From contig NZ_CP012401.1 of assembly GCF_001305595.1 (NCBI RefSeq), positions 2,553,001 through 2,617,000 on the forward strand: a stretch of DNA of 64,000 bases. Direction: 5' to 3'. The notes below the pieces were generated by a model, which did no database searches, was not told the DNA's origin, and was given only the letters and a program-made list of their open reading frames with translations. Shown here in pieces: positions 1 to 64,000 of this stretch; position 1 is the first letter of the stretch; the number at the start of each line of letters is the position of its first letter. The stretch comes from Azospirillum thiophilum. GTDB taxonomy: Bacteria; Pseudomonadota; Alphaproteobacteria; Azospirillales; Azospirillaceae. The translations under genes and the position numbers were made by a program.

Positions 1-1052
1 ACCGGCTGATCCTGATGGACCGCAGCAAGGGCGACGAGATCGACGAGGGCATCGAGTGCAACGGCCTGGACGATCCCCGTCTGGACGAGCTGCTGCCCGC
101 CCACGCCGTCGCCAAGCTGCGCGAGGAGGTCGAGATGGCGCGCGGCCTGATGCCGGCCTTCGATCTGGAGTCCTACCGCGCCGGCCACCTGACGCCGATC
201 TATTTCGGCTCCGCCATCAACAATTTCGGCGTGCGCGAGCTGCTGTCCGGCCTGGCGGAGAACGCCCCGCCGCCGCGTCCGCAGCCGGCCGATCCGCGCA
301 CCGTCCAGCCGGACGAGGATAAGGTCACCGGCTTCGTGTTCAAGGTCCAGGCCAACATGGACCCCAACCACCGCGACCGCATCGCCTTCGTTCGCCTGTG
401 CTCCGGCCGCTACAAGCGCGGCGCGAAGCTCAAGCACATCCGCTCGGGCAAGCTGATGGCGGTGAACAACGCCGTGCTGTTCCTGGCCCGCGACCGCGAG
501 GTGGCGGAAGAGGCGTGGCCCGGCGACATCATGGGCATCCCCAACCACGGGTCCTTGCGCATCGGCGATACGCTGACCGAGGGCGAGGATCTGCGCTTCA
601 CCGGCGTACCAAGTTTCGCGCCGGAACTGCTGCAGCGCGTCCGCCCGGACGATCCGATGCGGGTGAAGCACCTGCGCAAGGCGCTGGAGCATTTCGCCGA
701 AGAGGGCGCCTCCCAGGTGTTCAAGCCGCTGACCGGCGCCGACTGGGTGGTCGGCGTGGTCGGCCAGCTGCAGTTCGAGGTCCTGGCCTCGCGCATCGAG
801 GCGGAATACGGCATCGCCGCCCGCTTCGAGGGGGCCGGTCTCGACGCCGCCCGCTGGATCGAGACCGACGACAAGGTCCAGCTGGAGAAGTTCATCGAGC
901 TCAACCGCTCGGCGCTGGCGGAGGACCATGACGGCGCCCTGGTCTTCCTGGCCCGCAACGCCTGGCACCTGAACCGCGCGCAGGAAGATTTCCCCGCCCT
1001 GCGCTTCCTGAAGACCCGCGAGCAGAACCGCAAGGTCCATACCGCGGCCTGA
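1..1052 (+). CDS. prfC: Peptide chain release factor 3 (RF3), 3' part only
   Basis: RF3 is the translational GTPase that recycles RF1 and RF2 from the ribosome after peptide release. The reading frame is open from base 3 and ends at the TGA at 1050-1052, giving 349 residues of a protein usually near 527; the GTPase G1-G3 motifs lie upstream of the window. What remains is the end of the G domain, the beta-barrel domain II and the RF3-specific C-terminal domain, including the family-typical stretches GSAINNFGV, GDIMGIPNHG and VGQLQFEVL. The protein ends near KTREQN as RF3 does. Short G+C-rich inverted repeats without U-tracts follow the stop, so termination is not clear. The assignment is secure by family similarity. 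Confidence 0.95.
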   Translation, partial: RLILMDRSKGDEIDEGIECNGLDDPRLDELLPAHAVAKLREEVEMARGLMPAFDLESYRAGHLTPIYFGSAINNFGVRELLSGLAENAPPPRPQPADPRTVQPDEDKVTGFVFKVQANMDPNHRDRIAFVRLCSGRYKRGAKLKHIRSGKLMAVNNAVLFLARDREVAEEAWPGDIMGIPNHGSLRIGDTLTEGEDLRFTGVPSFAPELLQRVRPDDPMRVKHLRKALEHFAEEGASQVFKPLTGADWVVGVVGQLQFEVLASRIEAEYGIAARFEGAGLDAARWIETDDKVQLEKFIELNRSALAEDHDGALVFLARNAWHLNRAQEDFPALRFLKTREQNRKVHTAA

Positions 1053-1156
1053 CGGCCTGACTGAGAAGCGGCTGTCAGATCAGCCGCCAGCCCGCCCGCC
1101 GATACCGTGGGCGGGCACCCTTCCAGATAGCAGTTCGGCATCGTTGGACCCTCTAC

Positions 1157-1183
1157 GGATTGACGGCTTGACGCCGTCAATCC
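1157..1183. promoter_or_regulatory. Perfect 11-bp dyad upstream of the sensor kinase
   Basis: An exact inverted repeat (GGATTGACGGC, 5-base spacer, GCCGTCAATCC) lies 89 bp before the kinase start. No U-run follows on either side, so it looks more like an operator or processed hairpin than a terminator. A smaller 7-bp hairpin at 1068-1087 sits just after the prfC stop. The regulator is unknown. Confidence 0.4.
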
Positions 1184-1272
1184 GGTGGAAGAACGTGTGC
1201 TGACGCGCGAAACAGTTTCGACACTCAATCAGCGACCTCCAATGGTCGGGTGGCGTCGGACAAGGGGCGGAG

Positions 1273-2836
<1,564 letters not shown>

Positions 2837-2844
<8 letters not shown>

Positions 2845-3217
2845 CCCATTCCACATCCTGGTCGCGGAGGACGAGGTTCTGGCGGCAATGGCGCTGGAGG
2901 ATTTCCTGTCCTTCAAGGGCTTCCGCGTCACCGTCGCGGCCAACGGGCTGGAAGCGCTGGAACATTACGCACGGGATCGGGTGCATGCGCTGGTGACGGA
3001 CCTGCGCATGCCGCGGATGGATGGCCATGCGCTGATCAGGGAAATCCGCGAACGCGACGCGACGCTGCCGGTGGTGGTGATGACCGGCTTTCTGACCCAG
3101 GACAGCGACCTGACCCACGAGCGCTGGAAGCCGCTGGAGATCCTGAGCAAGCCGGTCAACCCGCGCACCATCTGCAACACGCTGCATCGCATGCTTGGCC
3201 TGCCGCAGGAGGGTTGA
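2837..3217 (+). CDS. Single-domain response regulator (CheY-like receiver)
   Basis: The 126-residue protein is a bare receiver domain. D55 in the LVTDLRMPRMDG stretch is the phospho-acceptor, the acidic pocket is E11-D12-E13, T83 is the switch residue and K105 lies in the SKPV motif. There is no DNA-binding or enzymatic output domain, so it must act by protein contact or pass phosphate onward. The start at 2837 was chosen because the domain begins there and it overlaps the kinase stop by 8 bp; a longer frame from 2738 would lie inside kinase coding sequence. The neighbouring kinase is the obvious partner. A small gap separates it from the convergent transglutaminase gene. Confidence 0.9.
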
Positions 3218-3223
3218 GAGCCC

Positions 3224-4153
3224 TCACTCCTCCATCGGTTCGACGTCGACGCTGACGGTCAGGCCGTGGCCGGCACCGCCGACCAGCACGCCCCGCGCCG
3301 GGCTGACATCGTCGTAATCGCGGCCCCACGCGATGGTGATGAAATCGCGATTGGCGACACAGGCATTGGTCGGGCAGATGTCCAGCCATCCGTCGGGCCC
3401 GCACCAGACCGAGGTCCAGGCATGGCTGACGTCGGCACCGACCAGGCGCGGACGGCCCGGAGGCGGCAGGGTGCGCAGATAACCCGATACATAGCGTGCC
3501 GGCAGCCCGAGGGCGCGAACGCAGCCGGCGGCGATGTGGGCGAAATCCTGGCAGACGCCGCGGCGATTGCGCATCACCTCGGCCAGCGGCGTCGCGACTG
3601 TCGTCGCGGCGGGGTCGAAGGCGAAATCCTGGTTGATCCGGTTCATCAGGTCGATGGCCGCCACCACCGCCGGCCGGCCGGGAGTGAAGCTGATGCGGGC
3701 ATAGTCCAGCAGCTCAGGGCTGGAGACGACCAGCGCGCTGTCGAAGCAGTACTGGGTGATCTCGGCCCCGTCATCCGGCCCCGTCAGGCCGCGCAGGCTG
3801 TCGCGCACATGCTCCCACGCAGGTGAGGAGTCCGGCGTCAACGCCGGCGGATCGAACACATCGACCTCGCTTTCGGCGATGACGGAGAAGTTGCGGTGCG
3901 GCTCCTGCACAGCGATATAGGTGACGGTGTTGCCGAAATAATCCACGCGGTCCGACCGCACCGCCGGTACCGGTTCGATGGTCAGCACGCTGCGCCGGAT
4001 ACGCTGGCGCGGGTGTGGCCGCAAGGCCAGATGCAGCAGATGGTGGGAGATCGGCACATCCTCGCCATAGTCGTAGGCGGTGGCGTGACGCACGCGGTAG
4101 CGCGTGGCGGAGCCGCTGGCGGAATTGGCGTTGCCGGGGACGGGGGGTGTCAT
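3224..4153 (-). CDS. Transglutaminase-like cysteine peptidase family protein
   Basis: The 309-residue protein has a bacterial transglutaminase N-terminal beta domain (about 15-115) followed by the papain-fold transglutaminase core. The catalytic triad is visible as C201 in RRGVCQDFAH, H244 in DVSHAWTSVW and D258 in WLDICPTN. There is no signal peptide, so it is cytoplasmic. The ATG at 4153 was taken because it lies 4 bp after the stop of the ATP-grasp/alpha-E gene; an upstream ATG at 4180 would overlap that gene. This protein, the ATP-grasp/alpha-E protein and the DUF2126 protein form a known conserved neighbourhood that comparative genomics links to amide-bond formation and peptide cleavage or modification. 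The substrate is unknown. Confidence 0.85.
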   Translation of the reverse strand: MTPPVPGNANSASGSATRYRVRHATAYDYGEDVPISHHLLHLALRPHPRQRIRRSVLTIEPVPAVRSDRVDYFGNTVTYIAVQEPHRNFSVIAESEVDVFDPPALTPDSSPAWEHVRDSLRGLTGPDDGAEITQYCFDSALVVSSPELLDYARISFTPGRPAVVAAIDLMNRINQDFAFDPAATTVATPLAEVMRNRRGVCQDFAHIAAGCVRALGLPARYVSGYLRTLPPPGRPRLVGADVSHAWTSVWCGPDGWLDICPTNACVANRDFITIAWGRDYDDVSPARGVLVGGAGHGLTVSVDVEPMEE

Positions 4154-4157
4154 CGGG

Positions 4158-6767
4158 TCAGGCCGATCTTGCGAAGGCATGGCTGAAATAGGCATGCGCC
4201 AGGAAGTTGGAAACGTCCGGCAGCGACATCGCCAGAGTGTCGAGCAGGACACGCAGGGCATCGCTGGAGGCCATCGCCTCGCTCCGCTCCAGGCTGTTGC
4301 GTGCGGCGGCGACGATGGCGAGCGCTCCACCGGTCGGATCCGTCCCGGTGCCGACGCCCTGGTTGGGCAGCGCCCGCATGTGCCGGTCGAGCACCGCCAG
4401 CTGGAAGGCCAGCGCGCGCGGGTTGGCCTCCTCGCCCAGCAGCAGGTCGAGCACCGTGGTGCGCTGCACGCTGGTCAGGTGGCGAGCACGGTAGGTCATG
4501 ACGCTCTCGCCCAACTCCAGCAGGACGGATAGGGTCGCCGCCTGCACCGGCTCCTCCTGGCGATCGAGGTCGGCGACGCGCATCCCACGCATCAGCCCGA
4601 CCATGTGCAGCGCCCGCTCGACGCGCCGGCCGATGTCGAGGAAGCGCCAGCCGGCCCCGCGGGTCATGCTCTCCTGCTCCATGCCGGAGAAGGCGGCGAG
4701 CGTGATCATCACATCGTCCAACCGCAGCAGCAGCCCTGCCGCATCCATCCGCCCCTTGGGGGGTTGGGACTGGCGGTCGATGGCCGACACCACGCGCCAC
4801 ATGTCCATCGACAGGCGGTCGCGCACCGAATAGGCGATGCGGTGCAGGCGCAGGACCTGGGCCCGCAGGCTGTTGGGATGGTCCGGATCGACGACCGCGG
4901 CGTGCAGGGCCTCGCGCAGACCCCGGTTGGCACCGCTCTCGGTGATCCGCGCCATCTCCGCCGGGATCATGCCTTGCGAAAAGAGCAGGTCGAGGAGCGG
5001 ACGGAGCTGAGCCGTGGCGCCCGGCATGTTGCTGTCGATCAGGCGGCTCTGCGTCGCGCGCAGCAGGCGCAGCACGCCCTCCGCCCGTTCGGCATAGCGG
5101 CCGAGCCAATAGAGGCCGTCGGCGACACGGCTGGGCAGGTCGTTGGCGGACAGGCGCAGGCCGCTGGCGGTCGGCTCGGTCGCCAGCGCCGGGCGCGGCT
5201 GGGTGGAGGCCACGTCGGCACGCCGCGCCGCCAGGATCCAGGTGTCCTTGCTGCCGCCGCCGCTCTGCATCGACACCACCAGACGCCCCGATTCGCTGGA
5301 CACGCGGGTCAGGCCGCCGGGCATCACCGCATAGCCGCCGCTGGGTGTGGCGCAGACGAAGACGCGCAGCACCAGCGGGCGCGGCTGCAGCCGGCCGTCC
5401 TGCCAGACCGGGGCGGTGGACAGCGCCATCTGTTCCTGGGCCACGAAATACCAGGGCCGGCGCTTGATCCGGTCGATCAGGGTCGACCGCTCGCCGGCCG
5501 ACAGCTGGGCGCCGAAGATCGGCTCGAAGGACAGGGACGGGAAGGCTGGCTTGACCACCAGCCCGTCGAGATGGTCGATGACGTACGCCCGCTCCGCATC
5601 GTTGCCGCACCACCAGCTGGCGACTCCGGGAAGCCGCAGTTCCTCGCCCAGCAGATGGCGGCACAATGTCGGCAGCGACGACTTCATCGCCATCGATTCC
5701 ATAAGGCCGGAGCCCAGCGCGTTCGCCATCACCACATTGCCGGCACGCACCGCCTCGATCAGCCCGGCGACGCCGAGCGAGCTGTCGGCGCGCAGCTCCA
5801 GCGGGTCGGCAAAATCAGCATCGAGCCGGCGCAGGACGACGTCCACCCGTTCCAGCCCGGACAGCGTCTTCAGGAACACCTGCCGGTCGCGCACCGTCAG
5901 GTCGGCGCCCTCCACCAGCGTGATGCCGAGATAGCGGGCGAGATAGACGTGCTCGAAATAGGTCTCGTTGTAGGGGCCCGGGGTCATCAGCACGACACGC
6001 GGGGTGCCGCCGCTGCCGGCAGCCCGCAACGCGATCGACAGCAGGGTTTCCTTGAAGGTGTCGAAGAAGCCGGTCAGCCGCTCAACTTGGCAGTGGCGGA
6101 AGCTGTCGGGCAGCACCTTGGCAATCACTGCGCGGTTTTCGAGCGCGTAGCCGCTGCCGCTGGGCGCCTGGGTTCGGTCGGACAGCACCCACCAGCGCCC
6201 GTCCGGCGCGCGGGCGAGGTCGGCGGCATAGAAATGCAGATGCATGTCGTTGGGAACGCGGATGCCATGGACCGCGCGGCGGAAACCGGGGTCGGCATGG
6301 ATGACCGACGGCGGCAGCCGGCCGTAACGGGTCAAGGTCTGCGGACCGTAGAGGTCGGTAAGGATCGCGTTCAGCAGCGACGCCCGCTGGATCAGCCCCG
6401 ATTCGATGGCCTTCCATTCATGGGCGGGCAGCAGAAGCGGCATCATGTCGAGCGGCCATGGCCGCTCCATCCCGTTGGGGTCGCCGTAGATGTTGTAGGT
6501 GACGCCGTTCTGGTGCAACAGGCGCCGCGCCTCCTCCCAGCGTTCCGCCATCTGCCCGGATTCGAGCGGGCCGAGCGTGCTCATGAAGGTCTGCCAGTGC
6601 GGCCGAAGCCGCCCCTGGCCGTTCACCATCTCGTCATAGACCTGGCCGGAACCGTAGCCGATGGCGTCGGCCTCGCCGAACAGCGACCCCTGGGTGAAGG
6701 GAACCGGCGGCATTCCCGAAAGGGACGCGGAGGCCGGCGGGCGGAAAGGCTGATCGGGCTGGGACAA
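4158..6767 (-). CDS. Fusion of circularly permuted ATP-grasp (DUF404/DUF407) and alpha-E (DUF403) domains
   Basis: Two proteins that are separate genes in many bacteria are joined here into 869 residues. The N-terminal half (about 50-520) is a circularly permuted type 2 ATP-grasp ligase, with GDPNGMERPWPLD, the VLSDRTQAPSGSGYALENR stretch, MTPGPYNETYFEH and ERVDVVLRRLDADFADPLEL. The C-terminal half (about 545-865) is the all-helical alpha-E domain, starting VADGLYWLGRYAERAEG. ATP-grasp enzymes make carboxylate-amine bonds by acyl phosphate. The alpha-E domain has no known activity. The stop is followed 4 bp later by the transglutaminase start, so they are probably cotranslated. The role in peptide tagging or synthesis is inference from family context. 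Confidence 0.85.
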   Translation of the reverse strand: MSQPDQPFRPPASASLSGMPPVPFTQGSLFGEADAIGYGSGQVYDEMVNGQGRLRPHWQTFMSTLGPLESGQMAERWEEARRLLHQNGVTYNIYGDPNGMERPWPLDMMPLLLPAHEWKAIESGLIQRASLLNAILTDLYGPQTLTRYGRLPPSVIHADPGFRRAVHGIRVPNDMHLHFYAADLARAPDGRWWVLSDRTQAPSGSGYALENRAVIAKVLPDSFRHCQVERLTGFFDTFKETLLSIALRAAGSGGTPRVVLMTPGPYNETYFEHVYLARYLGITLVEGADLTVRDRQVFLKTLSGLERVDVVLRRLDADFADPLELRADSSLGVAGLIEAVRAGNVVMANALGSGLMESMAMKSSLPTLCRHLLGEELRLPGVASWWCGNDAERAYVIDHLDGLVVKPAFPSLSFEPIFGAQLSAGERSTLIDRIKRRPWYFVAQEQMALSTAPVWQDGRLQPRPLVLRVFVCATPSGGYAVMPGGLTRVSSESGRLVVSMQSGGGSKDTWILAARRADVASTQPRPALATEPTASGLRLSANDLPSRVADGLYWLGRYAERAEGVLRLLRATQSRLIDSNMPGATAQLRPLLDLLFSQGMIPAEMARITESGANRGLREALHAAVVDPDHPNSLRAQVLRLHRIAYSVRDRLSMDMWRVVSAIDRQSQPPKGRMDAAGLLLRLDDVMITLAAFSGMEQESMTRGAGWRFLDIGRRVERALHMVGLMRGMRVADLDRQEEPVQAATLSVLLELGESVMTYRARHLTSVQRTTVLDLLLGEEANPRALAFQLAVLDRHMRALPNQGVGTGTDPTGGALAIVAAARNSLERSEAMASSDALRVLLDTLAMSLPDVSNFLAHAYFSHAFARSA

Positions 6768-6920
6768 GGTCTGACTGATGCTTTTTGCCTATGAAGGGAG
6801 CAACAGTCTGAACGCCCAGGCCCGGCGATGCAAGGCCGGTGGCCGGCGAACCCATCCGAAAGTGGAAAGATTCCATGCCTATGGCGTTGGGAACACGAAC
6901 GGTCCGGAGCGCCCGGCGGT

Positions 6921-6957
6921 AAAGAAAGCCGGAGCGCCGCCCAAGGCGACGCTCCGG
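6921..6957 (-). terminator. Rho-independent terminator of the DUF2126 gene
   Basis: Read on the minus strand, an 8-bp perfect stem (CCGGAGCG / CGCTCCGG at 6950-6957 and 6929-6936) with a G+C-rich loop is followed by CTTTCTTT. It lies 58 bp beyond the DUF2126 stop at 7015. It therefore separates that gene from the downstream ATP-grasp/alpha-E gene, which probably has its own promoter in 6768-6920. Confidence 0.7.
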
Positions 6958-7014
6958 GTTCGCGGTATCATGACGGCCTCATGCGACGATGGTCAGGCGG
7001 CCGCCGGCCGGTCT

Positions 7015-10000
7015 TCAGCCGCGCCGCAGGTCGAGGGTCATCGGGAATTGCGGGTTCCGCTCCTCCGCCGGCACCTCCATCGGGCCGGGGGTATGGCCGA
7101 AGGGGAAGAAGCGGGCGAGCCGCCGGCCTTCCGCCTCGTTGGCATTGACCGGGAAGGTGTCGTAGTTGCGGCCACCCGGATGCATGACGTGATAGGTGCA
7201 GCCGCCGATCGACCGGCCGGCCCAGCTGTCGACGATGTCGAAGATCAGCGGGGTATGGACCGGGATGGTCGGGTGCAGGCAGGACGGCGGCTGCCAGGCG
7301 CGGTAGCGCACGGCCCCGACGAACTCGCCCTCGATTCCCGTCGGGATCAGCGGCACCCGCCGGCCTTTGCAGGTGATGACGTGGCGGACGTCGGTCAGGC
7401 CGGTGACGCGGACCTGAACCCGCTCGACCGAGCTGTCGACATAGCGCACCGTCCCGCCGCCGCCCGGCTCCTCGCCTAGCACATGCCAGGGCTCCAGCGC
7501 CATGCGCAGCTCCATGGTGATGCCGCGCTGGTTGACATGGCCGTAGATCGGGAAGCGGAAGTTGAGGTGCGGCGCGAACCAGCTGTCCTCCAGCGGATAG
7601 CCGTGGTCGCGCAGATCCTGCAGCACGTCGGCCATGTCCTGCTGGACGAAGTGCGGCAGCATGAAGCGGTCGTGCAGGTCGGTGCCCCAGCGCACCAGCC
7701 GGCCCTTGTAGGGGTGCTTCCAGAAGCGCGCGACCAACGCCCGCATCAGCAGCTGCTGGGTCAGGCTCATCTCCGCATGCGGCGGCATCTCGAAGGCGCG
7801 GAACTCGACCAGCCCGAGGCGGCCGGTCGAGCTGTCCGGCGAATAGAGCTTGTCGATGCAGAACTCCGCCCGGTGGGTGTTGCCCTGCACGTCGACCAGC
7901 AGGTTGCGCAGCACCCGGTCGACCAGCCAGGGCGGGCAATTGCCGGTCGCCGCCGCCTGGTCGATCTGGTTGAAGGCGATCTCCAGCTCATAGAGCTGGT
8001 CGTCGCGCGCCTCGTCGACCCGCGGGGCCTGGCTGGTCGGCCCGATGAACATGCCGGAGAAGACATAGGAGAGGGCAGGGTGGTTCTGCCAATAGGTGAT
8101 CAGGCTGCGCAGCAGGTCGGGCCGCCGCAGGAAGGGGCTGTCGGCGGCGGTGGCGCCGCCCATCACCACATGGTTGCCGCCGCCGGTGCCGCAATGGCGG
8201 CCGTCGATCATGAACTTCTCGGCCCCCAGGCGTGACTGGCGCGCGTCCTCGTAGAGGGTGATGGTGTTGCGCACCAGATCGTCCCAGCTGGCGGCCGGGT
8301 GGATGTTCACCTCGATCACGCCCGGATCCGGGGTGACGGCCAGCGAGTTCAGGCGCGGATCCTTCGGCGGCTGGTAGCCTTCGATGACCACCGGCATCTC
8401 AAGTTCGACCGCCGTCGCCTCGATCTCGGCCAGCATCGCCAGATAATCCTCCAGCGTGCTCATCGGCGGCATGAACAGATGGAGGCGGCCGTTGCGCGCC
8501 TCGCAGGTCAGGGCGGTTCGGACCACCCACCACGCCGACTTGCCCTCCTCGGGCATCTCGTCGCGGACCTCGGCCATGATGCGCTGGCGCTGGGCGATCC
8601 GCTTGTCGGTGTGGACACCGCGGTCGGATTCCTGCACGGCGCCGCGGATTTCCTGCCGGCGCTGGACCGGGTGCGGCGGCAGCGGACCGCGATCCTCGAA
8701 CGGGTCGGTCTCCCAGGCATAGGGATAATCGGCCTTAGACACCCAGGGCAGCGAGCCGATGGGCAGGCGGTAGCCGACCGGGCTGTCGCCGGGGATCAGC
8801 AGCAGCCTCTCCTGGCGCAGCGGCCAGGTGCTGGACAGCCAGACCGGCCCCTGCTGGGTCATGCGGCGGTTGATCGGCAGGGCGAAGCCCACCGGTTCGG
8901 CCAGCCCGCGGGTGAAGATGCGGGTCAGCCGCTCGCGCTCCTCCTTGTCCTCCAGCTTGCTGTTCAGCGGATCGACGTTGACGGGAAGCTGCGATTCCTT
9001 GCGCAGGTAATGCCAGGGATCCTCGTAGGCGCCGAGCACCAGGCTGGGATCGAGGCCCAGCCGCTTGGCCAGCGCCACCAGGAAGACGCCGGCATCCTGG
9101 GCGGTGTGGCCGTAATCGGTGTCCTCGCGCGCCAGCAGGTCGCTGTTGGCCCACAGCGCTTCGCCGTCGCGGCGCCAGTAGACCGTCATCGCCCAGCGCG
9201 GCAGCGATTCGCCGGGATACCATTTGCCCTGGCCGAAATGCAGAAGCCCGCCCGGTGCGAAGCGTGCCATCAGCCGGTGGATCAGGTCGGCGGCCATCTT
9301 CCGCTTCTGCGGTCCCAGCGCCGTGGTGTTCCACTCATCCCCGTCCATGTCGTCGATGGAGACGAAGGTCGGCTCGCCGCCCATGGTCAGGCGGACGTCG
9401 CCGGCCTTCAGATCCTCGTCGACGCGGTGGCCGAGCGCCTCGATGGCCGCCCATTGCTGCTGGCTGTAGGGCTTGGTGACGCGCGGCGCTTCGTAGATGC
9501 GGGTGACCGACATCTCGTGCCCGAATTCGACCTCGGCCTCGTCGACCATGCCGGAGATCGGGGCGGCGGAGGAGGCGTCGGGCGTGCAGGCAAGGGGGAT
9601 GTGCCCCTCGCCCGCCAGCAGGCCGGAGGTGGGGTCGAGCCCGACCCAGCCGGCGCCGGGCAGGAACACCTCCGTCCAGGCATGCAGGTCGGTGAAGTCG
9701 CTCTCCGGCCCCGACGGGCCGTCCAGCGCCTTCTGGTCGGCGGTGAGCTGGATCAGGTAGCCGGAGACGAATCGCGCGGCCAGACCCAGATTGCGCAGGA
9801 CCTGCACCAGCAGCCACGCCGAATCGCGGCAGGATCCGGTGCGCTTGGTCAAGGTCTCCGCACAGGTCTGGATGCCCGGTTCCATGCGGATGACGTAGCC
9901 GATGTCCTGCTGCACCCGCTGGTTCACCGCGACCAGGAAATCGATGGTCGGGGTCTTCTCCCGCGGGATGTCCTGGAGATAGGCTGCGAGTTCCGGGCCC

Positions 10001-10368
10001 GGCTCCTCCGTTTCCAGATAGGGGCGCAGCTCGCGCTGCAGCCAGTCATCGTAGGCGAAGGGGATGTGGTTCGCCTTTTCCTCCAGGAAGAAGTCGAAGG
10101 GGTTGATCGCGGCTATCTCGGCGACCAGATCGACCTCGATGATGAACTCCCGCGTCTTTTCGGGAAAGACGAAGCGGGCCTGGAAGTTGGACTGCGGGTC
10201 CTGCTGCCAGTTCAGGAAATGCTGCTTCGGCGTGACCTTCAGGGAATAGCTGAGGATCGGCGTCCGGCAATGGGGAGCCGGGCGCAGCCGGATGATCTGC
10301 GGCCCAAGGGAAACCAGCCGGTCGTAGCGATAGATCGTCTTGTGGTTCAGCGCGACGTGGATCGCCAT
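7015..10368 (-). CDS. Large transglutaminase-DUF2126 protein
   Basis: This 1117-residue protein carries a transglutaminase N-terminal domain (about 1-110), a transglutaminase core with the triad C180 (RTGSCRDSAW), H229 (DLHAWTEVF) and D245 (GLDPTSG), then a DUF2126 region filling residues 300-1110. Recognisable DUF2126 stretches are LTMGGEPTFVSIDD, GKWYPGESLPRWA and HCGTGGGNHVVMGG. It has no signal peptide. DUF2126 has been proposed to be related to glutamine-synthetase-like amidoligases, so the protein may both cleave and form amide bonds; that is inference. It is the first gene of the minus-strand cluster and has its own terminator at 6921-6957. The ATG at 10368 has a purine-rich stretch upstream. 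Length is normal for the family. Confidence 0.88.
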   Translation of the reverse strand: MAIHVALNHKTIYRYDRLVSLGPQIIRLRPAPHCRTPILSYSLKVTPKQHFLNWQQDPQSNFQARFVFPEKTREFIIEVDLVAEIAAINPFDFFLEEKANHIPFAYDDWLQRELRPYLETEEPGPELAAYLQDIPREKTPTIDFLVAVNQRVQQDIGYVIRMEPGIQTCAETLTKRTGSCRDSAWLLVQVLRNLGLAARFVSGYLIQLTADQKALDGPSGPESDFTDLHAWTEVFLPGAGWVGLDPTSGLLAGEGHIPLACTPDASSAAPISGMVDEAEVEFGHEMSVTRIYEAPRVTKPYSQQQWAAIEALGHRVDEDLKAGDVRLTMGGEPTFVSIDDMDGDEWNTTALGPQKRKMAADLIHRLMARFAPGGLLHFGQGKWYPGESLPRWAMTVYWRRDGEALWANSDLLAREDTDYGHTAQDAGVFLVALAKRLGLDPSLVLGAYEDPWHYLRKESQLPVNVDPLNSKLEDKEERERLTRIFTRGLAEPVGFALPINRRMTQQGPVWLSSTWPLRQERLLLIPGDSPVGYRLPIGSLPWVSKADYPYAWETDPFEDRGPLPPHPVQRRQEIRGAVQESDRGVHTDKRIAQRQRIMAEVRDEMPEEGKSAWWVVRTALTCEARNGRLHLFMPPMSTLEDYLAMLAEIEATAVELEMPVVIEGYQPPKDPRLNSLAVTPDPGVIEVNIHPAASWDDLVRNTITLYEDARQSRLGAEKFMIDGRHCGTGGGNHVVMGGATAADSPFLRRPDLLRSLITYWQNHPALSYVFSGMFIGPTSQAPRVDEARDDQLYELEIAFNQIDQAAATGNCPPWLVDRVLRNLLVDVQGNTHRAEFCIDKLYSPDSSTGRLGLVEFRAFEMPPHAEMSLTQQLLMRALVARFWKHPYKGRLVRWGTDLHDRFMLPHFVQQDMADVLQDLRDHGYPLEDSWFAPHLNFRFPIYGHVNQRGITMELRMALEPWHVLGEEPGGGGTVRYVDSSVERVQVRVTGLTDVRHVITCKGRRVPLIPTGIEGEFVGAVRYRAWQPPSCLHPTIPVHTPLIFDIVDSWAGRSIGGCTYHVMHPGGRNYDTFPVNANEAEGRRLARFFPFGHTPGPMEVPAEERNPQFPMTLDLRRG

Positions 10369-10466
10369 GGAAAACCCCGCCTCATGCCTGTTCGATGATG
10401 ATCGCGCCCCGGTTCGCTCCGGGGTCGCCGTTGCAACGGTATCACCGAAAAACCCGCCCCGACAGG

Positions 10467-10484
10467 GCGCCCGGACCCGGGCGC
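10467..10484. repeat. 8-bp palindrome in the divergent promoter region
   Basis: GCGCCCGG-AC-CCGGGCGC lies near the middle of the 238-bp gap between the divergent DUF2126 and hypothetical genes. No U-run follows, so it may be an operator or a transcript hairpin. I saw no clear -35/-10 pair in the gap. Confidence 0.35.
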
Positions 10485-10606
10485 TACCGCAGTTGCGAAA
10501 AAGTCACGAAGTTTCGCAGGACGTGCGCTGCGGCTTTCTTCCGTTCGTGTTACCCTTTATATCCTGAGCGAACAGGGCAGGGGCTGCGGCAGGGGTCGGC
10601 GTCCGG

Positions 10607-11542
10607 ATGATGTCATCAGCCGTGTCTTCCATGAAAGGCGACATGCGCATGTCGGGCGGCGACGCCGGGATGGGCGGTGCCGGGCGCGGCGTCGTCACCG
10701 GAAAATACTTCAATTTCAAGCCATTGCCACCACCCGACGACATCCTCGGCAACCCGCTGGTCGTCCCCAACCTGCCGACCCACAAGCTGCCGAAGGAGAC
10801 GTTCGGCAGCCGCATGCGGCGCTTCTTCGCCCGGCTGAACCTGGGCAGCCAGTCGGCGGAAACCCGGCTGCGCTGGAAGCTCCACGACACCATCCAGGCG
10901 ACCATGGCCTCGCTGTCGCCGGCAGTGACGCCGGTGGCGGGAAGACGGGCACCAGCGAAGCATCGCAAATTGTCCGTGCCGGTCATCGTCGTGCGCCACC
11001 CCTATCACCTGCGCCATGTGTTCGAGTTGCTGCCGCAGATTCCCGATACGCTGGCGGTGGAGCGCCGGTTCCTGGAATTGCTGATGACCCGGGCGCTGAA
11101 GCGTTATGGCGAACAGATGGCGCTGATGAAGGGCAGTCCCTTCTCCTTCGAGAACGAGGCGCGGGAATATTTCTTTGCCGGATTCCGCATGGAAAAGCAG
11201 ATCAAGAAGGTCAACAATCCGGACGAACGGTTCGCGGCGCTCCAGGCCATCTACACCGCTTATTTCCACGGCCGCAACTATTACTACTTCGCACTGTTGC
11301 GGCGGGAGAAGCTGGCGCCCGACAACAAGCTGTTCATGCTGTTCGCCAGGGCGGTCTATTTCATGGCGCGCGTGGACTGGAACGGAGAGCTGTTGGAAAA
11401 ACCCAATCCGCGGTCGATGCCCAGACGCGACGACCTTTTCTTCTTCGTGGAACGTGACAAGACGGTCGTGACGCGCTATCGCACCGACCAGGATTTCCAG
11501 CGTCAGGTCAAATCCGTCCTGGATGCCTTCCCCGCCTCGTGA
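10607..11542 (+). CDS. Hypothetical protein, basic, soluble
   Basis: I do not recognise this 311-residue protein. It opens with a Met/Gly-rich flexible segment (1-30), then a proline-rich piece (FKPLPPPDDILGNPLVVPN) and a basic helix around 65-80. The body from about 120 is rich in aromatic and basic residues (HPYHLRHVFELLPQIPD, YFHGRNYYYFALLRREK) and looks folded. No membrane segment or signal peptide is seen. The next gene starts inside its stop codon (TGATG), so the two are translationally coupled. Codon use matches the neighbours, so it is a real gene. The first ATG at 10607 has AGGGG eleven bases upstream; the ATG at 10610 is equally possible. Confidence 0.65.
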   Translation: MMSSAVSSMKGDMRMSGGDAGMGGAGRGVVTGKYFNFKPLPPPDDILGNPLVVPNLPTHKLPKETFGSRMRRFFARLNLGSQSAETRLRWKLHDTIQATMASLSPAVTPVAGRRAPAKHRKLSVPVIVVRHPYHLRHVFELLPQIPDTLAVERRFLELLMTRALKRYGEQMALMKGSPFSFENEAREYFFAGFRMEKQIKKVNNPDERFAALQAIYTAYFHGRNYYYFALLRREKLAPDNKLFMLFARAVYFMARVDWNGELLEKPNPRSMPRRDDLFFFVERDKTVVTRYRTDQDFQRQVKSVLDAFPAS

Positions 11543-12480
11543 TGTCCCGCTTCCCATCCAAGGTTCCCGATCCGATGCGTGCCCTGACCCTGGTGAGCGG
11601 CCTGCTGGCCGCAGGCTCCCTGCTCGCGATGCTGGCCGCCGCTCCGGTCCTTGCGGCGCCAGCCGAGACGCCGGCCCCAAGCCCGACCGAGAGCCCGGCC
11701 CAGAATCCGGCTGAGGCGCCCACATCCGATGCGTCGGCGCCCGGTTGCGAGGCCGCCGAAACGCCGTCGGCGCAGCTGCTCTGCCGGGATGCCGGGCTGG
11801 CCGCCGCCACGGCGGAGATGGACGCCGCACTGAAGGCGCTGGGCGCCACCACCGACGACACCGGCCGGGCCGCCATCGACGCCGGGCAGACGGTTTGGCG
11901 CGCCCGCCGGGACGAGGTCTGCCCTGTCACGGCATCCGACCTCGCCGAGTCCAAGACCGCCAAGCTCCGCACCGACTGCCTGCTGCGCGTCACCCGCCAG
12001 CGCACCACGGCGCTGGCGGCGGAGCGGCAGGCCCGCTCCCGCCCGGTGGCCGACCTGCCGCTGGCGGTCACCGGGGCCGCCGCCCCCCGGTTCGCCGCGC
12101 AGCCGCCGCGCGTGGCGCCGGTCAACCGGACGGTGACCCTGTCGGCGCTGGCCGGCCGCTGGGCCAAGGCCGATCCGAACGACCGCACCGCCATCGACGA
12201 TTGCCGCAGCTCCTATCTGGAGATCTCGGCCGAGCGCAGCCTGCATGCGGTGGACGCCCGGCTGCCGCAGTTCCCGCTGGAGGGCACCCTGGCGGCCGAT
12301 GCCGACCCGACCCGGGAGATGGCCGTGCTGCCGGCGGCGGACCAGTCCGCGGCGGATGCCGCCGGCCGGCCGGTGGCGACGCTACGCCTGCTGCCCGCCG
12401 ATTCGGCGCGGTTCGACCGTCTGGTGCTGCGCATGGCGCCGCCCGCGACCTTCGCGGCCGAGTTCCTGCGCTGCCGCTAG
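11542..12480 (+). CDS. Secreted protein with LprI-like (DUF1311) domain
   Basis: The 312-residue protein begins with a signal peptide (hydrophobic core about residues 14-36, cleavage near VLAAPA), then a Pro/Ala/Glu-rich linker to residue 65. A DUF1311 or lysozyme-inhibitor LprI-type domain with four cysteines (C69, C81, C127, C146) covers about 66-160. In that fold the cysteines form disulfides. The C-terminal half (about 180-312) has another Cys pair and no family I recognise. The ATG at 11542 overlaps the upstream TGA; a GTG at 11539 and an ATG at 11575 are alternatives, and the last gives a more compact signal peptide. A periplasmic role, possibly protecting peptidoglycan from lysozyme, is family-based inference. 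Confidence 0.75.
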   Translation: MSRFPSKVPDPMRALTLVSGLLAAGSLLAMLAAAPVLAAPAETPAPSPTESPAQNPAEAPTSDASAPGCEAAETPSAQLLCRDAGLAAATAEMDAALKALGATTDDTGRAAIDAGQTVWRARRDEVCPVTASDLAESKTAKLRTDCLLRVTRQRTTALAAERQARSRPVADLPLAVTGAAAPRFAAQPPRVAPVNRTVTLSALAGRWAKADPNDRTAIDDCRSSYLEISAERSLHAVDARLPQFPLEGTLAADADPTREMAVLPAADQSAADAAGRPVATLRLLPADSARFDRLVLRMAPPATFAAEFLRCR

Positions 12481-12512
12481 GGTCGAGCGGTTCCGCTTGA
12501 ACCGATCACAGT

Positions 12513-13421
12513 CTAGAGTCGCGACACCAGGAAGCGCACCGTCACCGACAGCCGTTCGCCCGGCGGTAAGGCGATGACCCCGGCGTCCGGCTCGTCGGTG
12601 CGATTCAGCGCGTCGGTCATGTGGGTCACCGGCTCCAGGCACAGGTAAGGCTCGCCCGGCGGGGCGTAGACGATCAGATGGCCGAACGGGCCGTCGGCCA
12701 GCATGGTCAGGCGCAAGCGCTCCCGGGGCCGGTCTAGGATCGCCGTCCCGTTCCAGCCGGTGAAACCGTTGTCGAGCGCCACATCGTCCATCACCACGCC
12801 ATGCCGGAAATCCCAGGCCGGCGGGAGCGGGCGGCGCTGCCGGGGCAGGATGGTGTCGTCATTGTCCCAGACGGCGCGGACGTCGGCGGTCACCCGGCTG
12901 CCCGGCGGCTTGACGAAATAGGGGTGCAGGCCGAGCCCGGACGGCATGTCACTGTCCGAGTCGTTGGTGAGATCCAGCCTAACCGTCAGCCCGTCGCCAT
13001 CCAGCGCCACCGTCTGCGCCGCCCGGTAGCTCCAGGGCCAGTCGCCGGTCCGCTGGGTCGTCCGATGGGCGAAGCCCATGCGCAGGGCGTCGTCGGCAAC
13101 GGCCTCCACGGTCCAGGGGGTGGCCCAGCCATGGCCGTGGATGCGGTGCGGTGATCCCGGATCGGGGGTCAGGACGATGTCCCGTCCCTGGAACGCGAAC
13201 CGGCCGCCGCCGATGCGGTTGGAGAAGGGGACCAGCGGGAAACAGGCCATGTCGGGAGCGAAATCACCGGCCAATGCGCGGTCGGAAGCGCGGCGGAACA
13301 ACTCGACCGGACCATCGGTGGTCGACAGGCTCCAGCTTGCCAGCGAACCGCCGCAATGCGGGGCCGCGGTGAGTGTCATCGGCCCGTGCCGCAACGCGAT
13401 GATGGTGGCGGTCCGGATCAT
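12513..13421 (-). CDS. Aldose 1-epimerase (galactose mutarotase) family protein
   Basis: The 302-residue cytoplasmic protein belongs to the galactose-mutarotase-like beta-sandwich family that interconverts alpha and beta anomers of aldoses. Visible family features are FPLVPFSNRIGGGRF near residue 60, the catalytic-region histidine in HRIHGHGWATPW near 95, the GLHPYF motif near 164, and the late glutamate segment GEPYLCLEPVTHMTDA. There is no signal peptide. It stands alone, divergent from the Ser/Thr kinase and convergent with the LprI-like gene. Substrate specificity cannot be read from the sequence. Confidence 0.85.
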   Translation of the reverse strand: MIRTATIIALRHGPMTLTAAPHCGGSLASWSLSTTDGPVELFRRASDRALAGDFAPDMACFPLVPFSNRIGGGRFAFQGRDIVLTPDPGSPHRIHGHGWATPWTVEAVADDALRMGFAHRTTQRTGDWPWSYRAAQTVALDGDGLTVRLDLTNDSDSDMPSGLGLHPYFVKPPGSRVTADVRAVWDNDDTILPRQRRPLPPAWDFRHGVVMDDVALDNGFTGWNGTAILDRPRERLRLTMLADGPFGHLIVYAPPGEPYLCLEPVTHMTDALNRTDEPDAGVIALPPGERLSVTVRFLVSRL

Positions 13422-13705
13422 GCGTCTCTCCCATCGTCGGCGTCACTGGTTTTATCGCACATGCGAAGACCGAAGGGAACGGCCGCCGCCTGCTGCACAA
13501 GGCTGACACAGTTGGTGTGTCTTTGACGAAAAATGTGGGTATCGTACATTCGTCCTTTACCGTCGCCGGGCGATCATGCGGCGGTGAGGCCGTCAGGAGG
13601 TTGCCGGGCGGTTGCGGCTGGACCGGACAACACCGTTCCGGCCGACTTGTTTCACCGGTTGCGGGCCGGATCATCCGCCTGGATCGTCGCTAGGAAAGGC
13701 TTGGA

Positions 13706-16471
13706 GTGTCCAGTCCCCTGCTCAGCCGCGCGGTGCCGACACCGCCCCCCTCGGCCGGCGTCGTCGACGAGGCGGACCTGTGCGGCGACCTGGCCGATTA
13801 CCATGCATTGCCGTCGCGGCTGGTGATCGGCGTGGTCCTGCGGCCCCACCTGGACCCGCTGTTCCTCACTCCCACCGAACTGATCCACCTCGCAAAGCCG
13901 TTGAAGACCTGTCTCGACCAGGGACAGTTGGCGGAAAACGCCATCGCCAAGGTCGCGACGGTCCAGGCCCGCATGCCGGGGCAGGAGCAGCAGGCACGCC
14001 GCAAGGCGATCCGCGCCGCGGTGGACGAAAGCTGGGCCCGGGCCCGGGCGGCGCAGATCGCCTTCGCCTCGATGCCGCGCGGACGCACGCCGGTCGACTG
14101 GCTGCTGACGCAAGGGACCAAGACGCCGACCGGCGACGCCGACTATGACCTGCGGGTGGCGTTGAGCCTGGAACTGGTGGAAATCAAGAGCTGGAGCGGC
14201 AAGCTCGACCGCCTGCTGGAGCTGCACCAGTGGGACCGCGACCTCCGGCTGGCTGCGGCCGCCGACGGGGTGATCGGCGACATCCTGGCCTCGTCCGCCG
14301 CCGGGGCCGAGCTGTTCGGCGCCAACCTGATGCCCGGCACCCTGCTGACCATGCTGTGCGACCTGCTGTTCGGCCGCATCGGCATGGAGGCCATGGGGCC
14401 GAACCGCGTCGGCGTGCTGAACGCCCTGTTCCGCCAGGGCAAGCTGTCCCAGGCGCGCGCTGCGGTTCTGGACCGCATCCGCCGGCAGTTGAAGGCGCCC
14501 CAGCCGCTGGGACGCGGCGCCTTTGACCAGGAAGCCGAGCAGTTGAAGACCCTGACCGGCCATCTGCTGACCCGCGACGGGCTGATCGGCGGAGCGGCGA
14601 TGGCGGACGCGCTGACCGTACGCTATTCGCGCCGGCTGGAGCAGGGTGGGGCCAGCGCCTACCGCCGTTCCATCGTCGGGCTCAGCGAAGGCCAGCCGGA
14701 CCTGATCTGCCGCATCCATTACCTGACCCGCATCGCCGCCGTGCCGGCCGGGGAGCGCCATGCCGACGAGGTCGTTGCCTCGCTGGAGGCCGCTGCCGGA
14801 AACGAGCTGCTGATCGAAAACATGCTGGTGCAGACGCCGGACACGGCCCTTCTGGAACGCTCCTTCGCCGGTGCGATGGCGGCCATCCGCTCCGCCCCGC
14901 TTCCGGCCGATGCCTGCGAGCGCATCGCCACCCGCGCCGAACGCGCCGTCGACGAGTATGTGAAGACCGGACAGCTTGCCGCCCGCCTGAAGCAGGTGGA
15001 GCCGGTGCTGCGCCGCCGCACCATCCGTCTGGCCGAATTCGCCTGCTCCGGCCTGGTCCGGGAGGATGGGGCGCTGCCGCTGATGCGCCAGCACATCCTG
15101 GAGATCGTCCGCCAGCCCCAGTTCCAGGTGGAGCTGGCCCAGCCAGACAGCGACGTCGCCCAGGCGGAGGTCCGCCGGTTGCTGGAGCTGCTGGACCGCC
15201 TGCGCCGGATCGCCACCGCGGCTTCTCCGCCGCCGGGCCCGCTTCCCGCCGCGCAGACGACACCACCCGGTCCGCGCAGCGCCGACACGGTCGCCCATCC
15301 GATCGCCGCCAATCCAGCGGCCAAGGCGCCGGTCCGGACGGCACCGGCACCAACCGCGCCTGCCCAAGTGGTGCCTGCCCGGATGCAGCGGCAGGTCGAG
15401 ACGGTCATGGTGACCACGCCTGCGGCATCCGCCGGGGCCCCGCCAGCCGCCCCGTCCGCCGTCCAATCTGCGGCGCCTGCGGTGTCGGCCGGGGCCGAGC
15501 CTTGCCCCAGCTGTTTTGCCCGCAGGCCCTCACCCTCTTCCTCCACCGGTCCCTGCGCCGAATGCGGATACCCGGCCAGGTCCGACAACCGCCCTGGCGT
15601 GCACCTGGCACCGGGCACGTTGCTGCATGGCCGCTACAAGGCCGGGCGGGTGTTGGGCCAGGGCGGCTTCGGTGCCACCTATCTGGGCTGGGACGACCGG
15701 CTGCGGGTGAAGGTGGCGATCAAGGAATATTATCCGGCCAACCTGATCTCCCGCCTTCCCAACGCCGCCGCTGTCTCGCCCTTTTCCGACGAGCATGGCG
15801 AGACCTTCGCCGCCGGGCTGGCCAAGTTCCTGGAAGAGGCGCGGACCCTGGCCCGCCTGCGCGACGTCCGCGAGATCGTCGGCGTACAGGACTTCTTCGA
15901 AGAGAACGCCACCGCTTATCTGGTGATGGAACTGCTGGAGGGCCGCACCATGAAAAAGTATCTCGCCGACTGTGGCGGCCGGATCGACGTGAAGCGGGCG
16001 CTGTCAGTGGTGACGCCGATCGCCAAGGCGTTGCAGGCTATCCACGACCAGGGGCTGATCCACCGCGACATCAGCCCGGACAACATCTTCCTGACCAATG
16101 CCGGGGACCGCAAGCTGCTGGATTTCGGCGCGGCCCGGCAATCGGCACGGACGGACGCCGGTCTGACCGTCATCCTGAAGCCCGGCTATGCCCCGCCGGA
16201 GCAATATTCGAACGAAGGCCGGCAAGGGCCCTGGTCGGACGTCTATGCGCTGTGCGCCACCCTCTATCTGGCGCTGACCGGCCGCACCCCGCCCGACGCC
16301 ACCGCCCGTTTCATGAACGACAAGGTGCCGCGGCCGGCCGAACTGGGCGTGACCCTGCCGTCCGGATTCGAGAAGGCGCTGATGGCTGGGCTCGCCATGC
16401 GCTGGCAGGACCGGCCGCAATCGATGCGCGACCTGCTGCGTGGGATGACCGCAGGTTTGACCGGCGGCTGA
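13706..16471 (+). CDS. Ser/Thr protein kinase with 590-residue N-terminal region and zinc ribbon
   Basis: The 921-residue protein has three parts. Residues 1-500 are mostly helical and unrecognised. Residues 500-590 are a Pro/Ala-rich linker. A small zinc ribbon (C600, C603, C617, C620) precedes the kinase (643-915). The kinase shows the glycine loop GQGGFGATY (651-659), the VAIK lysine K673, the catalytic-loop D788 in HRDISPDN, D806 of DFG and an activation segment ending APPEQY. The usual catalytic-loop lysine is Ser790, a variant seen in a bacterial subfamily. No transmembrane helix is evident, unlike PASTA kinases. The GTG start at 13706 follows AAAGG by six bases. The 284-bp gap upstream holds nothing else recognised. 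Confidence 0.85.
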   Translation: MSSPLLSRAVPTPPPSAGVVDEADLCGDLADYHALPSRLVIGVVLRPHLDPLFLTPTELIHLAKPLKTCLDQGQLAENAIAKVATVQARMPGQEQQARRKAIRAAVDESWARARAAQIAFASMPRGRTPVDWLLTQGTKTPTGDADYDLRVALSLELVEIKSWSGKLDRLLELHQWDRDLRLAAAADGVIGDILASSAAGAELFGANLMPGTLLTMLCDLLFGRIGMEAMGPNRVGVLNALFRQGKLSQARAAVLDRIRRQLKAPQPLGRGAFDQEAEQLKTLTGHLLTRDGLIGGAAMADALTVRYSRRLEQGGASAYRRSIVGLSEGQPDLICRIHYLTRIAAVPAGERHADEVVASLEAAAGNELLIENMLVQTPDTALLERSFAGAMAAIRSAPLPADACERIATRAERAVDEYVKTGQLAARLKQVEPVLRRRTIRLAEFACSGLVREDGALPLMRQHILEIVRQPQFQVELAQPDSDVAQAEVRRLLELLDRLRRIATAASPPPGPLPAAQTTPPGPRSADTVAHPIAANPAAKAPVRTAPAPTAPAQVVPARMQRQVETVMVTTPAASAGAPPAAPSAVQSAAPAVSAGAEPCPSCFARRPSPSSSTGPCAECGYPARSDNRPGVHLAPGTLLHGRYKAGRVLGQGGFGATYLGWDDRLRVKVAIKEYYPANLISRLPNAAAVSPFSDEHGETFAAGLAKFLEEARTLARLRDVREIVGVQDFFEENATAYLVMELLEGRTMKKYLADCGGRIDVKRALSVVTPIAKALQAIHDQGLIHRDISPDNIFLTNAGDRKLLDFGAARQSARTDAGLTVILKPGYAPPEQYSNEGRQGPWSDVYALCATLYLALTGRTPPDATARFMNDKVPRPAELGVTLPSGFEKALMAGLAMRWQDRPQSMRDLLRGMTAGLTGG

Positions 16472-16553
16472 CCAGTGTCCGGTGCCGGAATCCGGGCATG
16501 GAAAAGGGGACCGGCGCACCGGTCCCCCTTCACGATCGGTATCGACGACGAAA

Positions 16554-17123
16554 TTACTTCGCGTCGGCCGCGACCTGCATCTTGACGATCTTGTCCGGGT
16601 CGGTGACCTGACCGTTGCGGCCCTGGTTGCCCTTCTTGATCATGTCGACGAACTCCATGCCCTCGACCACGCGGCCCCAGACGGTGTACTGGCGGTCCAG
16701 GAAGGAGGAGGGCGCGAAGCAGATGAAGAACTGGCTGTCGGCGCTGTCCGGATCCTGCGCACGGGCCATCGACAGGGTGCCGCGGATGTGCGGCGCGCTG
16801 GAGAACTCGGCCTTCAGCTTCTTGCCGGAGCCGCCCATGCCGGTGCCGGTCGGGTCGCCGGTCTGGGCCATGAAGCCGTCGATGACGCGGTGGAAGACGA
16901 CGCCGTCATAGAAGCCCTGGCGGGTCAGTTCCTTGATGCGGGCGACGTGGTTCGGCGCCAGGTCGGGCCGCAGTTCGATCACCACGCGACCATCCTTGAG
17001 GTCGAGGTAAATGGTGTTTTCCGGATCCAAGGCCTTCGCCTCCCCTTGCGAGACTGTAAAGAACGAGACAGTGAAAATCGTGGCGAACAGGGCCGCCATC
17101 AATGCGCGGGTCCACCGCTTCAT
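16554..17123 (-). CDS. Periplasmic cyclophilin-type peptidyl-prolyl cis-trans isomerase
   Basis: The 189-residue protein is a bacterial cyclophilin that accelerates prolyl isomerisation in exported proteins. A signal peptide (basic start, hydrophobic 7-24, cleavage near GEAKA) precedes the domain. Core motifs are VVFHRVIDGFMAQTGDPTG with the catalytic Arg and Phe, then GTLSMARA and DSQFFICF, and the tail VWGRVVEGMEFVDMI. The ATG at 17123 was chosen because the signal peptide starts there. The frame stays open upstream to 18077, but that extension lies antisense to ydbH and has low-complexity composition. It is a single gene, divergent from ydbH with a 217-bp gap. Confidence 0.92.
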   Translation of the reverse strand: MKRWTRALMAALFATIFTVSFFTVSQGEAKALDPENTIYLDLKDGRVVIELRPDLAPNHVARIKELTRQGFYDGVVFHRVIDGFMAQTGDPTGTGMGGSGKKLKAEFSSAPHIRGTLSMARAQDPDSADSQFFICFAPSSFLDRQYTVWGRVVEGMEFVDMIKKGNQGRNGQVTDPDKIVKMQVAADAK

Positions 17124-17340
17124 GCGAAACACTCCGATGAACTGAAATCCGCGCAGCGGACCATAGGGGAAAAGCGGGGGAATGCAAAGCCGCGCTGGCG
17201 AGGTTGGCGATCCACCAAAGGTCACGGACGAAAACGCCCGGCCGGGGTGTTCTTTCGGGCATGGACATGGCACTGGGACATGACATGTGTATGGGGGATG
17301 AGGCCGCGAGCGGGTCGGGAAAAAGGGGAAGGGGACTCCG

Positions 17341-19038
17341 GTGAGGCTGGCACGGGCATTGGCGGGAATGGCGGCGGGAACGGCGGCGGCCACGGTGACG
17401 CTGGGCATCGCCGCCATCGGCGGCGCGATCCTGGCCGGCCCGACCCTGCTCGGCGGCCTCGCCACCGAGGCGATGCGGGAGGCCGGCTTTGCCGGGGCCG
17501 CCGTCCAGGTCACCGGCCTGCGGCTCGCGGACGACTGGCGTGGCCTGCGCCTGGAGGTCGCCGCCGACAGCGGCCCGCTGGAGGCCGCCGCCGCGGCACT
17601 GGATCTGCCGATGGCGGGACGCGTCGCACTGTCCGGCGCACTCGTCGTGGCACCGGACGGCGGAACGGCGACGGCCACCCCCGACGGCTGCCTCTCCGTC
17701 ACCGCCGAACGCCTTGCCGTCAGCGGCCAGCCGCTCGTCCTGCCGGAGGGGGGAAGCCTGTGCGCCGTCCCTGATGCGCCGCTGCTGCGCTGGTCGCCCG
17801 CCACCGCGGAGCAGGCTGCCCTCGGACTTGCCGCGGAGGTCAGGACGCCGCGGCTCGATGCGCCCGCCGTCACCCTGCGGGCCGAACAGGTCATACTGCG
17901 GCTGGGGCAGGCGGCAGGCGGGCGCAGCCTCGAGGCCACCGTCGCCAAGCTGACCAACACCGCCAAGCCGGCGCCCGTCGTGCCGCTGGCCGTCACCCTG
18001 CGCGCCGCGCAGACGGGGGAAGAGCCCTGGACAATCGACGGCACCGCCAGGGATGCGCAGGGCATCCTTGCCGTCACCCTGACCGGCCACCACGACCAGG
18101 CGGCCGGCGCCGGCTCGCTGGAGGCGGTGGCCCGGCCGATCCGGCTCGCTCCGAAAGGCCCCGGCCTCGCCGCCGTCTCGCCGCTCGCCGCCGGCCTGTT
18201 TCAGAAGACGTCCGGCACCCTGTCCGGCAAGGCGACGGTCGCCTGGGGCGCCAAGGGCATGACGACCGGCGGGCAGGTGGTGCTCAAGGATCTGGCCGGC
18301 AATGCCGGCCCGGTGACCGTTGCCGGGGTGAGCGGCACGGTGGCATTGTCGAGCCTGTCGCCGCCGGTGATCCCAGCCGGCCAGAAGCTGACGATCGGCC
18401 TGCTCGATGTCGGCATCCCGCTGACCGACGGCACCCTGCTGTTCGGCTATGAGCGCGACGGACGGCTGGATGTCGACCGGGCGCAATGGCGCTGGGCCGG
18501 CGGCACGCTGCGCGCCGATCCGTTCAAACTGGCACCCGACAAGCCCAAGGGCGCCGTCACCCTGCATGCCGACGGCATCGACGCCGCCCGGCTGCTGGAG
18601 TTGATCGCCGTCGACGGGCTGGAGGCCAGCGGCACGCTCTCCGGCACCCTGCCGGTGGTCTTCGCCGGCGACCGCGTGACGCTGGATGGCGGCGTGCTGG
18701 AATCCACCGCTCCGGGCACCCTGCGCTACGACCCCGCCAACCCGCCGGCCGCGATGAAGGGAGAGGAGGGCAGCCCGACCGCCATGCTGATGGGGGCACT
18801 GACCGACTTCCGGTATGAGACCCTGCGAATCACCATCGACGGGGAGGCCGGCGGCGAACTCAGCGCCGGCCTGTCGCTGCGCGGTGCCAACCCGTCATTC
18901 TACGATGGCTATCCGGTTGCGCTTAACCTTAAGCTGTCGGGCGCGCTCGACCGGATTCTGCGCCAGAACCTCGACGTCTACCGGATTCCCGACACGGTGC
19001 GGGACCGCATGACCGGCTTCGACCAGAAGGACCCCTGA
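17341..19038 (+). CDS. ydbH: YdbH-family envelope bridge protein (AsmA-like)
   Basis: The 565-residue protein has an N-terminal membrane helix (about 8-35) and a long beta-rich body typical of AsmA-like bridge proteins. The YdbH family signature lies at the C-terminus (LRGANPSFYDGYPVALNLKLSG and the DTVRDRMTGF end). In Escherichia coli, YdbH spans the periplasm and takes part with TamB and YhdP in phospholipid movement to the outer membrane. It is shorter here than the E. coli protein of about 880 residues. The GTG start at 17341 follows a GGGGAAGGGGA purine stretch. The ynbE and ydbL genes follow immediately, as in enterobacteria, which strongly supports the call. Confidence 0.88.
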   Translation: MRLARALAGMAAGTAAATVTLGIAAIGGAILAGPTLLGGLATEAMREAGFAGAAVQVTGLRLADDWRGLRLEVAADSGPLEAAAAALDLPMAGRVALSGALVVAPDGGTATATPDGCLSVTAERLAVSGQPLVLPEGGSLCAVPDAPLLRWSPATAEQAALGLAAEVRTPRLDAPAVTLRAEQVILRLGQAAGGRSLEATVAKLTNTAKPAPVVPLAVTLRAAQTGEEPWTIDGTARDAQGILAVTLTGHHDQAAGAGSLEAVARPIRLAPKGPGLAAVSPLAAGLFQKTSGTLSGKATVAWGAKGMTTGGQVVLKDLAGNAGPVTVAGVSGTVALSSLSPPVIPAGQKLTIGLLDVGIPLTDGTLLFGYERDGRLDVDRAQWRWAGGTLRADPFKLAPDKPKGAVTLHADGIDAARLLELIAVDGLEASGTLSGTLPVVFAGDRVTLDGGVLESTAPGTLRYDPANPPAAMKGEEGSPTAMLMGALTDFRYETLRITIDGEAGGELSAGLSLRGANPSFYDGYPVALNLKLSGALDRILRQNLDVYRIPDTVRDRMTGFDQKDP

Positions 19039-19046
19039 CCGCCACC

Positions 19047-19295
19047 ATGGTGACCATTCCCCTATCCCTGCGCCTGCTGGCCGCGCTGCTGATCCCGGCC
19101 GCGGCGGCCTGCTCCCCCACGGTGAAGATCGAAGCGCCCGACAAGCCCATCGAGATCAACCTGAACGTCCGCATCGAGCAGGAGGTGCGGGTCAAGCTGG
19201 AACGCGACGTAGACGACGCCATCCGCAACGACCCCGCCCTGTTCGGCCTTCCCACCGATTCCGCTCCCTCCTCTGCGAAGGGGAAAAAGCCATGA
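19047..19295 (+). CDS. ynbE: YnbE-family outer-membrane lipoprotein
   Basis: The 82-residue protein has a signal peptide ending in a lipobox (AAAAC, lipidated Cys at residue 22), followed by the YnbE core with APDKPIEINLNVRIEQEV. YnbE interacts with YdbH in E. coli as the outer-membrane end of the bridge. The start is 8 bp after the ydbH stop, and the stop overlaps the ydbL start by 4 bp, so translation is coupled. Confidence 0.9.
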   Translation: MVTIPLSLRLLAALLIPAAAACSPTVKIEAPDKPIEINLNVRIEQEVRVKLERDVDDAIRNDPALFGLPTDSAPSSAKGKKP

Positions 19296-19660
19296 CCAGC
19301 CATCTCATGACCCGCCGCCGCTTCACCCGGCTGACCCTGTCCATCCTTGCCGCCGGGCTGCTGGCATCGTCCCTGCCGACGCTGGCGCTGGCCCAGGACG
19401 CGCTGGCCGCCGCAAAGGCCGCCGGCCAGATCGGCGAGCGTCCCGACGGGCTGGTCGGCACCGTCCCCGGCGCTCCCGCCACAGCCCAGGCGCTGGCGGC
19501 GCAGGTGAACGCCCAGCGGCTCGCCCGCTACCGGGAGATCGCCCAGGGCAACGGCACCGCGCTCGACAAGGTCCAGGCGGTTGCCGGGCAGCAGTTGATC
19601 GAGCGCACGCCGGCCGGCCAGTTCGTGATGACCGCTGCGGGCCAGTGGCAACGCAAGTGA
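19292..19660 (+). CDS. ydbL: YdbL-family periplasmic protein (DUF1318)
   Basis: The 122-residue protein has a signal peptide with a twin-Arg-like basic start (MTRRRFTRLTLS, cleavage after about residue 36) and a DUF1318 domain, recognised by GQIGERPDGLVG and the NAQRLARYREIA segment. E. coli YdbL modulates YnbE multimers on YdbH. It overlaps ynbE by 4 bp (ATGA). The following glycosyltransferase gene begins inside its stop codon. The RR-x-F motif is reminiscent of a Tat signal, but the flanking residues do not match well. Confidence 0.88.
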   Translation: MTSHLMTRRRFTRLTLSILAAGLLASSLPTLALAQDALAAAKAAGQIGERPDGLVGTVPGAPATAQALAAQVNAQRLARYREIAQGNGTALDKVQAVAGQQLIERTPAGQFVMTAAGQWQRK

Positions 19661-21711
19661 CCGGGCAAGTGACCGAAGGGTCCGGCATCGCCGACCTGCG
19701 CCGTCGTCTGGCCGGAAGGCCGGGCGACGGCGCGCTGCTGTCCGCACTGTTCGGCGCGCTCGACCGGGCAGGGCAGGCCGGCACGCCGGAGGAGGCGGTC
19801 GCCCGCTCCAATCTCGGCGAGGCGCTGCGCCGCCAGGGCCGGCTGGCGGAGGCGGAGGCGCATCATCGCATCGCGCTGGCCTGGCTGCCGGAGTTCGGCG
19901 GCAACCATTACAATTGGGGCGTCACCCTGCAGGCGCTCGGCCGCTTGGCGGAGGCTGCGGACGCCTATGGCGAAGCGGCCCGCCTGATGCCCGGCTTCGC
20001 CCCCGCCGCCTGCAACCAGGGCGTCCTGCTGCGCGACCTCGGCCGCCTGGATGAGGCGGAGGAGCCGTTGCGCCGGTCGCTCGGCCTCGATCCGACATTG
20101 GTGCCCGCCCGGCTGGCGCTTGCTGCGCTGTACCGCGACCGCGGCGACCTGGAGCGTGCAGTCGCCGGTTTCCGTACCTGCCTGTGTCTGCGCCCCGATC
20201 TGGCCGAGGGGCAGGCCAATCTCGCCTTGGCCTTGAAGGAGCGGGCGCAGCAGGCTGGTGGAGCGCCTGAAGACGGCGGCAGCGCCATCGCCGGCTTCGA
20301 GCGCGCGCTGCGCATCGGCCTGCCCGACCCCGGCGGCGTGCTTGCCCAACTGGTGCAGCAGCGCCGGCATCTCTGCCGCTGGGACGGGTTGGGGCCGTTG
20401 TCCGACCAGCTCGTCGCCCTGGTGCGCGACGGGCGGACGCGGCAGGGGCATCCCTGGATCTTCCTGGGCGAGGGCGCCGGGCCGGAGTTGGAGCGGACCT
20501 GCGCCGAGCGCTACGCCGCCTGGAAGACCGGTGGCATCCGGCCGGCCTTTCCGCAACGCCGCAGCCGCGGTCCAAGACTGCGCATCGGCTATCTCTCCGC
20601 CGACTTCCATGAGCACGCCACCGCAATGCTGATCGCCGAACTGGTCGAGCGGCACGACCGCGGCCGGTTCGAGATCGTCGGCTGCTCGACCGGCCCCGAT
20701 GACGGCGGGCCGTTGCGGGGGCGGCTCGTCGCCGACTTCGACCGCTTCCTCGACCTGTCGGCCCTGCCGGACCAATCCGCCGCCCGCGCGATCCACGGGG
20801 CCGGCATCGACATCCTGGTCGACTTGAAGGGGCACACCCAGAATGCCCGCCCCGGCATCGCCGCCTATCGCCCCGCACCGGTTCAGGCCCAATGGCTCGG
20901 CTATCCGGGAACGCTCGGCAACCCGGCCATCGACTACGTCATCGCCGACCCGGTGGTCGCCCCCGCCGCCCACCAGCCTTTCTACAGCGAGCGCATCGTC
21001 CATCTGCCCGACAGCTACCAGCCCAACGACCGCAAGCGCATCATCGGACCGGTGCCGAGCCGCGCATCCTGCGGCCTGCCGGAGGAGGGCGTGGTTTTCT
21101 GCGCCTTCAACGCGCCCTACAAGATCGGCCCGGTGCTGTTCGGCCGCTGGTGCCGCCTGCTGGACCGGGTGCCCGGATCGGTGCTCTGGCTGCTGCACGG
21201 AGCGCCGGAAGTCGCGGTCAACCTGCGCCGCGCCGCGGTGGCGAACGGGGTCGCACCCGATCGGCTGGTCTTCGCCCCGCGCCTGCCGGGTCCGGCGCAT
21301 CTCGCGCGGCACCGCTTGGCCAACCTGTTCCTGGATTCAGGCCCCGTCGGCGCCCACACCACCGCCAGCGACGCGCTGTGGGCCGGATTGCCGGTGCTGA
21401 GCGTGCTCGGACGTTCCTTCGCCGGACGGGTCGCCGCCAGCCTGCTGCATGCAGTCGGGCTGCCGGAGCTGGCGGTGGCGGATTGGGACGCCTACGAAGC
21501 GGCCGCATGCCGCCTCGCCACCGATCCGGCGGAACTGTCGGCGCTGAAACGGCGACTGGAGGAGGGACGCCTCACCGCCCCGCTGTTCGACACCGACCGC
21601 TTCGCCAGCTCCATCGAGACGGCCTATGCCACCATGTGGGACATCCATGCGGCGGGAGCTCCGCCGCGCGGCTTCGCGGTGCCCGCACGGGATGGGGCAA
21701 GTCAGGGATAG
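19657..21711 (+). CDS. TPR protein with O-GlcNAc-transferase-like (SPINDLY/GT41) domain
   Basis: The protein has TPR repeats over about residues 35-190 and a GT41 glycosyltransferase domain over about 305-660. Catalytic-domain motifs are RIGYLSADFHEHAT, DLKGHTQNARPGI, QWLGYPGTLG, the FNAPYKIGP segment with the UDP-contact lysine, and LDSGPVGAHTTASDALWAGLP near the end. GT41 enzymes add a sugar to Ser or Thr of cytoplasmic proteins; bacterial relatives modify adhesins or flagellins, so the target here is open. The GTG at 19657 overlaps the ydbL stop by 4 bp, and a GTG at 19645 is an alternative. The last 10 bp overlap the convergent membrane-protein gene. Linkage to the ydbH operon is unusual to my knowledge. 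Confidence 0.85.
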   Translation: MTGQVTEGSGIADLRRRLAGRPGDGALLSALFGALDRAGQAGTPEEAVARSNLGEALRRQGRLAEAEAHHRIALAWLPEFGGNHYNWGVTLQALGRLAEAADAYGEAARLMPGFAPAACNQGVLLRDLGRLDEAEEPLRRSLGLDPTLVPARLALAALYRDRGDLERAVAGFRTCLCLRPDLAEGQANLALALKERAQQAGGAPEDGGSAIAGFERALRIGLPDPGGVLAQLVQQRRHLCRWDGLGPLSDQLVALVRDGRTRQGHPWIFLGEGAGPELERTCAERYAAWKTGGIRPAFPQRRSRGPRLRIGYLSADFHEHATAMLIAELVERHDRGRFEIVGCSTGPDDGGPLRGRLVADFDRFLDLSALPDQSAARAIHGAGIDILVDLKGHTQNARPGIAAYRPAPVQAQWLGYPGTLGNPAIDYVIADPVVAPAAHQPFYSERIVHLPDSYQPNDRKRIIGPVPSRASCGLPEEGVVFCAFNAPYKIGPVLFGRWCRLLDRVPGSVLWLLHGAPEVAVNLRRAAVANGVAPDRLVFAPRLPGPAHLARHRLANLFLDSGPVGAHTTASDALWAGLPVLSVLGRSFAGRVAASLLHAVGLPELAVADWDAYEAAACRLATDPAELSALKRRLEEGRLTAPLFDTDRFASSIETAYATMWDIHAAGAPPRGFAVPARDGASQG

Positions 21712-22427
21712 GCGCAGCGGTCAGCCGTGACCTCGACGAAGGAGCGCTGCGAGGCAGCGATGCTGAAGCGGTATTCGCTGTTGTCGACCACCAGCGACTG
21801 ATGCAGCGGCAGCACGCCGCTGATCGTGGTGCCCTTGCCGCCGATGCCGGTGATGCGGATCGTCACGGGCTGGCCCGGATCGAACCAGCTTTCGGGGTTG
21901 CCCTGGGCATTGTGGGCCGACTGGCCCTCGCCCGACACGGTGATGGTGCCGTTGCCGAAGGTCACGCCGCGGGCACCGCCCTTCAGCAGCGGGGTGCTGA
22001 GCGTGAAGCGCTTGGTATCGGTCGGCTGGCAGTTGCGCGGAACCTGGGCCTGGGAAATGACGAAGGCCAGGCGGTTGGCATCCAGTCCACCCTTCAGCCG
22101 TTCGGCCACCAGCTGGGCCAGCTTGGCGAGGTCGCCGGTCGGCACCTCGCGCTGCAGGCGGCCCTCCAACTCGGCGACGCGCGCCTCGGCGGTACGGGCG
22201 GCATGTTGCATCTGGCTGGCCAGCAGCTCGAGCTCCGCCTTCTGGCGGGACAGCGTCGCGATTTCCTCGCGTAGGGTCACGTCGCGGCCCTTCAACTGCT
22301 CGATGCCCATCTGGTAGGAGAAGAGCCCGACACCGAGCACGAGCGTTGCCAGCAGTCCGTACTTGATCACGCCGGCCCTCAGCCGTCGGCGATACCGTCT
22401 TTCGTAGTCGTAACGTCCCAGGGTCAT
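21702..22427 (-). CDS. Single-pass membrane protein with periplasmic coiled coil, unknown function
   Basis: The 241-residue protein has a strongly basic cytoplasmic start (YERRYRRRLR), one membrane helix (about 20-38), a coiled coil (about 42-93) and a C-terminal beta-rich domain (about 120-241) with VTIRITGIGG and SFVEVTADRC. The topology resembles small envelope or division proteins and PilO-like proteins, but I see no diagnostic motif. It lies 122 bp downstream of lptD on the same strand, so the two may share a transcript. Its 3' end overlaps the convergent glycosyltransferase gene by 10 bp. Confidence 0.6.
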   Translation of the reverse strand: MTLGRYDYERRYRRRLRAGVIKYGLLATLVLGVGLFSYQMGIEQLKGRDVTLREEIATLSRQKAELELLASQMQHAARTAEARVAELEGRLQREVPTGDLAKLAQLVAERLKGGLDANRLAFVISQAQVPRNCQPTDTKRFTLSTPLLKGGARGVTFGNGTITVSGEGQSAHNAQGNPESWFDPGQPVTIRITGIGGKGTTISGVLPLHQSLVVDNSEYRFSIAASQRSFVEVTADRCAYP

Positions 22428-22549
22428 GATGCGTCGCGGCAGGCTGTCAGGTCGGGGCGTTAATGGCTAACGGCAACGGCGAAGGGATGCAACCCCCCTG
22501 GCCGTCCGTTTCTGCCGCATCCTGCCGTCGCTCCGGTTGCGGATCGCGA

Positions 22550-24922
22550 TTACTGGTTGGACGATCCGCCGCCGAGGAAGCTGGCGTTCAGGCCGGGGCT
22601 CTTGAACTCGCCGACATTCTTGAAGACCAGACGGAAGAAGATCGTGTTCCCGTCCTTTTCCCCGGTGGTGCTGATCGTGTAATCGCGCTGCGCCACGGTC
22701 TGGAAGATCAGGCATTCGTCCGAATAGGTGAGAATCGCCACGCTGGAGCGCGGCCCCGGCTGCGGTTCCATCGCCTGGGTATGGCCGATTCCCAGGTTCC
22801 AGTAGTTGGTAAGCTGCGACGACAGGCCGAAGTTCGCCTGCTCCACCCGGTTGCGGGTGACCGCTGTGCGCGACGTGGTCTGATCGACATAGGTGTAGGC
22901 GGTTGACAGCCGCAGCAGCGGCACGCCGGCCGACGCGTTCAGCGAGTGGCGGCGCGGCTTCAAGGTTTCGTGGTCGATGCGGAAGCCGTAATTCACATCC
23001 AGCCAGTCGGCCGGCTGCAGGTCCAGCCGCCCGACATAGTCGGACACGCGGTCCTCGAGACCCGACCCGCCGGTGAAGCCGACGCTGCTGTCGGTCAGGC
23101 GATGGCTCTGGCCCAGGAACAGGCTGGCCGAGCCTTGGCTATTGCCATAGATGGCGGTACGGATGCCGTAGGTGAAGCGCATGCCGTCGTCCAGCCGGTC
23201 GATGCCGGTGAAGCGGTTCGGCTGCAGCAGGTTCACGTCGTCGAACTCGATGTCCAGGCTGTCTTCGTTCGGGAAGACCTTGGAGTTGGACAACTTGGGC
23301 GCGACGGTCAGCTGCCCGATCGGCTCGACCAGCTGCGACGAGCTTTCGCCGTAGCGGACGAACGGATAGCGCACAGTCGCCTGCCCTTGCGGGAAGAAGC
23401 GGAAGCGGCTGGCGTTGTCGTCGCCGCGCGATGACGGGTCGGCGGTGTTGAACTGCTGCGCCGTGTAGCCGGCGATCAGCACGCTGCCCGACAGGTTGGT
23501 GACGAAGCCGGCATTGGAGACGATGTTCCGTTCCCAACCCGGCTGCGCCATGATGCGCTGGGTGTCGGGTCCGCCATTCTTGAGGCGGGAGACCGCCAGC
23601 AGGCTGGTATCGAAGGACCAGCGACCGCCGAGCAGGCTCCCCGGTTCGCCCAGCGCATTGTACTGGGCGTAGGGCAGGGTGACCGGTTCGGGAATCGTGT
23701 TCCCGTAGCGCATGTCCTGGAAGCTGTAGGCGGTGACCGCCGCATAATTCCGGCCGCGGAAGCCCTCGACATAGGCTTTGCTGGTCAGATAATCCTCGCG
23801 GAAGCCGTAATAGCGCCGCAGGAAGGTCGGATCGCTCGCCCGCTTGATGTCGAAGCCGGCGCGCCACGTCTCGTCGATGTCGAACAGCCCGCGCGCTGCG
23901 ATGTAGCCGCGGTTGCGCGTTTCCTTCGGGACGGTCGTCGAGTTGGCGACGTCGCCGCGGGTGATCGCGCCCTCCAGTTCCAGCCGGCCGTTCTCGAACC
24001 GCTTGCGGTACTGGCCGCCGAGCAGCGGTCCCTCCTGCGAGTAATAATGCAGGTCGAAGGTCGCATCCTGGTCCGGTGCGATGTCCCAGTAATAATGGGT
24101 CTTGAGGATCGCGCCCATGTTGGAGTCGTTGCCGAAGGACGGCGTCAGGAAGCCGCTCTTGCGGTCGACCGACGGATCGGGATGCGACAGGTAGGGGGTG
24201 TAGCCGACGGGGATCCCGAAGATCTCCATCGTCGCGTCCTTGTAGCGGACCTCGTGCTCCTCGTTGTCGTGCACGATGCGCACGGCGCGGATCTGCCACA
24301 GCGGCGGCCGGGTCGGGTCCTCCTTGCACAGGTCGCAGGGGCTGTAGACGCCGCGGTTGATGCGCGTCAGCCGGCCCTCGCGCCGTTCACCCTCGTTGCC
24401 GGCGACACGGCCGTTGTCGGTCATCAGGACGCGGATGTTCTCGATGAACACGTCCTTCATGTCGTCGGTGAGTTCGGCGTAGTCGGCGAAGATGATGTCG
24501 CCGGACGGCTCCACCAGCCGGATCTTGCCGGTGGCGGTGACGATCTTGGTCTTCTGGTCGTAGGTGATCTTGTCGGCACGGACGCTGCGCTTGCCTTGCG
24601 CCAGTTCGACGTTGCCGCTGGCCGTGACGAGGCTGTTCACCTCGTCGAACGTCACCTGATCGGCGGTCAGCAGGACGGGATCCTGCGACGCGCGCGGCGA
24701 GCCGGTTCCGTTCGCCGCCGGGGCGGCGGCGGGCTTGGCGCCAGGGGCCTGGCCGTTGGACGGCTGGCCGTTCGACGATTGGGCATTCGCCGTGTCCGGA
24801 AGGGCCAGATCCACGGCGGCGACCCCGCACGCCACCATCAGCCCGACGATGCCGGAGCGCAGGATGGGGTTGGCGGCGGTCGGAGCTTTGGCGCGGGCGC
24901 GCCGGGAGACGTGCTTGGACAT
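22550..24922 (-). CDS. lptD: LPS-assembly outer-membrane protein LptD
   Basis: The 790-residue protein inserts lipopolysaccharide into the outer leaflet together with LptE. A signal peptide (hydrophobic 20-41, cleavage near TANA-QSS) and a Ser/Gly/Gln/Ala-rich linker lead to the OstA/LptA-like jellyroll (about 85-240, with ADQVTFDEVNSLVTASGNVEL). The OstA-C barrel covers the rest, with GIPVGYTPYLSHPDPSVDRKSG at its start. A CDLC pair near residue 195 probably takes part in disulfide bonding. The ATG at 24922 starts the signal peptide; an in-frame GTG at 25015 would add 31 residues of no family match. The surA-pdxA-ksgA genes that follow lptD in many proteobacteria are absent here. Confidence 0.92.
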   Translation of the reverse strand: MSKHVSRRARAKAPTAANPILRSGIVGLMVACGVAAVDLALPDTANAQSSNGQPSNGQAPGAKPAAAPAANGTGSPRASQDPVLLTADQVTFDEVNSLVTASGNVELAQGKRSVRADKITYDQKTKIVTATGKIRLVEPSGDIIFADYAELTDDMKDVFIENIRVLMTDNGRVAGNEGERREGRLTRINRGVYSPCDLCKEDPTRPPLWQIRAVRIVHDNEEHEVRYKDATMEIFGIPVGYTPYLSHPDPSVDRKSGFLTPSFGNDSNMGAILKTHYYWDIAPDQDATFDLHYYSQEGPLLGGQYRKRFENGRLELEGAITRGDVANSTTVPKETRNRGYIAARGLFDIDETWRAGFDIKRASDPTFLRRYYGFREDYLTSKAYVEGFRGRNYAAVTAYSFQDMRYGNTIPEPVTLPYAQYNALGEPGSLLGGRWSFDTSLLAVSRLKNGGPDTQRIMAQPGWERNIVSNAGFVTNLSGSVLIAGYTAQQFNTADPSSRGDDNASRFRFFPQGQATVRYPFVRYGESSSQLVEPIGQLTVAPKLSNSKVFPNEDSLDIEFDDVNLLQPNRFTGIDRLDDGMRFTYGIRTAIYGNSQGSASLFLGQSHRLTDSSVGFTGGSGLEDRVSDYVGRLDLQPADWLDVNYGFRIDHETLKPRRHSLNASAGVPLLRLSTAYTYVDQTTSRTAVTRNRVEQANFGLSSQLTNYWNLGIGHTQAMEPQPGPRSSVAILTYSDECLIFQTVAQRDYTISTTGEKDGNTIFFRLVFKNVGEFKSPGLNASFLGGGSSNQ

Positions 24923-25022
24923 GGCTGAACGATTGGGGGAAGCGCAAGCCCAAGTCAACGGTTTCGCAGAGCGTCGGCCGGCAATGTCATCCTGTCGCCG
25001 TCCGCCCTGTGGCACCGCAGCC

Positions 25023-25057
25023 GCAGCCCGCGCCCCGCATGCGGTGGCGCGGGCTGC
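25023..25057. terminator. 12-bp perfect hairpin after homospermidine synthase
   Basis: GCAGCCCGCGCC and GGCGCGGGCTGC are exact complements around an 11-base loop, 21 bp beyond the hss stop and upstream of lptD on the same strand. No U-tract follows, so it is an atypical terminator or a transcript-stabilising hairpin between the two genes. Confidence 0.45.
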
Positions 25058-25077
25058 GATACGTCATCCAAACTCTC

Positions 25078-26499
25078 TCAAACGACCCGGAAGTTCTTGA
25101 ACTGCCACGGATCGTCCTCGTCGATGTCCTCGGGGAACAGGACGTTGCGGTCCTGCAGCGGAGTCCAGTCGCCATAGGCGCCGATCACCTCGCCGAGATA
25201 GGGTTCGGCGATGTCCAACACCCTGCGGAAATCGACCTCGTCCGGCTCGACCACGCCCCGATTCGGATTCTCCAGCACCCAGACGATGCCGCCCAGGACG
25301 GTGGAGGTCACCTGCATCGAGGTGGCGTTGTTGTAGGGCGCCAGCCCCCGCGCCTCGTCGATCGCCAGGCGCGAGCCGTACCAGTAGGCGCCCTTCTCGT
25401 GGCCCATCAGCAGCACGCCGAGCTCGTCCATGCCGTCGGTGATCTCGTGCATCATCAGCCGCTGTTCGGCCTGGATGTTGAAGTTCTTGCCGGCCAGTTC
25501 GTGCAGCGACATCACCGCGTCGTCGCAGGGGTGATAGGCATAGTGGCAGGTCGGGCGGTAGACGACGCGGTCGCCCTCGCGCACCGTGAAATAGTCGGAG
25601 ATCGAGATCGCTTCGCTGTGGGTGATCAGGAAGCCGTGGAACGGCCCCTCCAGCGGAGTCCAGGTGCGCACGCGGGTGGCGGCGCCCGGCCGCATCAGAT
25701 AGATGGCGGAGCCGCAGCCGAACTCGTGCCGGCGGCCGTCGTCGGGCAGCTGCTTCTCGTGCGTGCCCCAGCCAAGTTCGGCCGGCTGGCAGCCTTCGCT
25801 GACGAATCCGTCGATCGACCAGGTGTTGACGAACTCGCCGATGCGCTTGGGCTGGTTCGAGACCTGGGTGTCGCGCTCGGCGACATGGATGGTCTTGACG
25901 CCGAGCCGCTGCGCCAGCCGTGCCCAGCCGTCGCGGTCGGTCGGCACGTCGGTCACGACCCCGGTGTCGGCGGCGACGTTCAGCAGCGCCTGCTTGACGA
26001 AATGCGACACCAGCCCTGGATTCGCTCCATGGGTGATCAGCGCGGTCGGCCCGCCTTCGAAACGGCGGCGCAGGGCCAGCGCCGTTTCGCGCAGCGCATA
26101 GTTCGAGCGCAGCGACGGCGACAGGCTGGAATCGGTGTAGCCGCCGGCCCACGGCTCGGTGCAGGTGTCGGTGTAGAAGGCGCCGACCCGCTGGCAGAAT
26201 TCGATCAGCGCGATCGACGACACGTCGACCGACAGGTTGACCAGGAAATCGCCACGGTCGATCAGCGGCTTCAGCACCTGGAAGAAATTATCGTTGTCGA
26301 GCGGGTTGTTGTGGAAGGCGACGCCATACAGCTCCGCCTCCTCCCGCCCGCGCTCCTCGGCGGTGACGATGGTGATCCGGTCGGCGGTAAGTCCGTCGAT
26401 GTGACGCAACAGCAGTGGCAAGACACCCTGGCCGATCGAACCGAATCCAATGATGACCATGCGGCCTGTGAACGTACAGAGCTTCGTGTCCAGGGCCAT
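25078..26499 (-). CDS. hss: Homospermidine synthase
   Basis: The 473-residue NAD-dependent enzyme makes sym-homospermidine from two putrescines, or from spermidine plus putrescine, in the cytoplasm. The N-terminal Rossmann fold shows VVIIGFGSIGQG-like glycine residues near 15-25, and further family stretches are ITHGANPGLVSHFVKQAL near 160 and CHYAYHPCDDAVMSLHEL near 315. Length matches the bacterial family. The ATG at 26499 has GGGAG ten bases upstream. The decarboxylase immediately upstream on the same strand would supply its putrescine, so the pair forms a short homospermidine pathway. The two genes are 161 bp apart and could share a transcript or have separate starts. Confidence 0.93.
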   Translation of the reverse strand: MALDTKLCTFTGRMVIIGFGSIGQGVLPLLLRHIDGLTADRITIVTAEERGREEAELYGVAFHNNPLDNDNFFQVLKPLIDRGDFLVNLSVDVSSIALIEFCQRVGAFYTDTCTEPWAGGYTDSSLSPSLRSNYALRETALALRRRFEGGPTALITHGANPGLVSHFVKQALLNVAADTGVVTDVPTDRDGWARLAQRLGVKTIHVAERDTQVSNQPKRIGEFVNTWSIDGFVSEGCQPAELGWGTHEKQLPDDGRRHEFGCGSAIYLMRPGAATRVRTWTPLEGPFHGFLITHSEAISISDYFTVREGDRVVYRPTCHYAYHPCDDAVMSLHELAGKNFNIQAEQRLMMHEITDGMDELGVLLMGHEKGAYWYGSRLAIDEARGLAPYNNATSMQVTSTVLGGIVWVLENPNRGVVEPDEVDFRRVLDIAEPYLGEVIGAYGDWTPLQDRNVLFPEDIDEDDPWQFKNFRVV

Positions 26500-26628
26500 G
26501 ATGTTTTGTCTCCCCGAGGTAGTTTAGGCCAACGACATAAGCCGACGCACTCGCCTCTTCGATAAAAAGGGGGCGAGCTGCGCCGGGCCGGTGAATGTTA
26601 CGGGTGTCTTTACGCTTTATCCACAGAT

Positions 26629-26661
26629 TCCGGCTTTTCCGCTGACTCCGGCTTTTCCGCT
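26629..26661. repeat. Two tandem copies of an 18-bp unit at the end of the decarboxylase gene
   Basis: The 15-base core TCCGGCTTTTCCGCT occurs at 26629-26643 and 26647-26661, a period of 18 bp. The second copy abuts the decarboxylase stop codon. It may be a recent small duplication. Confidence 0.6.
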
Positions 26662-27947
26662 CAGGCGGCGCAGGACTGCAGACGGTAGCCGGGCGTGGCC
26701 AACAGCGGCGCGTCCGACACCTCGACGATGCGCGCCTGATCGAAGCCGTTGAAGGCGGTGCGCAGACAGGAGCCGTAGGCGCCGAGCTGCCCTAGCTCGA
26801 TCCAGTCGCCGGCCTTGATGTCGGCCGGCAGGTGGAACGGGCCGTTCATCCGATCGGCGCTGTCGCAGGTCGGGCCGTAGAAGCTGAACGCCTCCTCGCC
26901 AGCGTCGGACATCGCCTCGAACGGACGGATCAGCCGCGCCGGGAAGCGGAATCCCGGCACGCCAGCGTCCGACAGCCCACCATAGACGCCGTCGTTGATG
27001 AACAGTTCGCCGCCCCGCCGCTTGACCACCTGCACCACCAGCGAGACGCCGGGGGCGACCAGGGCGCGGCCCGGCTCGCACCACAGGCGGCAGCTTGCGG
27101 GCAGGTCGAGCGCCGAGACGCCGCGGGCGATGGCGGCCATGAAGTCACCGAGCGGCGGCGGGGTGACACCCGGATAGGACACCGGGAAGCCGCCGCCGAC
27201 ATCCAGCACGTCGATGGCGACGCCGCTGTCGGCGATGACCCGGCCGGCCAGCGCGATGGCGCGCTCGTAGGCCGACGGATCGAGCATCTGCGAGCCGACA
27301 TGGAAGGACAGCCCGACCTTCGGCGCCACCGCGCGGACCTCGCGCAGCAGGTCCGCCGCGTCGGCCATGGCGGCGCCGAACTTGCCGGACAGGTCGTAGA
27401 CGGCATTGCCCTTCGGCAGTGCCAGACGCACGACGAGGCCGAGGTTGGCGGCGTTGTCCGTCTCCTCCAGGATCTTGGCCAGCTCCTCGCGGCTGTCGAG
27501 CACGAAGTCACGCACGCCATATTGACGATAGGCGTTGCGGATCGCCTGCCGGCCCTTCACCGGATGCATGTAATGCAGCACGGCGTCGGGAAACATCTGG
27601 CGGATCAGCCGGATCTCGCCGGGCGAGGCGACGTCGAAATGGCGCACGCCGCCGGCCCACAGCGCGCGCAGCACCGCCGGTTCCGGATTGCACTTCACGG
27701 CATAGAGCACGTCGCCGCCGCGGGCCGACGCGTCGGTCGCCTCGCCGAAGGCGGCGAGGAAGCTGCCGGCGGTGTCAGCCAGCACGCCGGGGCGGATGCA
27801 GTGCATCGGCTCTTCCGGCCGGTGCAGGGCGACCGCCTGGGCGACGGTCGAGCGGCGGCCGCTGCCGGACAGCGAAACGGCGCTGCTGTCGTTCATGCCG
27901 ACGCGGCGGAGCGGGGTGACGGCGGAACGGGAACGCAGGAAACCCAT
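26661..27947 (-). CDS. PLP-dependent ornithine/diamino-acid decarboxylase (fold type III)
   Basis: The 428-residue enzyme of the eukaryotic-type ODC/DAP-decarboxylase family removes the carboxylate of ornithine (or lysine or arginine) to give a polyamine precursor. K85 in YAVKCNP is the PLP Schiff-base lysine, GGGFP (251-255) and EPGR (291-294) bind the phosphate, and C361 in YGPTCDS is the cross-subunit active-site cysteine. Length and motif set fit ODC better than DAP decarboxylase, and the hss gene downstream favours putrescine as product. The ATG at 27947 has GGAG eight bases upstream; an internal ATG at 27896 is less likely. A structured leader RNA precedes it, see 27948-28319. Confidence 0.9.
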   Translation of the reverse strand: MGFLRSRSAVTPLRRVGMNDSSAVSLSGSGRRSTVAQAVALHRPEEPMHCIRPGVLADTAGSFLAAFGEATDASARGGDVLYAVKCNPEPAVLRALWAGGVRHFDVASPGEIRLIRQMFPDAVLHYMHPVKGRQAIRNAYRQYGVRDFVLDSREELAKILEETDNAANLGLVVRLALPKGNAVYDLSGKFGAAMADAADLLREVRAVAPKVGLSFHVGSQMLDPSAYERAIALAGRVIADSGVAIDVLDVGGGFPVSYPGVTPPPLGDFMAAIARGVSALDLPASCRLWCEPGRALVAPGVSLVVQVVKRRGGELFINDGVYGGLSDAGVPGFRFPARLIRPFEAMSDAGEEAFSFYGPTCDSADRMNGPFHLPADIKAGDWIELGQLGAYGSCLRTAFNGFDQARIVEVSDAPLLATPGYRLQSCAA

Positions 27948-28098
27948 GGCGCACTCCTATCCCCGGGCCGCGGCATGCAAGCCGGCCCGGTGAGCAGACG
28001 GCGACCCCAGGCCACGCAGGCAACGCACAGCACAAGGCTGGAGCGCTGGTTGGGCAGCAGGATCGTCGATCGTTCGAATTTGGGAAGGGGGGAGACGG

Positions 28099-28124
28099 AA
28101 AAAGCCGGTGCGAGCAGCGGCCCC
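28099..28124 (-). terminator. Candidate attenuator terminator in the decarboxylase leader
   Basis: On the minus strand a G+C-rich stem (GGGCCG pairing with CGGCTT, two G-U pairs) encloses a 10-base loop and runs into TTTTT. It lies about 150 bases before the decarboxylase start. A competing 7-bp pair joins 28159-28165 to 28103-28109, which uses the same 3' arm. Premature termination is predicted, not shown. Confidence 0.5.
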
Positions 28125-28171
28125 GGGCTGTGAAGCTCCAGGCAACGGCGCGTCGTTTACCGGCTATAGGG

Positions 28172-28207
28172 CTACCGTCTCACAGCCCCACCGTGGGCAG
28201 CGTACAT
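28172..28207 (-). CDS. Leader peptide uORF, 11 residues (MYAAHGGAVRR)
   Basis: An ATG at 28207 opens an 11-codon frame ending in a TAG at 28172-28174. GGAGG lies five bases before the ATG, one of the better Shine-Dalgarno sites in the window. The last two codons are AGA and CGG for Arg-Arg, and AGA should be rare in this G+C-rich genome. The bases encoding its last codons pair with a downstream leader segment (28125-28133), so ribosome position could change the fold. In gammaproteobacteria the SpeFL leader peptide senses ornithine before speF; a similar role here is inference, since the peptide itself is not similar in length. Confidence 0.55.
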   Translation of the reverse strand: MYAAHGGAVRR

Positions 28208-28324
28208 ACTGACCTCCCTCTCGGGACCGACCCACTGGAATGGCCGGTTCTTCCAAAAAGGACGCGGTACGTCGTAGCATAACCACAGAGGGCCATAGGC
28301 ACGTGCGGGTGCGTCGTGCCGATT

Positions 28325-28352
28325 GATTTACGCTATTCGGCCCGCGATTCAA
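28325..28352 (-). promoter_or_regulatory. Candidate sigma-70 promoter of the decarboxylase leader
   Basis: On the minus strand TTGAAT (28352-28347), a 16-base spacer and TAAATC (28330-28325) resemble a -35/-10 pair. The predicted start near 28319 coincides with the first stem of the leader. The 28353-28411 stretch further upstream holds no recognised feature. Confidence 0.45.
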
Positions 28353-28411
28353 GTGAAATTTTTAAGGCGAGAATGGGGCGGACCGGAGGACGTCAGGGCA
28401 TCGCCGCGATG

Positions 28412-29014
28412 TCAGGCTCGAACAGGGGGCTCGAACAGGGGAAAGCGCGCGGCGATGGGATCGCCGGTCGGGACGGCGACCCAGCCATCGGGACGGGTGA
28501 AGAACCGGATGGCGGTGAAGCGCGGCCGCGCCCCCATGTCGAACCAGTGCGGCGTCCCGGCGGGGATGCTCAGCAGGTCGCCGGCCTCGCACACGACGCG
28601 GAATACGCGGCGGTCGAGATGGATGTAGAAGGCGCCGGCCCCTTCGACGAAGGCGCGGGCCTCGTCCTCGCCGTGGGTATGCTCCTCCATGAACTTGGCC
28701 CGGAGGGCGGCCGAGCCCTCGGTCGCCGGGGTGATGCGCACGACGTCGACCGAGCCGAAGCGGCGTCCCGCCTTCATCCGGGCGATGGGGCCGGCATAGT
28801 CCAGCAGCACCGCGCCGGCATCGGCGTTGGCGTCGGCGTCAGCGTCAGCGGAAGCGGGCAGGGATGCGTCGATCGCCCAGCGCTCGAACAGGATGCCGAT
28901 GTGGGCGAGATGCCCGGCCATCAGGTCCGGATCGGCGGTGCTCAACTCCGGCCGGCGGGCATCGCTTTCCAGATAGACGGTCAGGTGACTCAACCCTGCG
29001 CACTCCAGCCGCAT
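28412..29014 (-). CDS. mtnD: Acireductone dioxygenase (ARD/ARD' family cupin)
   Basis: The 200-residue cupin belongs to the methionine-salvage dioxygenase family, which oxidises acireductone to the keto acid precursor of methionine (Fe form) or off-pathway products (Ni form). The metal ligands are visible as H112, H114, E118 and H156 in EEHTHGEDEAR and GTPHWFDMG. The length is about 20 residues above the usual size because of an Ala/Asp-rich insert at about 54-67. It starts at the ATG at 29014; a longer frame from 29131 lacks family similarity. No other salvage gene (mtnA, mtnB, mtnC) is in the window. The divergent or shared control with the MFS gene upstream is unclear. Confidence 0.85.
   Translation of the reverse strand: MRLECAGLSHLTVYLESDARRPELSTADPDLMAGHLAHIGILFERWAIDASLPASADADADANADAGAVLLDYAGPIARMKAGRRFGSVDVVRITPATEGSAALRAKFMEEHTHGEDEARAFVEGAGAFYIHLDRRVFRVVCEAGDLLSIPAGTPHWFDMGARPRFTAIRFFTRPDGWVAVPTGDPIAARFPLFEPPVRA
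28820..28850. repeat. Hexanucleotide repeat inside mtnD
   Basis: About five imperfect copies of a 6-bp unit (GCGTCG/GCGTCA type on the plus strand) encode alternating Ala-Asp in MtnD residues 56-66. The repeat keeps frame, so changes in copy number would only lengthen or shorten a loop. Confidence 0.7.
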
Positions 29015-29090
29015 CAATCCGGCAGAGCGTGACGCGAGATTGTTCGTGATGCAACGAGCCGAAGGACGTGTGTGACCGTTCGCCGCAATA

Positions 29091-30299
29091 TCAGCGGCTG
29101 CGCTGGAGCCCAGCCGTGACCGCAACCGCAATCACAAGCAGCAAGCCGACGAAGAGCGCGACTCCGGTCCAGCCATGGTCGTGCCAGAACAACCCGCCCA
29201 GCGTCCCGGCGAGCGTGGAGCCGACATAATAGCAGAACAGATAGATCGATGACGCCTGTCCGCGCGCCACCGCGGCCCGCCGGCCGATCCAGGCCGAGAC
29301 GATGGAATGGGCGCCGAAGAAGGCGAAGGTGAACAGGGCGATGCCGGGGGCGATGGCGAACAGGCTGTCGATCTCCAGCAGCGCCAGCCCGGCCACCATC
29401 AGGGCCACCGCCGCGGCCAGCGTGCGGTTGGAGCCGATGCGCCCCGACCAGCCGCCGAACAGCGGCGAGCTGACGACGCCGAAGCTGTAGACCAGGAACA
29501 CCGCGCCGACGATGGCCGGCCGCAGCTCGAACGGCGATTCGCTCAGGCGGAAGCCGATATAGTTGAAGACCGTGACGAAGCCACCCATCAGCAGGAAGCC
29601 CAGCGAGAACAGCCCAAGCAGCGCCGGATCGGTCAGCAACCCGCGCCATGCCCGCGCGAGCCCGCGCAATCCGGCGGCCCGGCGGATGAAATGGCGCGAC
29701 GGCGGCAGGGCCAGCCAGACGGTGATCCCGGCCGCCACCGCCAGCGCGCCCACCACCCCGACCGCGAGCCTCCAGGTGCCGAGGTCGGTGACGACGGCGG
29801 TCAGCACCCGGCCCGACATGCCGCCGATGGCGGTGCCGCCGATATAGAGCCCCATGGCGACGCCGGCCGATTTGGGGTCGACCTCTTCGGAGACATAGGC
29901 CATGGCGACGGCGGGCAGGCCGCTCAGCGCCAGCCCTTCGATCGCCCGCACCGCCAGGAAGCCATGCCAGTCCGGCATCAGCGCCCCGACGATGCCGAGC
30001 AGGCCGGCGGCGAGCAGGGCCGCCACCATCACCGGCTTGCGCCCGATCCCGTCGGAAATGGCGCCGGCCACCAGCAGCGCCCCGGCAAGGACGCCGGTGG
30101 TCAGCGACAGCGATAGGCTGGATTCGGCCGGCGTCACCCCGAACTCGCGCACGAAGTCGGGCAGCAGCGGCTGCACGCAATAGAGCGTGGCGAAGGTGGA
30201 GAAGCCGGCGACGAACAGGATTCGGCTGGCGCGGCGATAGGCGGGGGTGCCGGCCTGCAGATAGGCGGTGTCGGCACCGGTCTCGATCTCGTCGCGCAC
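29091..30299 (-). CDS. MFS transporter, YnfM-like drug/metabolite efflux family
   Basis: The 402-residue inner-membrane protein has twelve predicted helices and the MFS motif A as [13 protein letters not shown] in the loop between helices 2 and 3, with a second-half copy [13 protein letters not shown]. The family exports small molecules by proton antiport; the substrate cannot be read. The GTG at 30299 was chosen because GAGGAG lies eight bases upstream; the longest frame starts at 30329 without such a site. It lies 76 bp upstream of mtnD on the same strand and divergent from serS. Confidence 0.85.
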
Positions 30300-30518
30300 G
30301 CCCTCGGCTCCTCGGCAAAATTGGCGCACCGGTCATTTGTGCGGCGCAAACCGGACATTGCCTTGCGCCGGCCGTCCCGTCCAACGGCCGGGGGACGGAG
30401 CGGCCATGCCGCCCGTGCAGGGCGCAGCCGGAAGGATGGGGCGACGGCCTTGCACTGGACCTTCGACGGGGGCCGCCGTATAACCAGTGCCCCACACAAT
30501 TCGTCGATGTCCCGAGCC

Positions 30519-31790
30519 ATGCACGACCTTCGCGCCATCCGTGAGAATCCCGAAGCCTTCGACCGCGGCCTTGGCCGCCGGGGATTGGCGCCGATGTCGT
30601 CGTCGCTGCTCGACCTCGACGGCCGCCGCCGCGCCGCGCAGACCCAGATGCAGGAGATGCAGGCCCGCCGGAACGAGGCGGCGAAGGAGATCGGCCTCGC
30701 CAAGCGCGAGGGCCGCGACGCCCAGCCGATCCTGGACGAGATGGCGGCCCTGAAGGACCGCCTGCCCCAGGTGGAGGAGGAGGAACGTGCGCTCGGCGCC
30801 GAGTTGGACACGCTGCTGGCGGGAGTGCCCAACATCCCGGCCGACGACGTGCCGGACGGCCCGGACGAGAGCGCCAACGTCGAGGTCCGCCGCTGGGGCA
30901 CCCCGCCGGACATCGCCAATCCCAAGCAGCATTACGAGCTGGGCGAAGCGCTCGGCCTGATGGATTTCGAGGCGGCGGCCCGCATGTCCGGCGCCCGCTT
31001 CACCGTGCTGAAGGGCGGACTTGCCCGGCTTGAACGGGCGCTCGCCGACTTCATGCTGGACATTCACACCGGCGAGCATGGCTTCACCGAGATCGCACCG
31101 CCGCTGATGGTGCGCGACAATGCGCTGTTCGGCACCGGCCAGTTGCCGAAGTTCGAGGAGGATCTGTTCAAGACCACCTCGTCCGACCATTACCTGATCC
31201 CGACCAGCGAGGTGCCGCTGACCAATCTGGTCAACGACCAGATCGTCGCGTCGGAGGAACTGCCGCTGCGCTACACCGCACTGACGCCGTGCTTCCGCGC
31301 CGAGGCGGGGTCGGCCGGGCGCGACACCCGCGGCATGATCCGCCAGCACCAGTTCTGGAAGGTGGAGATGGTCGCCATCACCACGCCGGAGCAGTCGGAG
31401 GACGAACACCAGCGCATGACCCGCTGTGCCGAGACGATCCTGGAGCGGCTGGGGCTCGCCTACCGCACCATCGTGCTGTGCACCGGCGACATGGGCTTCT
31501 CCTCGCGCAAGACCTTTGACGTCGAGGTGTGGCTGCCCGGCCAGAACGCCTACCGCGAGATCTCCAGCATTTCCAATTGCGGCGATTTCCAGGCGCGGCG
31601 GATGAAGGCCCGTTGCCGGCCGAAGGGCGAGAAGCAAACTCAGTTCGTCCACACCCTGAACGGATCGGGTGTGGCGGTCGGGCGCTGCCTGATCGCGGTG
31701 CTGGAGAACTACCAGCAGCCCGACGGTTCGATCCTGGTTCCGGAAGCGCTCCGCCCCTACATGCGCGGAGTGGAGAGGATTTCCATCTGA
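30519..31790 (+). CDS. serS: Seryl-tRNA synthetase
   Basis: The 423-residue class II synthetase charges tRNA-Ser. An N-terminal coiled-coil arm (about 25-105) that contacts the long variable arm of the tRNA leads into the catalytic core, with motif 2 around [20 protein letters not shown], the Ser-binding [16 protein letters not shown], and motif 3 [12 protein letters not shown]. The ATG at 30519 begins the standard [11 protein letters not shown] start; an in-frame ATG at 30507 is possible. The stop overlaps the surE start (TGATG). A TATAAC box at 30479-30484 with a weak TGGACC 17 bases upstream may be the promoter. Confidence 0.96.
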
Positions 31791-32572
31791 TGTTCGACCT
31801 GCCGCTCGACCTGTCCCGGACCCGCATCCTCGTCACCAACGACGACGGCATCCATGCCCAGGGATTGAAGGTCCTGGAAGCCATCGCGCGCGAGTTGTCC
31901 GACGACGTCTGGGTCGTCGCGCCGGAGATGGAGCAGTCGGCGGCCAGCCATTCGCTGACCATCAACCGGCCGCTGCGCCTGCGCAAGCTGGACGACCGCC
32001 GCTTCACCGTCGACGGCACGCCGACCGACTGCGTGCTGCTGGCGGTCAACCATGTGATGAAGGAGTCCCGGCCGACGCTGGTCCTGTCCGGCGTCAACCA
32101 GGGCTCCAACATCGGCGAGGACGTGACCTATTCCGGCACCATCGCCGCGGCGATGGAGGCGACGCTGCTGAACGTCCCGGCCATCGCCATGAGCCAGCAT
32201 TACGAGCAGGGCCAGCCGATCGACTGGTCCGCCGCCGCCGCCCATGGCGCCGACGTGGTCCGCAAGGCGGTGACGGTGGCCTGGCCGAAGAACGTCCTGC
32301 TGAACGTCAACTTCCCGTCCTGCCCGGCGGCGGAAGTGACCGGCATCCGGGTGGTCCGCCACGGCAAGCGCAAGATCGGCGACGAGCTTCTGGAACGCGT
32401 CGACCCGCGCGGCAAGCCCTATATCTGGATCGGCACGCTGCGCGGCGAGGCCGACGTTGCGGACGATACCGACATCCATGTCGTCTTCAACGGCGGCATC
32501 TCGGTGACGCCGGTCTATCTCGACCTCACCCACACCCCGACGCTGCAGACATTGAGGCAGGCTTTCGTGTGA
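31790..32572 (+). CDS. surE: 5'/3'-nucleotidase SurE
   Basis: The 260-residue metal-dependent phosphatase hydrolyses nucleoside monophosphates and short polyphosphates and is tied to stationary-phase survival. The metal site is visible as TNDDG (D18, D19), the Ser in QSAASHS near residue 45, and the Asn in SGVNQGSNIG near residue 105. The ATG overlaps the serS stop by one base, and pcm begins 4 bp before its own stop. The serS-surE-pcm-nlpD order is common in alphaproteobacteria. Confidence 0.95.
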   Translation: MFDLPLDLSRTRILVTNDDGIHAQGLKVLEAIARELSDDVWVVAPEMEQSAASHSLTINRPLRLRKLDDRRFTVDGTPTDCVLLAVNHVMKESRPTLVLSGVNQGSNIGEDVTYSGTIAAAMEATLLNVPAIAMSQHYEQGQPIDWSAAAAHGADVVRKAVTVAWPKNVLLNVNFPSCPAAEVTGIRVVRHGKRKIGDELLERVDPRGKPYIWIGTLRGEADVADDTDIHVVFNGGISVTPVYLDLTHTPTLQTLRQAFV

Positions 32573-33222
32573 CCTACAACCCGCGCAGGATCCGCTTGCT
32601 GATGGCCCTTCGCGGGGCCGGCGTCACCGACACCAAGGTGCTGGCGGCGATCGAGCGGGTGCCGCGCGAGCTGTTCGTCCCGGAGGCCTTCCAGGACCGG
32701 GCGTGGGAGGATGTGGCTCTGCCGATCGACCAGGGCCAGACCATCAGCCAGCCGCTGGTCGTCGGGCTGATGACCCAGGCGCTGGAGCTGCAGCCGCGGC
32801 ATCTGGTGCTGGAGGTCGGCACAGGCTCCGGCTATCAGGCGGCGGTGCTGGCCCGGCTCTGCCGCCGGGTCTTCACCATCGAGCGGCTGGAGCCGCTGCT
32901 GCGCGAGGCGGAGGCCCGGTTCCGGGCGCTAGATATCGGCAACATCACCACGCGGCTCGGCGACGGGACGCGCGGCTGGCCGGAGCAGGCGCCCTTCGCG
33001 CGCATACTGGTCACGGCGGCGGGCGGGCCGGAGCCGCCAAAAGACTTGACGGATCAACTCGCCGTTGGTGGTGTCATGCTCATTCCGCTCGGGGACGACC
33101 ACCGCGGCCAAAGGGTCGTGCGTTTCCGGCGCTCCGAAGCTGGCCTTATCCGGGAGGACCTGTGGCCCGTCCGTTTCGTTCCGCTGCTGTCCGACCCGCC
33201 GCAACAGGTCCGTTCCGCATGA
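32569..33222 (+). CDS. pcm: Protein-L-isoaspartate O-methyltransferase
   Basis: The 217-residue SAM-dependent enzyme methylates L-isoaspartyl residues to start repair of aged proteins. Motif I is LEVGTGSGYQAAVLA near 80-94, preceded by the family-typical PIDQGQTISQP, and the post-motif ILVTAAGGPEPP is near 145. It starts with GTG at 32569 overlapping surE by 4 bp and overlaps the following nlpD-like gene by 4 bp. The whole block is translationally coupled. Confidence 0.95.
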   Translation: MTYNPRRIRLLMALRGAGVTDTKVLAAIERVPRELFVPEAFQDRAWEDVALPIDQGQTISQPLVVGLMTQALELQPRHLVLEVGTGSGYQAAVLARLCRRVFTIERLEPLLREAEARFRALDIGNITTRLGDGTRGWPEQAPFARILVTAAGGPEPPKDLTDQLAVGGVMLIPLGDDHRGQRVVRFRRSEAGLIREDLWPVRFVPLLSDPPQQVRSA

Positions 33223-34490
33223 AACCCGTCCTCTCCGCCCTGGTCCTGTCCACCGCGGTGCTGGCGCTCGGCGCCTGCGAGCGCATCGGCGGGCTGGCGC
33301 CCTTCACCCATGTCGCCGAGGTGCCGGAGTCGGCCGGCGGCGCAATCACCGTGCAGAAGGGGGACAGCGCCTACAGCCTGTCGCGCCGCTACAATGTGCC
33401 GTTGCGCGACCTGATCGAGGCGAACCGGCTGGCGCCGCCCTACCGGCTGGATATCGGACAGCGGCTGGTGCTGCCCACCTCGCGCCAATACATCGTGCAG
33501 AAGGGCGACAGCCTCTACAGCATCTCGCGGATGCACAATGTCGATGTCAGCGAACTGACGCGGCTGAACAACCTCAGCCCGCCCTATGCGGTGCAGGTCG
33601 GCCAGCCGCTGCGCCTGCCGGGCAGCAACGACACCGGCGGGACCATGGTGGCTTCCGGCGGCGCCGTTCCACTGACGCCGCAAGGGGGGCAGCAGGGAAG
33701 CCCGCAGGGAGCGGCCGCCGGGCGCGGGTCGATCCAGGCCGCCGAACTGCCGCCGCCGTCCTCGAACGGATCCTCTAACGGTCCCTCGAACGCTCCCTCG
33801 GCCGGCGCCATTTCCGCCACGCCGCTGCCGCCGCCACCGAAGGCCGGCGCCGCGCCGGAGCCCGCGCCGGTCCAGCCGGCACCGGCTGCGGCCGGGGACG
33901 TGACCTATCAGCCGGGGCAGGGGCCGACCCTGCTGCGGCCGCCGGGCGCCAAGCCGTCCCCCGCGCCGATCCCGGCTCCCGCCGCCCCGCCGCAGGAGGT
34001 CGCCGCGGCGACCCCGCCGCCGAAACCGGATCCGAAGGCCGAGGTCGACGCCCCGCCGCCGCGCGGAAGCGCCCGGTTCCTGTGGCCGGTGAAGGGCAAG
34101 CTGATCTCCGGCTATGGGCCGAAGCCCGATGGCCTGCACAATGACGGGCTGAACATCGCGGCGGCCAAGGGCACCGCGGTGGTCGCCGCCGACAATGGCG
34201 TGGTCGCCTATGCCGGCAACGAGCTGCGCGGCTTCGGCAACCTGCTGCTGCTGAAACATGCCGACGGCTGGATCACCGCCTACGCCCACCTCGACAAGAT
34301 CGAGGTGGAGCGCGGCGCCACGGTGAAGCGTGGCCAGACCATCGCCCGGGTGGGCCAGACCGGCAGCGTCACCTCGCCGCAGCTCCATTTCGAGCTGCGC
34401 AAGGGAAGCCAGGCGGTCGACCCGTCCGACCAGATGGACCGTAAGGTCAGCGAAGGGGCTGCCCGAGGCGACCGGCCAGGTCCTGGATGA
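33219..34490 (+). CDS. nlpD: NlpD-like lipoprotein: two LysM domains and a degenerate M23 domain
   Basis: The 423-residue protein has a signal peptide with lipobox LGAC (C20), two LysM peptidoglycan-binding domains (about 43-86 and 90-134), a long Pro/Ala-rich linker and a C-terminal M23/LytM domain (about 288-405). The M23 zinc ligands are altered: the motif around H307 reads HNDGLN with N312 where Asp is expected, and the late HxH motif reads Q388-L-H390. As with E. coli NlpD and EnvC, it should therefore activate amidases rather than cut peptidoglycan. The last 44 bp overlap the convergent DUF815 gene. The position after pcm is the classic nlpD location. Confidence 0.88.
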   Translation: MKPVLSALVLSTAVLALGACERIGGLAPFTHVAEVPESAGGAITVQKGDSAYSLSRRYNVPLRDLIEANRLAPPYRLDIGQRLVLPTSRQYIVQKGDSLYSISRMHNVDVSELTRLNNLSPPYAVQVGQPLRLPGSNDTGGTMVASGGAVPLTPQGGQQGSPQGAAAGRGSIQAAELPPPSSNGSSNGPSNAPSAGAISATPLPPPPKAGAAPEPAPVQPAPAAAGDVTYQPGQGPTLLRPPGAKPSPAPIPAPAAPPQEVAAATPPPKPDPKAEVDAPPPRGSARFLWPVKGKLISGYGPKPDGLHNDGLNIAAAKGTAVVAADNGVVAYAGNELRGFGNLLLLKHADGWITAYAHLDKIEVERGATVKRGQTIARVGQTGSVTSPQLHFELRKGSQAVDPSDQMDRKVSEGAARGDRPGPG

Positions 34491-35316
34491 ACTGCCAGGC
34501 CACCCGGCCGGACCGGCTTCCGCGCGTGACCGACCACTCCACGGCCTCCGCGCGCAGCCGGTCGACCGGAACGTCCAGGCCGTAATGGCGGGCATAGCCC
34601 TCGATCATCGCGAAATAGGTGTCCTGGTCGCAGTTGTGGAAGCCGAGCCACAGCCCGAAACGGTCGGACAACGACACCTTCTCCTCCACCGCCTCCGCCG
34701 GGTTGATGGCGGTGGACCGCTCGTTCTCGATCATGTCGCGCGGCATCAGGTGGCGGCGGTTCGACGTCGCGTAGAACACCACATTGTCCGGGCGCCCCTC
34801 GATGCCGCCGTCCAGCACCGCCTTCAGCGACTTGTAATGTGCGTCGTCATGGTCGAAGGACAGGTCGTCGCAGAACAGGATGAAGCGGCGTGCTTCGCCC
34901 TTCAGCCGGGCCAGCAGGCGGGGCAGGGTGGGGATGTCCTCGCGGTGGATTTCCACCAGCGCCAGTTCGCCCGGCCGCTCGGCGCAGATCGCCGCATGGA
35001 CGGCCTTGACCAACGAGCTCTTGCCGGTGCCGCGCGCGCCCCACAGCAGGGCGTTGTTGGCCGGCAGGCCAGCGGTGAAACGGCGGGTGTTGTCCAGCAG
35101 GATCCCGCGCTGCCACTCGATGCCCTGCAGCAGCAGGATGTCGACCCGGTTGACCGCCGGTACCGGCTCCAGCCGGTCGGGGTCGGGATGCCAGACGAAG
35201 GCGTCGGCCGCGGTGAAGTCCAGCGGCTGCGCCTTCGGCGGGGCGATACGCTCCAGAGCCTCCGCGATGCGGGTCAGCAGGGGGACCAGCGCGTGCTCGG
35301 TGTTGAACTGCGACAT
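34447..35316 (-). CDS. DUF815 family AAA-type ATPase
   Basis: The 289-residue cytoplasmic protein has a Walker A motif in LLWGARGTGKSSLVKA, a Walker B-like FILFCDDLSFDHDD and the DUF815 signature FYATSNRRHLMPRDM, with an arginine-rich lid near the C-terminus. The family is common in proteobacteria but its substrate is not known to me. The ATG at 35316 starts the domain. Its 3' end overlaps nlpD by 44 bp. The 223-bp gap to yajC is a divergent promoter region. Confidence 0.85.
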   Translation of the reverse strand: MSQFNTEHALVPLLTRIAEALERIAPPKAQPLDFTAADAFVWHPDPDRLEPVPAVNRVDILLLQGIEWQRGILLDNTRRFTAGLPANNALLWGARGTGKSSLVKAVHAAICAERPGELALVEIHREDIPTLPRLLARLKGEARRFILFCDDLSFDHDDAHYKSLKAVLDGGIEGRPDNVVFYATSNRRHLMPRDMIENERSTAINPAEAVEEKVSLSDRFGLWLGFHNCDQDTYFAMIEGYARHYGLDVPVDRLRAEAVEWSVTRGSRSGRVAWQFIQDLAGRLGQPLR

Positions 35317-35452
35317 TATTCTCCGGACTTTTTTCTGGATGTTCCATGGAAAGTGCGCGACCGCGCAGCCATCTTTCCGACGCCTTCGCACGGTAACACA
35401 GCAGGGCAAGCGCACAAGCTGTGGCCGCCCCGCGGATTGTGCCGCATCACCA

Positions 35453-35480
35453 TTGCATCCCGGTCATGGGCGGCTATAGT
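35453..35480 (+). promoter_or_regulatory. Candidate promoter of yajC-secD-secF
   Basis: TTGCAT at 35453-35458, a 16-base spacer and TATAGT at 35475-35480 resemble a sigma-70 promoter. The predicted start is about 52 bases before the yajC ATG, and AAGGAG precedes that ATG. Confidence 0.5.
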
Positions 35481-35539
35481 CGCGGCGTCCCGGCGGAACG
35501 CCGATCCCGCGCGAGACCAAAACTCAAAGGAGCTTCCAG

Positions 35540-35965
35540 ATGTTCGTTTCGACGGCTTATGCACAGACGGCGGCGCCGGCTGGCGGCGGCGGTGACATGC
35601 TCGTCCAGTTTCTGCCGCTGATCCTGATCTTCATCGTCTTCTACTTCCTGCTGATCCGTCCGCAGCAGAAGAAGATGAAGGAGCATAAGGCCATGCTGTC
35701 GGCGATCCGCCGCGGCGACCGCGTCGTGACCGGCGGCGGCATCATCGGCATCGTCACCAAGGTCGGCGCCGACGAGGAGATCACCGTGGAGATCGCGGAG
35801 AATGTGCGCGTGCGCTGCCTGCGCTCCACCGTGAATCTGGTGCTAGCCAAGACCGAACCGGCCGGCAAGTCTGGCGGCGACGCCGCCCCGGCCGCCGAAG
35901 GCGAGGCCAAGCCGGTCGAGACGCCGGCAGCCGGCGGCATCGGCAAGCTGTTCGGCCGCAAGTAA
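35540..35965 (+). CDS. yajC: Preprotein translocase subunit YajC
   Basis: The 141-residue inner-membrane protein associates with SecDF and YidC. One membrane helix (about 18-40) with the family-typical FYFLLIRPQQKKMKEH follows a short periplasmic start, and a small domain with GDRVVTGGGIIG and EITVEIAENVRVR comes next. The C-terminal 45 residues are an Ala/Pro/Glu-rich tail longer than in E. coli. It heads the yajC-secD-secF set, 127 bp before secD. Confidence 0.95.
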   Translation: MFVSTAYAQTAAPAGGGGDMLVQFLPLILIFIVFYFLLIRPQQKKMKEHKAMLSAIRRGDRVVTGGGIIGIVTKVGADEEITVEIAENVRVRCLRSTVNLVLAKTEPAGKSGGDAAPAAEGEAKPVETPAAGGIGKLFGRK

Positions 35966-36092
35966 GCCGCGACCGGGCTCCTCCTTCCCCGCGGGCCAGC
36001 CCGAAGGCGCTTCCCGTCCGGGAGGCCGGCTGCCGTGCCAAAGCGGCGGACCGGTTTCCCGGACCGGGTGTGGAATCGGATTCGAGTGACGC

Positions 36093-37691
36093 ATGCTCTA
36101 TTTTTCGCGCTGGAAGATTTACATGATCGTGGCGATCTGCGTCGCCGGGGTCATCCTGATGCTGCCCAACTTCATGGGCCGCGGCACGCTGGCGGCACTG
36201 CCGTCCTGGTACGCCAACACCCGGGTTTCGCTGGGTCTCGACCTGCGCGGCGGATCGCATCTGTTGCTCGAGGTCGACATGGCCACCGTCATCCGTGACC
36301 GGGTCGAAGGTCTGGTCGACGGCGCCCGGCAGCAGCTGCGCACCGCCAATGTCGGCTACACCGCGCTGAATGCCGGCGACCGCGCCGTGACCGTCCAGCT
36401 ACGCGATCCCGCCCAGGCCGACGATGCGGTCAAGGCGTTGCGCCAGTTGGCGAGCCCGATCGGTGCCTCCGCTCTCGGCGGCGGCGTGCCGGACCTGACC
36501 GTGTCCGTCGACGGCTCCACCGTGACCGTGGCGCTGAGCGAGGTCGCCCTGCGCGACCGCGCCACCCAGGCCATCGAACAGTCGATCGAGATCGTCCGCC
36601 GCCGCATCGACGAGACCGGCGTGAACGAGCCGACCATCGCCCGCCAGGGCAATGACCGCATCCTGGTCCAGCTGCCCGGCGTCGAGGATCCCGACCGCGT
36701 CAAGCGGCTGCTCGGCACCACGGCCAAGATGACCTTCCGGCTGGTCGACATGAACGCCGACCCCAACAGCGGCCGCGCCCCTCCGGGGTCGGAGATCCTG
36801 CCCTCGACCGAAGGCGACCGCTATCAGTCGAAATACGTCATCCGCAAGAAGGTCGAGGTCGACGGCGCGACGCTGCAGAACGCCACCGCCGGGACCAACC
36901 CGCAGACCGGCGAATGGGTGGTGAACTTCGAGTTCAACACCGCTGGCGCCAATCGCTTCGCCGAAGTGACCAAGCAGAATGTCGGCCGGCCCTTCGCCAT
37001 CGTGCTCGACAACAAGGTCATCAGCGCCCCCGTGATCCGCGAGCCGATCACCGGCGGCCGTGGCCAGATCAGCGGCAACTTCACCGCCGCCAACGCCAAC
37101 GACCTCTCCGTCCTGCTGCGTGCCGGCGCCCTGCCGGCGCCGCTGAAGGTGATCGAGGAACGCACGGTCGGTCCCGACCTGGGCGCCGATTCGATCCGCG
37201 CCGGCCTGACCGCCGTACTCGTCGGCTTCGTCATGGTCTGCATCTACATGATCGCGTGCTACGGGCTGTTCGGTTCCTTCGCCTGCTTCGCGCTGCTGAT
37301 CAACCTGGTGCTGACACTGGCGGCGCTGTCGCTGCTGCAGGCCACCCTGACGCTGCCGGGCATCGCCGGCGTCCTGCTGTCGCTGGGTCTGGCGGTCGAC
37401 GCCAACATCCTGATCAACGAGCGCATCCGCGAGGAGACGAAGAAGGGCCGCGGCGTCTTCGCCTCGATGGAAGCCGGTTTCAGCCGCGCCTACAGCACCA
37501 TCGTCGACAGCAACCTGACGACGGCGATCAAGATGGCGCTGCTGTTCATCTTCGGCACCGGTGCCATCAAGGGTTTCGCCGTCACCATCACCTTCGGCAT
37601 CCTCATCTCCATGTTCACCGCCACGGTGCTGGTGCGCCTGATGATGGTGACGTGGCTGCGCCGGACGCGTCCGGCCGCGTTGCCCGTCTGA
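36093..37691 (+). CDS. secD: Protein translocase subunit SecD
   Basis: The 532-residue inner-membrane protein uses the proton gradient with SecF to complete protein export. Helix 1 (about 9-28) leads to the periplasmic P1 domain with SLGLDLRGGSHLLLEVD and the internal RRRIDETGVNEP. The C-terminal five helices (about 370-520) contain the conserved GIAGVLLSLGLAVDANILI motif with Asp in helix 4. The length is normal for alphaproteobacteria. It is 11 bp upstream of secF. Confidence 0.96.
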   Translation: MLYFSRWKIYMIVAICVAGVILMLPNFMGRGTLAALPSWYANTRVSLGLDLRGGSHLLLEVDMATVIRDRVEGLVDGARQQLRTANVGYTALNAGDRAVTVQLRDPAQADDAVKALRQLASPIGASALGGGVPDLTVSVDGSTVTVALSEVALRDRATQAIEQSIEIVRRRIDETGVNEPTIARQGNDRILVQLPGVEDPDRVKRLLGTTAKMTFRLVDMNADPNSGRAPPGSEILPSTEGDRYQSKYVIRKKVEVDGATLQNATAGTNPQTGEWVVNFEFNTAGANRFAEVTKQNVGRPFAIVLDNKVISAPVIREPITGGRGQISGNFTAANANDLSVLLRAGALPAPLKVIEERTVGPDLGADSIRAGLTAVLVGFVMVCIYMIACYGLFGSFACFALLINLVLTLAALSLLQATLTLPGIAGVLLSLGLAVDANILINERIREETKKGRGVFASMEAGFSRAYSTIVDSNLTTAIKMALLFIFGTGAIKGFAVTITFGILISMFTATVLVRLMMVTWLRRTRPAALPV

Positions 37692-37702
37692 GAGGTCCTC
37701 CG

Positions 37703-38653
37703 ATGTTCCATCTCCGCCTCGTCCCCGACAACACCAAGATCCCGTTCATGAACGGCCGCATCACCGGCCTCGTCGTGTCGGCGGTCCTGTCCATCGCCTC
37801 GCTGGTCCTGTTCTTCCACCCCGGCCTCAACTACGGCATCGACTTCCGCGGCGGCATCGTCATCGAGGCGCGGACGCCGCAGGCGGCCGACTTCGCCTCG
37901 CTGCGCCATACCCTGTCGGGTCTCGGCATGGGGCAGGTGGCGCTGCAGGAGTTCGGGTCGCCCCAGGACGTGCTGATCCGGCTGGAACGGCAGCCCGGCG
38001 ACGACGCCGCCCAGCAGGTGGCCGCCGACAAGGTGCGCGGCACCTTGGCGCAGGCGGTGCCCGGCACCCAGGTGCGCCGCGTCGAGGCCGTCGGCGCGTC
38101 GGTCAGCGGCGAGTTGTTCGCCAACGGCATGCTGGCGCTGGGCCTCGCGATGCTGGCGATGCTCGTCTACATCTGGTTCCGCTTCGAATGGCAGTTCGGC
38201 GCCGGCGCCGTGGTGACTCTGCTGCTGGACATCACCAAGATCGTCGGATTCTACGCGATCACCGATATCCAGTTCAACCTGACGGCGGTGGCAGCGATCC
38301 TGACCGTCATGGGCTATTCGGTGAACGACAAGGTGGTCGTCTATGACCGCATGCGCGAGAATCTGCGCATCTACAAGAAGATGCCACTGCGCGACCTGAT
38401 CGACCTGTCGATCAACGAGACGCTGAACCGCACCGTCGGCACCTCGGTCTGCACCCTGCTGTCGATCATCCCGCTCGCCCTGTTCGGCGGCGAGGCGTTG
38501 CAGGATTTCGGCATCGTGCTGATCTTCGGCGTCATCCTGGCGACCAGCTCGTCGGTGTTCATCGCCGCCCCGATCCTGTTGTTCCTGGGCGAGAACCGTC
38601 TGCGCCGCGGCAGCCCCGAAGCGGCGGCGAGCACGCCGGCGGCCACGCCGTAA
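37703..38653 (+). CDS. secF: Protein translocase subunit SecF
   Basis: The 316-residue partner of SecD has helix 1 (about 20-38), the GIDFRGG motif near residue 48 and five C-terminal helices. The family motif VMGYSVNDKVVVYDRMREN lies in the fourth helix region. The ATG at 37703 follows GAGAGG by a suitable distance; the longer frame from 36914 runs inside secD and is not real. A short gap of 31 bp leads to the Mth938-like gene, so all four are probably one operon ended by the terminator at 39084. Confidence 0.96.
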   Translation: MFHLRLVPDNTKIPFMNGRITGLVVSAVLSIASLVLFFHPGLNYGIDFRGGIVIEARTPQAADFASLRHTLSGLGMGQVALQEFGSPQDVLIRLERQPGDDAAQQVAADKVRGTLAQAVPGTQVRRVEAVGASVSGELFANGMLALGLAMLAMLVYIWFRFEWQFGAGAVVTLLLDITKIVGFYAITDIQFNLTAVAAILTVMGYSVNDKVVVYDRMRENLRIYKKMPLRDLIDLSINETLNRTVGTSVCTLLSIIPLALFGGEALQDFGIVLIFGVILATSSSVFIAAPILLFLGENRLRRGSPEAAASTPAATP

Positions 38654-38684
38654 GGCCGGCGCCTACAGGGAAGGAGAGGGCAGC

Positions 38685-39059
38685 ATGGACATCACGCCGA
38701 TGATCCCGTCTGACCGTCAGGTCATCGACGGATTCGGTCCTGGGCAGTTCTGCATTTCCGGCCAATGGCGGGTCGGCGCGGTGGTGGTGCTGCCCGACCG
38801 CACCCAGGCCTGGGCGGCGACCGACGCCGCGTCCCTGACGCTGGATGATTTCGCCCCGGTCCTGGCGGCCGAGCCCAAGGTGGAGATCCTGCTGCTCGGC
38901 ACCGGTCCAACCATGCGGATGATCCCGAAGGAGCTGCGCAAGGCCCTGCGCGACCAGGGCGTGGTGGTGGAGCCGATGGACAGCCGTGCCGTCTGCCGCA
39001 CCTACAATGTCCTGCTGTCCGAAGGCCGGCGGGTGGCGGCGGCGATGCTGCCGGTGTAG
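38685..39059 (+). CDS. Mth938-like domain protein (NDUFAF3/DUF498 family)
   Basis: The 124-residue protein belongs to the family of archaeal MTH938 and the mitochondrial complex I assembly factor NDUFAF3. Typical features are VIDGFGPGQFCISG near residue 17, the LLLGTGPTMRMIPKELR core near 69, and the VVEPMDSRAVCRTYNVLLSEGRRVAAAMLP end. Its reaction is unknown, if it has one. The position after secDF is common in alphaproteobacteria. NDUFAF3 and the NDUFAF6-like protein at 43198 are both complex I factors in eukaryotes, which may be coincidence. Confidence 0.88.
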   Translation: MDITPMIPSDRQVIDGFGPGQFCISGQWRVGAVVVLPDRTQAWAATDAASLTLDDFAPVLAAEPKVEILLLGTGPTMRMIPKELRKALRDQGVVVEPMDSRAVCRTYNVLLSEGRRVAAAMLPV

Positions 39060-39083
39060 CTGGGATATAGTGCCGAAAACGAC

Positions 39084-39117
39084 AAAGGCGCTCCGGATCG
39101 GAGCGCCTTTGCTTTTT
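39084..39117 (+). terminator. Strong Rho-independent terminator of the secDF operon
   Basis: A perfect 12-bp stem (AAAGGCGCTCCG / CGGAGCGCCTTT) with a 3-base loop runs into GCTTTTT, 24 bp after the Mth938-like stop. Because the 5' arm starts with AAA, it could also act weakly on the minus strand for sodB. Confidence 0.92.
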
Positions 39118-39134
39118 ACGGACACTCGCGGCGC

Positions 39135-39188
39135 CTACCCCAACCCCGACCCTCCCCCGCGCGACTGCGGAGGAGGGGAAAATGGGGA
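39135..39188. repeat. REP-like palindromic element between convergent genes
   Basis: The stretch contains CCCTCCCCCGC, six bases, GCGGAGGAGGGG, flanked by CCCCAACCCCGA and AATGGGG. This C-rich/G-rich hairpin type is a familiar dispersed extragenic repeat in proteobacteria. Being a dispersed repeat here is inference, since only one copy is in the window. Confidence 0.55.
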
Positions 39189-39204
39189 AGCGCCGGCCGG
39201 ATGC

Positions 39205-39798
39205 TTACGCGGCCAGCTGCTCGGCGGCGAAGTCCCAGTTGGCGAGGTTGTCGATCACCGCCTTGACGAAATCGGCGCGGCGGTTCTGGAAATCGACGTA
39301 ATAGGCGTGCTCCCACACGTCGATGGTGAACAGCGGCTTGTGGCCGTGCGCCAGCGGGGTGTCGGCGTTGCCGGTCTTGCCGATCTTCAGCTTGTCGCCA
39401 TCCAGGTACAGCCAAGCCCAGCCGGAACCGAACTGGGTCAGGGCGGCCTGGGTCAGCTCTTCCTTGAACTTCTCGACGCTGCCGAAATCGGCGACGATGC
39501 GCTGCTCCAGGGCCGCCGGCATCTTGCCGCCGTCCTTCTGCAGGCACTGCCAGAAGAAGGTGTGGTTCCACACCTGGGCGGCGTTGTTGAAGATGCCGAC
39601 CTTGGAAGCGTCGCCGACCGAAGCCTTGATGACCTCCTCCAGGCTGGCGTCGGCCAGCGGGGTGTCCTTGGTCAGGTTGTTCAGGTTGGTGACGTAGGTC
39701 TGATGATGCTTGTCGTGATGCAGGTGCAGCGTCTCCGACGAGATGTACGGAGCCAGAGCGTCATATGCATACGGAAGCGGCGGAAGTTCGAACGCCAT
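39205..39798 (-). CDS. sodB: Superoxide dismutase [Fe], cytoplasmic
   Basis: The 197-residue enzyme converts superoxide to oxygen and hydrogen peroxide. Metal ligands are H27, H79, D160 and H164 (the last two in DVWEHAYY). The Gln in NNAAQVWNHTFFW is on the N-terminal domain side, as in iron enzymes rather than manganese ones. No signal peptide is present. GAGAGGG lies nine bases before the ATG. The hpnE frame ends 6 bp upstream on the same strand, so the sodB promoter must lie inside the 3' end of hpnE, unless the two are cotranscribed. Confidence 0.95.
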   Translation of the reverse strand: MAFELPPLPYAYDALAPYISSETLHLHHDKHHQTYVTNLNNLTKDTPLADASLEEVIKASVGDASKVGIFNNAAQVWNHTFFWQCLQKDGGKMPAALEQRIVADFGSVEKFKEELTQAALTQFGSGWAWLYLDGDKLKIGKTGNADTPLAHGHKPLFTIDVWEHAYYVDFQNRRADFVKAVIDNLANWDFAAEQLAA

Positions 39799-39804
39799 TT
39801 GGAT

Positions 39805-41196
39805 TTACCCTCTCTTCTTTGATTGTCCTTCCGGGCCGCGCCTTGCGGACACGGCACCTCCGTCCGTCCAAATAGGCCGAAGGCCGAAGCTTGTGAAGGC
39901 CGGAAAAGGGTTGAAGCGCCGTATAGGGTTATTTCCGTTGGACAAAGCCGCCTCGGCAGCCCGGTTTCCCGAACGCACCGCCGCCTCCAACGTGGCGGGA
40001 AGCCCCGTTTCCGTCCAGTCGCCGGCCAGCAGCAGGTTGCGCCAGCGGGTTCGCGTGCCCGGCCGCCGTGCGACCGAGTCGGGAGACTGGTCGGGGGTCG
40101 CCCGCCGCTCCTTCACCACCCGGAACGGCCGACTCGGCTCCCCGAGTCGGCCCGCTTCGGCATTCAGGTGGGGAGCGATCTCCGCCCACAGCCTCGCGGC
40201 GATCTCCTCGGCCGGCAGACCGGCCAGCGCGTCGGCATCGCTGACGGTGACCGACAGCAGGTCGTCGCGGGCGAACAGCCATTCCGCCGTCCCGCCGACC
40301 AGCCCCAGGAAGGGCAGGCCGCCCGGCAGCCGCACCGGCTCGTCCAGCCGGACATGGAGATTGACGATGGCCGGCCCCGGCGGCGGCACCGTCAGGCAGG
40401 GCACCAGCCGCTCCGCGACCCAGGCCGGCGTCGCCAGCAGCACGCCGTCCGCCGGCCCGAGCATCACCTCGGCACCGGCCACAGACAGGCTGGCGACGCG
40501 GTCGCCGTCGAAGCGCAGCCCGTCGATTCGCGACCCAAGATGCAGCGCCGCCCCGGCGGCCTCCAGCCGTGCCAGCGCCGGATCGACGAAGGCGGCGGAC
40601 AGGCCACGCGGCGCCAGCACCGGCCGGCAGGCGGCCTCGCCCCGTAGCAGCGTCTCGCGCAGCACCGCGCCGAACAGCCGGGCGGAGACACGGTTCACCG
40701 GCCCGTTGAGCGCCGATACCGCCAGCGGTCGCCACAGCGGCTCGTAGAGGGCATTGCCGGGCGGCAGGCAGTCGGCGACGGTCTCGTCCCCGCCGGCGGT
40801 CAGCACACGCAGGGCGGCGAGATAATCGCGGGGACGACTGCCCGGCACCCGCCGCGCTTGGTCGAACAACCAAAAGCCGCCGGGCCGCAGGATCCAGCTC
40901 CGGTCGTCGCGCAGGTCGAGGAAGGGGAAGGCCGCCGGCCGCAATTCCTCCAGCGCGTCACCACCGCCGATGCGCCGGGCATAGTCCAGCAGCGCCCGGT
41001 TGCCGCTGAGCACCATATGGCTGCCGTTGTCGATGGAGCGGCCAAGCGTGGCGTCGTGGAAGCTGCGGCATCGCCCGCCGGCCTGCGGCGCCTGCTCATG
41101 GACGACGACACGCCGCCCACCCTCCACCAGCCTGACGGCGGCGGCCAGTCCGGCGAGACCGGCGCCGACGATGTGGACGGTCGGGGTTCCGCTCAT
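39805..41196 (-). CDS. hpnE: Hydroxysqualene dehydroxylase HpnE (FAD-dependent)
   Basis: The 463-residue flavoprotein reduces hydroxysqualene to squalene, the last of three steps replacing squalene synthase in hopanoid makers. The FAD motif is VHIVGAGLAGLAAAVRL near residue 7, then GGRCRSFHD and the C-terminal LLLAGDWTETGLPATLEAAVRSG. The ATG at 41196 was taken because the Rossmann fold follows at once. The C-terminal end is unusual: the usual end is near the Ala-rich helix after VRSG, but the frame continues about 45 residues to a TAA 6 bp before sodB. The tail looks non-conserved and lies over the region that should hold the sodB promoter. Confidence 0.9.
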   Translation of the reverse strand: MSGTPTVHIVGAGLAGLAAAVRLVEGGRRVVVHEQAPQAGGRCRSFHDATLGRSIDNGSHMVLSGNRALLDYARRIGGGDALEELRPAAFPFLDLRDDRSWILRPGGFWLFDQARRVPGSRPRDYLAALRVLTAGGDETVADCLPPGNALYEPLWRPLAVSALNGPVNRVSARLFGAVLRETLLRGEAACRPVLAPRGLSAAFVDPALARLEAAGAALHLGSRIDGLRFDGDRVASLSVAGAEVMLGPADGVLLATPAWVAERLVPCLTVPPPGPAIVNLHVRLDEPVRLPGGLPFLGLVGGTAEWLFARDDLLSVTVSDADALAGLPAEEIAARLWAEIAPHLNAEAGRLGEPSRPFRVVKERRATPDQSPDSVARRPGTRTRWRNLLLAGDWTETGLPATLEAAVRSGNRAAEAALSNGNNPIRRFNPFPAFTSFGLRPIWTDGGAVSARRGPEGQSKKRG

Positions 41197-41198
41197 TC

Positions 41199-42155
41199 TC
41201 AAGCGGCCGGCGGCAGGCCGAACATGCAACGTACCGCCACCCAGGCGCTTTCACGCCGCCCGACCCGCGATCGGACGGTCAGGTCGCGCCAACCGGCTGC
41301 ACGCAGGCGCCGCAGCAGCCGGTGATACAGCACCATCATCGCCGTCGCCGCCCACAGCGAGCCGCGTGCCCGTCCATCCAACGCCGCCCTCGCCTCGGCG
41401 AAGCGGGCCTCGGCCAGCGCGGCCAGCGCCTCGCAGGCGCGGGGCAGGGTGGGATGGGCCAGAACCTCGGCGGGGCGAACTGCAGCGATGTCGGCGGTGA
41501 TGCCGGCAGCCTGCAGCAGCTCGCGCGGCAGGTAGAGGCGCCCCATCTCGGCATCCTCGGCCAGATCGCGCAGGATGTTGGTCAGTTGCAGAGCCTCGCC
41601 GAGTGCCAGCGCGAACCGCTCGGTAGCTGGATCGGCACGGTCGAAGACGCGGATCGCCAGCATGCCGACCGCACCGGCGACGCGGCGGCAATAGAGGCGC
41701 AGCGTATCGAGGTCGGGAGCGCGCATGCCGCCGGGGCCGCCCCCGTCCCGGCAGCCTTCCGCCTCGGCGGCGACATCCATCGCCATGCCGTCGATCAGCG
41801 CCTCAAGCTCGACACGCGGCAGGCCGTAGCGGTCGATGGCTCCCTTCAGGGCGGCGGTCAGCGGGTCGCCCGGCGCTCCGCCGGCATACAGGTCGCGGAT
41901 GTCGCGCCGCCAGACGTCCAGCGCGGCACGCTTGGCGGCGGGTTCGCCCGGTTCGTCGGCGATGTCGTCGATGCGGCGGCAGAAGGCGTAGATGGCGAAC
42001 ATCGCCGCCCGCTTGGACGCGGGCAGCAGGCGCATCGGCCAATAGAAGGTGCTGCCCGAACCGGCAGTCACGGCCGCTGCCGTGTCGGGCACCTTGTCCG
42101 GCACTGCGCTGGATACCGGTTCCAGCGGGGCCGTCTCCAGCGGGGCAGGGGGCAT
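41199..42155 (-). CDS. hpnD: Presqualene diphosphate synthase HpnD
   Basis: The 318-residue trans-isoprenyl synthase condenses two farnesyl diphosphates to presqualene diphosphate. Both Asp-rich motifs are intact, RRIDDIADE near residue 58 and NILRDLAEDAEMGRLYLP near 200. The start ATG at 42155 has AGGA upstream; the longer frame to 42266 would overlap hpnC coding sequence. It ends 2 bp before the hpnE start, so they are probably coupled. Confidence 0.93.
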   Translation of the reverse strand: MPPAPLETAPLEPVSSAVPDKVPDTAAAVTAGSGSTFYWPMRLLPASKRAAMFAIYAFCRRIDDIADEPGEPAAKRAALDVWRRDIRDLYAGGAPGDPLTAALKGAIDRYGLPRVELEALIDGMAMDVAAEAEGCRDGGGPGGMRAPDLDTLRLYCRRVAGAVGMLAIRVFDRADPATERFALALGEALQLTNILRDLAEDAEMGRLYLPRELLQAAGITADIAAVRPAEVLAHPTLPRACEALAALAEARFAEARAALDGRARGSLWAATAMMVLYHRLLRRLRAAGWRDLTVRSRVGRRESAWVAVRCMFGLPPAA

Positions 42156-42201
42156 CTGTCGCTTCCTGGGCGGTGCACGTCGCGGCGTGCGGCCCGGGAG
42201 T

Positions 42202-43074
42202 TTATGCGGCGGAGAAGCTCCGCGCCAGCCCCCGCGCCACCGCCGCCAGCTTGTGGCCGGTTCCAAGCGTCACCCGCGCCTTCATCGGGTCGCGCGCCTT
42301 CAGCCGGCGCGAGAGCGATTCGGCAAGGCTGAGGATGACCGCCGCCTCCATCCGCAGGCCGCGATGCCGGATCAGGCCGGGCAGGGCGGCGGCACGTTCC
42401 AGCAGCCGGTCGGTATGCTCGAGCGCCTGGTCGAAGATCGCGCGCATGCGCGGATCGCTCTCGGCCTCCACAAGCCGTTCGACGCTGACACCCGACTCGT
42501 CGAACCAGCCGAGCGGGATGTAGCAGCGGCCGAGCTGGGTCCAGTCCTCCCGCGCGTCCTGCAGGTGGTTCAACACCTGCAAGGCGGAACACAGCGCATC
42601 CGAAGCGGGACCGGCCGCCACGCCCTCGCCATGCAGATCCAGCAGGTAGCGGCCGACCGGGTTGGCGGAGAAGCGGCAGTAAAGCAGCAGGTCGCTCCAG
42701 CTGTGGCAGCGGGCGCCGACCGCATCGCGGCGGAAGGCGCGCAGGACCTGCCGGGCATGGCGGTCGCTGACACCGGTCGTCTGCAGGCTCTCGCGCAGGT
42801 CGACGGCCGGCTTCAGGTAGGCATGCTTGGCCTGTCCGGAGGTCAGCGCGCGCTCGAGCGCCTCCAGGTAGGCCAGCTTGGTCTCCGGTTCGAGATCGGG
42901 GTCGTCCGCGATGTCGTCGGCAAGGCGGACGAACCGGTAGAAGGCTATCACATGCGGGCGCAGGTGTTTGGGGATCAGGCGGGAGGCGACCGGAAAATTC
43001 TCTCCCGTCTCGTCCTTGCGGGCGACCGGGCCGGTCTTGCGGGGTTTGGTCGGAGCGATGTTGAAATCCGTCAT
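42202..43074 (-). CDS. hpnC: Hydroxysqualene synthase HpnC
   Basis: The 290-residue squalene/phytoene-synthase-fold enzyme converts presqualene diphosphate to hydroxysqualene. The first Asp motif is RLADDIADDPD near residue 50, the second is HLQDAREDW near 172. The ATG at 43074 begins MTDFNIAP; the frame stays open upstream to 44070 but that part is antisense to the NDUFAF6-like gene. hpnC, hpnD and hpnE lie in order with gaps of 46 and 2 bp, a full squalene branch for hopanoid synthesis. The cyclase gene shc is not in the window. Confidence 0.93.
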   Translation of the reverse strand: MTDFNIAPTKPRKTGPVARKDETGENFPVASRLIPKHLRPHVIAFYRFVRLADDIADDPDLEPETKLAYLEALERALTSGQAKHAYLKPAVDLRESLQTTGVSDRHARQVLRAFRRDAVGARCHSWSDLLLYCRFSANPVGRYLLDLHGEGVAAGPASDALCSALQVLNHLQDAREDWTQLGRCYIPLGWFDESGVSVERLVEAESDPRMRAIFDQALEHTDRLLERAAALPGLIRHRGLRMEAAVILSLAESLSRRLKARDPMKARVTLGTGHKLAAVARGLARSFSAA

Positions 43075-43197
43075 GGGATCCCTGCCTGCTGCGCGTCGGG
43101 GCTGGCGGTGCGAGCGTGTGTGCTTCATATAGGCGTGGCAATCGGCTTTGGCCCGTCCTTCGATGGCTCCTCTCCTCTTTTTCCAATCGGGCATCCC

Positions 43198-44052
43198 ATG
43201 GTGAAGGCTGCGACCGACCTGTCCTATTGCGGACGGGAGGTTCGGAAATATGACAACGACCACTTTCTGACAGGTCTGTTCTCTCCGGCCGAAAGACGGG
43301 AGGCGATATTCGCACTCTACGCCTTCAACCTTGAGATCGCGAAGACCCGGGAGGTCGTTAGCGAACCGATCCTGGGCCAGATGCGACTTCAATTCTGGCG
43401 CGACGGCATCGAGTCCGTCTATGGGGACGGACCCGTACCCCGTCATGGCGTGATGGATCCGCTGGTCGAGGCCGCCCGCGGGCTCGGGCTGAGCCGCTCC
43501 CTGTTCGACCGGCTGATCGACGCGCGCGAGGCCGACCTGGACGACACACCGCCGGCCGATCTGGCCTGTCTGGTCAATTACGCCGAGGTGACCGGCGCGC
43601 CGCTGGTGCAGCTGGCGCTGGAGATACTGGGCGTGCGCGACGGGGCGGCGATGGCTGCCGGGCGCCACGCCGGCATCGCCTATGCCCTGGCCGGCATCCT
43701 GCGCGCCGCTCCCTTCCTGGCCCGTCAGCGCCGCCAGCTCCTGCCGGACGACCTGATGCGGCGCCATGGCGCGAAGAGCGAGGATCTGTTCGCCGGCCGC
43801 TCCACGCCCGAACTGCGGCCGGTGGTGGGAGAGATCACGGCGGTGGCCCGCAAGCATCTGGGCGAGGCGCGCGCCTTGCGCCGGCAGGTGCCGAAGGCGG
43901 CCATCCCGGCCCTGCTGCCGGCGACGCTGGCCGACCTGCATCTGGGCGTGATCGCCCGGGAGGGCAACGACGTCTTCGCCCCGCGCGTGCTGCTGCCGAA
44001 CCCGTTCCGGCAGATCAGGCTGGGCTGGGCGGCGCTGCGCGGACGCTACTGA
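43198..44052 (+). CDS. Squalene/phytoene-synthase-fold protein without Asp-rich motifs (NDUFAF6-like)
   Basis: The 284-residue protein has the isoprenyl synthase fold but lacks both metal-binding DxxxD motifs; the first site reads AFNLEIAKTREVV. The signature LGQMRLQFWRDGIESVY and YCGREVRKYDNDHFLTGLF identify it with the mitochondrial complex I assembly factor NDUFAF6, which is of alphaproteobacterial type. It is likely not an isoprenoid enzyme despite lying next to hpnCDE. It is divergent from hpnC with a 123-bp gap, and convergent with trmFO. Confidence 0.82.
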   Translation: MVKAATDLSYCGREVRKYDNDHFLTGLFSPAERREAIFALYAFNLEIAKTREVVSEPILGQMRLQFWRDGIESVYGDGPVPRHGVMDPLVEAARGLGLSRSLFDRLIDAREADLDDTPPADLACLVNYAEVTGAPLVQLALEILGVRDGAAMAAGRHAGIAYALAGILRAAPFLARQRRQLLPDDLMRRHGAKSEDLFAGRSTPELRPVVGEITAVARKHLGEARALRRQVPKAAIPALLPATLADLHLGVIAREGNDVFAPRVLLPNPFRQIRLGWAALRGRY

Positions 44053-44079
44053 GCATATCCGCACAGCCAAGACGGCCGA

Positions 44080-45423
44080 TCACCCCTTCAGCCAGCCGTC
44101 CAGGTCGGCGAGCGCGCGGCGGGTGTAGGCCAGCTTGCGGTCGCGGCCGCGGATCTTGTCGTCCACCGGCGGGAACAGGCCGAAATTGACGTTCATCGGC
44201 TGGTAGGTCTCGGCCTCCGCCCCGCCGGTGATGTGGCCCAGGATGGCGCCGAGCGCGGTTGTGACCGGCGGCGTGACGATCTCGCGGCCCTGGCGCTCCG
44301 CCGCGGCGAATCGACCAGCGAGCAGACCGACGGCGGCGCTCTCGACATAGCCCTCGCAGCCGGTGACCTGCCCGGCGAAGCGCAGGCGGGGCAGCGATTT
44401 CAGCCGCAGCGCGCCGTCCAGCAGGCGCGGGCTGTTCAGGAAGGTGTTGCGGTGCATGCCGCCCAGCCGGGCGAACTCGGCATTCTCCAGGCCGGGGATC
44501 ATGCGGAAGATGCGCGCCTGTTCGGCGTGGCGCAGCTTGGTCTGGAAGCCGACGAGGTTGTAGAGCGTACCGAGCGCATTGTCCTGGCGCAGCTGGACCA
44601 CGGCGTAGGGGCGGCGTTCTGGCTTGTGCGGGTTGGTCAGTCCGACCGGCTTCATCGGGCCGTAGCGCAGCGTGTCGACCCCGCGCTCCGCCATCACCTC
44701 GATGGGAAGGCAGCCTTCGAAGTAGGGGGTGTTCTTCTCCCACTCCTTGAAGTCCAGCTTCTCGCCGCCGATCAGCGCATCGATGAAGGCACGGTAGTCG
44801 TCCTTCTCGAAGGCGCAGTTGATGTAGTCCTTGCCGGTGCCGCCGGGCCCGGGCTTGTCGTAGCGCGACTGGAACCACGCCTTCGACAGGTCGACGCTCT
44901 CCAGATAGACGATCGGGGCGATGGCGTCGAAGAAGGCCAGTGACTCCTCGCCGGTGTGGGTGCGCACCGCGTCCGCCAGGGCGGGGGAGGTCAGCGGGCC
45001 GGTGGCGACGATGACGCTGTCCCACGCGTCGGGAGGCAGGCCGGCGACCTCGCCGCGCTCCAGGGTGATGAGCGGGTGGCCCGAGATCGCCTCTGTCACC
45101 GCATCGGCGAAGCCGTCGCGGTCCATGGCGAGCGCGCCGCCGGCCGGCACCTTGTGCGCATCGGCGCAGCGCAGGATCAGCGAACCGCTGCGCCGCATCT
45201 CCTCGTGCAACAGCCCGACCGCATTGTATTCGGCATCGTCCGAGCGGAAGGAGTTGGAGCAGACCAGTTCCGCCAGCTTGTCGGTGTCGTGCGCCTCGGT
45301 CTTGCGGACCGGCCGCATCTCGTGCAGCACGACGGGCACGCCGCGGGTGGCGAGCTGCCAGGCGGCTTCGGTGCCGGCGAGGCCGCCGCCGATGACGTGG
45401 ACGGGACGAATGGTGTCGGTCAT
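44080..45423 (-). CDS. trmFO: Methylenetetrahydrofolate-tRNA (uracil-54-C5) methyltransferase TrmFO
   Basis: The 447-residue flavoenzyme makes 5-methyluridine at position 54 in tRNA using methylene-THF and FADH2. The FAD motif is [16 protein letters not shown] near residue 10, then [16 protein letters not shown], the catalytic Cys region [12 protein letters not shown] near 53, and the late [20 protein letters not shown]. The ATG at 45423 starts the Rossmann fold; the frame continues upstream to 45519 without similarity. TrmFO replaces TrmA in many Gram-positives and alphaproteobacteria. Confidence 0.95.
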
Positions 45424-45523
45424 GAAGGCAATTTTCCAGGCAAGACTGCGGAGGATTTGCGCGCAATCTAGGCGGTCCGCTCCAAAAACGACAGTCCTCA
45501 AACGGCAACGTCCAAACACAAGT

Positions 45524-45552
45524 CAGCCGGCCTCCATGGCGAAGGCCGGCTG
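45524..45552 (-). terminator. Hairpin after the small lipoprotein gene
   Basis: CAGCCGGCCT and AGGCCGGCTG form a perfect 10-bp stem around a 9-base loop, 44 bp past the lipoprotein stop. On the minus strand ACTTGTGTTT follows, a weak U-rich tail, so termination is plausible but not certain. It would separate the lipoprotein from trmFO. Confidence 0.5.
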
Positions 45553-45595
45553 CAAGTGGATCAGGGTCAGTCAGAACCGCGGAGGCGGGCGGGAC

Positions 45596-45793
45596 TCACT
45601 CGCTCTTGGTGGTCGTGCTGCGCTCGACGGTGGTGGAGCCGGTCGGCGCCGGGGCCGCGCTGCTCGAACCGTAGCCGGGCGTGGTGGTGGTGGTCGTCGT
45701 CGTGCTGGTGGTGCTGCCGTCAGAGCCGCAGGCGGCCAGCAGCAGAGCGCCGCCGAGCGCGGCGCCCACACCGGTCAGAAAAGTCCTGGTCAT
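45596..45793 (-). CDS. Small Thr/Ser-rich lipoprotein
   Basis: The 65-residue product has a signal peptide with lipobox LAAC (lipidated Cys at residue 22), followed by a run rich in Thr (eight consecutive Thr near 32-39), then Ser/Ala/Pro and a final VERSTTTKSE. No domain is recognised. It resembles the small low-complexity lipoproteins often seen in Azospirillum-type genomes. The ATG at 45793 follows GGGAG by nine bases; the frame from 45859 would overlap uvrA. Function is unknown. It lies between uvrA and trmFO, same strand. Confidence 0.6.
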   Translation of the reverse strand: MTRTFLTGVGAALGGALLLAACGSDGSTTSTTTTTTTTPGYGSSSAAPAPTGSTTVERSTTTKSE

Positions 45794-45855
45794 GGCCGTG
45801 TTCTCCCGTGCGTTGAGGATTCTGCCCGGGGGAACACGGTGAAGGCCGCGTTTGT

Positions 45856-48723
<2,868 letters not shown>

Positions 48724-48897
48724 GGTGCGTTCTTTTTACCCGAAGACCAGCCGGATGGAAAGCGGCAAGCTGCAGCGCCGCGAGACGAAAATCGGACCGC
48801 GGGGCGCCGACCCAGTGACGCCGGCCCAAAGGCACCGGCCGGGTTGACGATATATGCGCGTGGGTCCGCATTGCCAGCGGCGCGCCGCGCGGGTCGG

Positions 48898-50553
48898 TCA
48901 TGACCAGAAGGGCGGCACGGCGCGGAAGCGCTTCCACAGGTCGGGCAGCGCCTTGCGCCGCTTTTCGGACTGGCGGTCGATCCAGGCGGCGACGGCGGCG
49001 ACCGCCTGCGGGTCGGCGCCCTTCAGCCCGCCCAGCATCCGGGCACCGGTGATCGCGTCCTGTTCGGCGTCCAGCGCCGCCTGCAACGGCTCCAGCACCG
49101 CGAAGAAGGGCAGGGCGGCGGCCTCCGGATAGAGCCCCCGGAAGAAGTCGGCGGTATAGCGCAGCGTGCGCAGCCGCCGCCGCAGCTTGTCGCGCGCCTT
49201 GGCATCCTCCGGCAGCCGGGCGGCCTTGCCGAGCTTGGCCAGCCGCGCCGACAGCCAGCCGCCGGCGAGCGTCGAGACCGGGGCCGCCAGCGCCGCCCGC
49301 CGGTCGCCCTCGGCCTCCGACACCCAGCGGCCATGCTCCAGCCAGGCGGCCAGCGCCAGCACCATGGTGGTGCAGCCGGGCGCAAGGATCGCCGCCATCG
49401 CCTCCCGCGCCGGGCCGGCTCCGGCCGTACGGGCCAGGGCGGCCAGCCTCTCCAGCGCCTCGCGGCTGATTCCGGGCAATCCCTTCGGATCGGCCAGCAA
49501 TGGATCGAGGGCGCCGGACATCAGCACGTCCCAGCCGCGGGCCGGCCCCAGCCGCTTGGCCAGCGCCCGGCTCTCCTCCACCAGCCGGTCCGCCTCGGGC
49601 GAGGCGACCAGCGGCGCGAAGATGCGGTGGGCAATGCGCAGCCGGCGCAACGCGATGCGCATGCGGTGCAGCCCCTCGACGTCGGCACCGCCGAGCGCGC
49701 AGGCCTCGTTGGCGAGGAATTGCCGGAGCGCTTGGCGCAGGATGTGGCGATAGGCCTCCGCCACCGTGGTCAGCGGCGACAGGCCGAGCGCCTCGGCCTC
49801 CACCGGTCCCGGCGCCCTGCCGGTCACCAGCCGCAACCCGGCCTCCGCCTTGCTTTCGGTGCCGATGCGCATGGGCACCGCGTTCTGCAGGGTGAGGGCA
49901 AGGTCGAACAGGCTGGCGACCTTGCCGGCCTTCAACTCCAGTTCCACCTCGCTCAGGGGCAGGGACCGGCCGCCGGCATAGATGCCGCCATCGTCGACCG
50001 CCAGTTCGACCGCGGTCAGCGGATCGGGGCGGAGCAGCAGGGTGGTGCGGCGGAAATCCGTCACGAACAGGCAGTCGAGCGCGTCGAGTGCCGCCGCCGG
50101 CACAAGCCCGGCGACGGCGGGATCGGCCAGCAGGCCACGCTCCACCGCCTCGCCCGCCACCGGCCAATCCCACTCCCGCCGCACCGCGACCGCCGCCGAA
50201 TCGCCAGGGCTGGCGCTGTTGACGGTCTTCAGCGTCTGGACGAAGCGGTCGCCCTCCTGCCGCACCCGCAACGCCACGCCGTTGGCGGCCAGCCGCAGGT
50301 CGGGCGTGTCGAAATAGGCGGTGCGCAGCCGCTGCGTCACCGGGGGGCCGTCGGCCAGCGCCAGCATCGCCGGCAGCGCCGTCACCCGCGCCAGATCGGC
50401 CGGAGCGGCGTGGAGCTTCAGTTCCACCTCGCGAAATCCCGCACTCGATGGTTGGGTGTCGGGGCCGGCGGGCGGGGCGGCGGGCGGAATGGCGGGTGAC
50501 AAGGCTCTGCGTCCTCCCGAATCCGGCCGGGGCGGCCTGGAATGAACCGGCAT
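48898..50553 (-). CDS. CYTH-CHAD domain protein (polyphosphate-associated)
   Basis: The 551-residue protein has a CYTH triphosphate tunnel domain (about 40-240, with the EVELKL motif near 43) and a helical CHAD domain (about 265-540, with histidine-rich GLHRMRIALRRLRIAHRIF). CYTH domains hydrolyse short-chain inorganic polyphosphate or triphosphate, and CHAD domains bind polyphosphate. The first 38 residues are a Pro-rich unconserved start. A TTG at 50502 has GGAGG ten bases upstream and may be the true start; the ATG at 50553 is the longest. It lies 45 bp after sixA and close to ppk1/ppx, which fits a polyphosphate role. Confidence 0.85.
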   Translation of the reverse strand: MPVHSRPPRPDSGGRRALSPAIPPAAPPAGPDTQPSSAGFREVELKLHAAPADLARVTALPAMLALADGPPVTQRLRTAYFDTPDLRLAANGVALRVRQEGDRFVQTLKTVNSASPGDSAAVAVRREWDWPVAGEAVERGLLADPAVAGLVPAAALDALDCLFVTDFRRTTLLLRPDPLTAVELAVDDGGIYAGGRSLPLSEVELELKAGKVASLFDLALTLQNAVPMRIGTESKAEAGLRLVTGRAPGPVEAEALGLSPLTTVAEAYRHILRQALRQFLANEACALGGADVEGLHRMRIALRRLRIAHRIFAPLVASPEADRLVEESRALAKRLGPARGWDVLMSGALDPLLADPKGLPGISREALERLAALARTAGAGPAREAMAAILAPGCTTMVLALAAWLEHGRWVSEAEGDRRAALAAPVSTLAGGWLSARLAKLGKAARLPEDAKARDKLRRRLRTLRYTADFFRGLYPEAAALPFFAVLEPLQAALDAEQDAITGARMLGGLKGADPQAVAAVAAWIDRQSEKRRKALPDLWKRFRAVPPFWS

Positions 50554-50598
50554 GGAACGAACCGGTGGACCCGTGGATACCCCAACCTCCGCCGCAGG

Positions 50599-51117
50599 TT
50601 AAGAGAGTTTACGCGGCTGCACAAAATCCGCCAGCCGGCCGGCCCCCAGTTCCAGGTCGGCCCAGTGCAGCGTCTCGAACACCAGGACGGCGCAGGCGGC
50701 GGTCGGGAACTTGTCGGTCAGCGCATGGCGCAGCCCATGGTCGCCGCTGCCGGTCAGCGCGTTGGCCAGCTCGTGCAGGTCCGGGTTGTGCGCCACCAGC
50801 ATCAGCCCGGTCGCCGTGTCCGGCGTGTCGCGCAGCCGCTCCAGCAGGGTGCGGGCGCCGCAGAGATACAGGCCGCGCTCATGCTCGACCGGCGGGTAGG
50901 GCGCGCCCATCGCCGCCATCGTCCGCTTGCGCGTCTCCACCGCCCGGACGGCAGTCGAACACAGGACGAGGTCGATGCGGGCATGGTGCCGCGCCAGATA
51001 GGCGCCGACCAGCGTCGCCGCCCGCTCGCCGCGGGCGTTGAGGGGACGGTCGTGGTCGGCCAGCGACGGATCGTCCCAGGCCGATTTGGCATGACGCAAC
51101 AGAAACAACGTCTTCAT
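50599..51117 (-). CDS. sixA: SixA-type phosphohistidine phosphatase
   Basis: The 172-residue histidine-phosphatase-fold protein has the RHAKS motif (R8-H9) and the second histidine in LMLVAHNPDLHEL near residue 107. SixA removes phosphate from histidine in phosphorelay proteins. In alphaproteobacteria a SixA-like gene is often next to ppk1, as here, though its substrate in that setting is unclear. The ATG at 51117 begins MKTLFLLRH; the frame from 51468 upstream runs into ppk1 antisense. It is divergent from ppk1 with 178 bp between. Confidence 0.9.
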   Translation of the reverse strand: MKTLFLLRHAKSAWDDPSLADHDRPLNARGERAATLVGAYLARHHARIDLVLCSTAVRAVETRKRTMAAMGAPYPPVEHERGLYLCGARTLLERLRDTPDTATGLMLVAHNPDLHELANALTGSGDHGLRHALTDKFPTAACAVLVFETLHWADLELGAGRLADFVQPRKLS

Positions 51118-51215
51118 GGCGGCAGGATCGGTCCGGAAGGGGCGGGGGACGGAAAACGGCTCGGCATATCGCCGATTGGGAGTCCTGAAACCGTAACGCA
51201 TATGGGATACTCTGT

Positions 51216-51236
51216 CTGCCCACCATATAAGGGCAG
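51216..51236. promoter_or_regulatory. 6-bp inverted repeat upstream of ppk1
   Basis: CTGCCC-N9-GGGCAG lies 60 bp before the ppk1 start in the gap shared with divergent sixA. The spacer contains ATATAA, so it may overlap a -10 region and act as an operator. It does not match a Pho box. Confidence 0.3.
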
Positions 51237-51295
51237 CAGGCGGCACGAAGCCGCCGGCTCTAGACCTTCGGGGCCCCAAGATTTCAGAGGTTGAC

Positions 51296-53443
51296 GTGAC
51301 CCATCTCCAGGAACTCGAGTCGGTCGGCATCGAGCCGGACGCTCCGGAACGCTTCATCAATCGGGAGCTGTCGTGGCTGGCCTTCAACCAGCGCGTCCTG
51401 GACGAGGCCGCCAACCCGAACCATCCGTTGCTGGAGCGGCTGCGCTTCCTGTCGATCTCCGCCAGCAACCTGGACGAATTCTACATGGTCCGCGTCGCCG
51501 GCCTGAAAGGGCAGGTGGCCGCGGGCGTGAAGGCGCCCAGCCCGGAAAACCTCACGCCCGCCCAGCAGCTGGCTGCGGTCAAGCAGCGGATCGCCGCGCT
51601 GATGGACAGCCAGCAGACCATGTGGCGCACGCTGAAGGGTGAACTGCGCGAGGCCGGCATCACCGTCGCCGATCCCGCCGACCTCAGCGAGGGGGAGAAG
51701 GACTGGCTGGAGGCCCGGTTCCTCGACGACATCTTCCCGATCCTGACCCCCATCGCGGTGGACCCGGCCCACCCCTTCCCGTTCCTGCCGAATCTGGGAT
51801 TCTCGCTGGCGCTGCAACTGCACGACCCGGTCAAGGGCCGGCACATCGACGCGCTGGTGCCGCTGCCCTCGCAGCTGGAGCGGTTCCTGCGCCTGCCGGG
51901 CTCGGACATCCGCTTCATCCAGCTCGAAAAGGTGGTGATGCTGTTCATCGACCGCCTGTTCCCGCCCTTCCAGGTCAAGGCCCACGGCGTCTTCCGCGTC
52001 CTGCGCGACAGCGAGATGGAGATCGAGGAGGAGGCGGAGGATCTGGTCCGCACCTTCGAAAGCGCGCTGAAGCGCCGCCGCCGCGGCAGCGTCATCCGGC
52101 TCGCTACCGACAGCGGCATGGCCCCCGACCTGCGCGAGTTCCTGCGCCACGAGCTGAACGTGGTGTCGGACGACGTCTTCATCCTCGACGGGCTGATTGG
52201 CCTGACCGACACCAAGCAGCTGATCGTCGACGAGCGGCCGGATCTGGTCTTCCGCCCCTTCAACGCCCGTTTCCCCGAGCGGATCCGCGATTTCGGCGGC
52301 GACTGCTTCGCCGCGATCCGCCACAAGGACATCGTCGTCCACCACCCCTATGAATCCTTCGACGTGGTGGTGCAGTTCATCCGGCAGGCTGCGCGCGACC
52401 CGCAGGTCGTCGCCATCAAGCAGACGCTCTACCGCACCAGCAAGGACAGCCCGATCGTCGCCGCGCTGATCGAGGCGGCCGAGGCCGGCAAATCGGTGAC
52501 GGCGCTGGTGGAGCTGAAGGCCCGCTTCGACGAGGAGGCCAACATCCGCTGGGCGCGCGACCTGGAGCGTGCCGGTGCCCAGGTGGTCTACGGCTTCGTC
52601 GACCTGAAGACCCACGCCAAGGTGTCGCTTGTGGTGCGGCGCGAGAAGAAGGCCCTGCGCAGCTACGTCCATTTCGGGACCGGCAACTACCACCCGATCA
52701 CCGCCAAGATCTACACCGACCTGTCCTTCTTCACCTGCGACCCGGCGCTGTGCCACGACGCCGCCGTCATGTTCAACTTCATGACCGGCTACGCCACGCC
52801 CAAGGTGCTGGAGAAGATCGCCATCGCGCCGATCACCCTGCGCCAGCGCCTGTCCGACCTGATCGAGGCGGAGATCGCCCACGCCGCCGCCGGCCGCCCT
52901 GCCGCGATCTGGGTGAAGCTGAACTCGCTGGTCGATCCGGTCATCATCGACAAGCTGTACAAGGCGTCGCAGGCCGGCGTACAGATCGACATGGTCATCC
53001 GCGGCATCTGCTGCCTGCGGCCGGGGGTGAAGGGGCTGTCGGAGAATATCCGGGTGCGCAGCATCGTCGGCCGTTTCCTGGAGCATGGCCGCGTCATCTG
53101 CTTCGGCAACGGCCATGGCCTGCCCGGCAACCAGGCGAAGATCTTCATCTCCTCGGCCGACTGGATGACCCGCAACCTTGACCGCCGCATCGAGACGCTG
53201 GTGCCCATCGAGAACCCGACCGTGCATGAACAGGTGCTGGACCAGATCATGGTCGCCAACATGAAGGACGACGCGAGCACCTGGAAGCTCGGCCCCGATG
53301 GCGTGTACCATCGGATCAAGGCTGGCCCGGACGCGTTCAGCGCCCATAATTACTTCATGACCAACCCCAGCCTGTCGGGCCGGGGCAGCGCGCTCGCCAG
53401 CAAGCGCACGCCGCCGCGGCTGATGCTGCACACGGTGCCTTGA
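51296..53443 (+). CDS. ppk1: Polyphosphate kinase PPK1
   Basis: The 715-residue enzyme polymerises the gamma-phosphate of ATP into polyphosphate. The N-terminal domain opens with [20 protein letters not shown], the auto-phosphorylated histidine is H440 in [13 protein letters not shown], and later motifs are [23 protein letters not shown] and RNLDRRIE. The GTG start follows AGAGG by five bases. The ppx gene follows 22 bp later on the same strand, so the making and breaking enzymes form one operon. Confidence 0.97.
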
Positions 53444-53465
53444 AGGCCGGGACGGGAGTCGGAGC

Positions 53466-55037
53466 ATGAGCATGGACAATCGCGCGACCGCCGGCCTCGG
53501 CGAAGGCGGGCAGGCGGGCGGCGATCCTTCCGCCCCTGGGATTTTTTCCACCCCGGGAACAGCCGAGCGCGTCGGCGTCATCGACATCGGATCCAACTCG
53601 ATCCGTCTGGTCGTCTATGACGGGCTGACCCGCTCGCCGCTGGCCCTGTTCAACGAGAAGGTGCTGTGCGGGCTGGGCCGCGGCGTGGAGAAGGCCGGCC
53701 TGCTGAACCCGGACGGCGTCGCCCAGGGGCTGGCGGCGCTGGAACGCTTCGCGACGCTGGCCCAGGGGATGCGGGTCGGCCGGCTGGACGTGATCGCCAC
53801 CGCGGCGGTGCGCGACGCCCGGGACGGCGCGGCCTTCGTCGACGCGATCCGCCGGCGCGCCGGCCTGACCGTCCGCGTCATCAGCGGCGAGGAGGAGGCG
53901 CGGCTGTCCGCCATGGGCGTGCTGTCGGGCACGCCAGGTGCCGACGGGCTGGTCGGCGACCTCGGCGGCGGCAGCCTGGAGCTGGTGACGCTGGACCGCG
54001 GCATCATCGGCAAGCAGCTCACCCTGCCGCTGGGCCCGCTGCGGCTGATGGAGGTCGGTTCGGCCAAGGGCGGACCGGCCAAGCTGATCGACCAGCATCT
54101 GGAATCGCTGCCCTGGTTGCCGGCAATGAAGGGGCGGCCCTTCTACCCGGTCGGCGGCAGCTGGCGCGCCATCGCCAAGCTGCATATGGAGCAGTCCGGC
54201 CATCCGCTGCACATCATCCACCATTACACCATCCCGTCGGGCGAGGCCCGCGAGTTCACCGGGCTGATCGGCCGGCAAAGCCGCTCATCCCTCGAAAAGA
54301 TGGCGGGTTCGCGCCGCCGCCTCGACACGCTGCCGCTTGCCGGGCTGGTGCTGGAGCGGCTGCTGCGCATGGCCCAGCCGTCGAAACTGGTCTTCTCGGC
54401 CTATGGCCTGCGCGAAGGACATCTCTATTCGTTGCTGTCGCCGGAGGGCCGCCGCGAGGATCCGCTGATGGCATCGGCGTCCGACTGGGCCCGCCGCTTC
54501 GTTCGGATGGGCGATCCGGCATTGCTGATGTCCTGGACCGCCGGCCTGTTCGCCGGGGAGGACGACAACGCCATCCGCCTGCGTCATGCCGCCTGTCTGC
54601 TGAGCGATGTCGGCTGGGCCGACCATCCCGACTACCGGGCCGAACATGCCTTCCTGCGGGTGCTGCGCTATCCGTTCCCGGCGCTCGACCATGACGAGCG
54701 CGCCTTCCTGGCGCTCGCCGCCCATGCCCGCTATGCCGGCACCATCGACGTGCCGCTGACCGCTCCGGTCCGGACGCTGGTGACGGAAGGGCAGGGCATG
54801 AAGGCGCTGGTGCTGGGCCTGGCTCTCCGCCTCGCCCACACCTTGTCGGGCGGCGCCACGGCGCTGCTGGAGCGCACCAGCCTGAAGGTCGGCGATGGCC
54901 GCGTCGTGCTGACCCTGCCCGACGACGGCAGCGTTCCTTCGGGCGAAGCGGTCCAGCGCCGGATCGACACGCTCGCCAAGGCGATGAATCTCAGGGGCGA
55001 CGTGGCGCAACCGTTGCGGCCGCAGGCGGCGGAGTAA
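53466..55037 (+). CDS. ppx: Exopolyphosphatase (Ppx/GppA family)
   Basis: The 523-residue ASKHA-fold phosphatase removes terminal phosphates from polyphosphate or hydrolyses pppGpp. The first phosphate motif is VGVIDIGSNSIRLVVYDG near residue 37, the second GDLGGGSLELV near 162. The C-terminal HD-like region contains LRHAACLLSDVGWADHP. The first 35 residues are an Ala/Gly-rich start without similarity. It is directly downstream of ppk1, which points to the polyphosphate role. The IS element lies 167 bp beyond its stop. Confidence 0.94.
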   Translation: MSMDNRATAGLGEGGQAGGDPSAPGIFSTPGTAERVGVIDIGSNSIRLVVYDGLTRSPLALFNEKVLCGLGRGVEKAGLLNPDGVAQGLAALERFATLAQGMRVGRLDVIATAAVRDARDGAAFVDAIRRRAGLTVRVISGEEEARLSAMGVLSGTPGADGLVGDLGGGSLELVTLDRGIIGKQLTLPLGPLRLMEVGSAKGGPAKLIDQHLESLPWLPAMKGRPFYPVGGSWRAIAKLHMEQSGHPLHIIHHYTIPSGEAREFTGLIGRQSRSSLEKMAGSRRRLDTLPLAGLVLERLLRMAQPSKLVFSAYGLREGHLYSLLSPEGRREDPLMASASDWARRFVRMGDPALLMSWTAGLFAGEDDNAIRLRHAACLLSDVGWADHPDYRAEHAFLRVLRYPFPALDHDERAFLALAAHARYAGTIDVPLTAPVRTLVTEGQGMKALVLGLALRLAHTLSGGATALLERTSLKVGDGRVVLTLPDDGSVPSGEAVQRRIDTLAKAMNLRGDVAQPLRPQAAE

Positions 55038-55289
55038 GGCAGCCGGCCACCCGCAACGCCCGGTCGGGTGGCCGACAGCTCACCATAGTCAGATCGGATG
55101 ACGGAGATGCCGTCATAGACCAGCAGGGATCGATCAACAGGATTGTTCCGGTCCGATAGATTGCCTATTTAATTTTCCATAATCTTCCTTATGTGCTATT
55201 TCTGTGTAAGCGCAAAGCTAAAATGTCAGTCCCTCGCAACATAGAAGCGTCAGTCTTCCGTCAGGTTTTCGACGGCTGGGAGGCTGGCG

Positions 55290-56621
55290 ATGGGCTGGAT
55301 CACGATGAGCGAACAGGACTTGCAACGGGTCGAGGTTCTCGGCGAGGTGCTGAGCGGTCGCCGTGGGATCGGATCGGCGGCGTCGGTTCTGGCTTTGAGC
55401 GAGCGTCAGGTGTGGCGACTTCTGGCGCGCTACAAGGCTGGTGGCGGCGGCGCTTTGGTTCACCGGGGGCGCGGCCGTCCGTCGAACCGGCGGCTTGGCG
55501 ATGAGGTGCGGGAGCAGGCGTTGGAGCTGGTTCGCAGCCGGTACGGCGATTTCGGCCCGACCCTTGCGGCGGAGATGCTGCGGGACACGCATGGGCTGAC
55601 GGTGTCGCGCGAGACGTTGCGCCAGTGGATGGCGGACGCTGGCCTTTGGCTGTCGCGCCGGCAGCGCCGGCAGTTCCACCCTCCCCGGCTGCGCCGCGAG
55701 CGGTTCGGCGAGTTGATCCAGATCGACGGCAGCGAGCACCGCTGGTTCGAGGATCGCGGCGATCCCTGCACGCTTCTGGTGTTCATCGACGATGCGACGG
55801 GCCGGCTGATGCAGCTTCGCTTCGCCGTCTCGGAGAGCGCCTTTTCCTACTTCGAGGCGTTGGAGGGCTATCTGAATGCCCATGGCCGGCCGCTGTCCTT
55901 CTACTCGGACAAATACTCGGTGTTCCGGGTTTCGCAGCGCGAGGCGAAGGGCGGCCAGGGCATGACGCAGTTCGGCCGGGCCTTGGCGGAATTGAACATC
56001 GAGATCCTGTGCGCCAACTCCAGTCAGGCCAAAGGGCGGGTCGAACGGGTGAACCGGACGTTGCAGGACCGGCTAGTGAAGGAATTGCGGCTGGCCGGCA
56101 TCACCGGCATCGAAGCGGGCAATGCTTTCCTGCCCGGCTTCATCGAGCGCTTCAACGCCCGCTTTGCCCTGCCCCCTGCCCGGCCGGACGATCTGCACCG
56201 GCCGTTGAACATCGCGCCGGATCGGTTGCGCCAGGTGCTGTGCTGGCGCGAACAGCGCCATGTCGGGCAGCAGTTGACGCTGTCCTACGAACGCAAGCTT
56301 ATCATGCTGGAGGAGACGGAGCTGACGCGGGGACTGGTTGGCCAGTATGTCGACACCTACGCCTTCGCCGACGGCCGTCTGGAGGTGCGATGGAAAGGGG
56401 TGGCGCTGCCTTATCGGGCCTTCGACAAGGACCAGCGGGTCACCCAGGGCGACGTCGTGGAGAACAAGCGGCTGAGTGCGGTGCTGGCCCAGGTGAAAGA
56501 GATGCAGGAGAGCCGGCCGCCACCGCGGGTGAAGACCAACAGCGAGAAGAACGGCTACCGCAAAACAGGCCGGCGCAAGCGGGACAGCGGGCTTCCCGAT
56601 GGCGCCTGCGCGGCTGATTGA
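55290..56621 (+). CDS. ISNCY family DDE transposase
   Basis: The 443-residue transposase has an N-terminal helix-turn-helix (about 25-115, with SERQVWRLLARY) and an RNase-H-fold integrase core. The acidic triad is D146 (IQIDGSEHRW), D207 (FYSDKYSVF) and E252 (KGRVERVNRTLQDR). The C-terminal part has a basic tail (KNGYRKTGRRKRDS). The ATG at 55290 has GGAGG six bases upstream. The frame is intact, so the element may still be active. Confidence 0.93.
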   Translation: MGWITMSEQDLQRVEVLGEVLSGRRGIGSAASVLALSERQVWRLLARYKAGGGGALVHRGRGRPSNRRLGDEVREQALELVRSRYGDFGPTLAAEMLRDTHGLTVSRETLRQWMADAGLWLSRRQRRQFHPPRLRRERFGELIQIDGSEHRWFEDRGDPCTLLVFIDDATGRLMQLRFAVSESAFSYFEALEGYLNAHGRPLSFYSDKYSVFRVSQREAKGGQGMTQFGRALAELNIEILCANSSQAKGRVERVNRTLQDRLVKELRLAGITGIEAGNAFLPGFIERFNARFALPPARPDDLHRPLNIAPDRLRQVLCWREQRHVGQQLTLSYERKLIMLEETELTRGLVGQYVDTYAFADGRLEVRWKGVALPYRAFDKDQRVTQGDVVENKRLSAVLAQVKEMQESRPPPRVKTNSEKNGYRKTGRRKRDSGLPDGACAAD

Positions 56622-56686
56622 CCGCAGGCACTTGCCTCCTATCCGCAAAGCCCCGGTGCGGCCGGCATGTCTGGCAGCAGGATGAT

Positions 56687-56770
56687 GGCTCGGCGATCGG
56701 CGTTGCCGTCAAGCCCTGCGCCTGCGGCGCACCGCAAAGCGGCTCCGGGGCTTGACCGCGCCGCCGAGCC
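56687..56770. repeat. Long imperfect hairpin in the 3' noncoding part of the IS
   Basis: GGCTCGGCG (56687-56695) and GTCAAGCCC (56708-56716) pair with GGGGCTTGAC (56747-56756) and CGCCGAGCC (56762-56770). The two arms surround a 30-base G+C-rich loop. It occupies most of the 226 bp between the transposase stop and the right end and could be a terminator or protect the element from outside transcription. Confidence 0.6.
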
Positions 56771-56932
56771 GAACCCCAACGCATCCATGCCAGATATGCC
56801 GAAGAAGCCCGACAGCCAAACTACACGGCCAAGCCGAAGCTACCTCTCTGACATTCCTATTTTGCGCAATCCACTGACACTTCTACCCGGTCGCAACATG
56901 ATTTGTAAGCGAAGGTTGACTCTTCGGCGTGC

Positions 56933-58210
56933 CTACTCCCGGCCGGTCAGCAAGGTCGCACTTGCAGAATCGCTGCCCATCATTCCGCGCGCCATCTCCA
57001 GACAGGAGGCGTGGTCGGGCTGGAAATCCTCGGCGATCCACCAGCCCTCGATGCGCTTCAGCGTCATGCCGACGGCCGGGCCGCGTGGCACGCCGAGCGC
57101 CAGCAGGTCGCGCCCGGCAATGGGCAGGCGCAAGCGCGGCAGATCTGCAGCTACGGCCAGCGCCGCGCGCAGCATCGTCAGGTCGAGCGGACCGTCATGG
57201 ATGGCGACGGCGATCAGCAGCAGGTCGGCGAACAGCTCGGCATCGCCGACACGGTAAAGTCCCTGGCGCAGCGCCCTGCGGTCATCGGCCGGCGCCAGGA
57301 CGACCGGCGGTTCGACCAGCGCCAGCAGACGGTCGCGCTCGTGGTTGGACAGGCGCAAGGCATCGGCAGCCCGGAGCGCTCCCGGCCGGTCGCTGTCCAG
57401 CACGGCGGCGAGCCGGCGCGTGGGATCGGGAACCAGCCCCAGGTCGCGTTCGACGACGATCAGCCGCTCCAGGCGGTCGGTGTCCATCGCCTCCGGCAGC
57501 AGATGGACCATGATCCCCTGCCCCATCATCAGCCGCCAGACCGCCGCGGCGCAGGGAGCGGTCAGCAGGCGGAACAGTTCGCCGCGCACCCGCTCGCCCG
57601 ACAGGGTCGGCAGGCGCGGCGCCAGGTCGCGGCAGGCCTCCAGCGCTTCCCTGTCGGGCTCGCCGCGGCCGTAATGGGCATGGAAGCGGAAGAAACGCAG
57701 CAGGCGCAGCACATCCTCGTCGATCCGCCGCCACGCTTCGCCGACGAAGCGCACGCGGCCGGCGGCAAGGTCGGCAAGGCCGCCGAACGGGTCGAACATC
57801 TCGCCGTCGGGCGTGCAGCTCAGCGCGTTCATGGTCAGGTCGCGGCGGGCGGCGTCCTCGACCCAATCGTCGGTGAACTCGACCCGGGCATGCCGGCCGA
57901 AGGTCTCGACGTCGCGGCGCAGCGTGGTGATCTCATAGGGCTTGGAGCCGCACAGCGCGGTGACGGTGCCATGGGCGATGCCGGTCGGGATGACGCGGAT
58001 GCCGGCGGCGGTCAGCAGTTCCATCACCCGCTCCGGCGGAGCGTGGGTGGCGATGTCGATGTCCTTCACCGGCCGGCCGAGCCACGCATCGCGCACGCAG
58101 CCGCCGACGAAGCGCGCGTCGGCGCCGCCGGCTGCAAGGGCGGCGAACACCGCCCGGCTTTCGGGAGCGGTCATCCAGGGCTGAGGGGACAGGCGGGCGG
58201 CGACGGTCAT
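56933..58210 (-). CDS. cca: CCA tRNA nucleotidyltransferase
   Basis: The 425-residue class II enzyme builds or repairs the CCA end of tRNA. The nucleotidyltransferase core has ARFVGGCVRDAWLGRPVKDIDIAT with the DxD metal site near residues 54-56, then the family FVGEAWRRIDEDVLRLLRFFRFHA stretch. The C-terminal half is the helical tRNA-binding domain. There is no HD domain. The gene ends 311 bp from the transposase stop. It is 44 bp downstream of the Nudix gene and probably cotranscribed. Confidence 0.93.
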   Translation of the reverse strand: MTVAARLSPQPWMTAPESRAVFAALAAGGADARFVGGCVRDAWLGRPVKDIDIATHAPPERVMELLTAAGIRVIPTGIAHGTVTALCGSKPYEITTLRRDVETFGRHARVEFTDDWVEDAARRDLTMNALSCTPDGEMFDPFGGLADLAAGRVRFVGEAWRRIDEDVLRLLRFFRFHAHYGRGEPDREALEACRDLAPRLPTLSGERVRGELFRLLTAPCAAAVWRLMMGQGIMVHLLPEAMDTDRLERLIVVERDLGLVPDPTRRLAAVLDSDRPGALRAADALRLSNHERDRLLALVEPPVVLAPADDRRALRQGLYRVGDAELFADLLLIAVAIHDGPLDLTMLRAALAVAADLPRLRLPIAGRDLLALGVPRGPAVGMTLKRIEGWWIAEDFQPDHASCLEMARGMMGSDSASATLLTGRE

Positions 58211-58254
58211 GGCGCCGCGACGCTAGCCGATTCCGGAGACGCGATCCATCCTCG

Positions 58255-58980
58255 TCAGGCCGATTCCTGCGACTGCCCACCCTCCCCCGCCGCGCCGAGA
58301 ACATCGCGCAGGTTCACCAGCATGCCGGCGGTCGCCCCCCAGATGTAGCGCTGGGGATAGGGGAAGGCGTAGAACCAGCGCGGCTTGCCCAGGAATTCGC
58401 GGCTGTGGCGTTCCGGGTTGGCCGGATCGAGGATGAAGGACAGCGGCACCTCGAACACTTCGGCCACCTCGATCGGATCGGGGGTCAGGATGAAGGGCGG
58501 CGTCACCACCCCGACCACCGGCGTCACCCGGAATCCGGTGCGCGTGACATAGGTGTCCAGCCGGCCGACGATCTCGATCCGGGCGCGTTCCAGCCCGATC
58601 TCCTCGGCGGTCTCGCGCAGGGCGGTTTCCTCCGGGCTGCCGTCCTCGGGCTCCATCCGGCCGCCGGGAAAGCTGATCTGGCCAGCATGGGCGCTCAGCG
58701 TCGCGGTGCGCTGGGTGAAGATGACGGTCAGTTCCTCCGCCCGGTCGACCAGCGGCACCAGCACCGCGGCCTCACGCAGAGCGCCGGGCGGCCCGAACCC
58801 CGGGTTCAGGTCGTGGTCGCCACGGATCTTGAGCGGGGCGCGGTTCGATTGCACCGCGTTTTCCACCGCCCAGTCCGTGCCGGCACTGCCCTCGCCGAGT
58901 GCCGGAAAGCGCCGGCGGACATCGTCCAGGCTCAATCGCCAGGCAGCCTGCCCAGCGCGAAGAAGACCTTCTTGCTCCAT
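58255..58980 (-). CDS. Nudix hydrolase, CoA pyrophosphatase type
   Basis: The 241-residue Nudix protein has the box GGRMEPEDGSPEETALRETA followed by EEIG (about residues 105-128), preceded by FTQRTATLSAHAGQISFP, the motif of CoA pyrophosphatases such as NudL. It should cleave CoA or its derivatives to phosphopantetheine and 3',5'-ADP. The ATG at 58980 overlaps the DUF1285 gene by 49 bp; a TTG at 58935 that overlaps that gene's stop would be an alternative. The C-terminal FYAFPYPQRYIWGATAGML is typical of the family. Confidence 0.88.
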   Translation of the reverse strand: MEQEGLLRAGQAAWRLSLDDVRRRFPALGEGSAGTDWAVENAVQSNRAPLKIRGDHDLNPGFGPPGALREAAVLVPLVDRAEELTVIFTQRTATLSAHAGQISFPGGRMEPEDGSPEETALRETAEEIGLERARIEIVGRLDTYVTRTGFRVTPVVGVVTPPFILTPDPIEVAEVFEVPLSFILDPANPERHSREFLGKPRWFYAFPYPQRYIWGATAGMLVNLRDVLGAAGEGGQSQESA

Positions 58981-59513
58981 AGACCCACCTCGGACTCGCC
59001 GGTTTCGGTGCGGCGCGTCTCGCTGCGCTCGACCATGTCGTAAAACACGGACCGCAGGATCAGCGCCTCCAGCCGGCTTCTGATTTCGATGTAGGGTGCC
59101 GGCTCCCCGGTTTCAGGGTCGACGGCGACGCGGATCGGATGCTCGGCCCCGGCCTCCACCCAATGGTCCAGGTTGGTGCGGAAGGACAGGACCTGATCGG
59201 CCCCGCTGCCAGCCACGATCATCTCGACCGCGACGAACGGCGCATCCTCCACCTGGATACGGCCGCGTTCGACCGGCGTGACCAGCCAGTAGTCGCCGTC
59301 GTCGTCACGCCTCAGGACGGTGGAGAACAGCTTCGCCAGTTCGATGCGCCGGATCGGGTCGCCATTGTGGAACCAGGTGCCGTCGCGCGCAATGCGGATG
59401 TCGTAACTCTCCTCGGTCGGCGTCCGGCCCAACACCACGGGAATGCCGGCCGCGGCAATGCCCGAGGACGTTTCCGATCCGGTTTGCCCATCTGCGCGCT
59501 TGTCATTCGCCAT
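58932..59513 (-). CDS. DUF1285 family protein
   Basis: The 193-residue protein belongs to DUF1285, a family found next to Nudix and cca genes in alphaproteobacteria. Typical features are IRIARDGTWFHNGDPIRRIELAKLFSTVL-like residues near 40, then DGDYWLVTPVERGRI and the late SRLEALILRSVFYDMVERS. No signal peptide or membrane segment. The ATG at 59513 was chosen because the conserved part starts soon after; in-frame starts at 59531, 59561 and 59576 exist without better ribosome sites. The function of DUF1285 is unknown to me. It overlaps the Nudix gene start by 49 bp. Confidence 0.8.
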   Translation of the reverse strand: MANDKRADGQTGSETSSGIAAAGIPVVLGRTPTEESYDIRIARDGTWFHNGDPIRRIELAKLFSTVLRRDDDGDYWLVTPVERGRIQVEDAPFVAVEMIVAGSGADQVLSFRTNLDHWVEAGAEHPIRVAVDPETGEPAPYIEIRSRLEALILRSVFYDMVERSETRRTETGESEVGLWSKKVFFALGRLPGD

Positions 59514-59785
59514 CGCGTTACCGACCTTCATGGAATTGGGAACCGTTTTGTCCCTGGACATGCGTATTTTCGCCACACTCGACCGTTAGGTCCACTCCTA
59601 TGGCTCCCCGACCTTACCCGCTCCGGTGGGCCGGTCCGGTGACACCATCTGGAAAATGGGTGTCGACAACGTACGGGAACAGGGCCGACCATGCGGATCC
59701 CGTGTTTCGCGTTGCGGGTGACCGCAACCGCCACACCGAACCGGCCCGCCATCGGGCATGCCCACCATCCGGGGAGCAGCACACC

Positions 59786-60811
59786 TTGAGCGCACAGGAC
59801 ATCCTGAGGGGACAGCCTCCCGTGCCGGAGGATCCGCAACGGCTGATGGAGGAGATCGAGGCGCTGGGCGACCGGCTGGCCTCGGTCCGCGACCGCATCG
59901 GCCGGGTGATCTTCGGCCAGCAGGAGGTCGTCGACCGCACGCTGGTCACGCTGCTGGCGGGCGGGCATGTCCTGCTGATCGGCGTCCCCGGTCTCGCCAA
60001 GACGCGGCTGGTGGAGACGCTGGGCATCGTGCTCGGCCTCGCCGAAAAGCGCATCCAGTGCACCCCCGACCTGATGCCCGCCGACATCCTGGGCTCCGAG
60101 GTGCTGGAGGAGGGGGAGAGCGGCCGCCGCTCCTTCCGCTTCATCCCCGGCCCGGTGTTCAGCCAGCTGCTGATGGCCGATGAGATCAACCGCGCCAGCC
60201 CGCGCACCCAGTCCGCCCTCTTGCAGGCGATGCAGGAGCACCGCGTCTCGGTCGCCGGCCAGTATCATCCCCTGCCCCAGCCCTTCCACGTCCTGGCCAC
60301 CCAGAATCCGCTGGAGCAGGAAGGCACCTACCCGCTGCCGGAGGCCCAGCTCGACCGTTTCCTGATGCAGATCGACGTCGAGTATCCCGACCGCGAGGCG
60401 GAACGGCGGATGATGATCGCCACCACCGGCTCCACCGACGAACGTGCGGTGACGGTGCTGTCCGCCGCCGACCTTCAGACGGCGCAGCGGCTGGTCCGCC
60501 GCGTGCCGGTCGGCGAAGGGGTGGTGGACGGCATCCTCGACCTCGTGCGCCGGGGCCGGCCGGAAAGCTCCGACCTGCTGGAGGTGCGCCGGCATGTCGC
60601 CTGGGGCCCCGGCCCGCGCGCCAGCCAGGCGCTGATGCTGGCCGCCCGCGCCCGCGCCGTGCTCGACGGCCGGCTGTCGCCGTCGCTGGACGACGTGGTG
60701 GCGCTGGCCCGGCCGATCCTGAAGCACCGCATGGCGCTGAATTTCGCCGCGCGGGCCGACGGGGTGACGCTGGACGACGTCATCGGCCGCCTCTGCGCGC
60801 CCCTGATGTGA
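59786..60811 (+). CDS. MoxR-family AAA+ ATPase
   Basis: The 341-residue ATPase has the Walker A-like GVPGLAKTRL, Walker B MADEINRASP, sensor 1 ATQNP and the C-terminal lid. MoxR proteins act as chaperones for metal or von Willebrand factor proteins encoded next to them. The TTG at 59786 was chosen because GGGGAG lies nine bases upstream and the length fits; the frame runs to 59600, but the extra 62 residues are Pro/Arg-rich and unlike MoxR. The next gene overlaps by 4 bp. The 272-bp gap to DUF1285 is the divergent promoter region. Confidence 0.9.
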   Translation: MSAQDILRGQPPVPEDPQRLMEEIEALGDRLASVRDRIGRVIFGQQEVVDRTLVTLLAGGHVLLIGVPGLAKTRLVETLGIVLGLAEKRIQCTPDLMPADILGSEVLEEGESGRRSFRFIPGPVFSQLLMADEINRASPRTQSALLQAMQEHRVSVAGQYHPLPQPFHVLATQNPLEQEGTYPLPEAQLDRFLMQIDVEYPDREAERRMMIATTGSTDERAVTVLSAADLQTAQRLVRRVPVGEGVVDGILDLVRRGRPESSDLLEVRRHVAWGPGPRASQALMLAARARAVLDGRLSPSLDDVVALARPILKHRMALNFAARADGVTLDDVIGRLCAPLM

Positions 60812-61764
60812 GCCGCCCGGTTCACCACCATCCCAGCGGAGCCGCGATGCCGCCAAGCCCAGGCCCCACCTCCCCATCCCAGCCGGCCGGCACCCTGCTG
60901 GCCCGGCATCGTGCGGAGGAACTGGCGTCGGCCCTGCCGCCGCTGCTGGTCGCGGCGGAACGGGTCGCCGCCACCGTCGCCCAAGGCGTCCACGGCCGCC
61001 GCAGGGTTGGGCTGGGCGAGACCTTCTGGCAGTTCCGCCGCTACCAGCCCGGCGACGCACCGTCGATGATCGACTGGCGCCAGTCGGCCAAGACCCAGCC
61101 GGTCTATGTCCGCGAGAACGAGTGGGAGGCGGCGCAAAGCGTCTGGCTGTGGCGCGACCGCTCGGCCTCGATGGATTTCCGCTCCGCCGCCGGCCTGCCG
61201 ACCAAGCGCGAGCGTGCCGACCTGCTGACGCTCGCCACCGCCGTGCTGCTGGCCCGCGGCGGCGAGCGGGTGGCGCTGCTGAACAGCGGTGTCCGTCCCG
61301 ACCATGGCAAGACCGCGATCGACCGGCTCGCCCGGCTGATGACCGACCCGCGCGCCGCCGCGGCGCCGGACCCGCTGCCGAAGGTGGAGCTCTTACCGCG
61401 CCATGCCCAGGTCGTCCTGTTCGGCGACCTGCTGTCGCCGCTGCCGGACATCCACGCCACCGTGTCCGGCCTGACCGGCCGCGGCCTGCGCGGCCATCTG
61501 GTCCAGATTCTCGACCCCGCGGAGGAGACGCTGCCCTATGACGGCCGCGTCGACTTCCAGGGGCTGGAAGGTGAGCAACCCCTGCTGGTCCCCCGTGTCG
61601 AAGCCGTGCGCGAAGCCTACCGCGAGCGCCTGAAGGCGCAGCAGGACGGGCTCGCGGCGCTGGCCCGCACCGCCGGCTGGAGCTTCGCCGTCCACCGCAC
61701 CGACCGCTCGCCGCAATCGGCCCTGCTCACCCTCTGGGGTGCGATGGCGATGGAGGCGGTGTGA
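60808..61764 (+). CDS. DUF58 domain protein
   Basis: The 318-residue protein has the DUF58 signature, FWQFRRYQPGDAPSMIDWRQSA near residue 75, with a von Willebrand-like DRSASMDF stretch near 116. DUF58 proteins are the usual partner of MoxR. The GTG start at 60808 overlaps the MoxR stop by 4 bp. The first 25 residues are Pro/Ser-rich. No membrane helix is seen. The 43-bp gap to the next gene suggests one operon. Confidence 0.9.
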   Translation: MSRPVHHHPSGAAMPPSPGPTSPSQPAGTLLARHRAEELASALPPLLVAAERVAATVAQGVHGRRRVGLGETFWQFRRYQPGDAPSMIDWRQSAKTQPVYVRENEWEAAQSVWLWRDRSASMDFRSAAGLPTKRERADLLTLATAVLLARGGERVALLNSGVRPDHGKTAIDRLARLMTDPRAAAAPDPLPKVELLPRHAQVVLFGDLLSPLPDIHATVSGLTGRGLRGHLVQILDPAEETLPYDGRVDFQGLEGEQPLLVPRVEAVREAYRERLKAQQDGLAALARTAGWSFAVHRTDRSPQSALLTLWGAMAMEAV

Positions 61765-61807
61765 GCACGCCGGCCGCATTTCTCCTCCCCCTCGTGAAGA
61801 CGCGCCA

Positions 61808-64000
61808 ATGCTGGGTCTAGGACCGATCGCCTTCGCCGCCCCCTGGGTCTTGACCGCACTGGCGGCATTGCCGGTGCTGTGGTGGCTGCTGCGCGTCACG
61901 CCGCCGGCACCGCGCACCGTGCTGTTTCCCGCCATCCGCCTGTTGCGCGACCTGACCGCGCGGGAGGAGACGCCGGCCCGCACGCCCTGGTGGCTGCTGC
62001 TGCTGCGCCTGATCGTCGCGGCGCTGATCATCCTGGCGCTGGCCGGGCCGCTGCTGAACCCGCGCGCGGCGCTGCCGGGCGGCGGGCCGCTGCTGCTGGT
62101 CGTGGACAATGGTTGGGCGGCCGGGCGCGACTGGCCGGCGCGCAAGCGCGTGATGGACGAATTGATCGCACAGGCAGACCGCCAGCAGCGCTCGGTGATC
62201 CTGCTGCCGACCGCCCCGCCCGCGGACGGGCAGCCGATCCATGCCAGCGCCATCCTGCCGGCACCGGAAGCGCGCCGTCTGGCCCAGGCGCTCGTCCCCC
62301 TGCCCTGGCCGACCGACCGCGCCGCCGCGCTGGACGCGCTGAAGACGGCGACGGCGCAGGCGAACGGCCGCGGCTCGATCCACGCGGTGTGGCTCAGCGA
62401 CGGGGTGGGCGACCGCAGCGCTGCGGCACTCGCCGAGGGGCTGCAGCGGCTGGGCTCCGCTGACGTGCTGGACGATTCGTCCGAACGGCCGCCGCACCTG
62501 CTGCTGCCGCCCTCCAGCGAGGGCACGGCGCTCACCGCCAGGATCGTCCGCGCCGACCCGTCGAAGCCGGAGCCGGTGACGGTGCGGCTTGCCGCCACCG
62601 ACGGCCGTCTGCTGACCCGTCAGACCGTGGCGTTCGAGCCCGGCCAGAAGACGCGCGAGGTCCGCCTGGATATCCCGACCGAACTGCGCAACGACGCCGC
62701 CAGCCTGCGGGTGGAGGGTGACACCACCGCCGGCGCCACCGTGCTGCTGGACGAGCGCTGGCGCCGCCGTCCCGTCGGCCTCGTGTCCGGCCGGTCGGAG
62801 GGGGAAAGCCAGCCGCTGCTGTCCGACCTCTATTATCTCGAACGCGCGCTGTCGCCCTACAACGAGGTACGCCGGGGCGAGACGGAGGATCTGCTGAAAC
62901 GCGATCTCGCCGTGCTGATCCTGTCCGACATCGGCGCCCTGACCGGCAGCGAGGTGCAGGACATCGAGGATTGGGTGAAGAAGGGCGGCGTCCTGCTGCG
63001 CTTCGCCGGGCCGCGGCTGGCCCAGAACGCCGATACGCTGGTGCCAGTACGGCTGCGCATCGGCGACCGTGCGCTGGGCGGGGCCTTGTCCTGGTCCGAG
63101 CCGGCACGGCTCCAGCCCTTTCCGGCCAAGTCGCCGTTCGAGGGGTTGGCGATCCCTGCCGACGTCCAGGTCAACCGGCAGGTCCTGGCCGAGCCGGCGC
63201 TCGATCTGGCCGAGCGCAGCTGGGCGCGGCTGGCCGACGGCACGCCGCTGGTGACCTCGCAGAAGCGCGGCGACGGCTGGATCGTGCTGGTCCACACCAC
63301 CGCCAGCCCCGACTGGTCGAACCTGCCGCTGTCCGGCCTGTTCGTCGACATGCTGCGCCGGCTGGTGGCGCTCAGCGGCGGCGTGACCGGCGCCGCCGGC
63401 ACCGCCTCGCTCGACCCGGTCGAACTGCTGGACGGCACCGGCCGGCTGGTGCCGCCGCCGCCGACCGCCTTCCCCATCCCCGGCAACGCCACCGCCGACG
63501 TCATCGGGCCGCGCCATCCGCCGGGCTTCTATGGAACCGATGATGCCCGCCGCGCCCTGAACCTGTCGGCCGCGGTGAGCCGCATCGACCCGCTGCCACC
63601 CCTGCCCGCCGGCATCGGCCGCGCCGGCTACGGCAGCCGGGGCGAGGTGCCGCTGAAGCCGTCGCTGCTGGCGGCTGCGCTCGCGCTGCTGTCCATCGAC
63701 CTGCTGATCGCGCTGGCGCTCCGCGGCCTGCTGCGCCCGCCCCGCCTGCGCCGGAGCGCCGGTGGCGCCACCGCCGGCCTGCTGTTCGCTGCGGCGCTCA
63801 TGTCCACGCCGCAGCCCGCCCGGGCGCTGGACCAGGATCGGGCGGTCAAGGTGACGGAGGAAACCTACCTCGCCTATGTCCAGACCGGTGACGGCACGAT
63901 CGACGACACCTCGCGCGCCGGGCTGGAGGGGCTGGTCAGCGTGCTCGGCCTGCGCACGGCGGTCGAGGCGGCAGGCGCCGTCGGCATCGATCCCGAACAG
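61808..64000 (+). CDS. BatA/DUF4159 membrane protein, 3' end beyond window
   Basis: The frame opens at the ATG at 61808 and is still open at base 64000, so 731 residues are seen. It begins with the BatA N-terminal domain (helices about 6-30 and 58-78), then a von Willebrand-like region with LLLVVDNGWAAG near 95, a beta-rich middle with a glutamine-amidotransferase-like piece (LILSDIGALTGSEVQDIEDWVKKGG-type, about 375-400), helices near 620-640 and 650-670, and the start of a DUF4159 domain after ARALDQ (about 678). These proteins follow moxR and DUF58 in alphaproteobacteria, as here. The role is envelope-related but undefined. Confidence 0.85.
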   Translation, partial: MLGLGPIAFAAPWVLTALAALPVLWWLLRVTPPAPRTVLFPAIRLLRDLTAREETPARTPWWLLLLRLIVAALIILALAGPLLNPRAALPGGGPLLLVVDNGWAAGRDWPARKRVMDELIAQADRQQRSVILLPTAPPADGQPIHASAILPAPEARRLAQALVPLPWPTDRAAALDALKTATAQANGRGSIHAVWLSDGVGDRSAAALAEGLQRLGSADVLDDSSERPPHLLLPPSSEGTALTARIVRADPSKPEPVTVRLAATDGRLLTRQTVAFEPGQKTREVRLDIPTELRNDAASLRVEGDTTAGATVLLDERWRRRPVGLVSGRSEGESQPLLSDLYYLERALSPYNEVRRGETEDLLKRDLAVLILSDIGALTGSEVQDIEDWVKKGGVLLRFAGPRLAQNADTLVPVRLRIGDRALGGALSWSEPARLQPFPAKSPFEGLAIPADVQVNRQVLAEPALDLAERSWARLADGTPLVTSQKRGDGWIVLVHTTASPDWSNLPLSGLFVDMLRRLVALSGGVTGAAGTASLDPVELLDGTGRLVPPPPTAFPIPGNATADVIGPRHPPGFYGTDDARRALNLSAAVSRIDPLPPLPAGIGRAGYGSRGEVPLKPSLLAAALALLSIDLLIALALRGLLRPPRLRRSAGGATAGLLFAAALMSTPQPARALDQDRAVKVTEETYLAYVQTGDGTIDDTSRAGLEGLVSVLGLRTAVEAAGAVGIDPEQ

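What the first reader, a model, noticed from the sequence alone, without database searches (positions are those of the whole stretch)
27948..28352. Leader RNA with a stall-prone 11-codon uORF and attenuator before the ornithine decarboxylase gene
The minus-strand leader shows a candidate promoter (28325-28352), a GAGA-tetraloop hairpin that overlaps the uORF ribosome site, the uORF ending AGA-CGG-TAG (28172-28207), a 9-bp pair from the uORF end to 28125-28133, and a U5 hairpin (28099-28124) before the decarboxylase. Together these resemble a translation-linked polyamine or ornithine sensor. The speF RNA motif and the SpeFL arrest peptide are known in this setting, but the 11-residue peptide MYAAHGGAVRR is not SpeFL-like.
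Basis: partly seen in the sequence, partly recalled or inferred. Interest (0 to 1): 0.85.

Follow-up and report, generated by a model that had tools for sequence, protein, structure and literature searches.

The report
Ornithine decarboxylase leader with tiny gene
The RNA in front of a polyamine-making gene looks like a highly conserved switch: it folds over the start signal of a tiny upstream gene whose translation probably decides whether the enzyme is made, and it is probably a distant relative of an unexplained regulatory RNA described in 2005.

Summary
An 11-codon uORF (28207-28172, MYAAHGGAVRR) sits in a leader nearly invariant before the same decarboxylase in 35 of 37 same-genus genomes; all 35 keep an 11-12 codon uORF ending Arg-Arg or Arg-Pro. 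No Rfam family matches the window, yet models built here find the leader in 65 of 372 alphaproteobacterial genomes, and 97 of 99 loci whose next gene could be read have ODC or homospermidine synthase. Model R2 also aligns, weakly, with the known alpha-r45/speF tandem, so I read this as a divergent branch of that orphan leader. A long hairpin (28262-28253 with 28224-28215) hides the uORF ribosome site. Unexpected: in the long-uORF branch, including a second copy in this genome, the peptide tail carries Ser-Ser-[Ile/Met/Leu] near the stop (35 of 57 against 2.8 by codon shuffle; motif chosen after seeing the data); the first Ser uses six codons, the second is AGT in 39 of 39, a rare codon. This looks like an undescribed arrest motif. 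Arrest, ligand and Rho are inferred.

The parts
28325..28353 (-). candidate promoter CTTGAA-N17-TAAATC
   Evidence: -35/-10 pair found by pattern in 31 of 35 same-genus leaders; not found by the generic scan
28298..28306 (-). [quoted passage not shown]
28281..28294 (-). helix PA, GGCC 28294-28291 with GGTT 28284-28281; carries insertions in some relatives
   Evidence: 95.8% of cells paired, two of four pairs changed on both sides; but probability 0 in the fold of the window alone
28270..28280 (-). conserved block ATGCTACGACG (ATGCAACGACG in most relatives), function unknown
28255..28273 (-). terminator-like hairpin GACGU/GCGUC followed by CTTTTT, overlapping P2; near the place where the alpha-r45 model ends and speF begins in relatives
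   Evidence: GACG/CGTC in 51 of 53, so hardly any covariation; partly by selection
28215..28262 (-). long hairpin P2/P3: UCCUUUUUGG 28262-28253 with CCGAGAGGGA 28224-28215, ACCGGCC 28248-28242 with GGUCGGU 28232-28226; hides the uORF Shine-Dalgarno
   Evidence: P2 pair probability 1.0, Shine-Dalgarno 13% unpaired
28213..28220 (-). uORF Shine-Dalgarno GAGGGAGG
28172..28207 (-). uORF, 11 codons, MYAAHGGAVRR, stop TAG
   Evidence: a uORF of 11-12 codons in 35 of 35 same-genus leaders
28103..28165 (-). structured spacer closed by AGCCGG 28165-28160 and CCGGCU 28108-28103, with an inner bulged hairpin
   Evidence: closing stem 0.99 free, 0.03 with a ribosome imitated on the uORF stop
28076..28103 (-). 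C-rich, G-poor stretch, possible Rho site (inference from composition)
   Evidence: unpaired 0.45 free, 0.83 with ribosome
26661..27947 (-). ornithine/lysine decarboxylase-like gene behind the leader
   Evidence: best solved relatives lysine/ornithine decarboxylases 5gjm and 2plj
25078..26499 (-). homospermidine-synthase-like gene downstream (name by recall; no NCBIfam hit)

Best explanation
The leader is a two-stage switch of the alphaproteobacterial ornithine decarboxylase leader family (probably a divergent branch of alpha-r45/speF). Stage 1 (structure supported by comparison): a conserved 5' domain and a U-rich/purine-rich hairpin sequester the ribosome site of a uORF, so uORF initiation is gated by RNA folding. 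Stage 2 (inferred): when the uORF is read, the ribosome slows or arrests at its end (Arg-Arg or Arg-Pro before TAG/TAA), covers the 5' arm of AGCCGG/CCGGCU, opens the spacer and keeps Rho or RNase off, so that decarboxylase mRNA is completed and translated. In the sister branch (second copy in the same genome and many other genera) the uORF is longer and often ends in Ser-Ser(AGU)-Ile/Met/Leu near the stop, which I take as the arrest motif of that branch. What is sensed (ornithine, putrescine or homospermidine) is not known.
For: Leader conservation and uORF in 35 of 35. Detection across the class: R1 51 of 385 genomes at E 0.05, R2 65 of 372 at E 0.01, 82 of 82 genomes held for the order, all one family. 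Next gene: of 108 RNA-selected loci (not independent of each other) 93 ODC, 4 homospermidine synthase, 2 other, 9 without room. PA/P2/P3 pairing 90.5%, 7 pairs and 17 cells changed on both sides against 3.0 and 6.3 by shuffle. Separate uORF in 82 of 92 assessed loci, fused in frame to the gene in 10. Tail motif [SAT]S[IML] in 35 of 57 long uORFs against 2.8 by codon shuffle, and 2 and 0 in the other frames; second Ser AGT in 39 of 39, against 27 of 938 Ser codons in the downstream frames and 10 of 107 other Ser codons in the same uORFs. A ribosome imitated on the uORF stop breaks the spacer stem in the fold. alpha-r45 and speF called side by side, R2 across the junction. Precedent: uORF translation, Rho and ornithine arrest in Salmonella and E. 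coli speF (abstract and passages of PMC6386406, passages of PMC7815308 and PMC8429421).
Against: No expression, ribosome profiling or ligand data. Shuffles already give 89.0% paired cells, further pair types are no more than by shuffle (25 against 25.2), and slid structures show 9-14 cells changed on both sides against 17. In 10 of 92 loci, and by eye in a Rhodobacterales leader, the hairpin lies directly before the decarboxylase frame, so the RNA can act without a uORF. The short Azospirillum peptide varies at many positions, and its His-Gly-x-Ala part lies where a long-range RNA pairing is also predicted. The tail motif was chosen after looking and 18 of 57 long uORFs lack Ser-Ser-x. Speakers for a single leader must also meet the report that alpha-r45 is expressed apart from speF in Bartonella (passage of PMC7717549). 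speF-type leaders read by eye show no clear uORF. The broken spacer stem follows partly by construction, since the covered stretch includes four bases of its 5' arm. The Rho site is composition only. R2 matches to speF are weak (11.6-26.8 bits, E 2.5e-5 to 0.14).
Confidence: 0.5

Rival explanations
1. Pure RNA switch: the 5' domain binds a metabolite or a protein and controls translation initiation of the first ORF (or early termination at 28255); the uORF only couples initiation to the gene and its peptide does not matter.
For: Nearly invariant 5' domain; hairpin directly before the decarboxylase frame in 10 of 92 loci; terminator-like hairpin at 28273-28261 near the alpha-r45/speF boundary; a separate short RNA there is reported in S. 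meliloti and Bartonella (passages of PMC2573895, PMC7143759, PMC7717549).
Against: Separate uORF in 82 of 92 loci; peptide-level and codon-level constraint at the tail of many long uORFs; A. tumefaciens speF RNA bound none of ornithine, lysine, diaminopimelate, putrescine, cadaverine or spermidine (passage of PMC1273637).
Confidence: 0.3
2. Classical arginine attenuation: ribosomes pause at AGA-CGG when charged tRNA-Arg is scarce.
For: AGA-CGG closes the uORF in 32 of 35 same-genus leaders (counted by eye); consecutive Arg codons act so in Salmonella orf34 (abstract and passages of PMC6386406).
Against: Second Arg is Pro in L016, L031 and L034; relatives end ALEP, ALVP, ALER, ALKR, ATVM; no conserved terminator downstream.
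Confidence: 0.08
3. SpeFL-type ornithine-sensing arrest peptide by descent.
For: Same kind of gene, Arg just before a TAG/TAA stop.
Against: 11-12 residues against 34 for Salmonella ORF34, no likeness by eye, own conserved RNA domain upstream.
Confidence: 0.05
4. RNA thermometer: the G-U-rich hairpin over the Shine-Dalgarno melts with temperature.
For: U-run paired to a purine run holding the Shine-Dalgarno; smrC45/SpeF stands with an RpoH1/2 entry in a table of S. meliloti sRNAs (passage of PMC7143759).
Against: Strong sequence conservation outside the hairpin and near-restriction to polyamine genes.
Confidence: 0.05

Closest known systems
speF leader RNA (Rfam RF00518) with alpha-r45 sRNA (RF02347)
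   Same: GCACGUGCC near the start, (C)AACGACG, U-run 5' arm and purine 3' arm of a long hairpin, upstream of ODC; R2 aligns across the alpha-r45/speF junction
   Different: Window leader is below the Rfam thresholds; it has a uORF after the hairpin, which I do not see in the speF-type leaders read here; its 3' part differs
odc1 (uORF-25-1) motif, PMC8632094 (section 19 read; figures not held)
   Same: Alphaproteobacterial ODC leader, ribosome site hidden in the 3' side of a hairpin, 11-residue uORF
   Different: odc1 uses two UUG starts two nucleotides apart in different frames and a fixed peptide length; here AUG, uORFs of 11 to 61 codons, and in the window the gene starts 224 nt after the uORF stop. 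No odc1 sequence was available for alignment, and its peptide logo was not visible to me
SpeFL / ORF34 leader of gammaproteobacterial speF
   Same: uORF before an ODC gene, Arg next to the stop, long structured spacer
   Different: Peptide, RNA and lineage differ; no likeness by eye
TnaC leader peptide
   Same: Arrest at termination with residues 23 and 24 at the end, Pro on the tRNA (passages; that the tail is Arg-Pro-stop is recalled); three Azospirillum uORFs also end Arg-Pro-stop
   Different: 11-12 residues here, no Trp, different gene

Membership tests
Rfam speF RF00518 | score at or above gathering threshold | tested here: not met
   no speF hit in the window; none in G000
Rfam speF RF00518 | upstream of a COG0019-type ornithine decarboxylase | tested here: met
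   (COG number taken from PMC1273637, not searched)
Rfam speF RF00518 | sequence and structure homology to known members | tested here: inconclusive
   R2 hits at the alpha-r45/speF junction in 9 of 9 speF loci given (L036-L041, L296-L298), 11.6-26.8 bits, E 2.5e-5 to 0.14, partial in four
Rfam ar45 RF02347 | score at or above gathering threshold (40) | tested here: not met
   14.8 bits at 28258-28314
odc1 motif | ribosome site in the 3' arm of a conserved hairpin | tested here: met
odc1 motif | two UUG start codons two nucleotides apart | tested here: not met
   an ATG with an SD-like run follows the hairpin in 140 of 140 leaders by my rule (in L057 the rule takes a wrong ATG)
odc1 motif | peptide length never varies | tested here: not met
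odc1 motif | pseudoknot between 5' end and hairpin loop | not tested
   no odc1 sequences held; one search found no Rfam family in 20 further ODC upstream regions
SpeFL arrest peptide | 34-residue peptide with the conserved gammaproteobacterial domain | tested here: not met
   11-12 residues; domain compared by eye only
SpeFL arrest peptide | ornithine-dependent termination arrest | not testable with these tools
   needs toeprinting
Intrinsic-terminator attenuator after the uORF | conserved hairpin plus U-run between uORF and gene | tested here: not met
   five or more T after the stem in 11 of 35 leaders

The most novel reading that the evidence does not exclude
Alphaproteobacterial polyamine genes are run by an RNA-gated arrest-peptide switch: a structured RNA decides whether a uORF is started, and the nascent tail (Ser-Ser(AGU)-Ile/Met/Leu in one branch, Arg-Arg/Pro-stop in the Azospirillum branch) senses a polyamine or ornithine inside the ribosome. 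Two sensors in series would explain why the speF RNA alone bound no ligand in vitro, and an invariant rare codon would be part of the sensor.
Probability: 0.3. Interest if true: 0.87.

Novelty: new variant of a known kind. Interest (0 to 1): 0.7.

Why it matters
speF has been an orphan regulatory RNA since 2005. This places Rfam-negative leaders of many genera next to it, shows that most of those examined start a uORF under a hairpin that hides its ribosome site, and gives a concrete peptide motif with an invariant rare codon to test for ligand-dependent arrest. Azospirillum is a crop-associated nitrogen fixer (general knowledge), so the system can be tested in a harmless laboratory host.

Tried and rejected
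Intrinsic attenuator at 28099-28124: rejected, U-run not conserved. The 9-bp pair: rejected, perfect in 12 of 35 only. Long-range pairing GGCCCUCUGUGG with uORF CCACGGYRGGGC: kept only as a caveat; in the deep set the local stem PA is paired in 95.8% of cells, while the fold of the window gives PA probability 0. A hairpin inside uORF codons 6-12: 43% with 6 bp or more against 12% in shuffles but 32% in a control window 60 nt further on, and mean z -0.41, so not claimed. A kissing contact of loop UACCG (28268-28264 or so) with CGGUA of the uORF end was considered by eye and dropped because relatives break it. Cross-class control: the phylum draw gave 11 of 200 hits, all in the same class, but the 20 misses listed are also same class and 169 are not listed, so it is a weak control. 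A plasmid search with the leader found nothing. Twenty ODC upstream regions, two of them (L287, L295) from genomes with an R2 match, brought no Rfam hit and nothing that I could recognise as odc1.

Known weaknesses: the 80 pattern loci were chosen by ACGACGNNNNGCGTCCTTTTTGG, so invariance of that stretch there is by selection. The 108 loci are these 80 plus 28 of the 30 loci given (own genome and one congener left out), and they share species. My start-codon rule picks a wrong ATG in L057. Dropped before the covariation count: three leaders with a changed GCACGTGCC (L074, L075, L077), five with long inserts (L061, L062, L110, L117, L145), two more that one search dropped without naming (apparently cut by contig ends), near-duplicates (133 to 56), and L053, L060, L099 (long loop inserts; 56 to 53). 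The tail motif and the residue set after Ser-Ser were chosen by eye and then tested on a set that includes those loci; among the 18 second-copy uORFs fetched later, 10 carry [SAT]S[IML] (counted), but they are related to each other. L073, a 16-codon uORF outside the test, ends PASIA with AGC for its Ser. Of the 20 loci fetched as second copies, L238 and L241 proved to be something else. One search read many loci in the wrong orientation; its output was discarded and replaced.

Full report
Setting. On the minus strand the window holds a decarboxylase gene (26661-27947) whose best solved relatives are lysine/ornithine decarboxylases, followed by a gene I read as homospermidine synthase (25078-26499; name recalled, no NCBIfam hit). 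The genome is 7.6 Mb in 8 contigs and close to Azospirillum by named relatives: A. lipoferum L100 (90% over 101 aa held) and A. oryzae L108 (91% over 428 aa). Rfam finds nothing in the window at gathering scores; with relaxed scores in 27800-28500 the only alphaproteobacterial family is ar45 at 14.8 bits against a threshold of 40, at 28258-28314.

Same-genus comparison. Of 37 same-genus genomes (G000-G036), 35 have this decarboxylase at 74% identity or more (72% or more). In these 35 the leader is nearly invariant from GACGCAC into the uORF, and in all 35 an ATG 12 nt after the CCGAG of the hairpin opens an 11- or 12-codon uORF: MYAAHGGAVRR, MLALHGRALRR, MFAAHGRAVRP, MLSRRHGRVSRR and others. 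The codon before last is AGA in all 35, the last is CGG or, in three, CCG, and the stop TAG or TAA. In some nearer relatives (L046, L112, L125, L146) the codon before last is GTA, AAA or GAA. Thus Arg-Arg itself is not fixed.

Structure. In 53 non-redundant cores the helices PA, P2 and P3 pair in 90.5% of cells; sliding the 3' side by one column gives 68.9 and 62.6%; 7 pairs and 17 cells show changes on both sides against 3.0 and 6.3 in shuffles. Against this: shuffles already give 89.0% paired because many columns hardly vary, further pair types are no more than by shuffle (25 against 25.2), and slid structures show 9-14 cells with double changes. P2 joins UCCUUUUUGG to the purine run that holds the uORF Shine-Dalgarno; 8 of its 10 pairs vary on one side only (U-G to U-A), so its support rests on pairing percentage and the slide control. 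The fold of the window gives P2 probability 1.0 and 13% unpaired Shine-Dalgarno. In the second-copy leaders the hairpin arms read differently (UCCCCGA and UUGGAGGU) and look complementary by eye.

How wide it is. Model R1, built from same-genus leaders, hits 51 of 385 genomes of the class at E 0.05; R2, built from the 53 diverse cores, 65 of 372 at E 0.01 and 82 of 82 genomes held for the order, all of one family and 13 genera, with two matches in 74 by my count. Of 108 RNA-selected loci (28 from R1, 80 from the pattern, overlapping in species) the next gene is ODC in 93 (54 of a canonical type, 39 of the window type), homospermidine synthase in 4, something else in 2 (L070, L151), and 9 have no room. 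The uORF is separate in 82 of 92 assessed and runs in frame into the gene in 10.

Relation to speF. RF00518 matches 6 of 190 genomes of the class at E 0.001 or better, 4 over its cut-off. In the four speF loci that I scanned with all of Rfam and in which both were called (L036; Thalassospira marina L296, Sinorhizobium meliloti L297, Methylobacterium bullatum L298) alpha-r45 and speF lie side by side. R2 aligns across the junction in 9 of 9 speF loci given, with 11.6-26.8 bits (E 2.5e-5 to 0.14). Shared are GCACGUGCC, (C)AACGACG, the U-run arm and a purine arm. Corbino et al. describe the same order of parts, conservation from a putative transcription start into a stem topped by an insertion, then a long bulged stem-loop (passage, PMC1273637); Niveispirillum-type leaders here carry an insertion. 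[quoted passage not shown] I take the window leader as a divergent branch of that family; the scores make this probable, not certain. In Bartonella alpha-r45 is reported as expressed apart from the speF leader (passage, PMC7717549), which may mean early termination or processing at the junction.

The peptide tail. The same genome has a second leader at G000:C1:287158, with a 40-codon uORF at 287266 and a canonical ODC at 287482. Its peptide ends QSSIGGLSA. The tail motif was first seen and then counted: across 57 non-redundant uORFs of 24 codons or more (those included), 35 carry [SAT]S[IML] in the last 12 codons; codon shuffling gives 2.8; the two other frames give 2 and 0. Of the 18 second-copy uORFs fetched after the motif was noted, 10 carry it (counted). 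In a rough grouping by alignment score there are 37 clusters, 22 of them with the motif. In the 39 cases of Ser-Ser-[IMLQHR] the first Ser uses TCG 13, TCC 9, AGT 8, AGC 6, TCA 2, TCT 1, which no single RNA sequence explains; the second is AGT in 39 of 39. AGT makes 27 of 938 Ser codons in the longest downstream frames of 37 such loci, and 10 of 107 other Ser codons in the same uORFs. Eighteen long uORFs lack Ser-Ser-x. I recall no arrest peptide with this motif; nine literature searches listed none that I recognised, but most subscription papers, Greenlee 2018 on the speF consensus among them, are not held, and the odc1 peptide is shown in a figure that I could not see.

Mechanism. Supported by comparison: hidden uORF ribosome site, conserved uORF, gene association. 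Computed only: a ribosome imitated on the uORF stop breaks AGCCGG/CCGGCU (0.99 to 0.03; in part by construction, as it covers four bases of that arm), bares the C-rich stretch 28103-28076 (0.45 to 0.83) and raises access to the ODC ribosome site (0.28 to 0.46). Inferred: arrest, Rho and ligand. The precedent is Salmonella orf34, whose translation counters Rho and helps to unfold the structure over the speF ribosome site (abstract, PMC6386406), and E. coli speFL, where ornithine stalls ribosomes next to the stop (passage, PMC7815308). The alternative that the RNA domain does the sensing alone remains strong because in some lineages the hairpin lies directly before the ODC frame.

Closest described system besides speF is the odc1 motif (section 19 of PMC8632094 read): ribosome site in a hairpin and an 11-residue uORF, but UUG starts two nucleotides apart and fixed length. 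Kinship could not be tested for want of its sequences.

Changes on re-checking: the lower R2 score and highest E for speF were mended to 11.6 bits and 0.14, the controls that weaken the covariation and the uORF background of AGT were added, and the post-hoc nature of the tail motif is stated.

Noticed in passing
G000:C1:287158-288615 (L222), outside the window: Second leader of the same family in the same genome before a canonical ODC, with a 40-codon uORF ending QSSIGGLSA.
   Followed up: yes
L112 (Azospirillum MAG), L114 (A. griseum), L241 (G029): The same leader with uORF MRHAHVGALKR stands before homospermidine synthase; G029 is one of the two same-genus genomes without the window-type ODC.
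   Followed up: partly
L070, L151: The leader start codon opens a frame that runs into a glutamine-amidotransferase-like protein (by eye) instead of ODC.
   Followed up: no
L277, L295, L299 (Ruegeria sp. TM1040): The hairpin lies directly before an ATG whose frame appears, by eye, to run into ODC; the annotated ODC start in L299 (793) lies upstream of that ATG.
   Followed up: partly
G213, G309, G386, G405: Genomes with three R2 matches each; downstream genes of the extra copies not examined.
   Followed up: no
window 28412-29131, minus strand: ORF just upstream of the promoter, cupin-like by eye, no NCBIfam hit.
   Followed up: no
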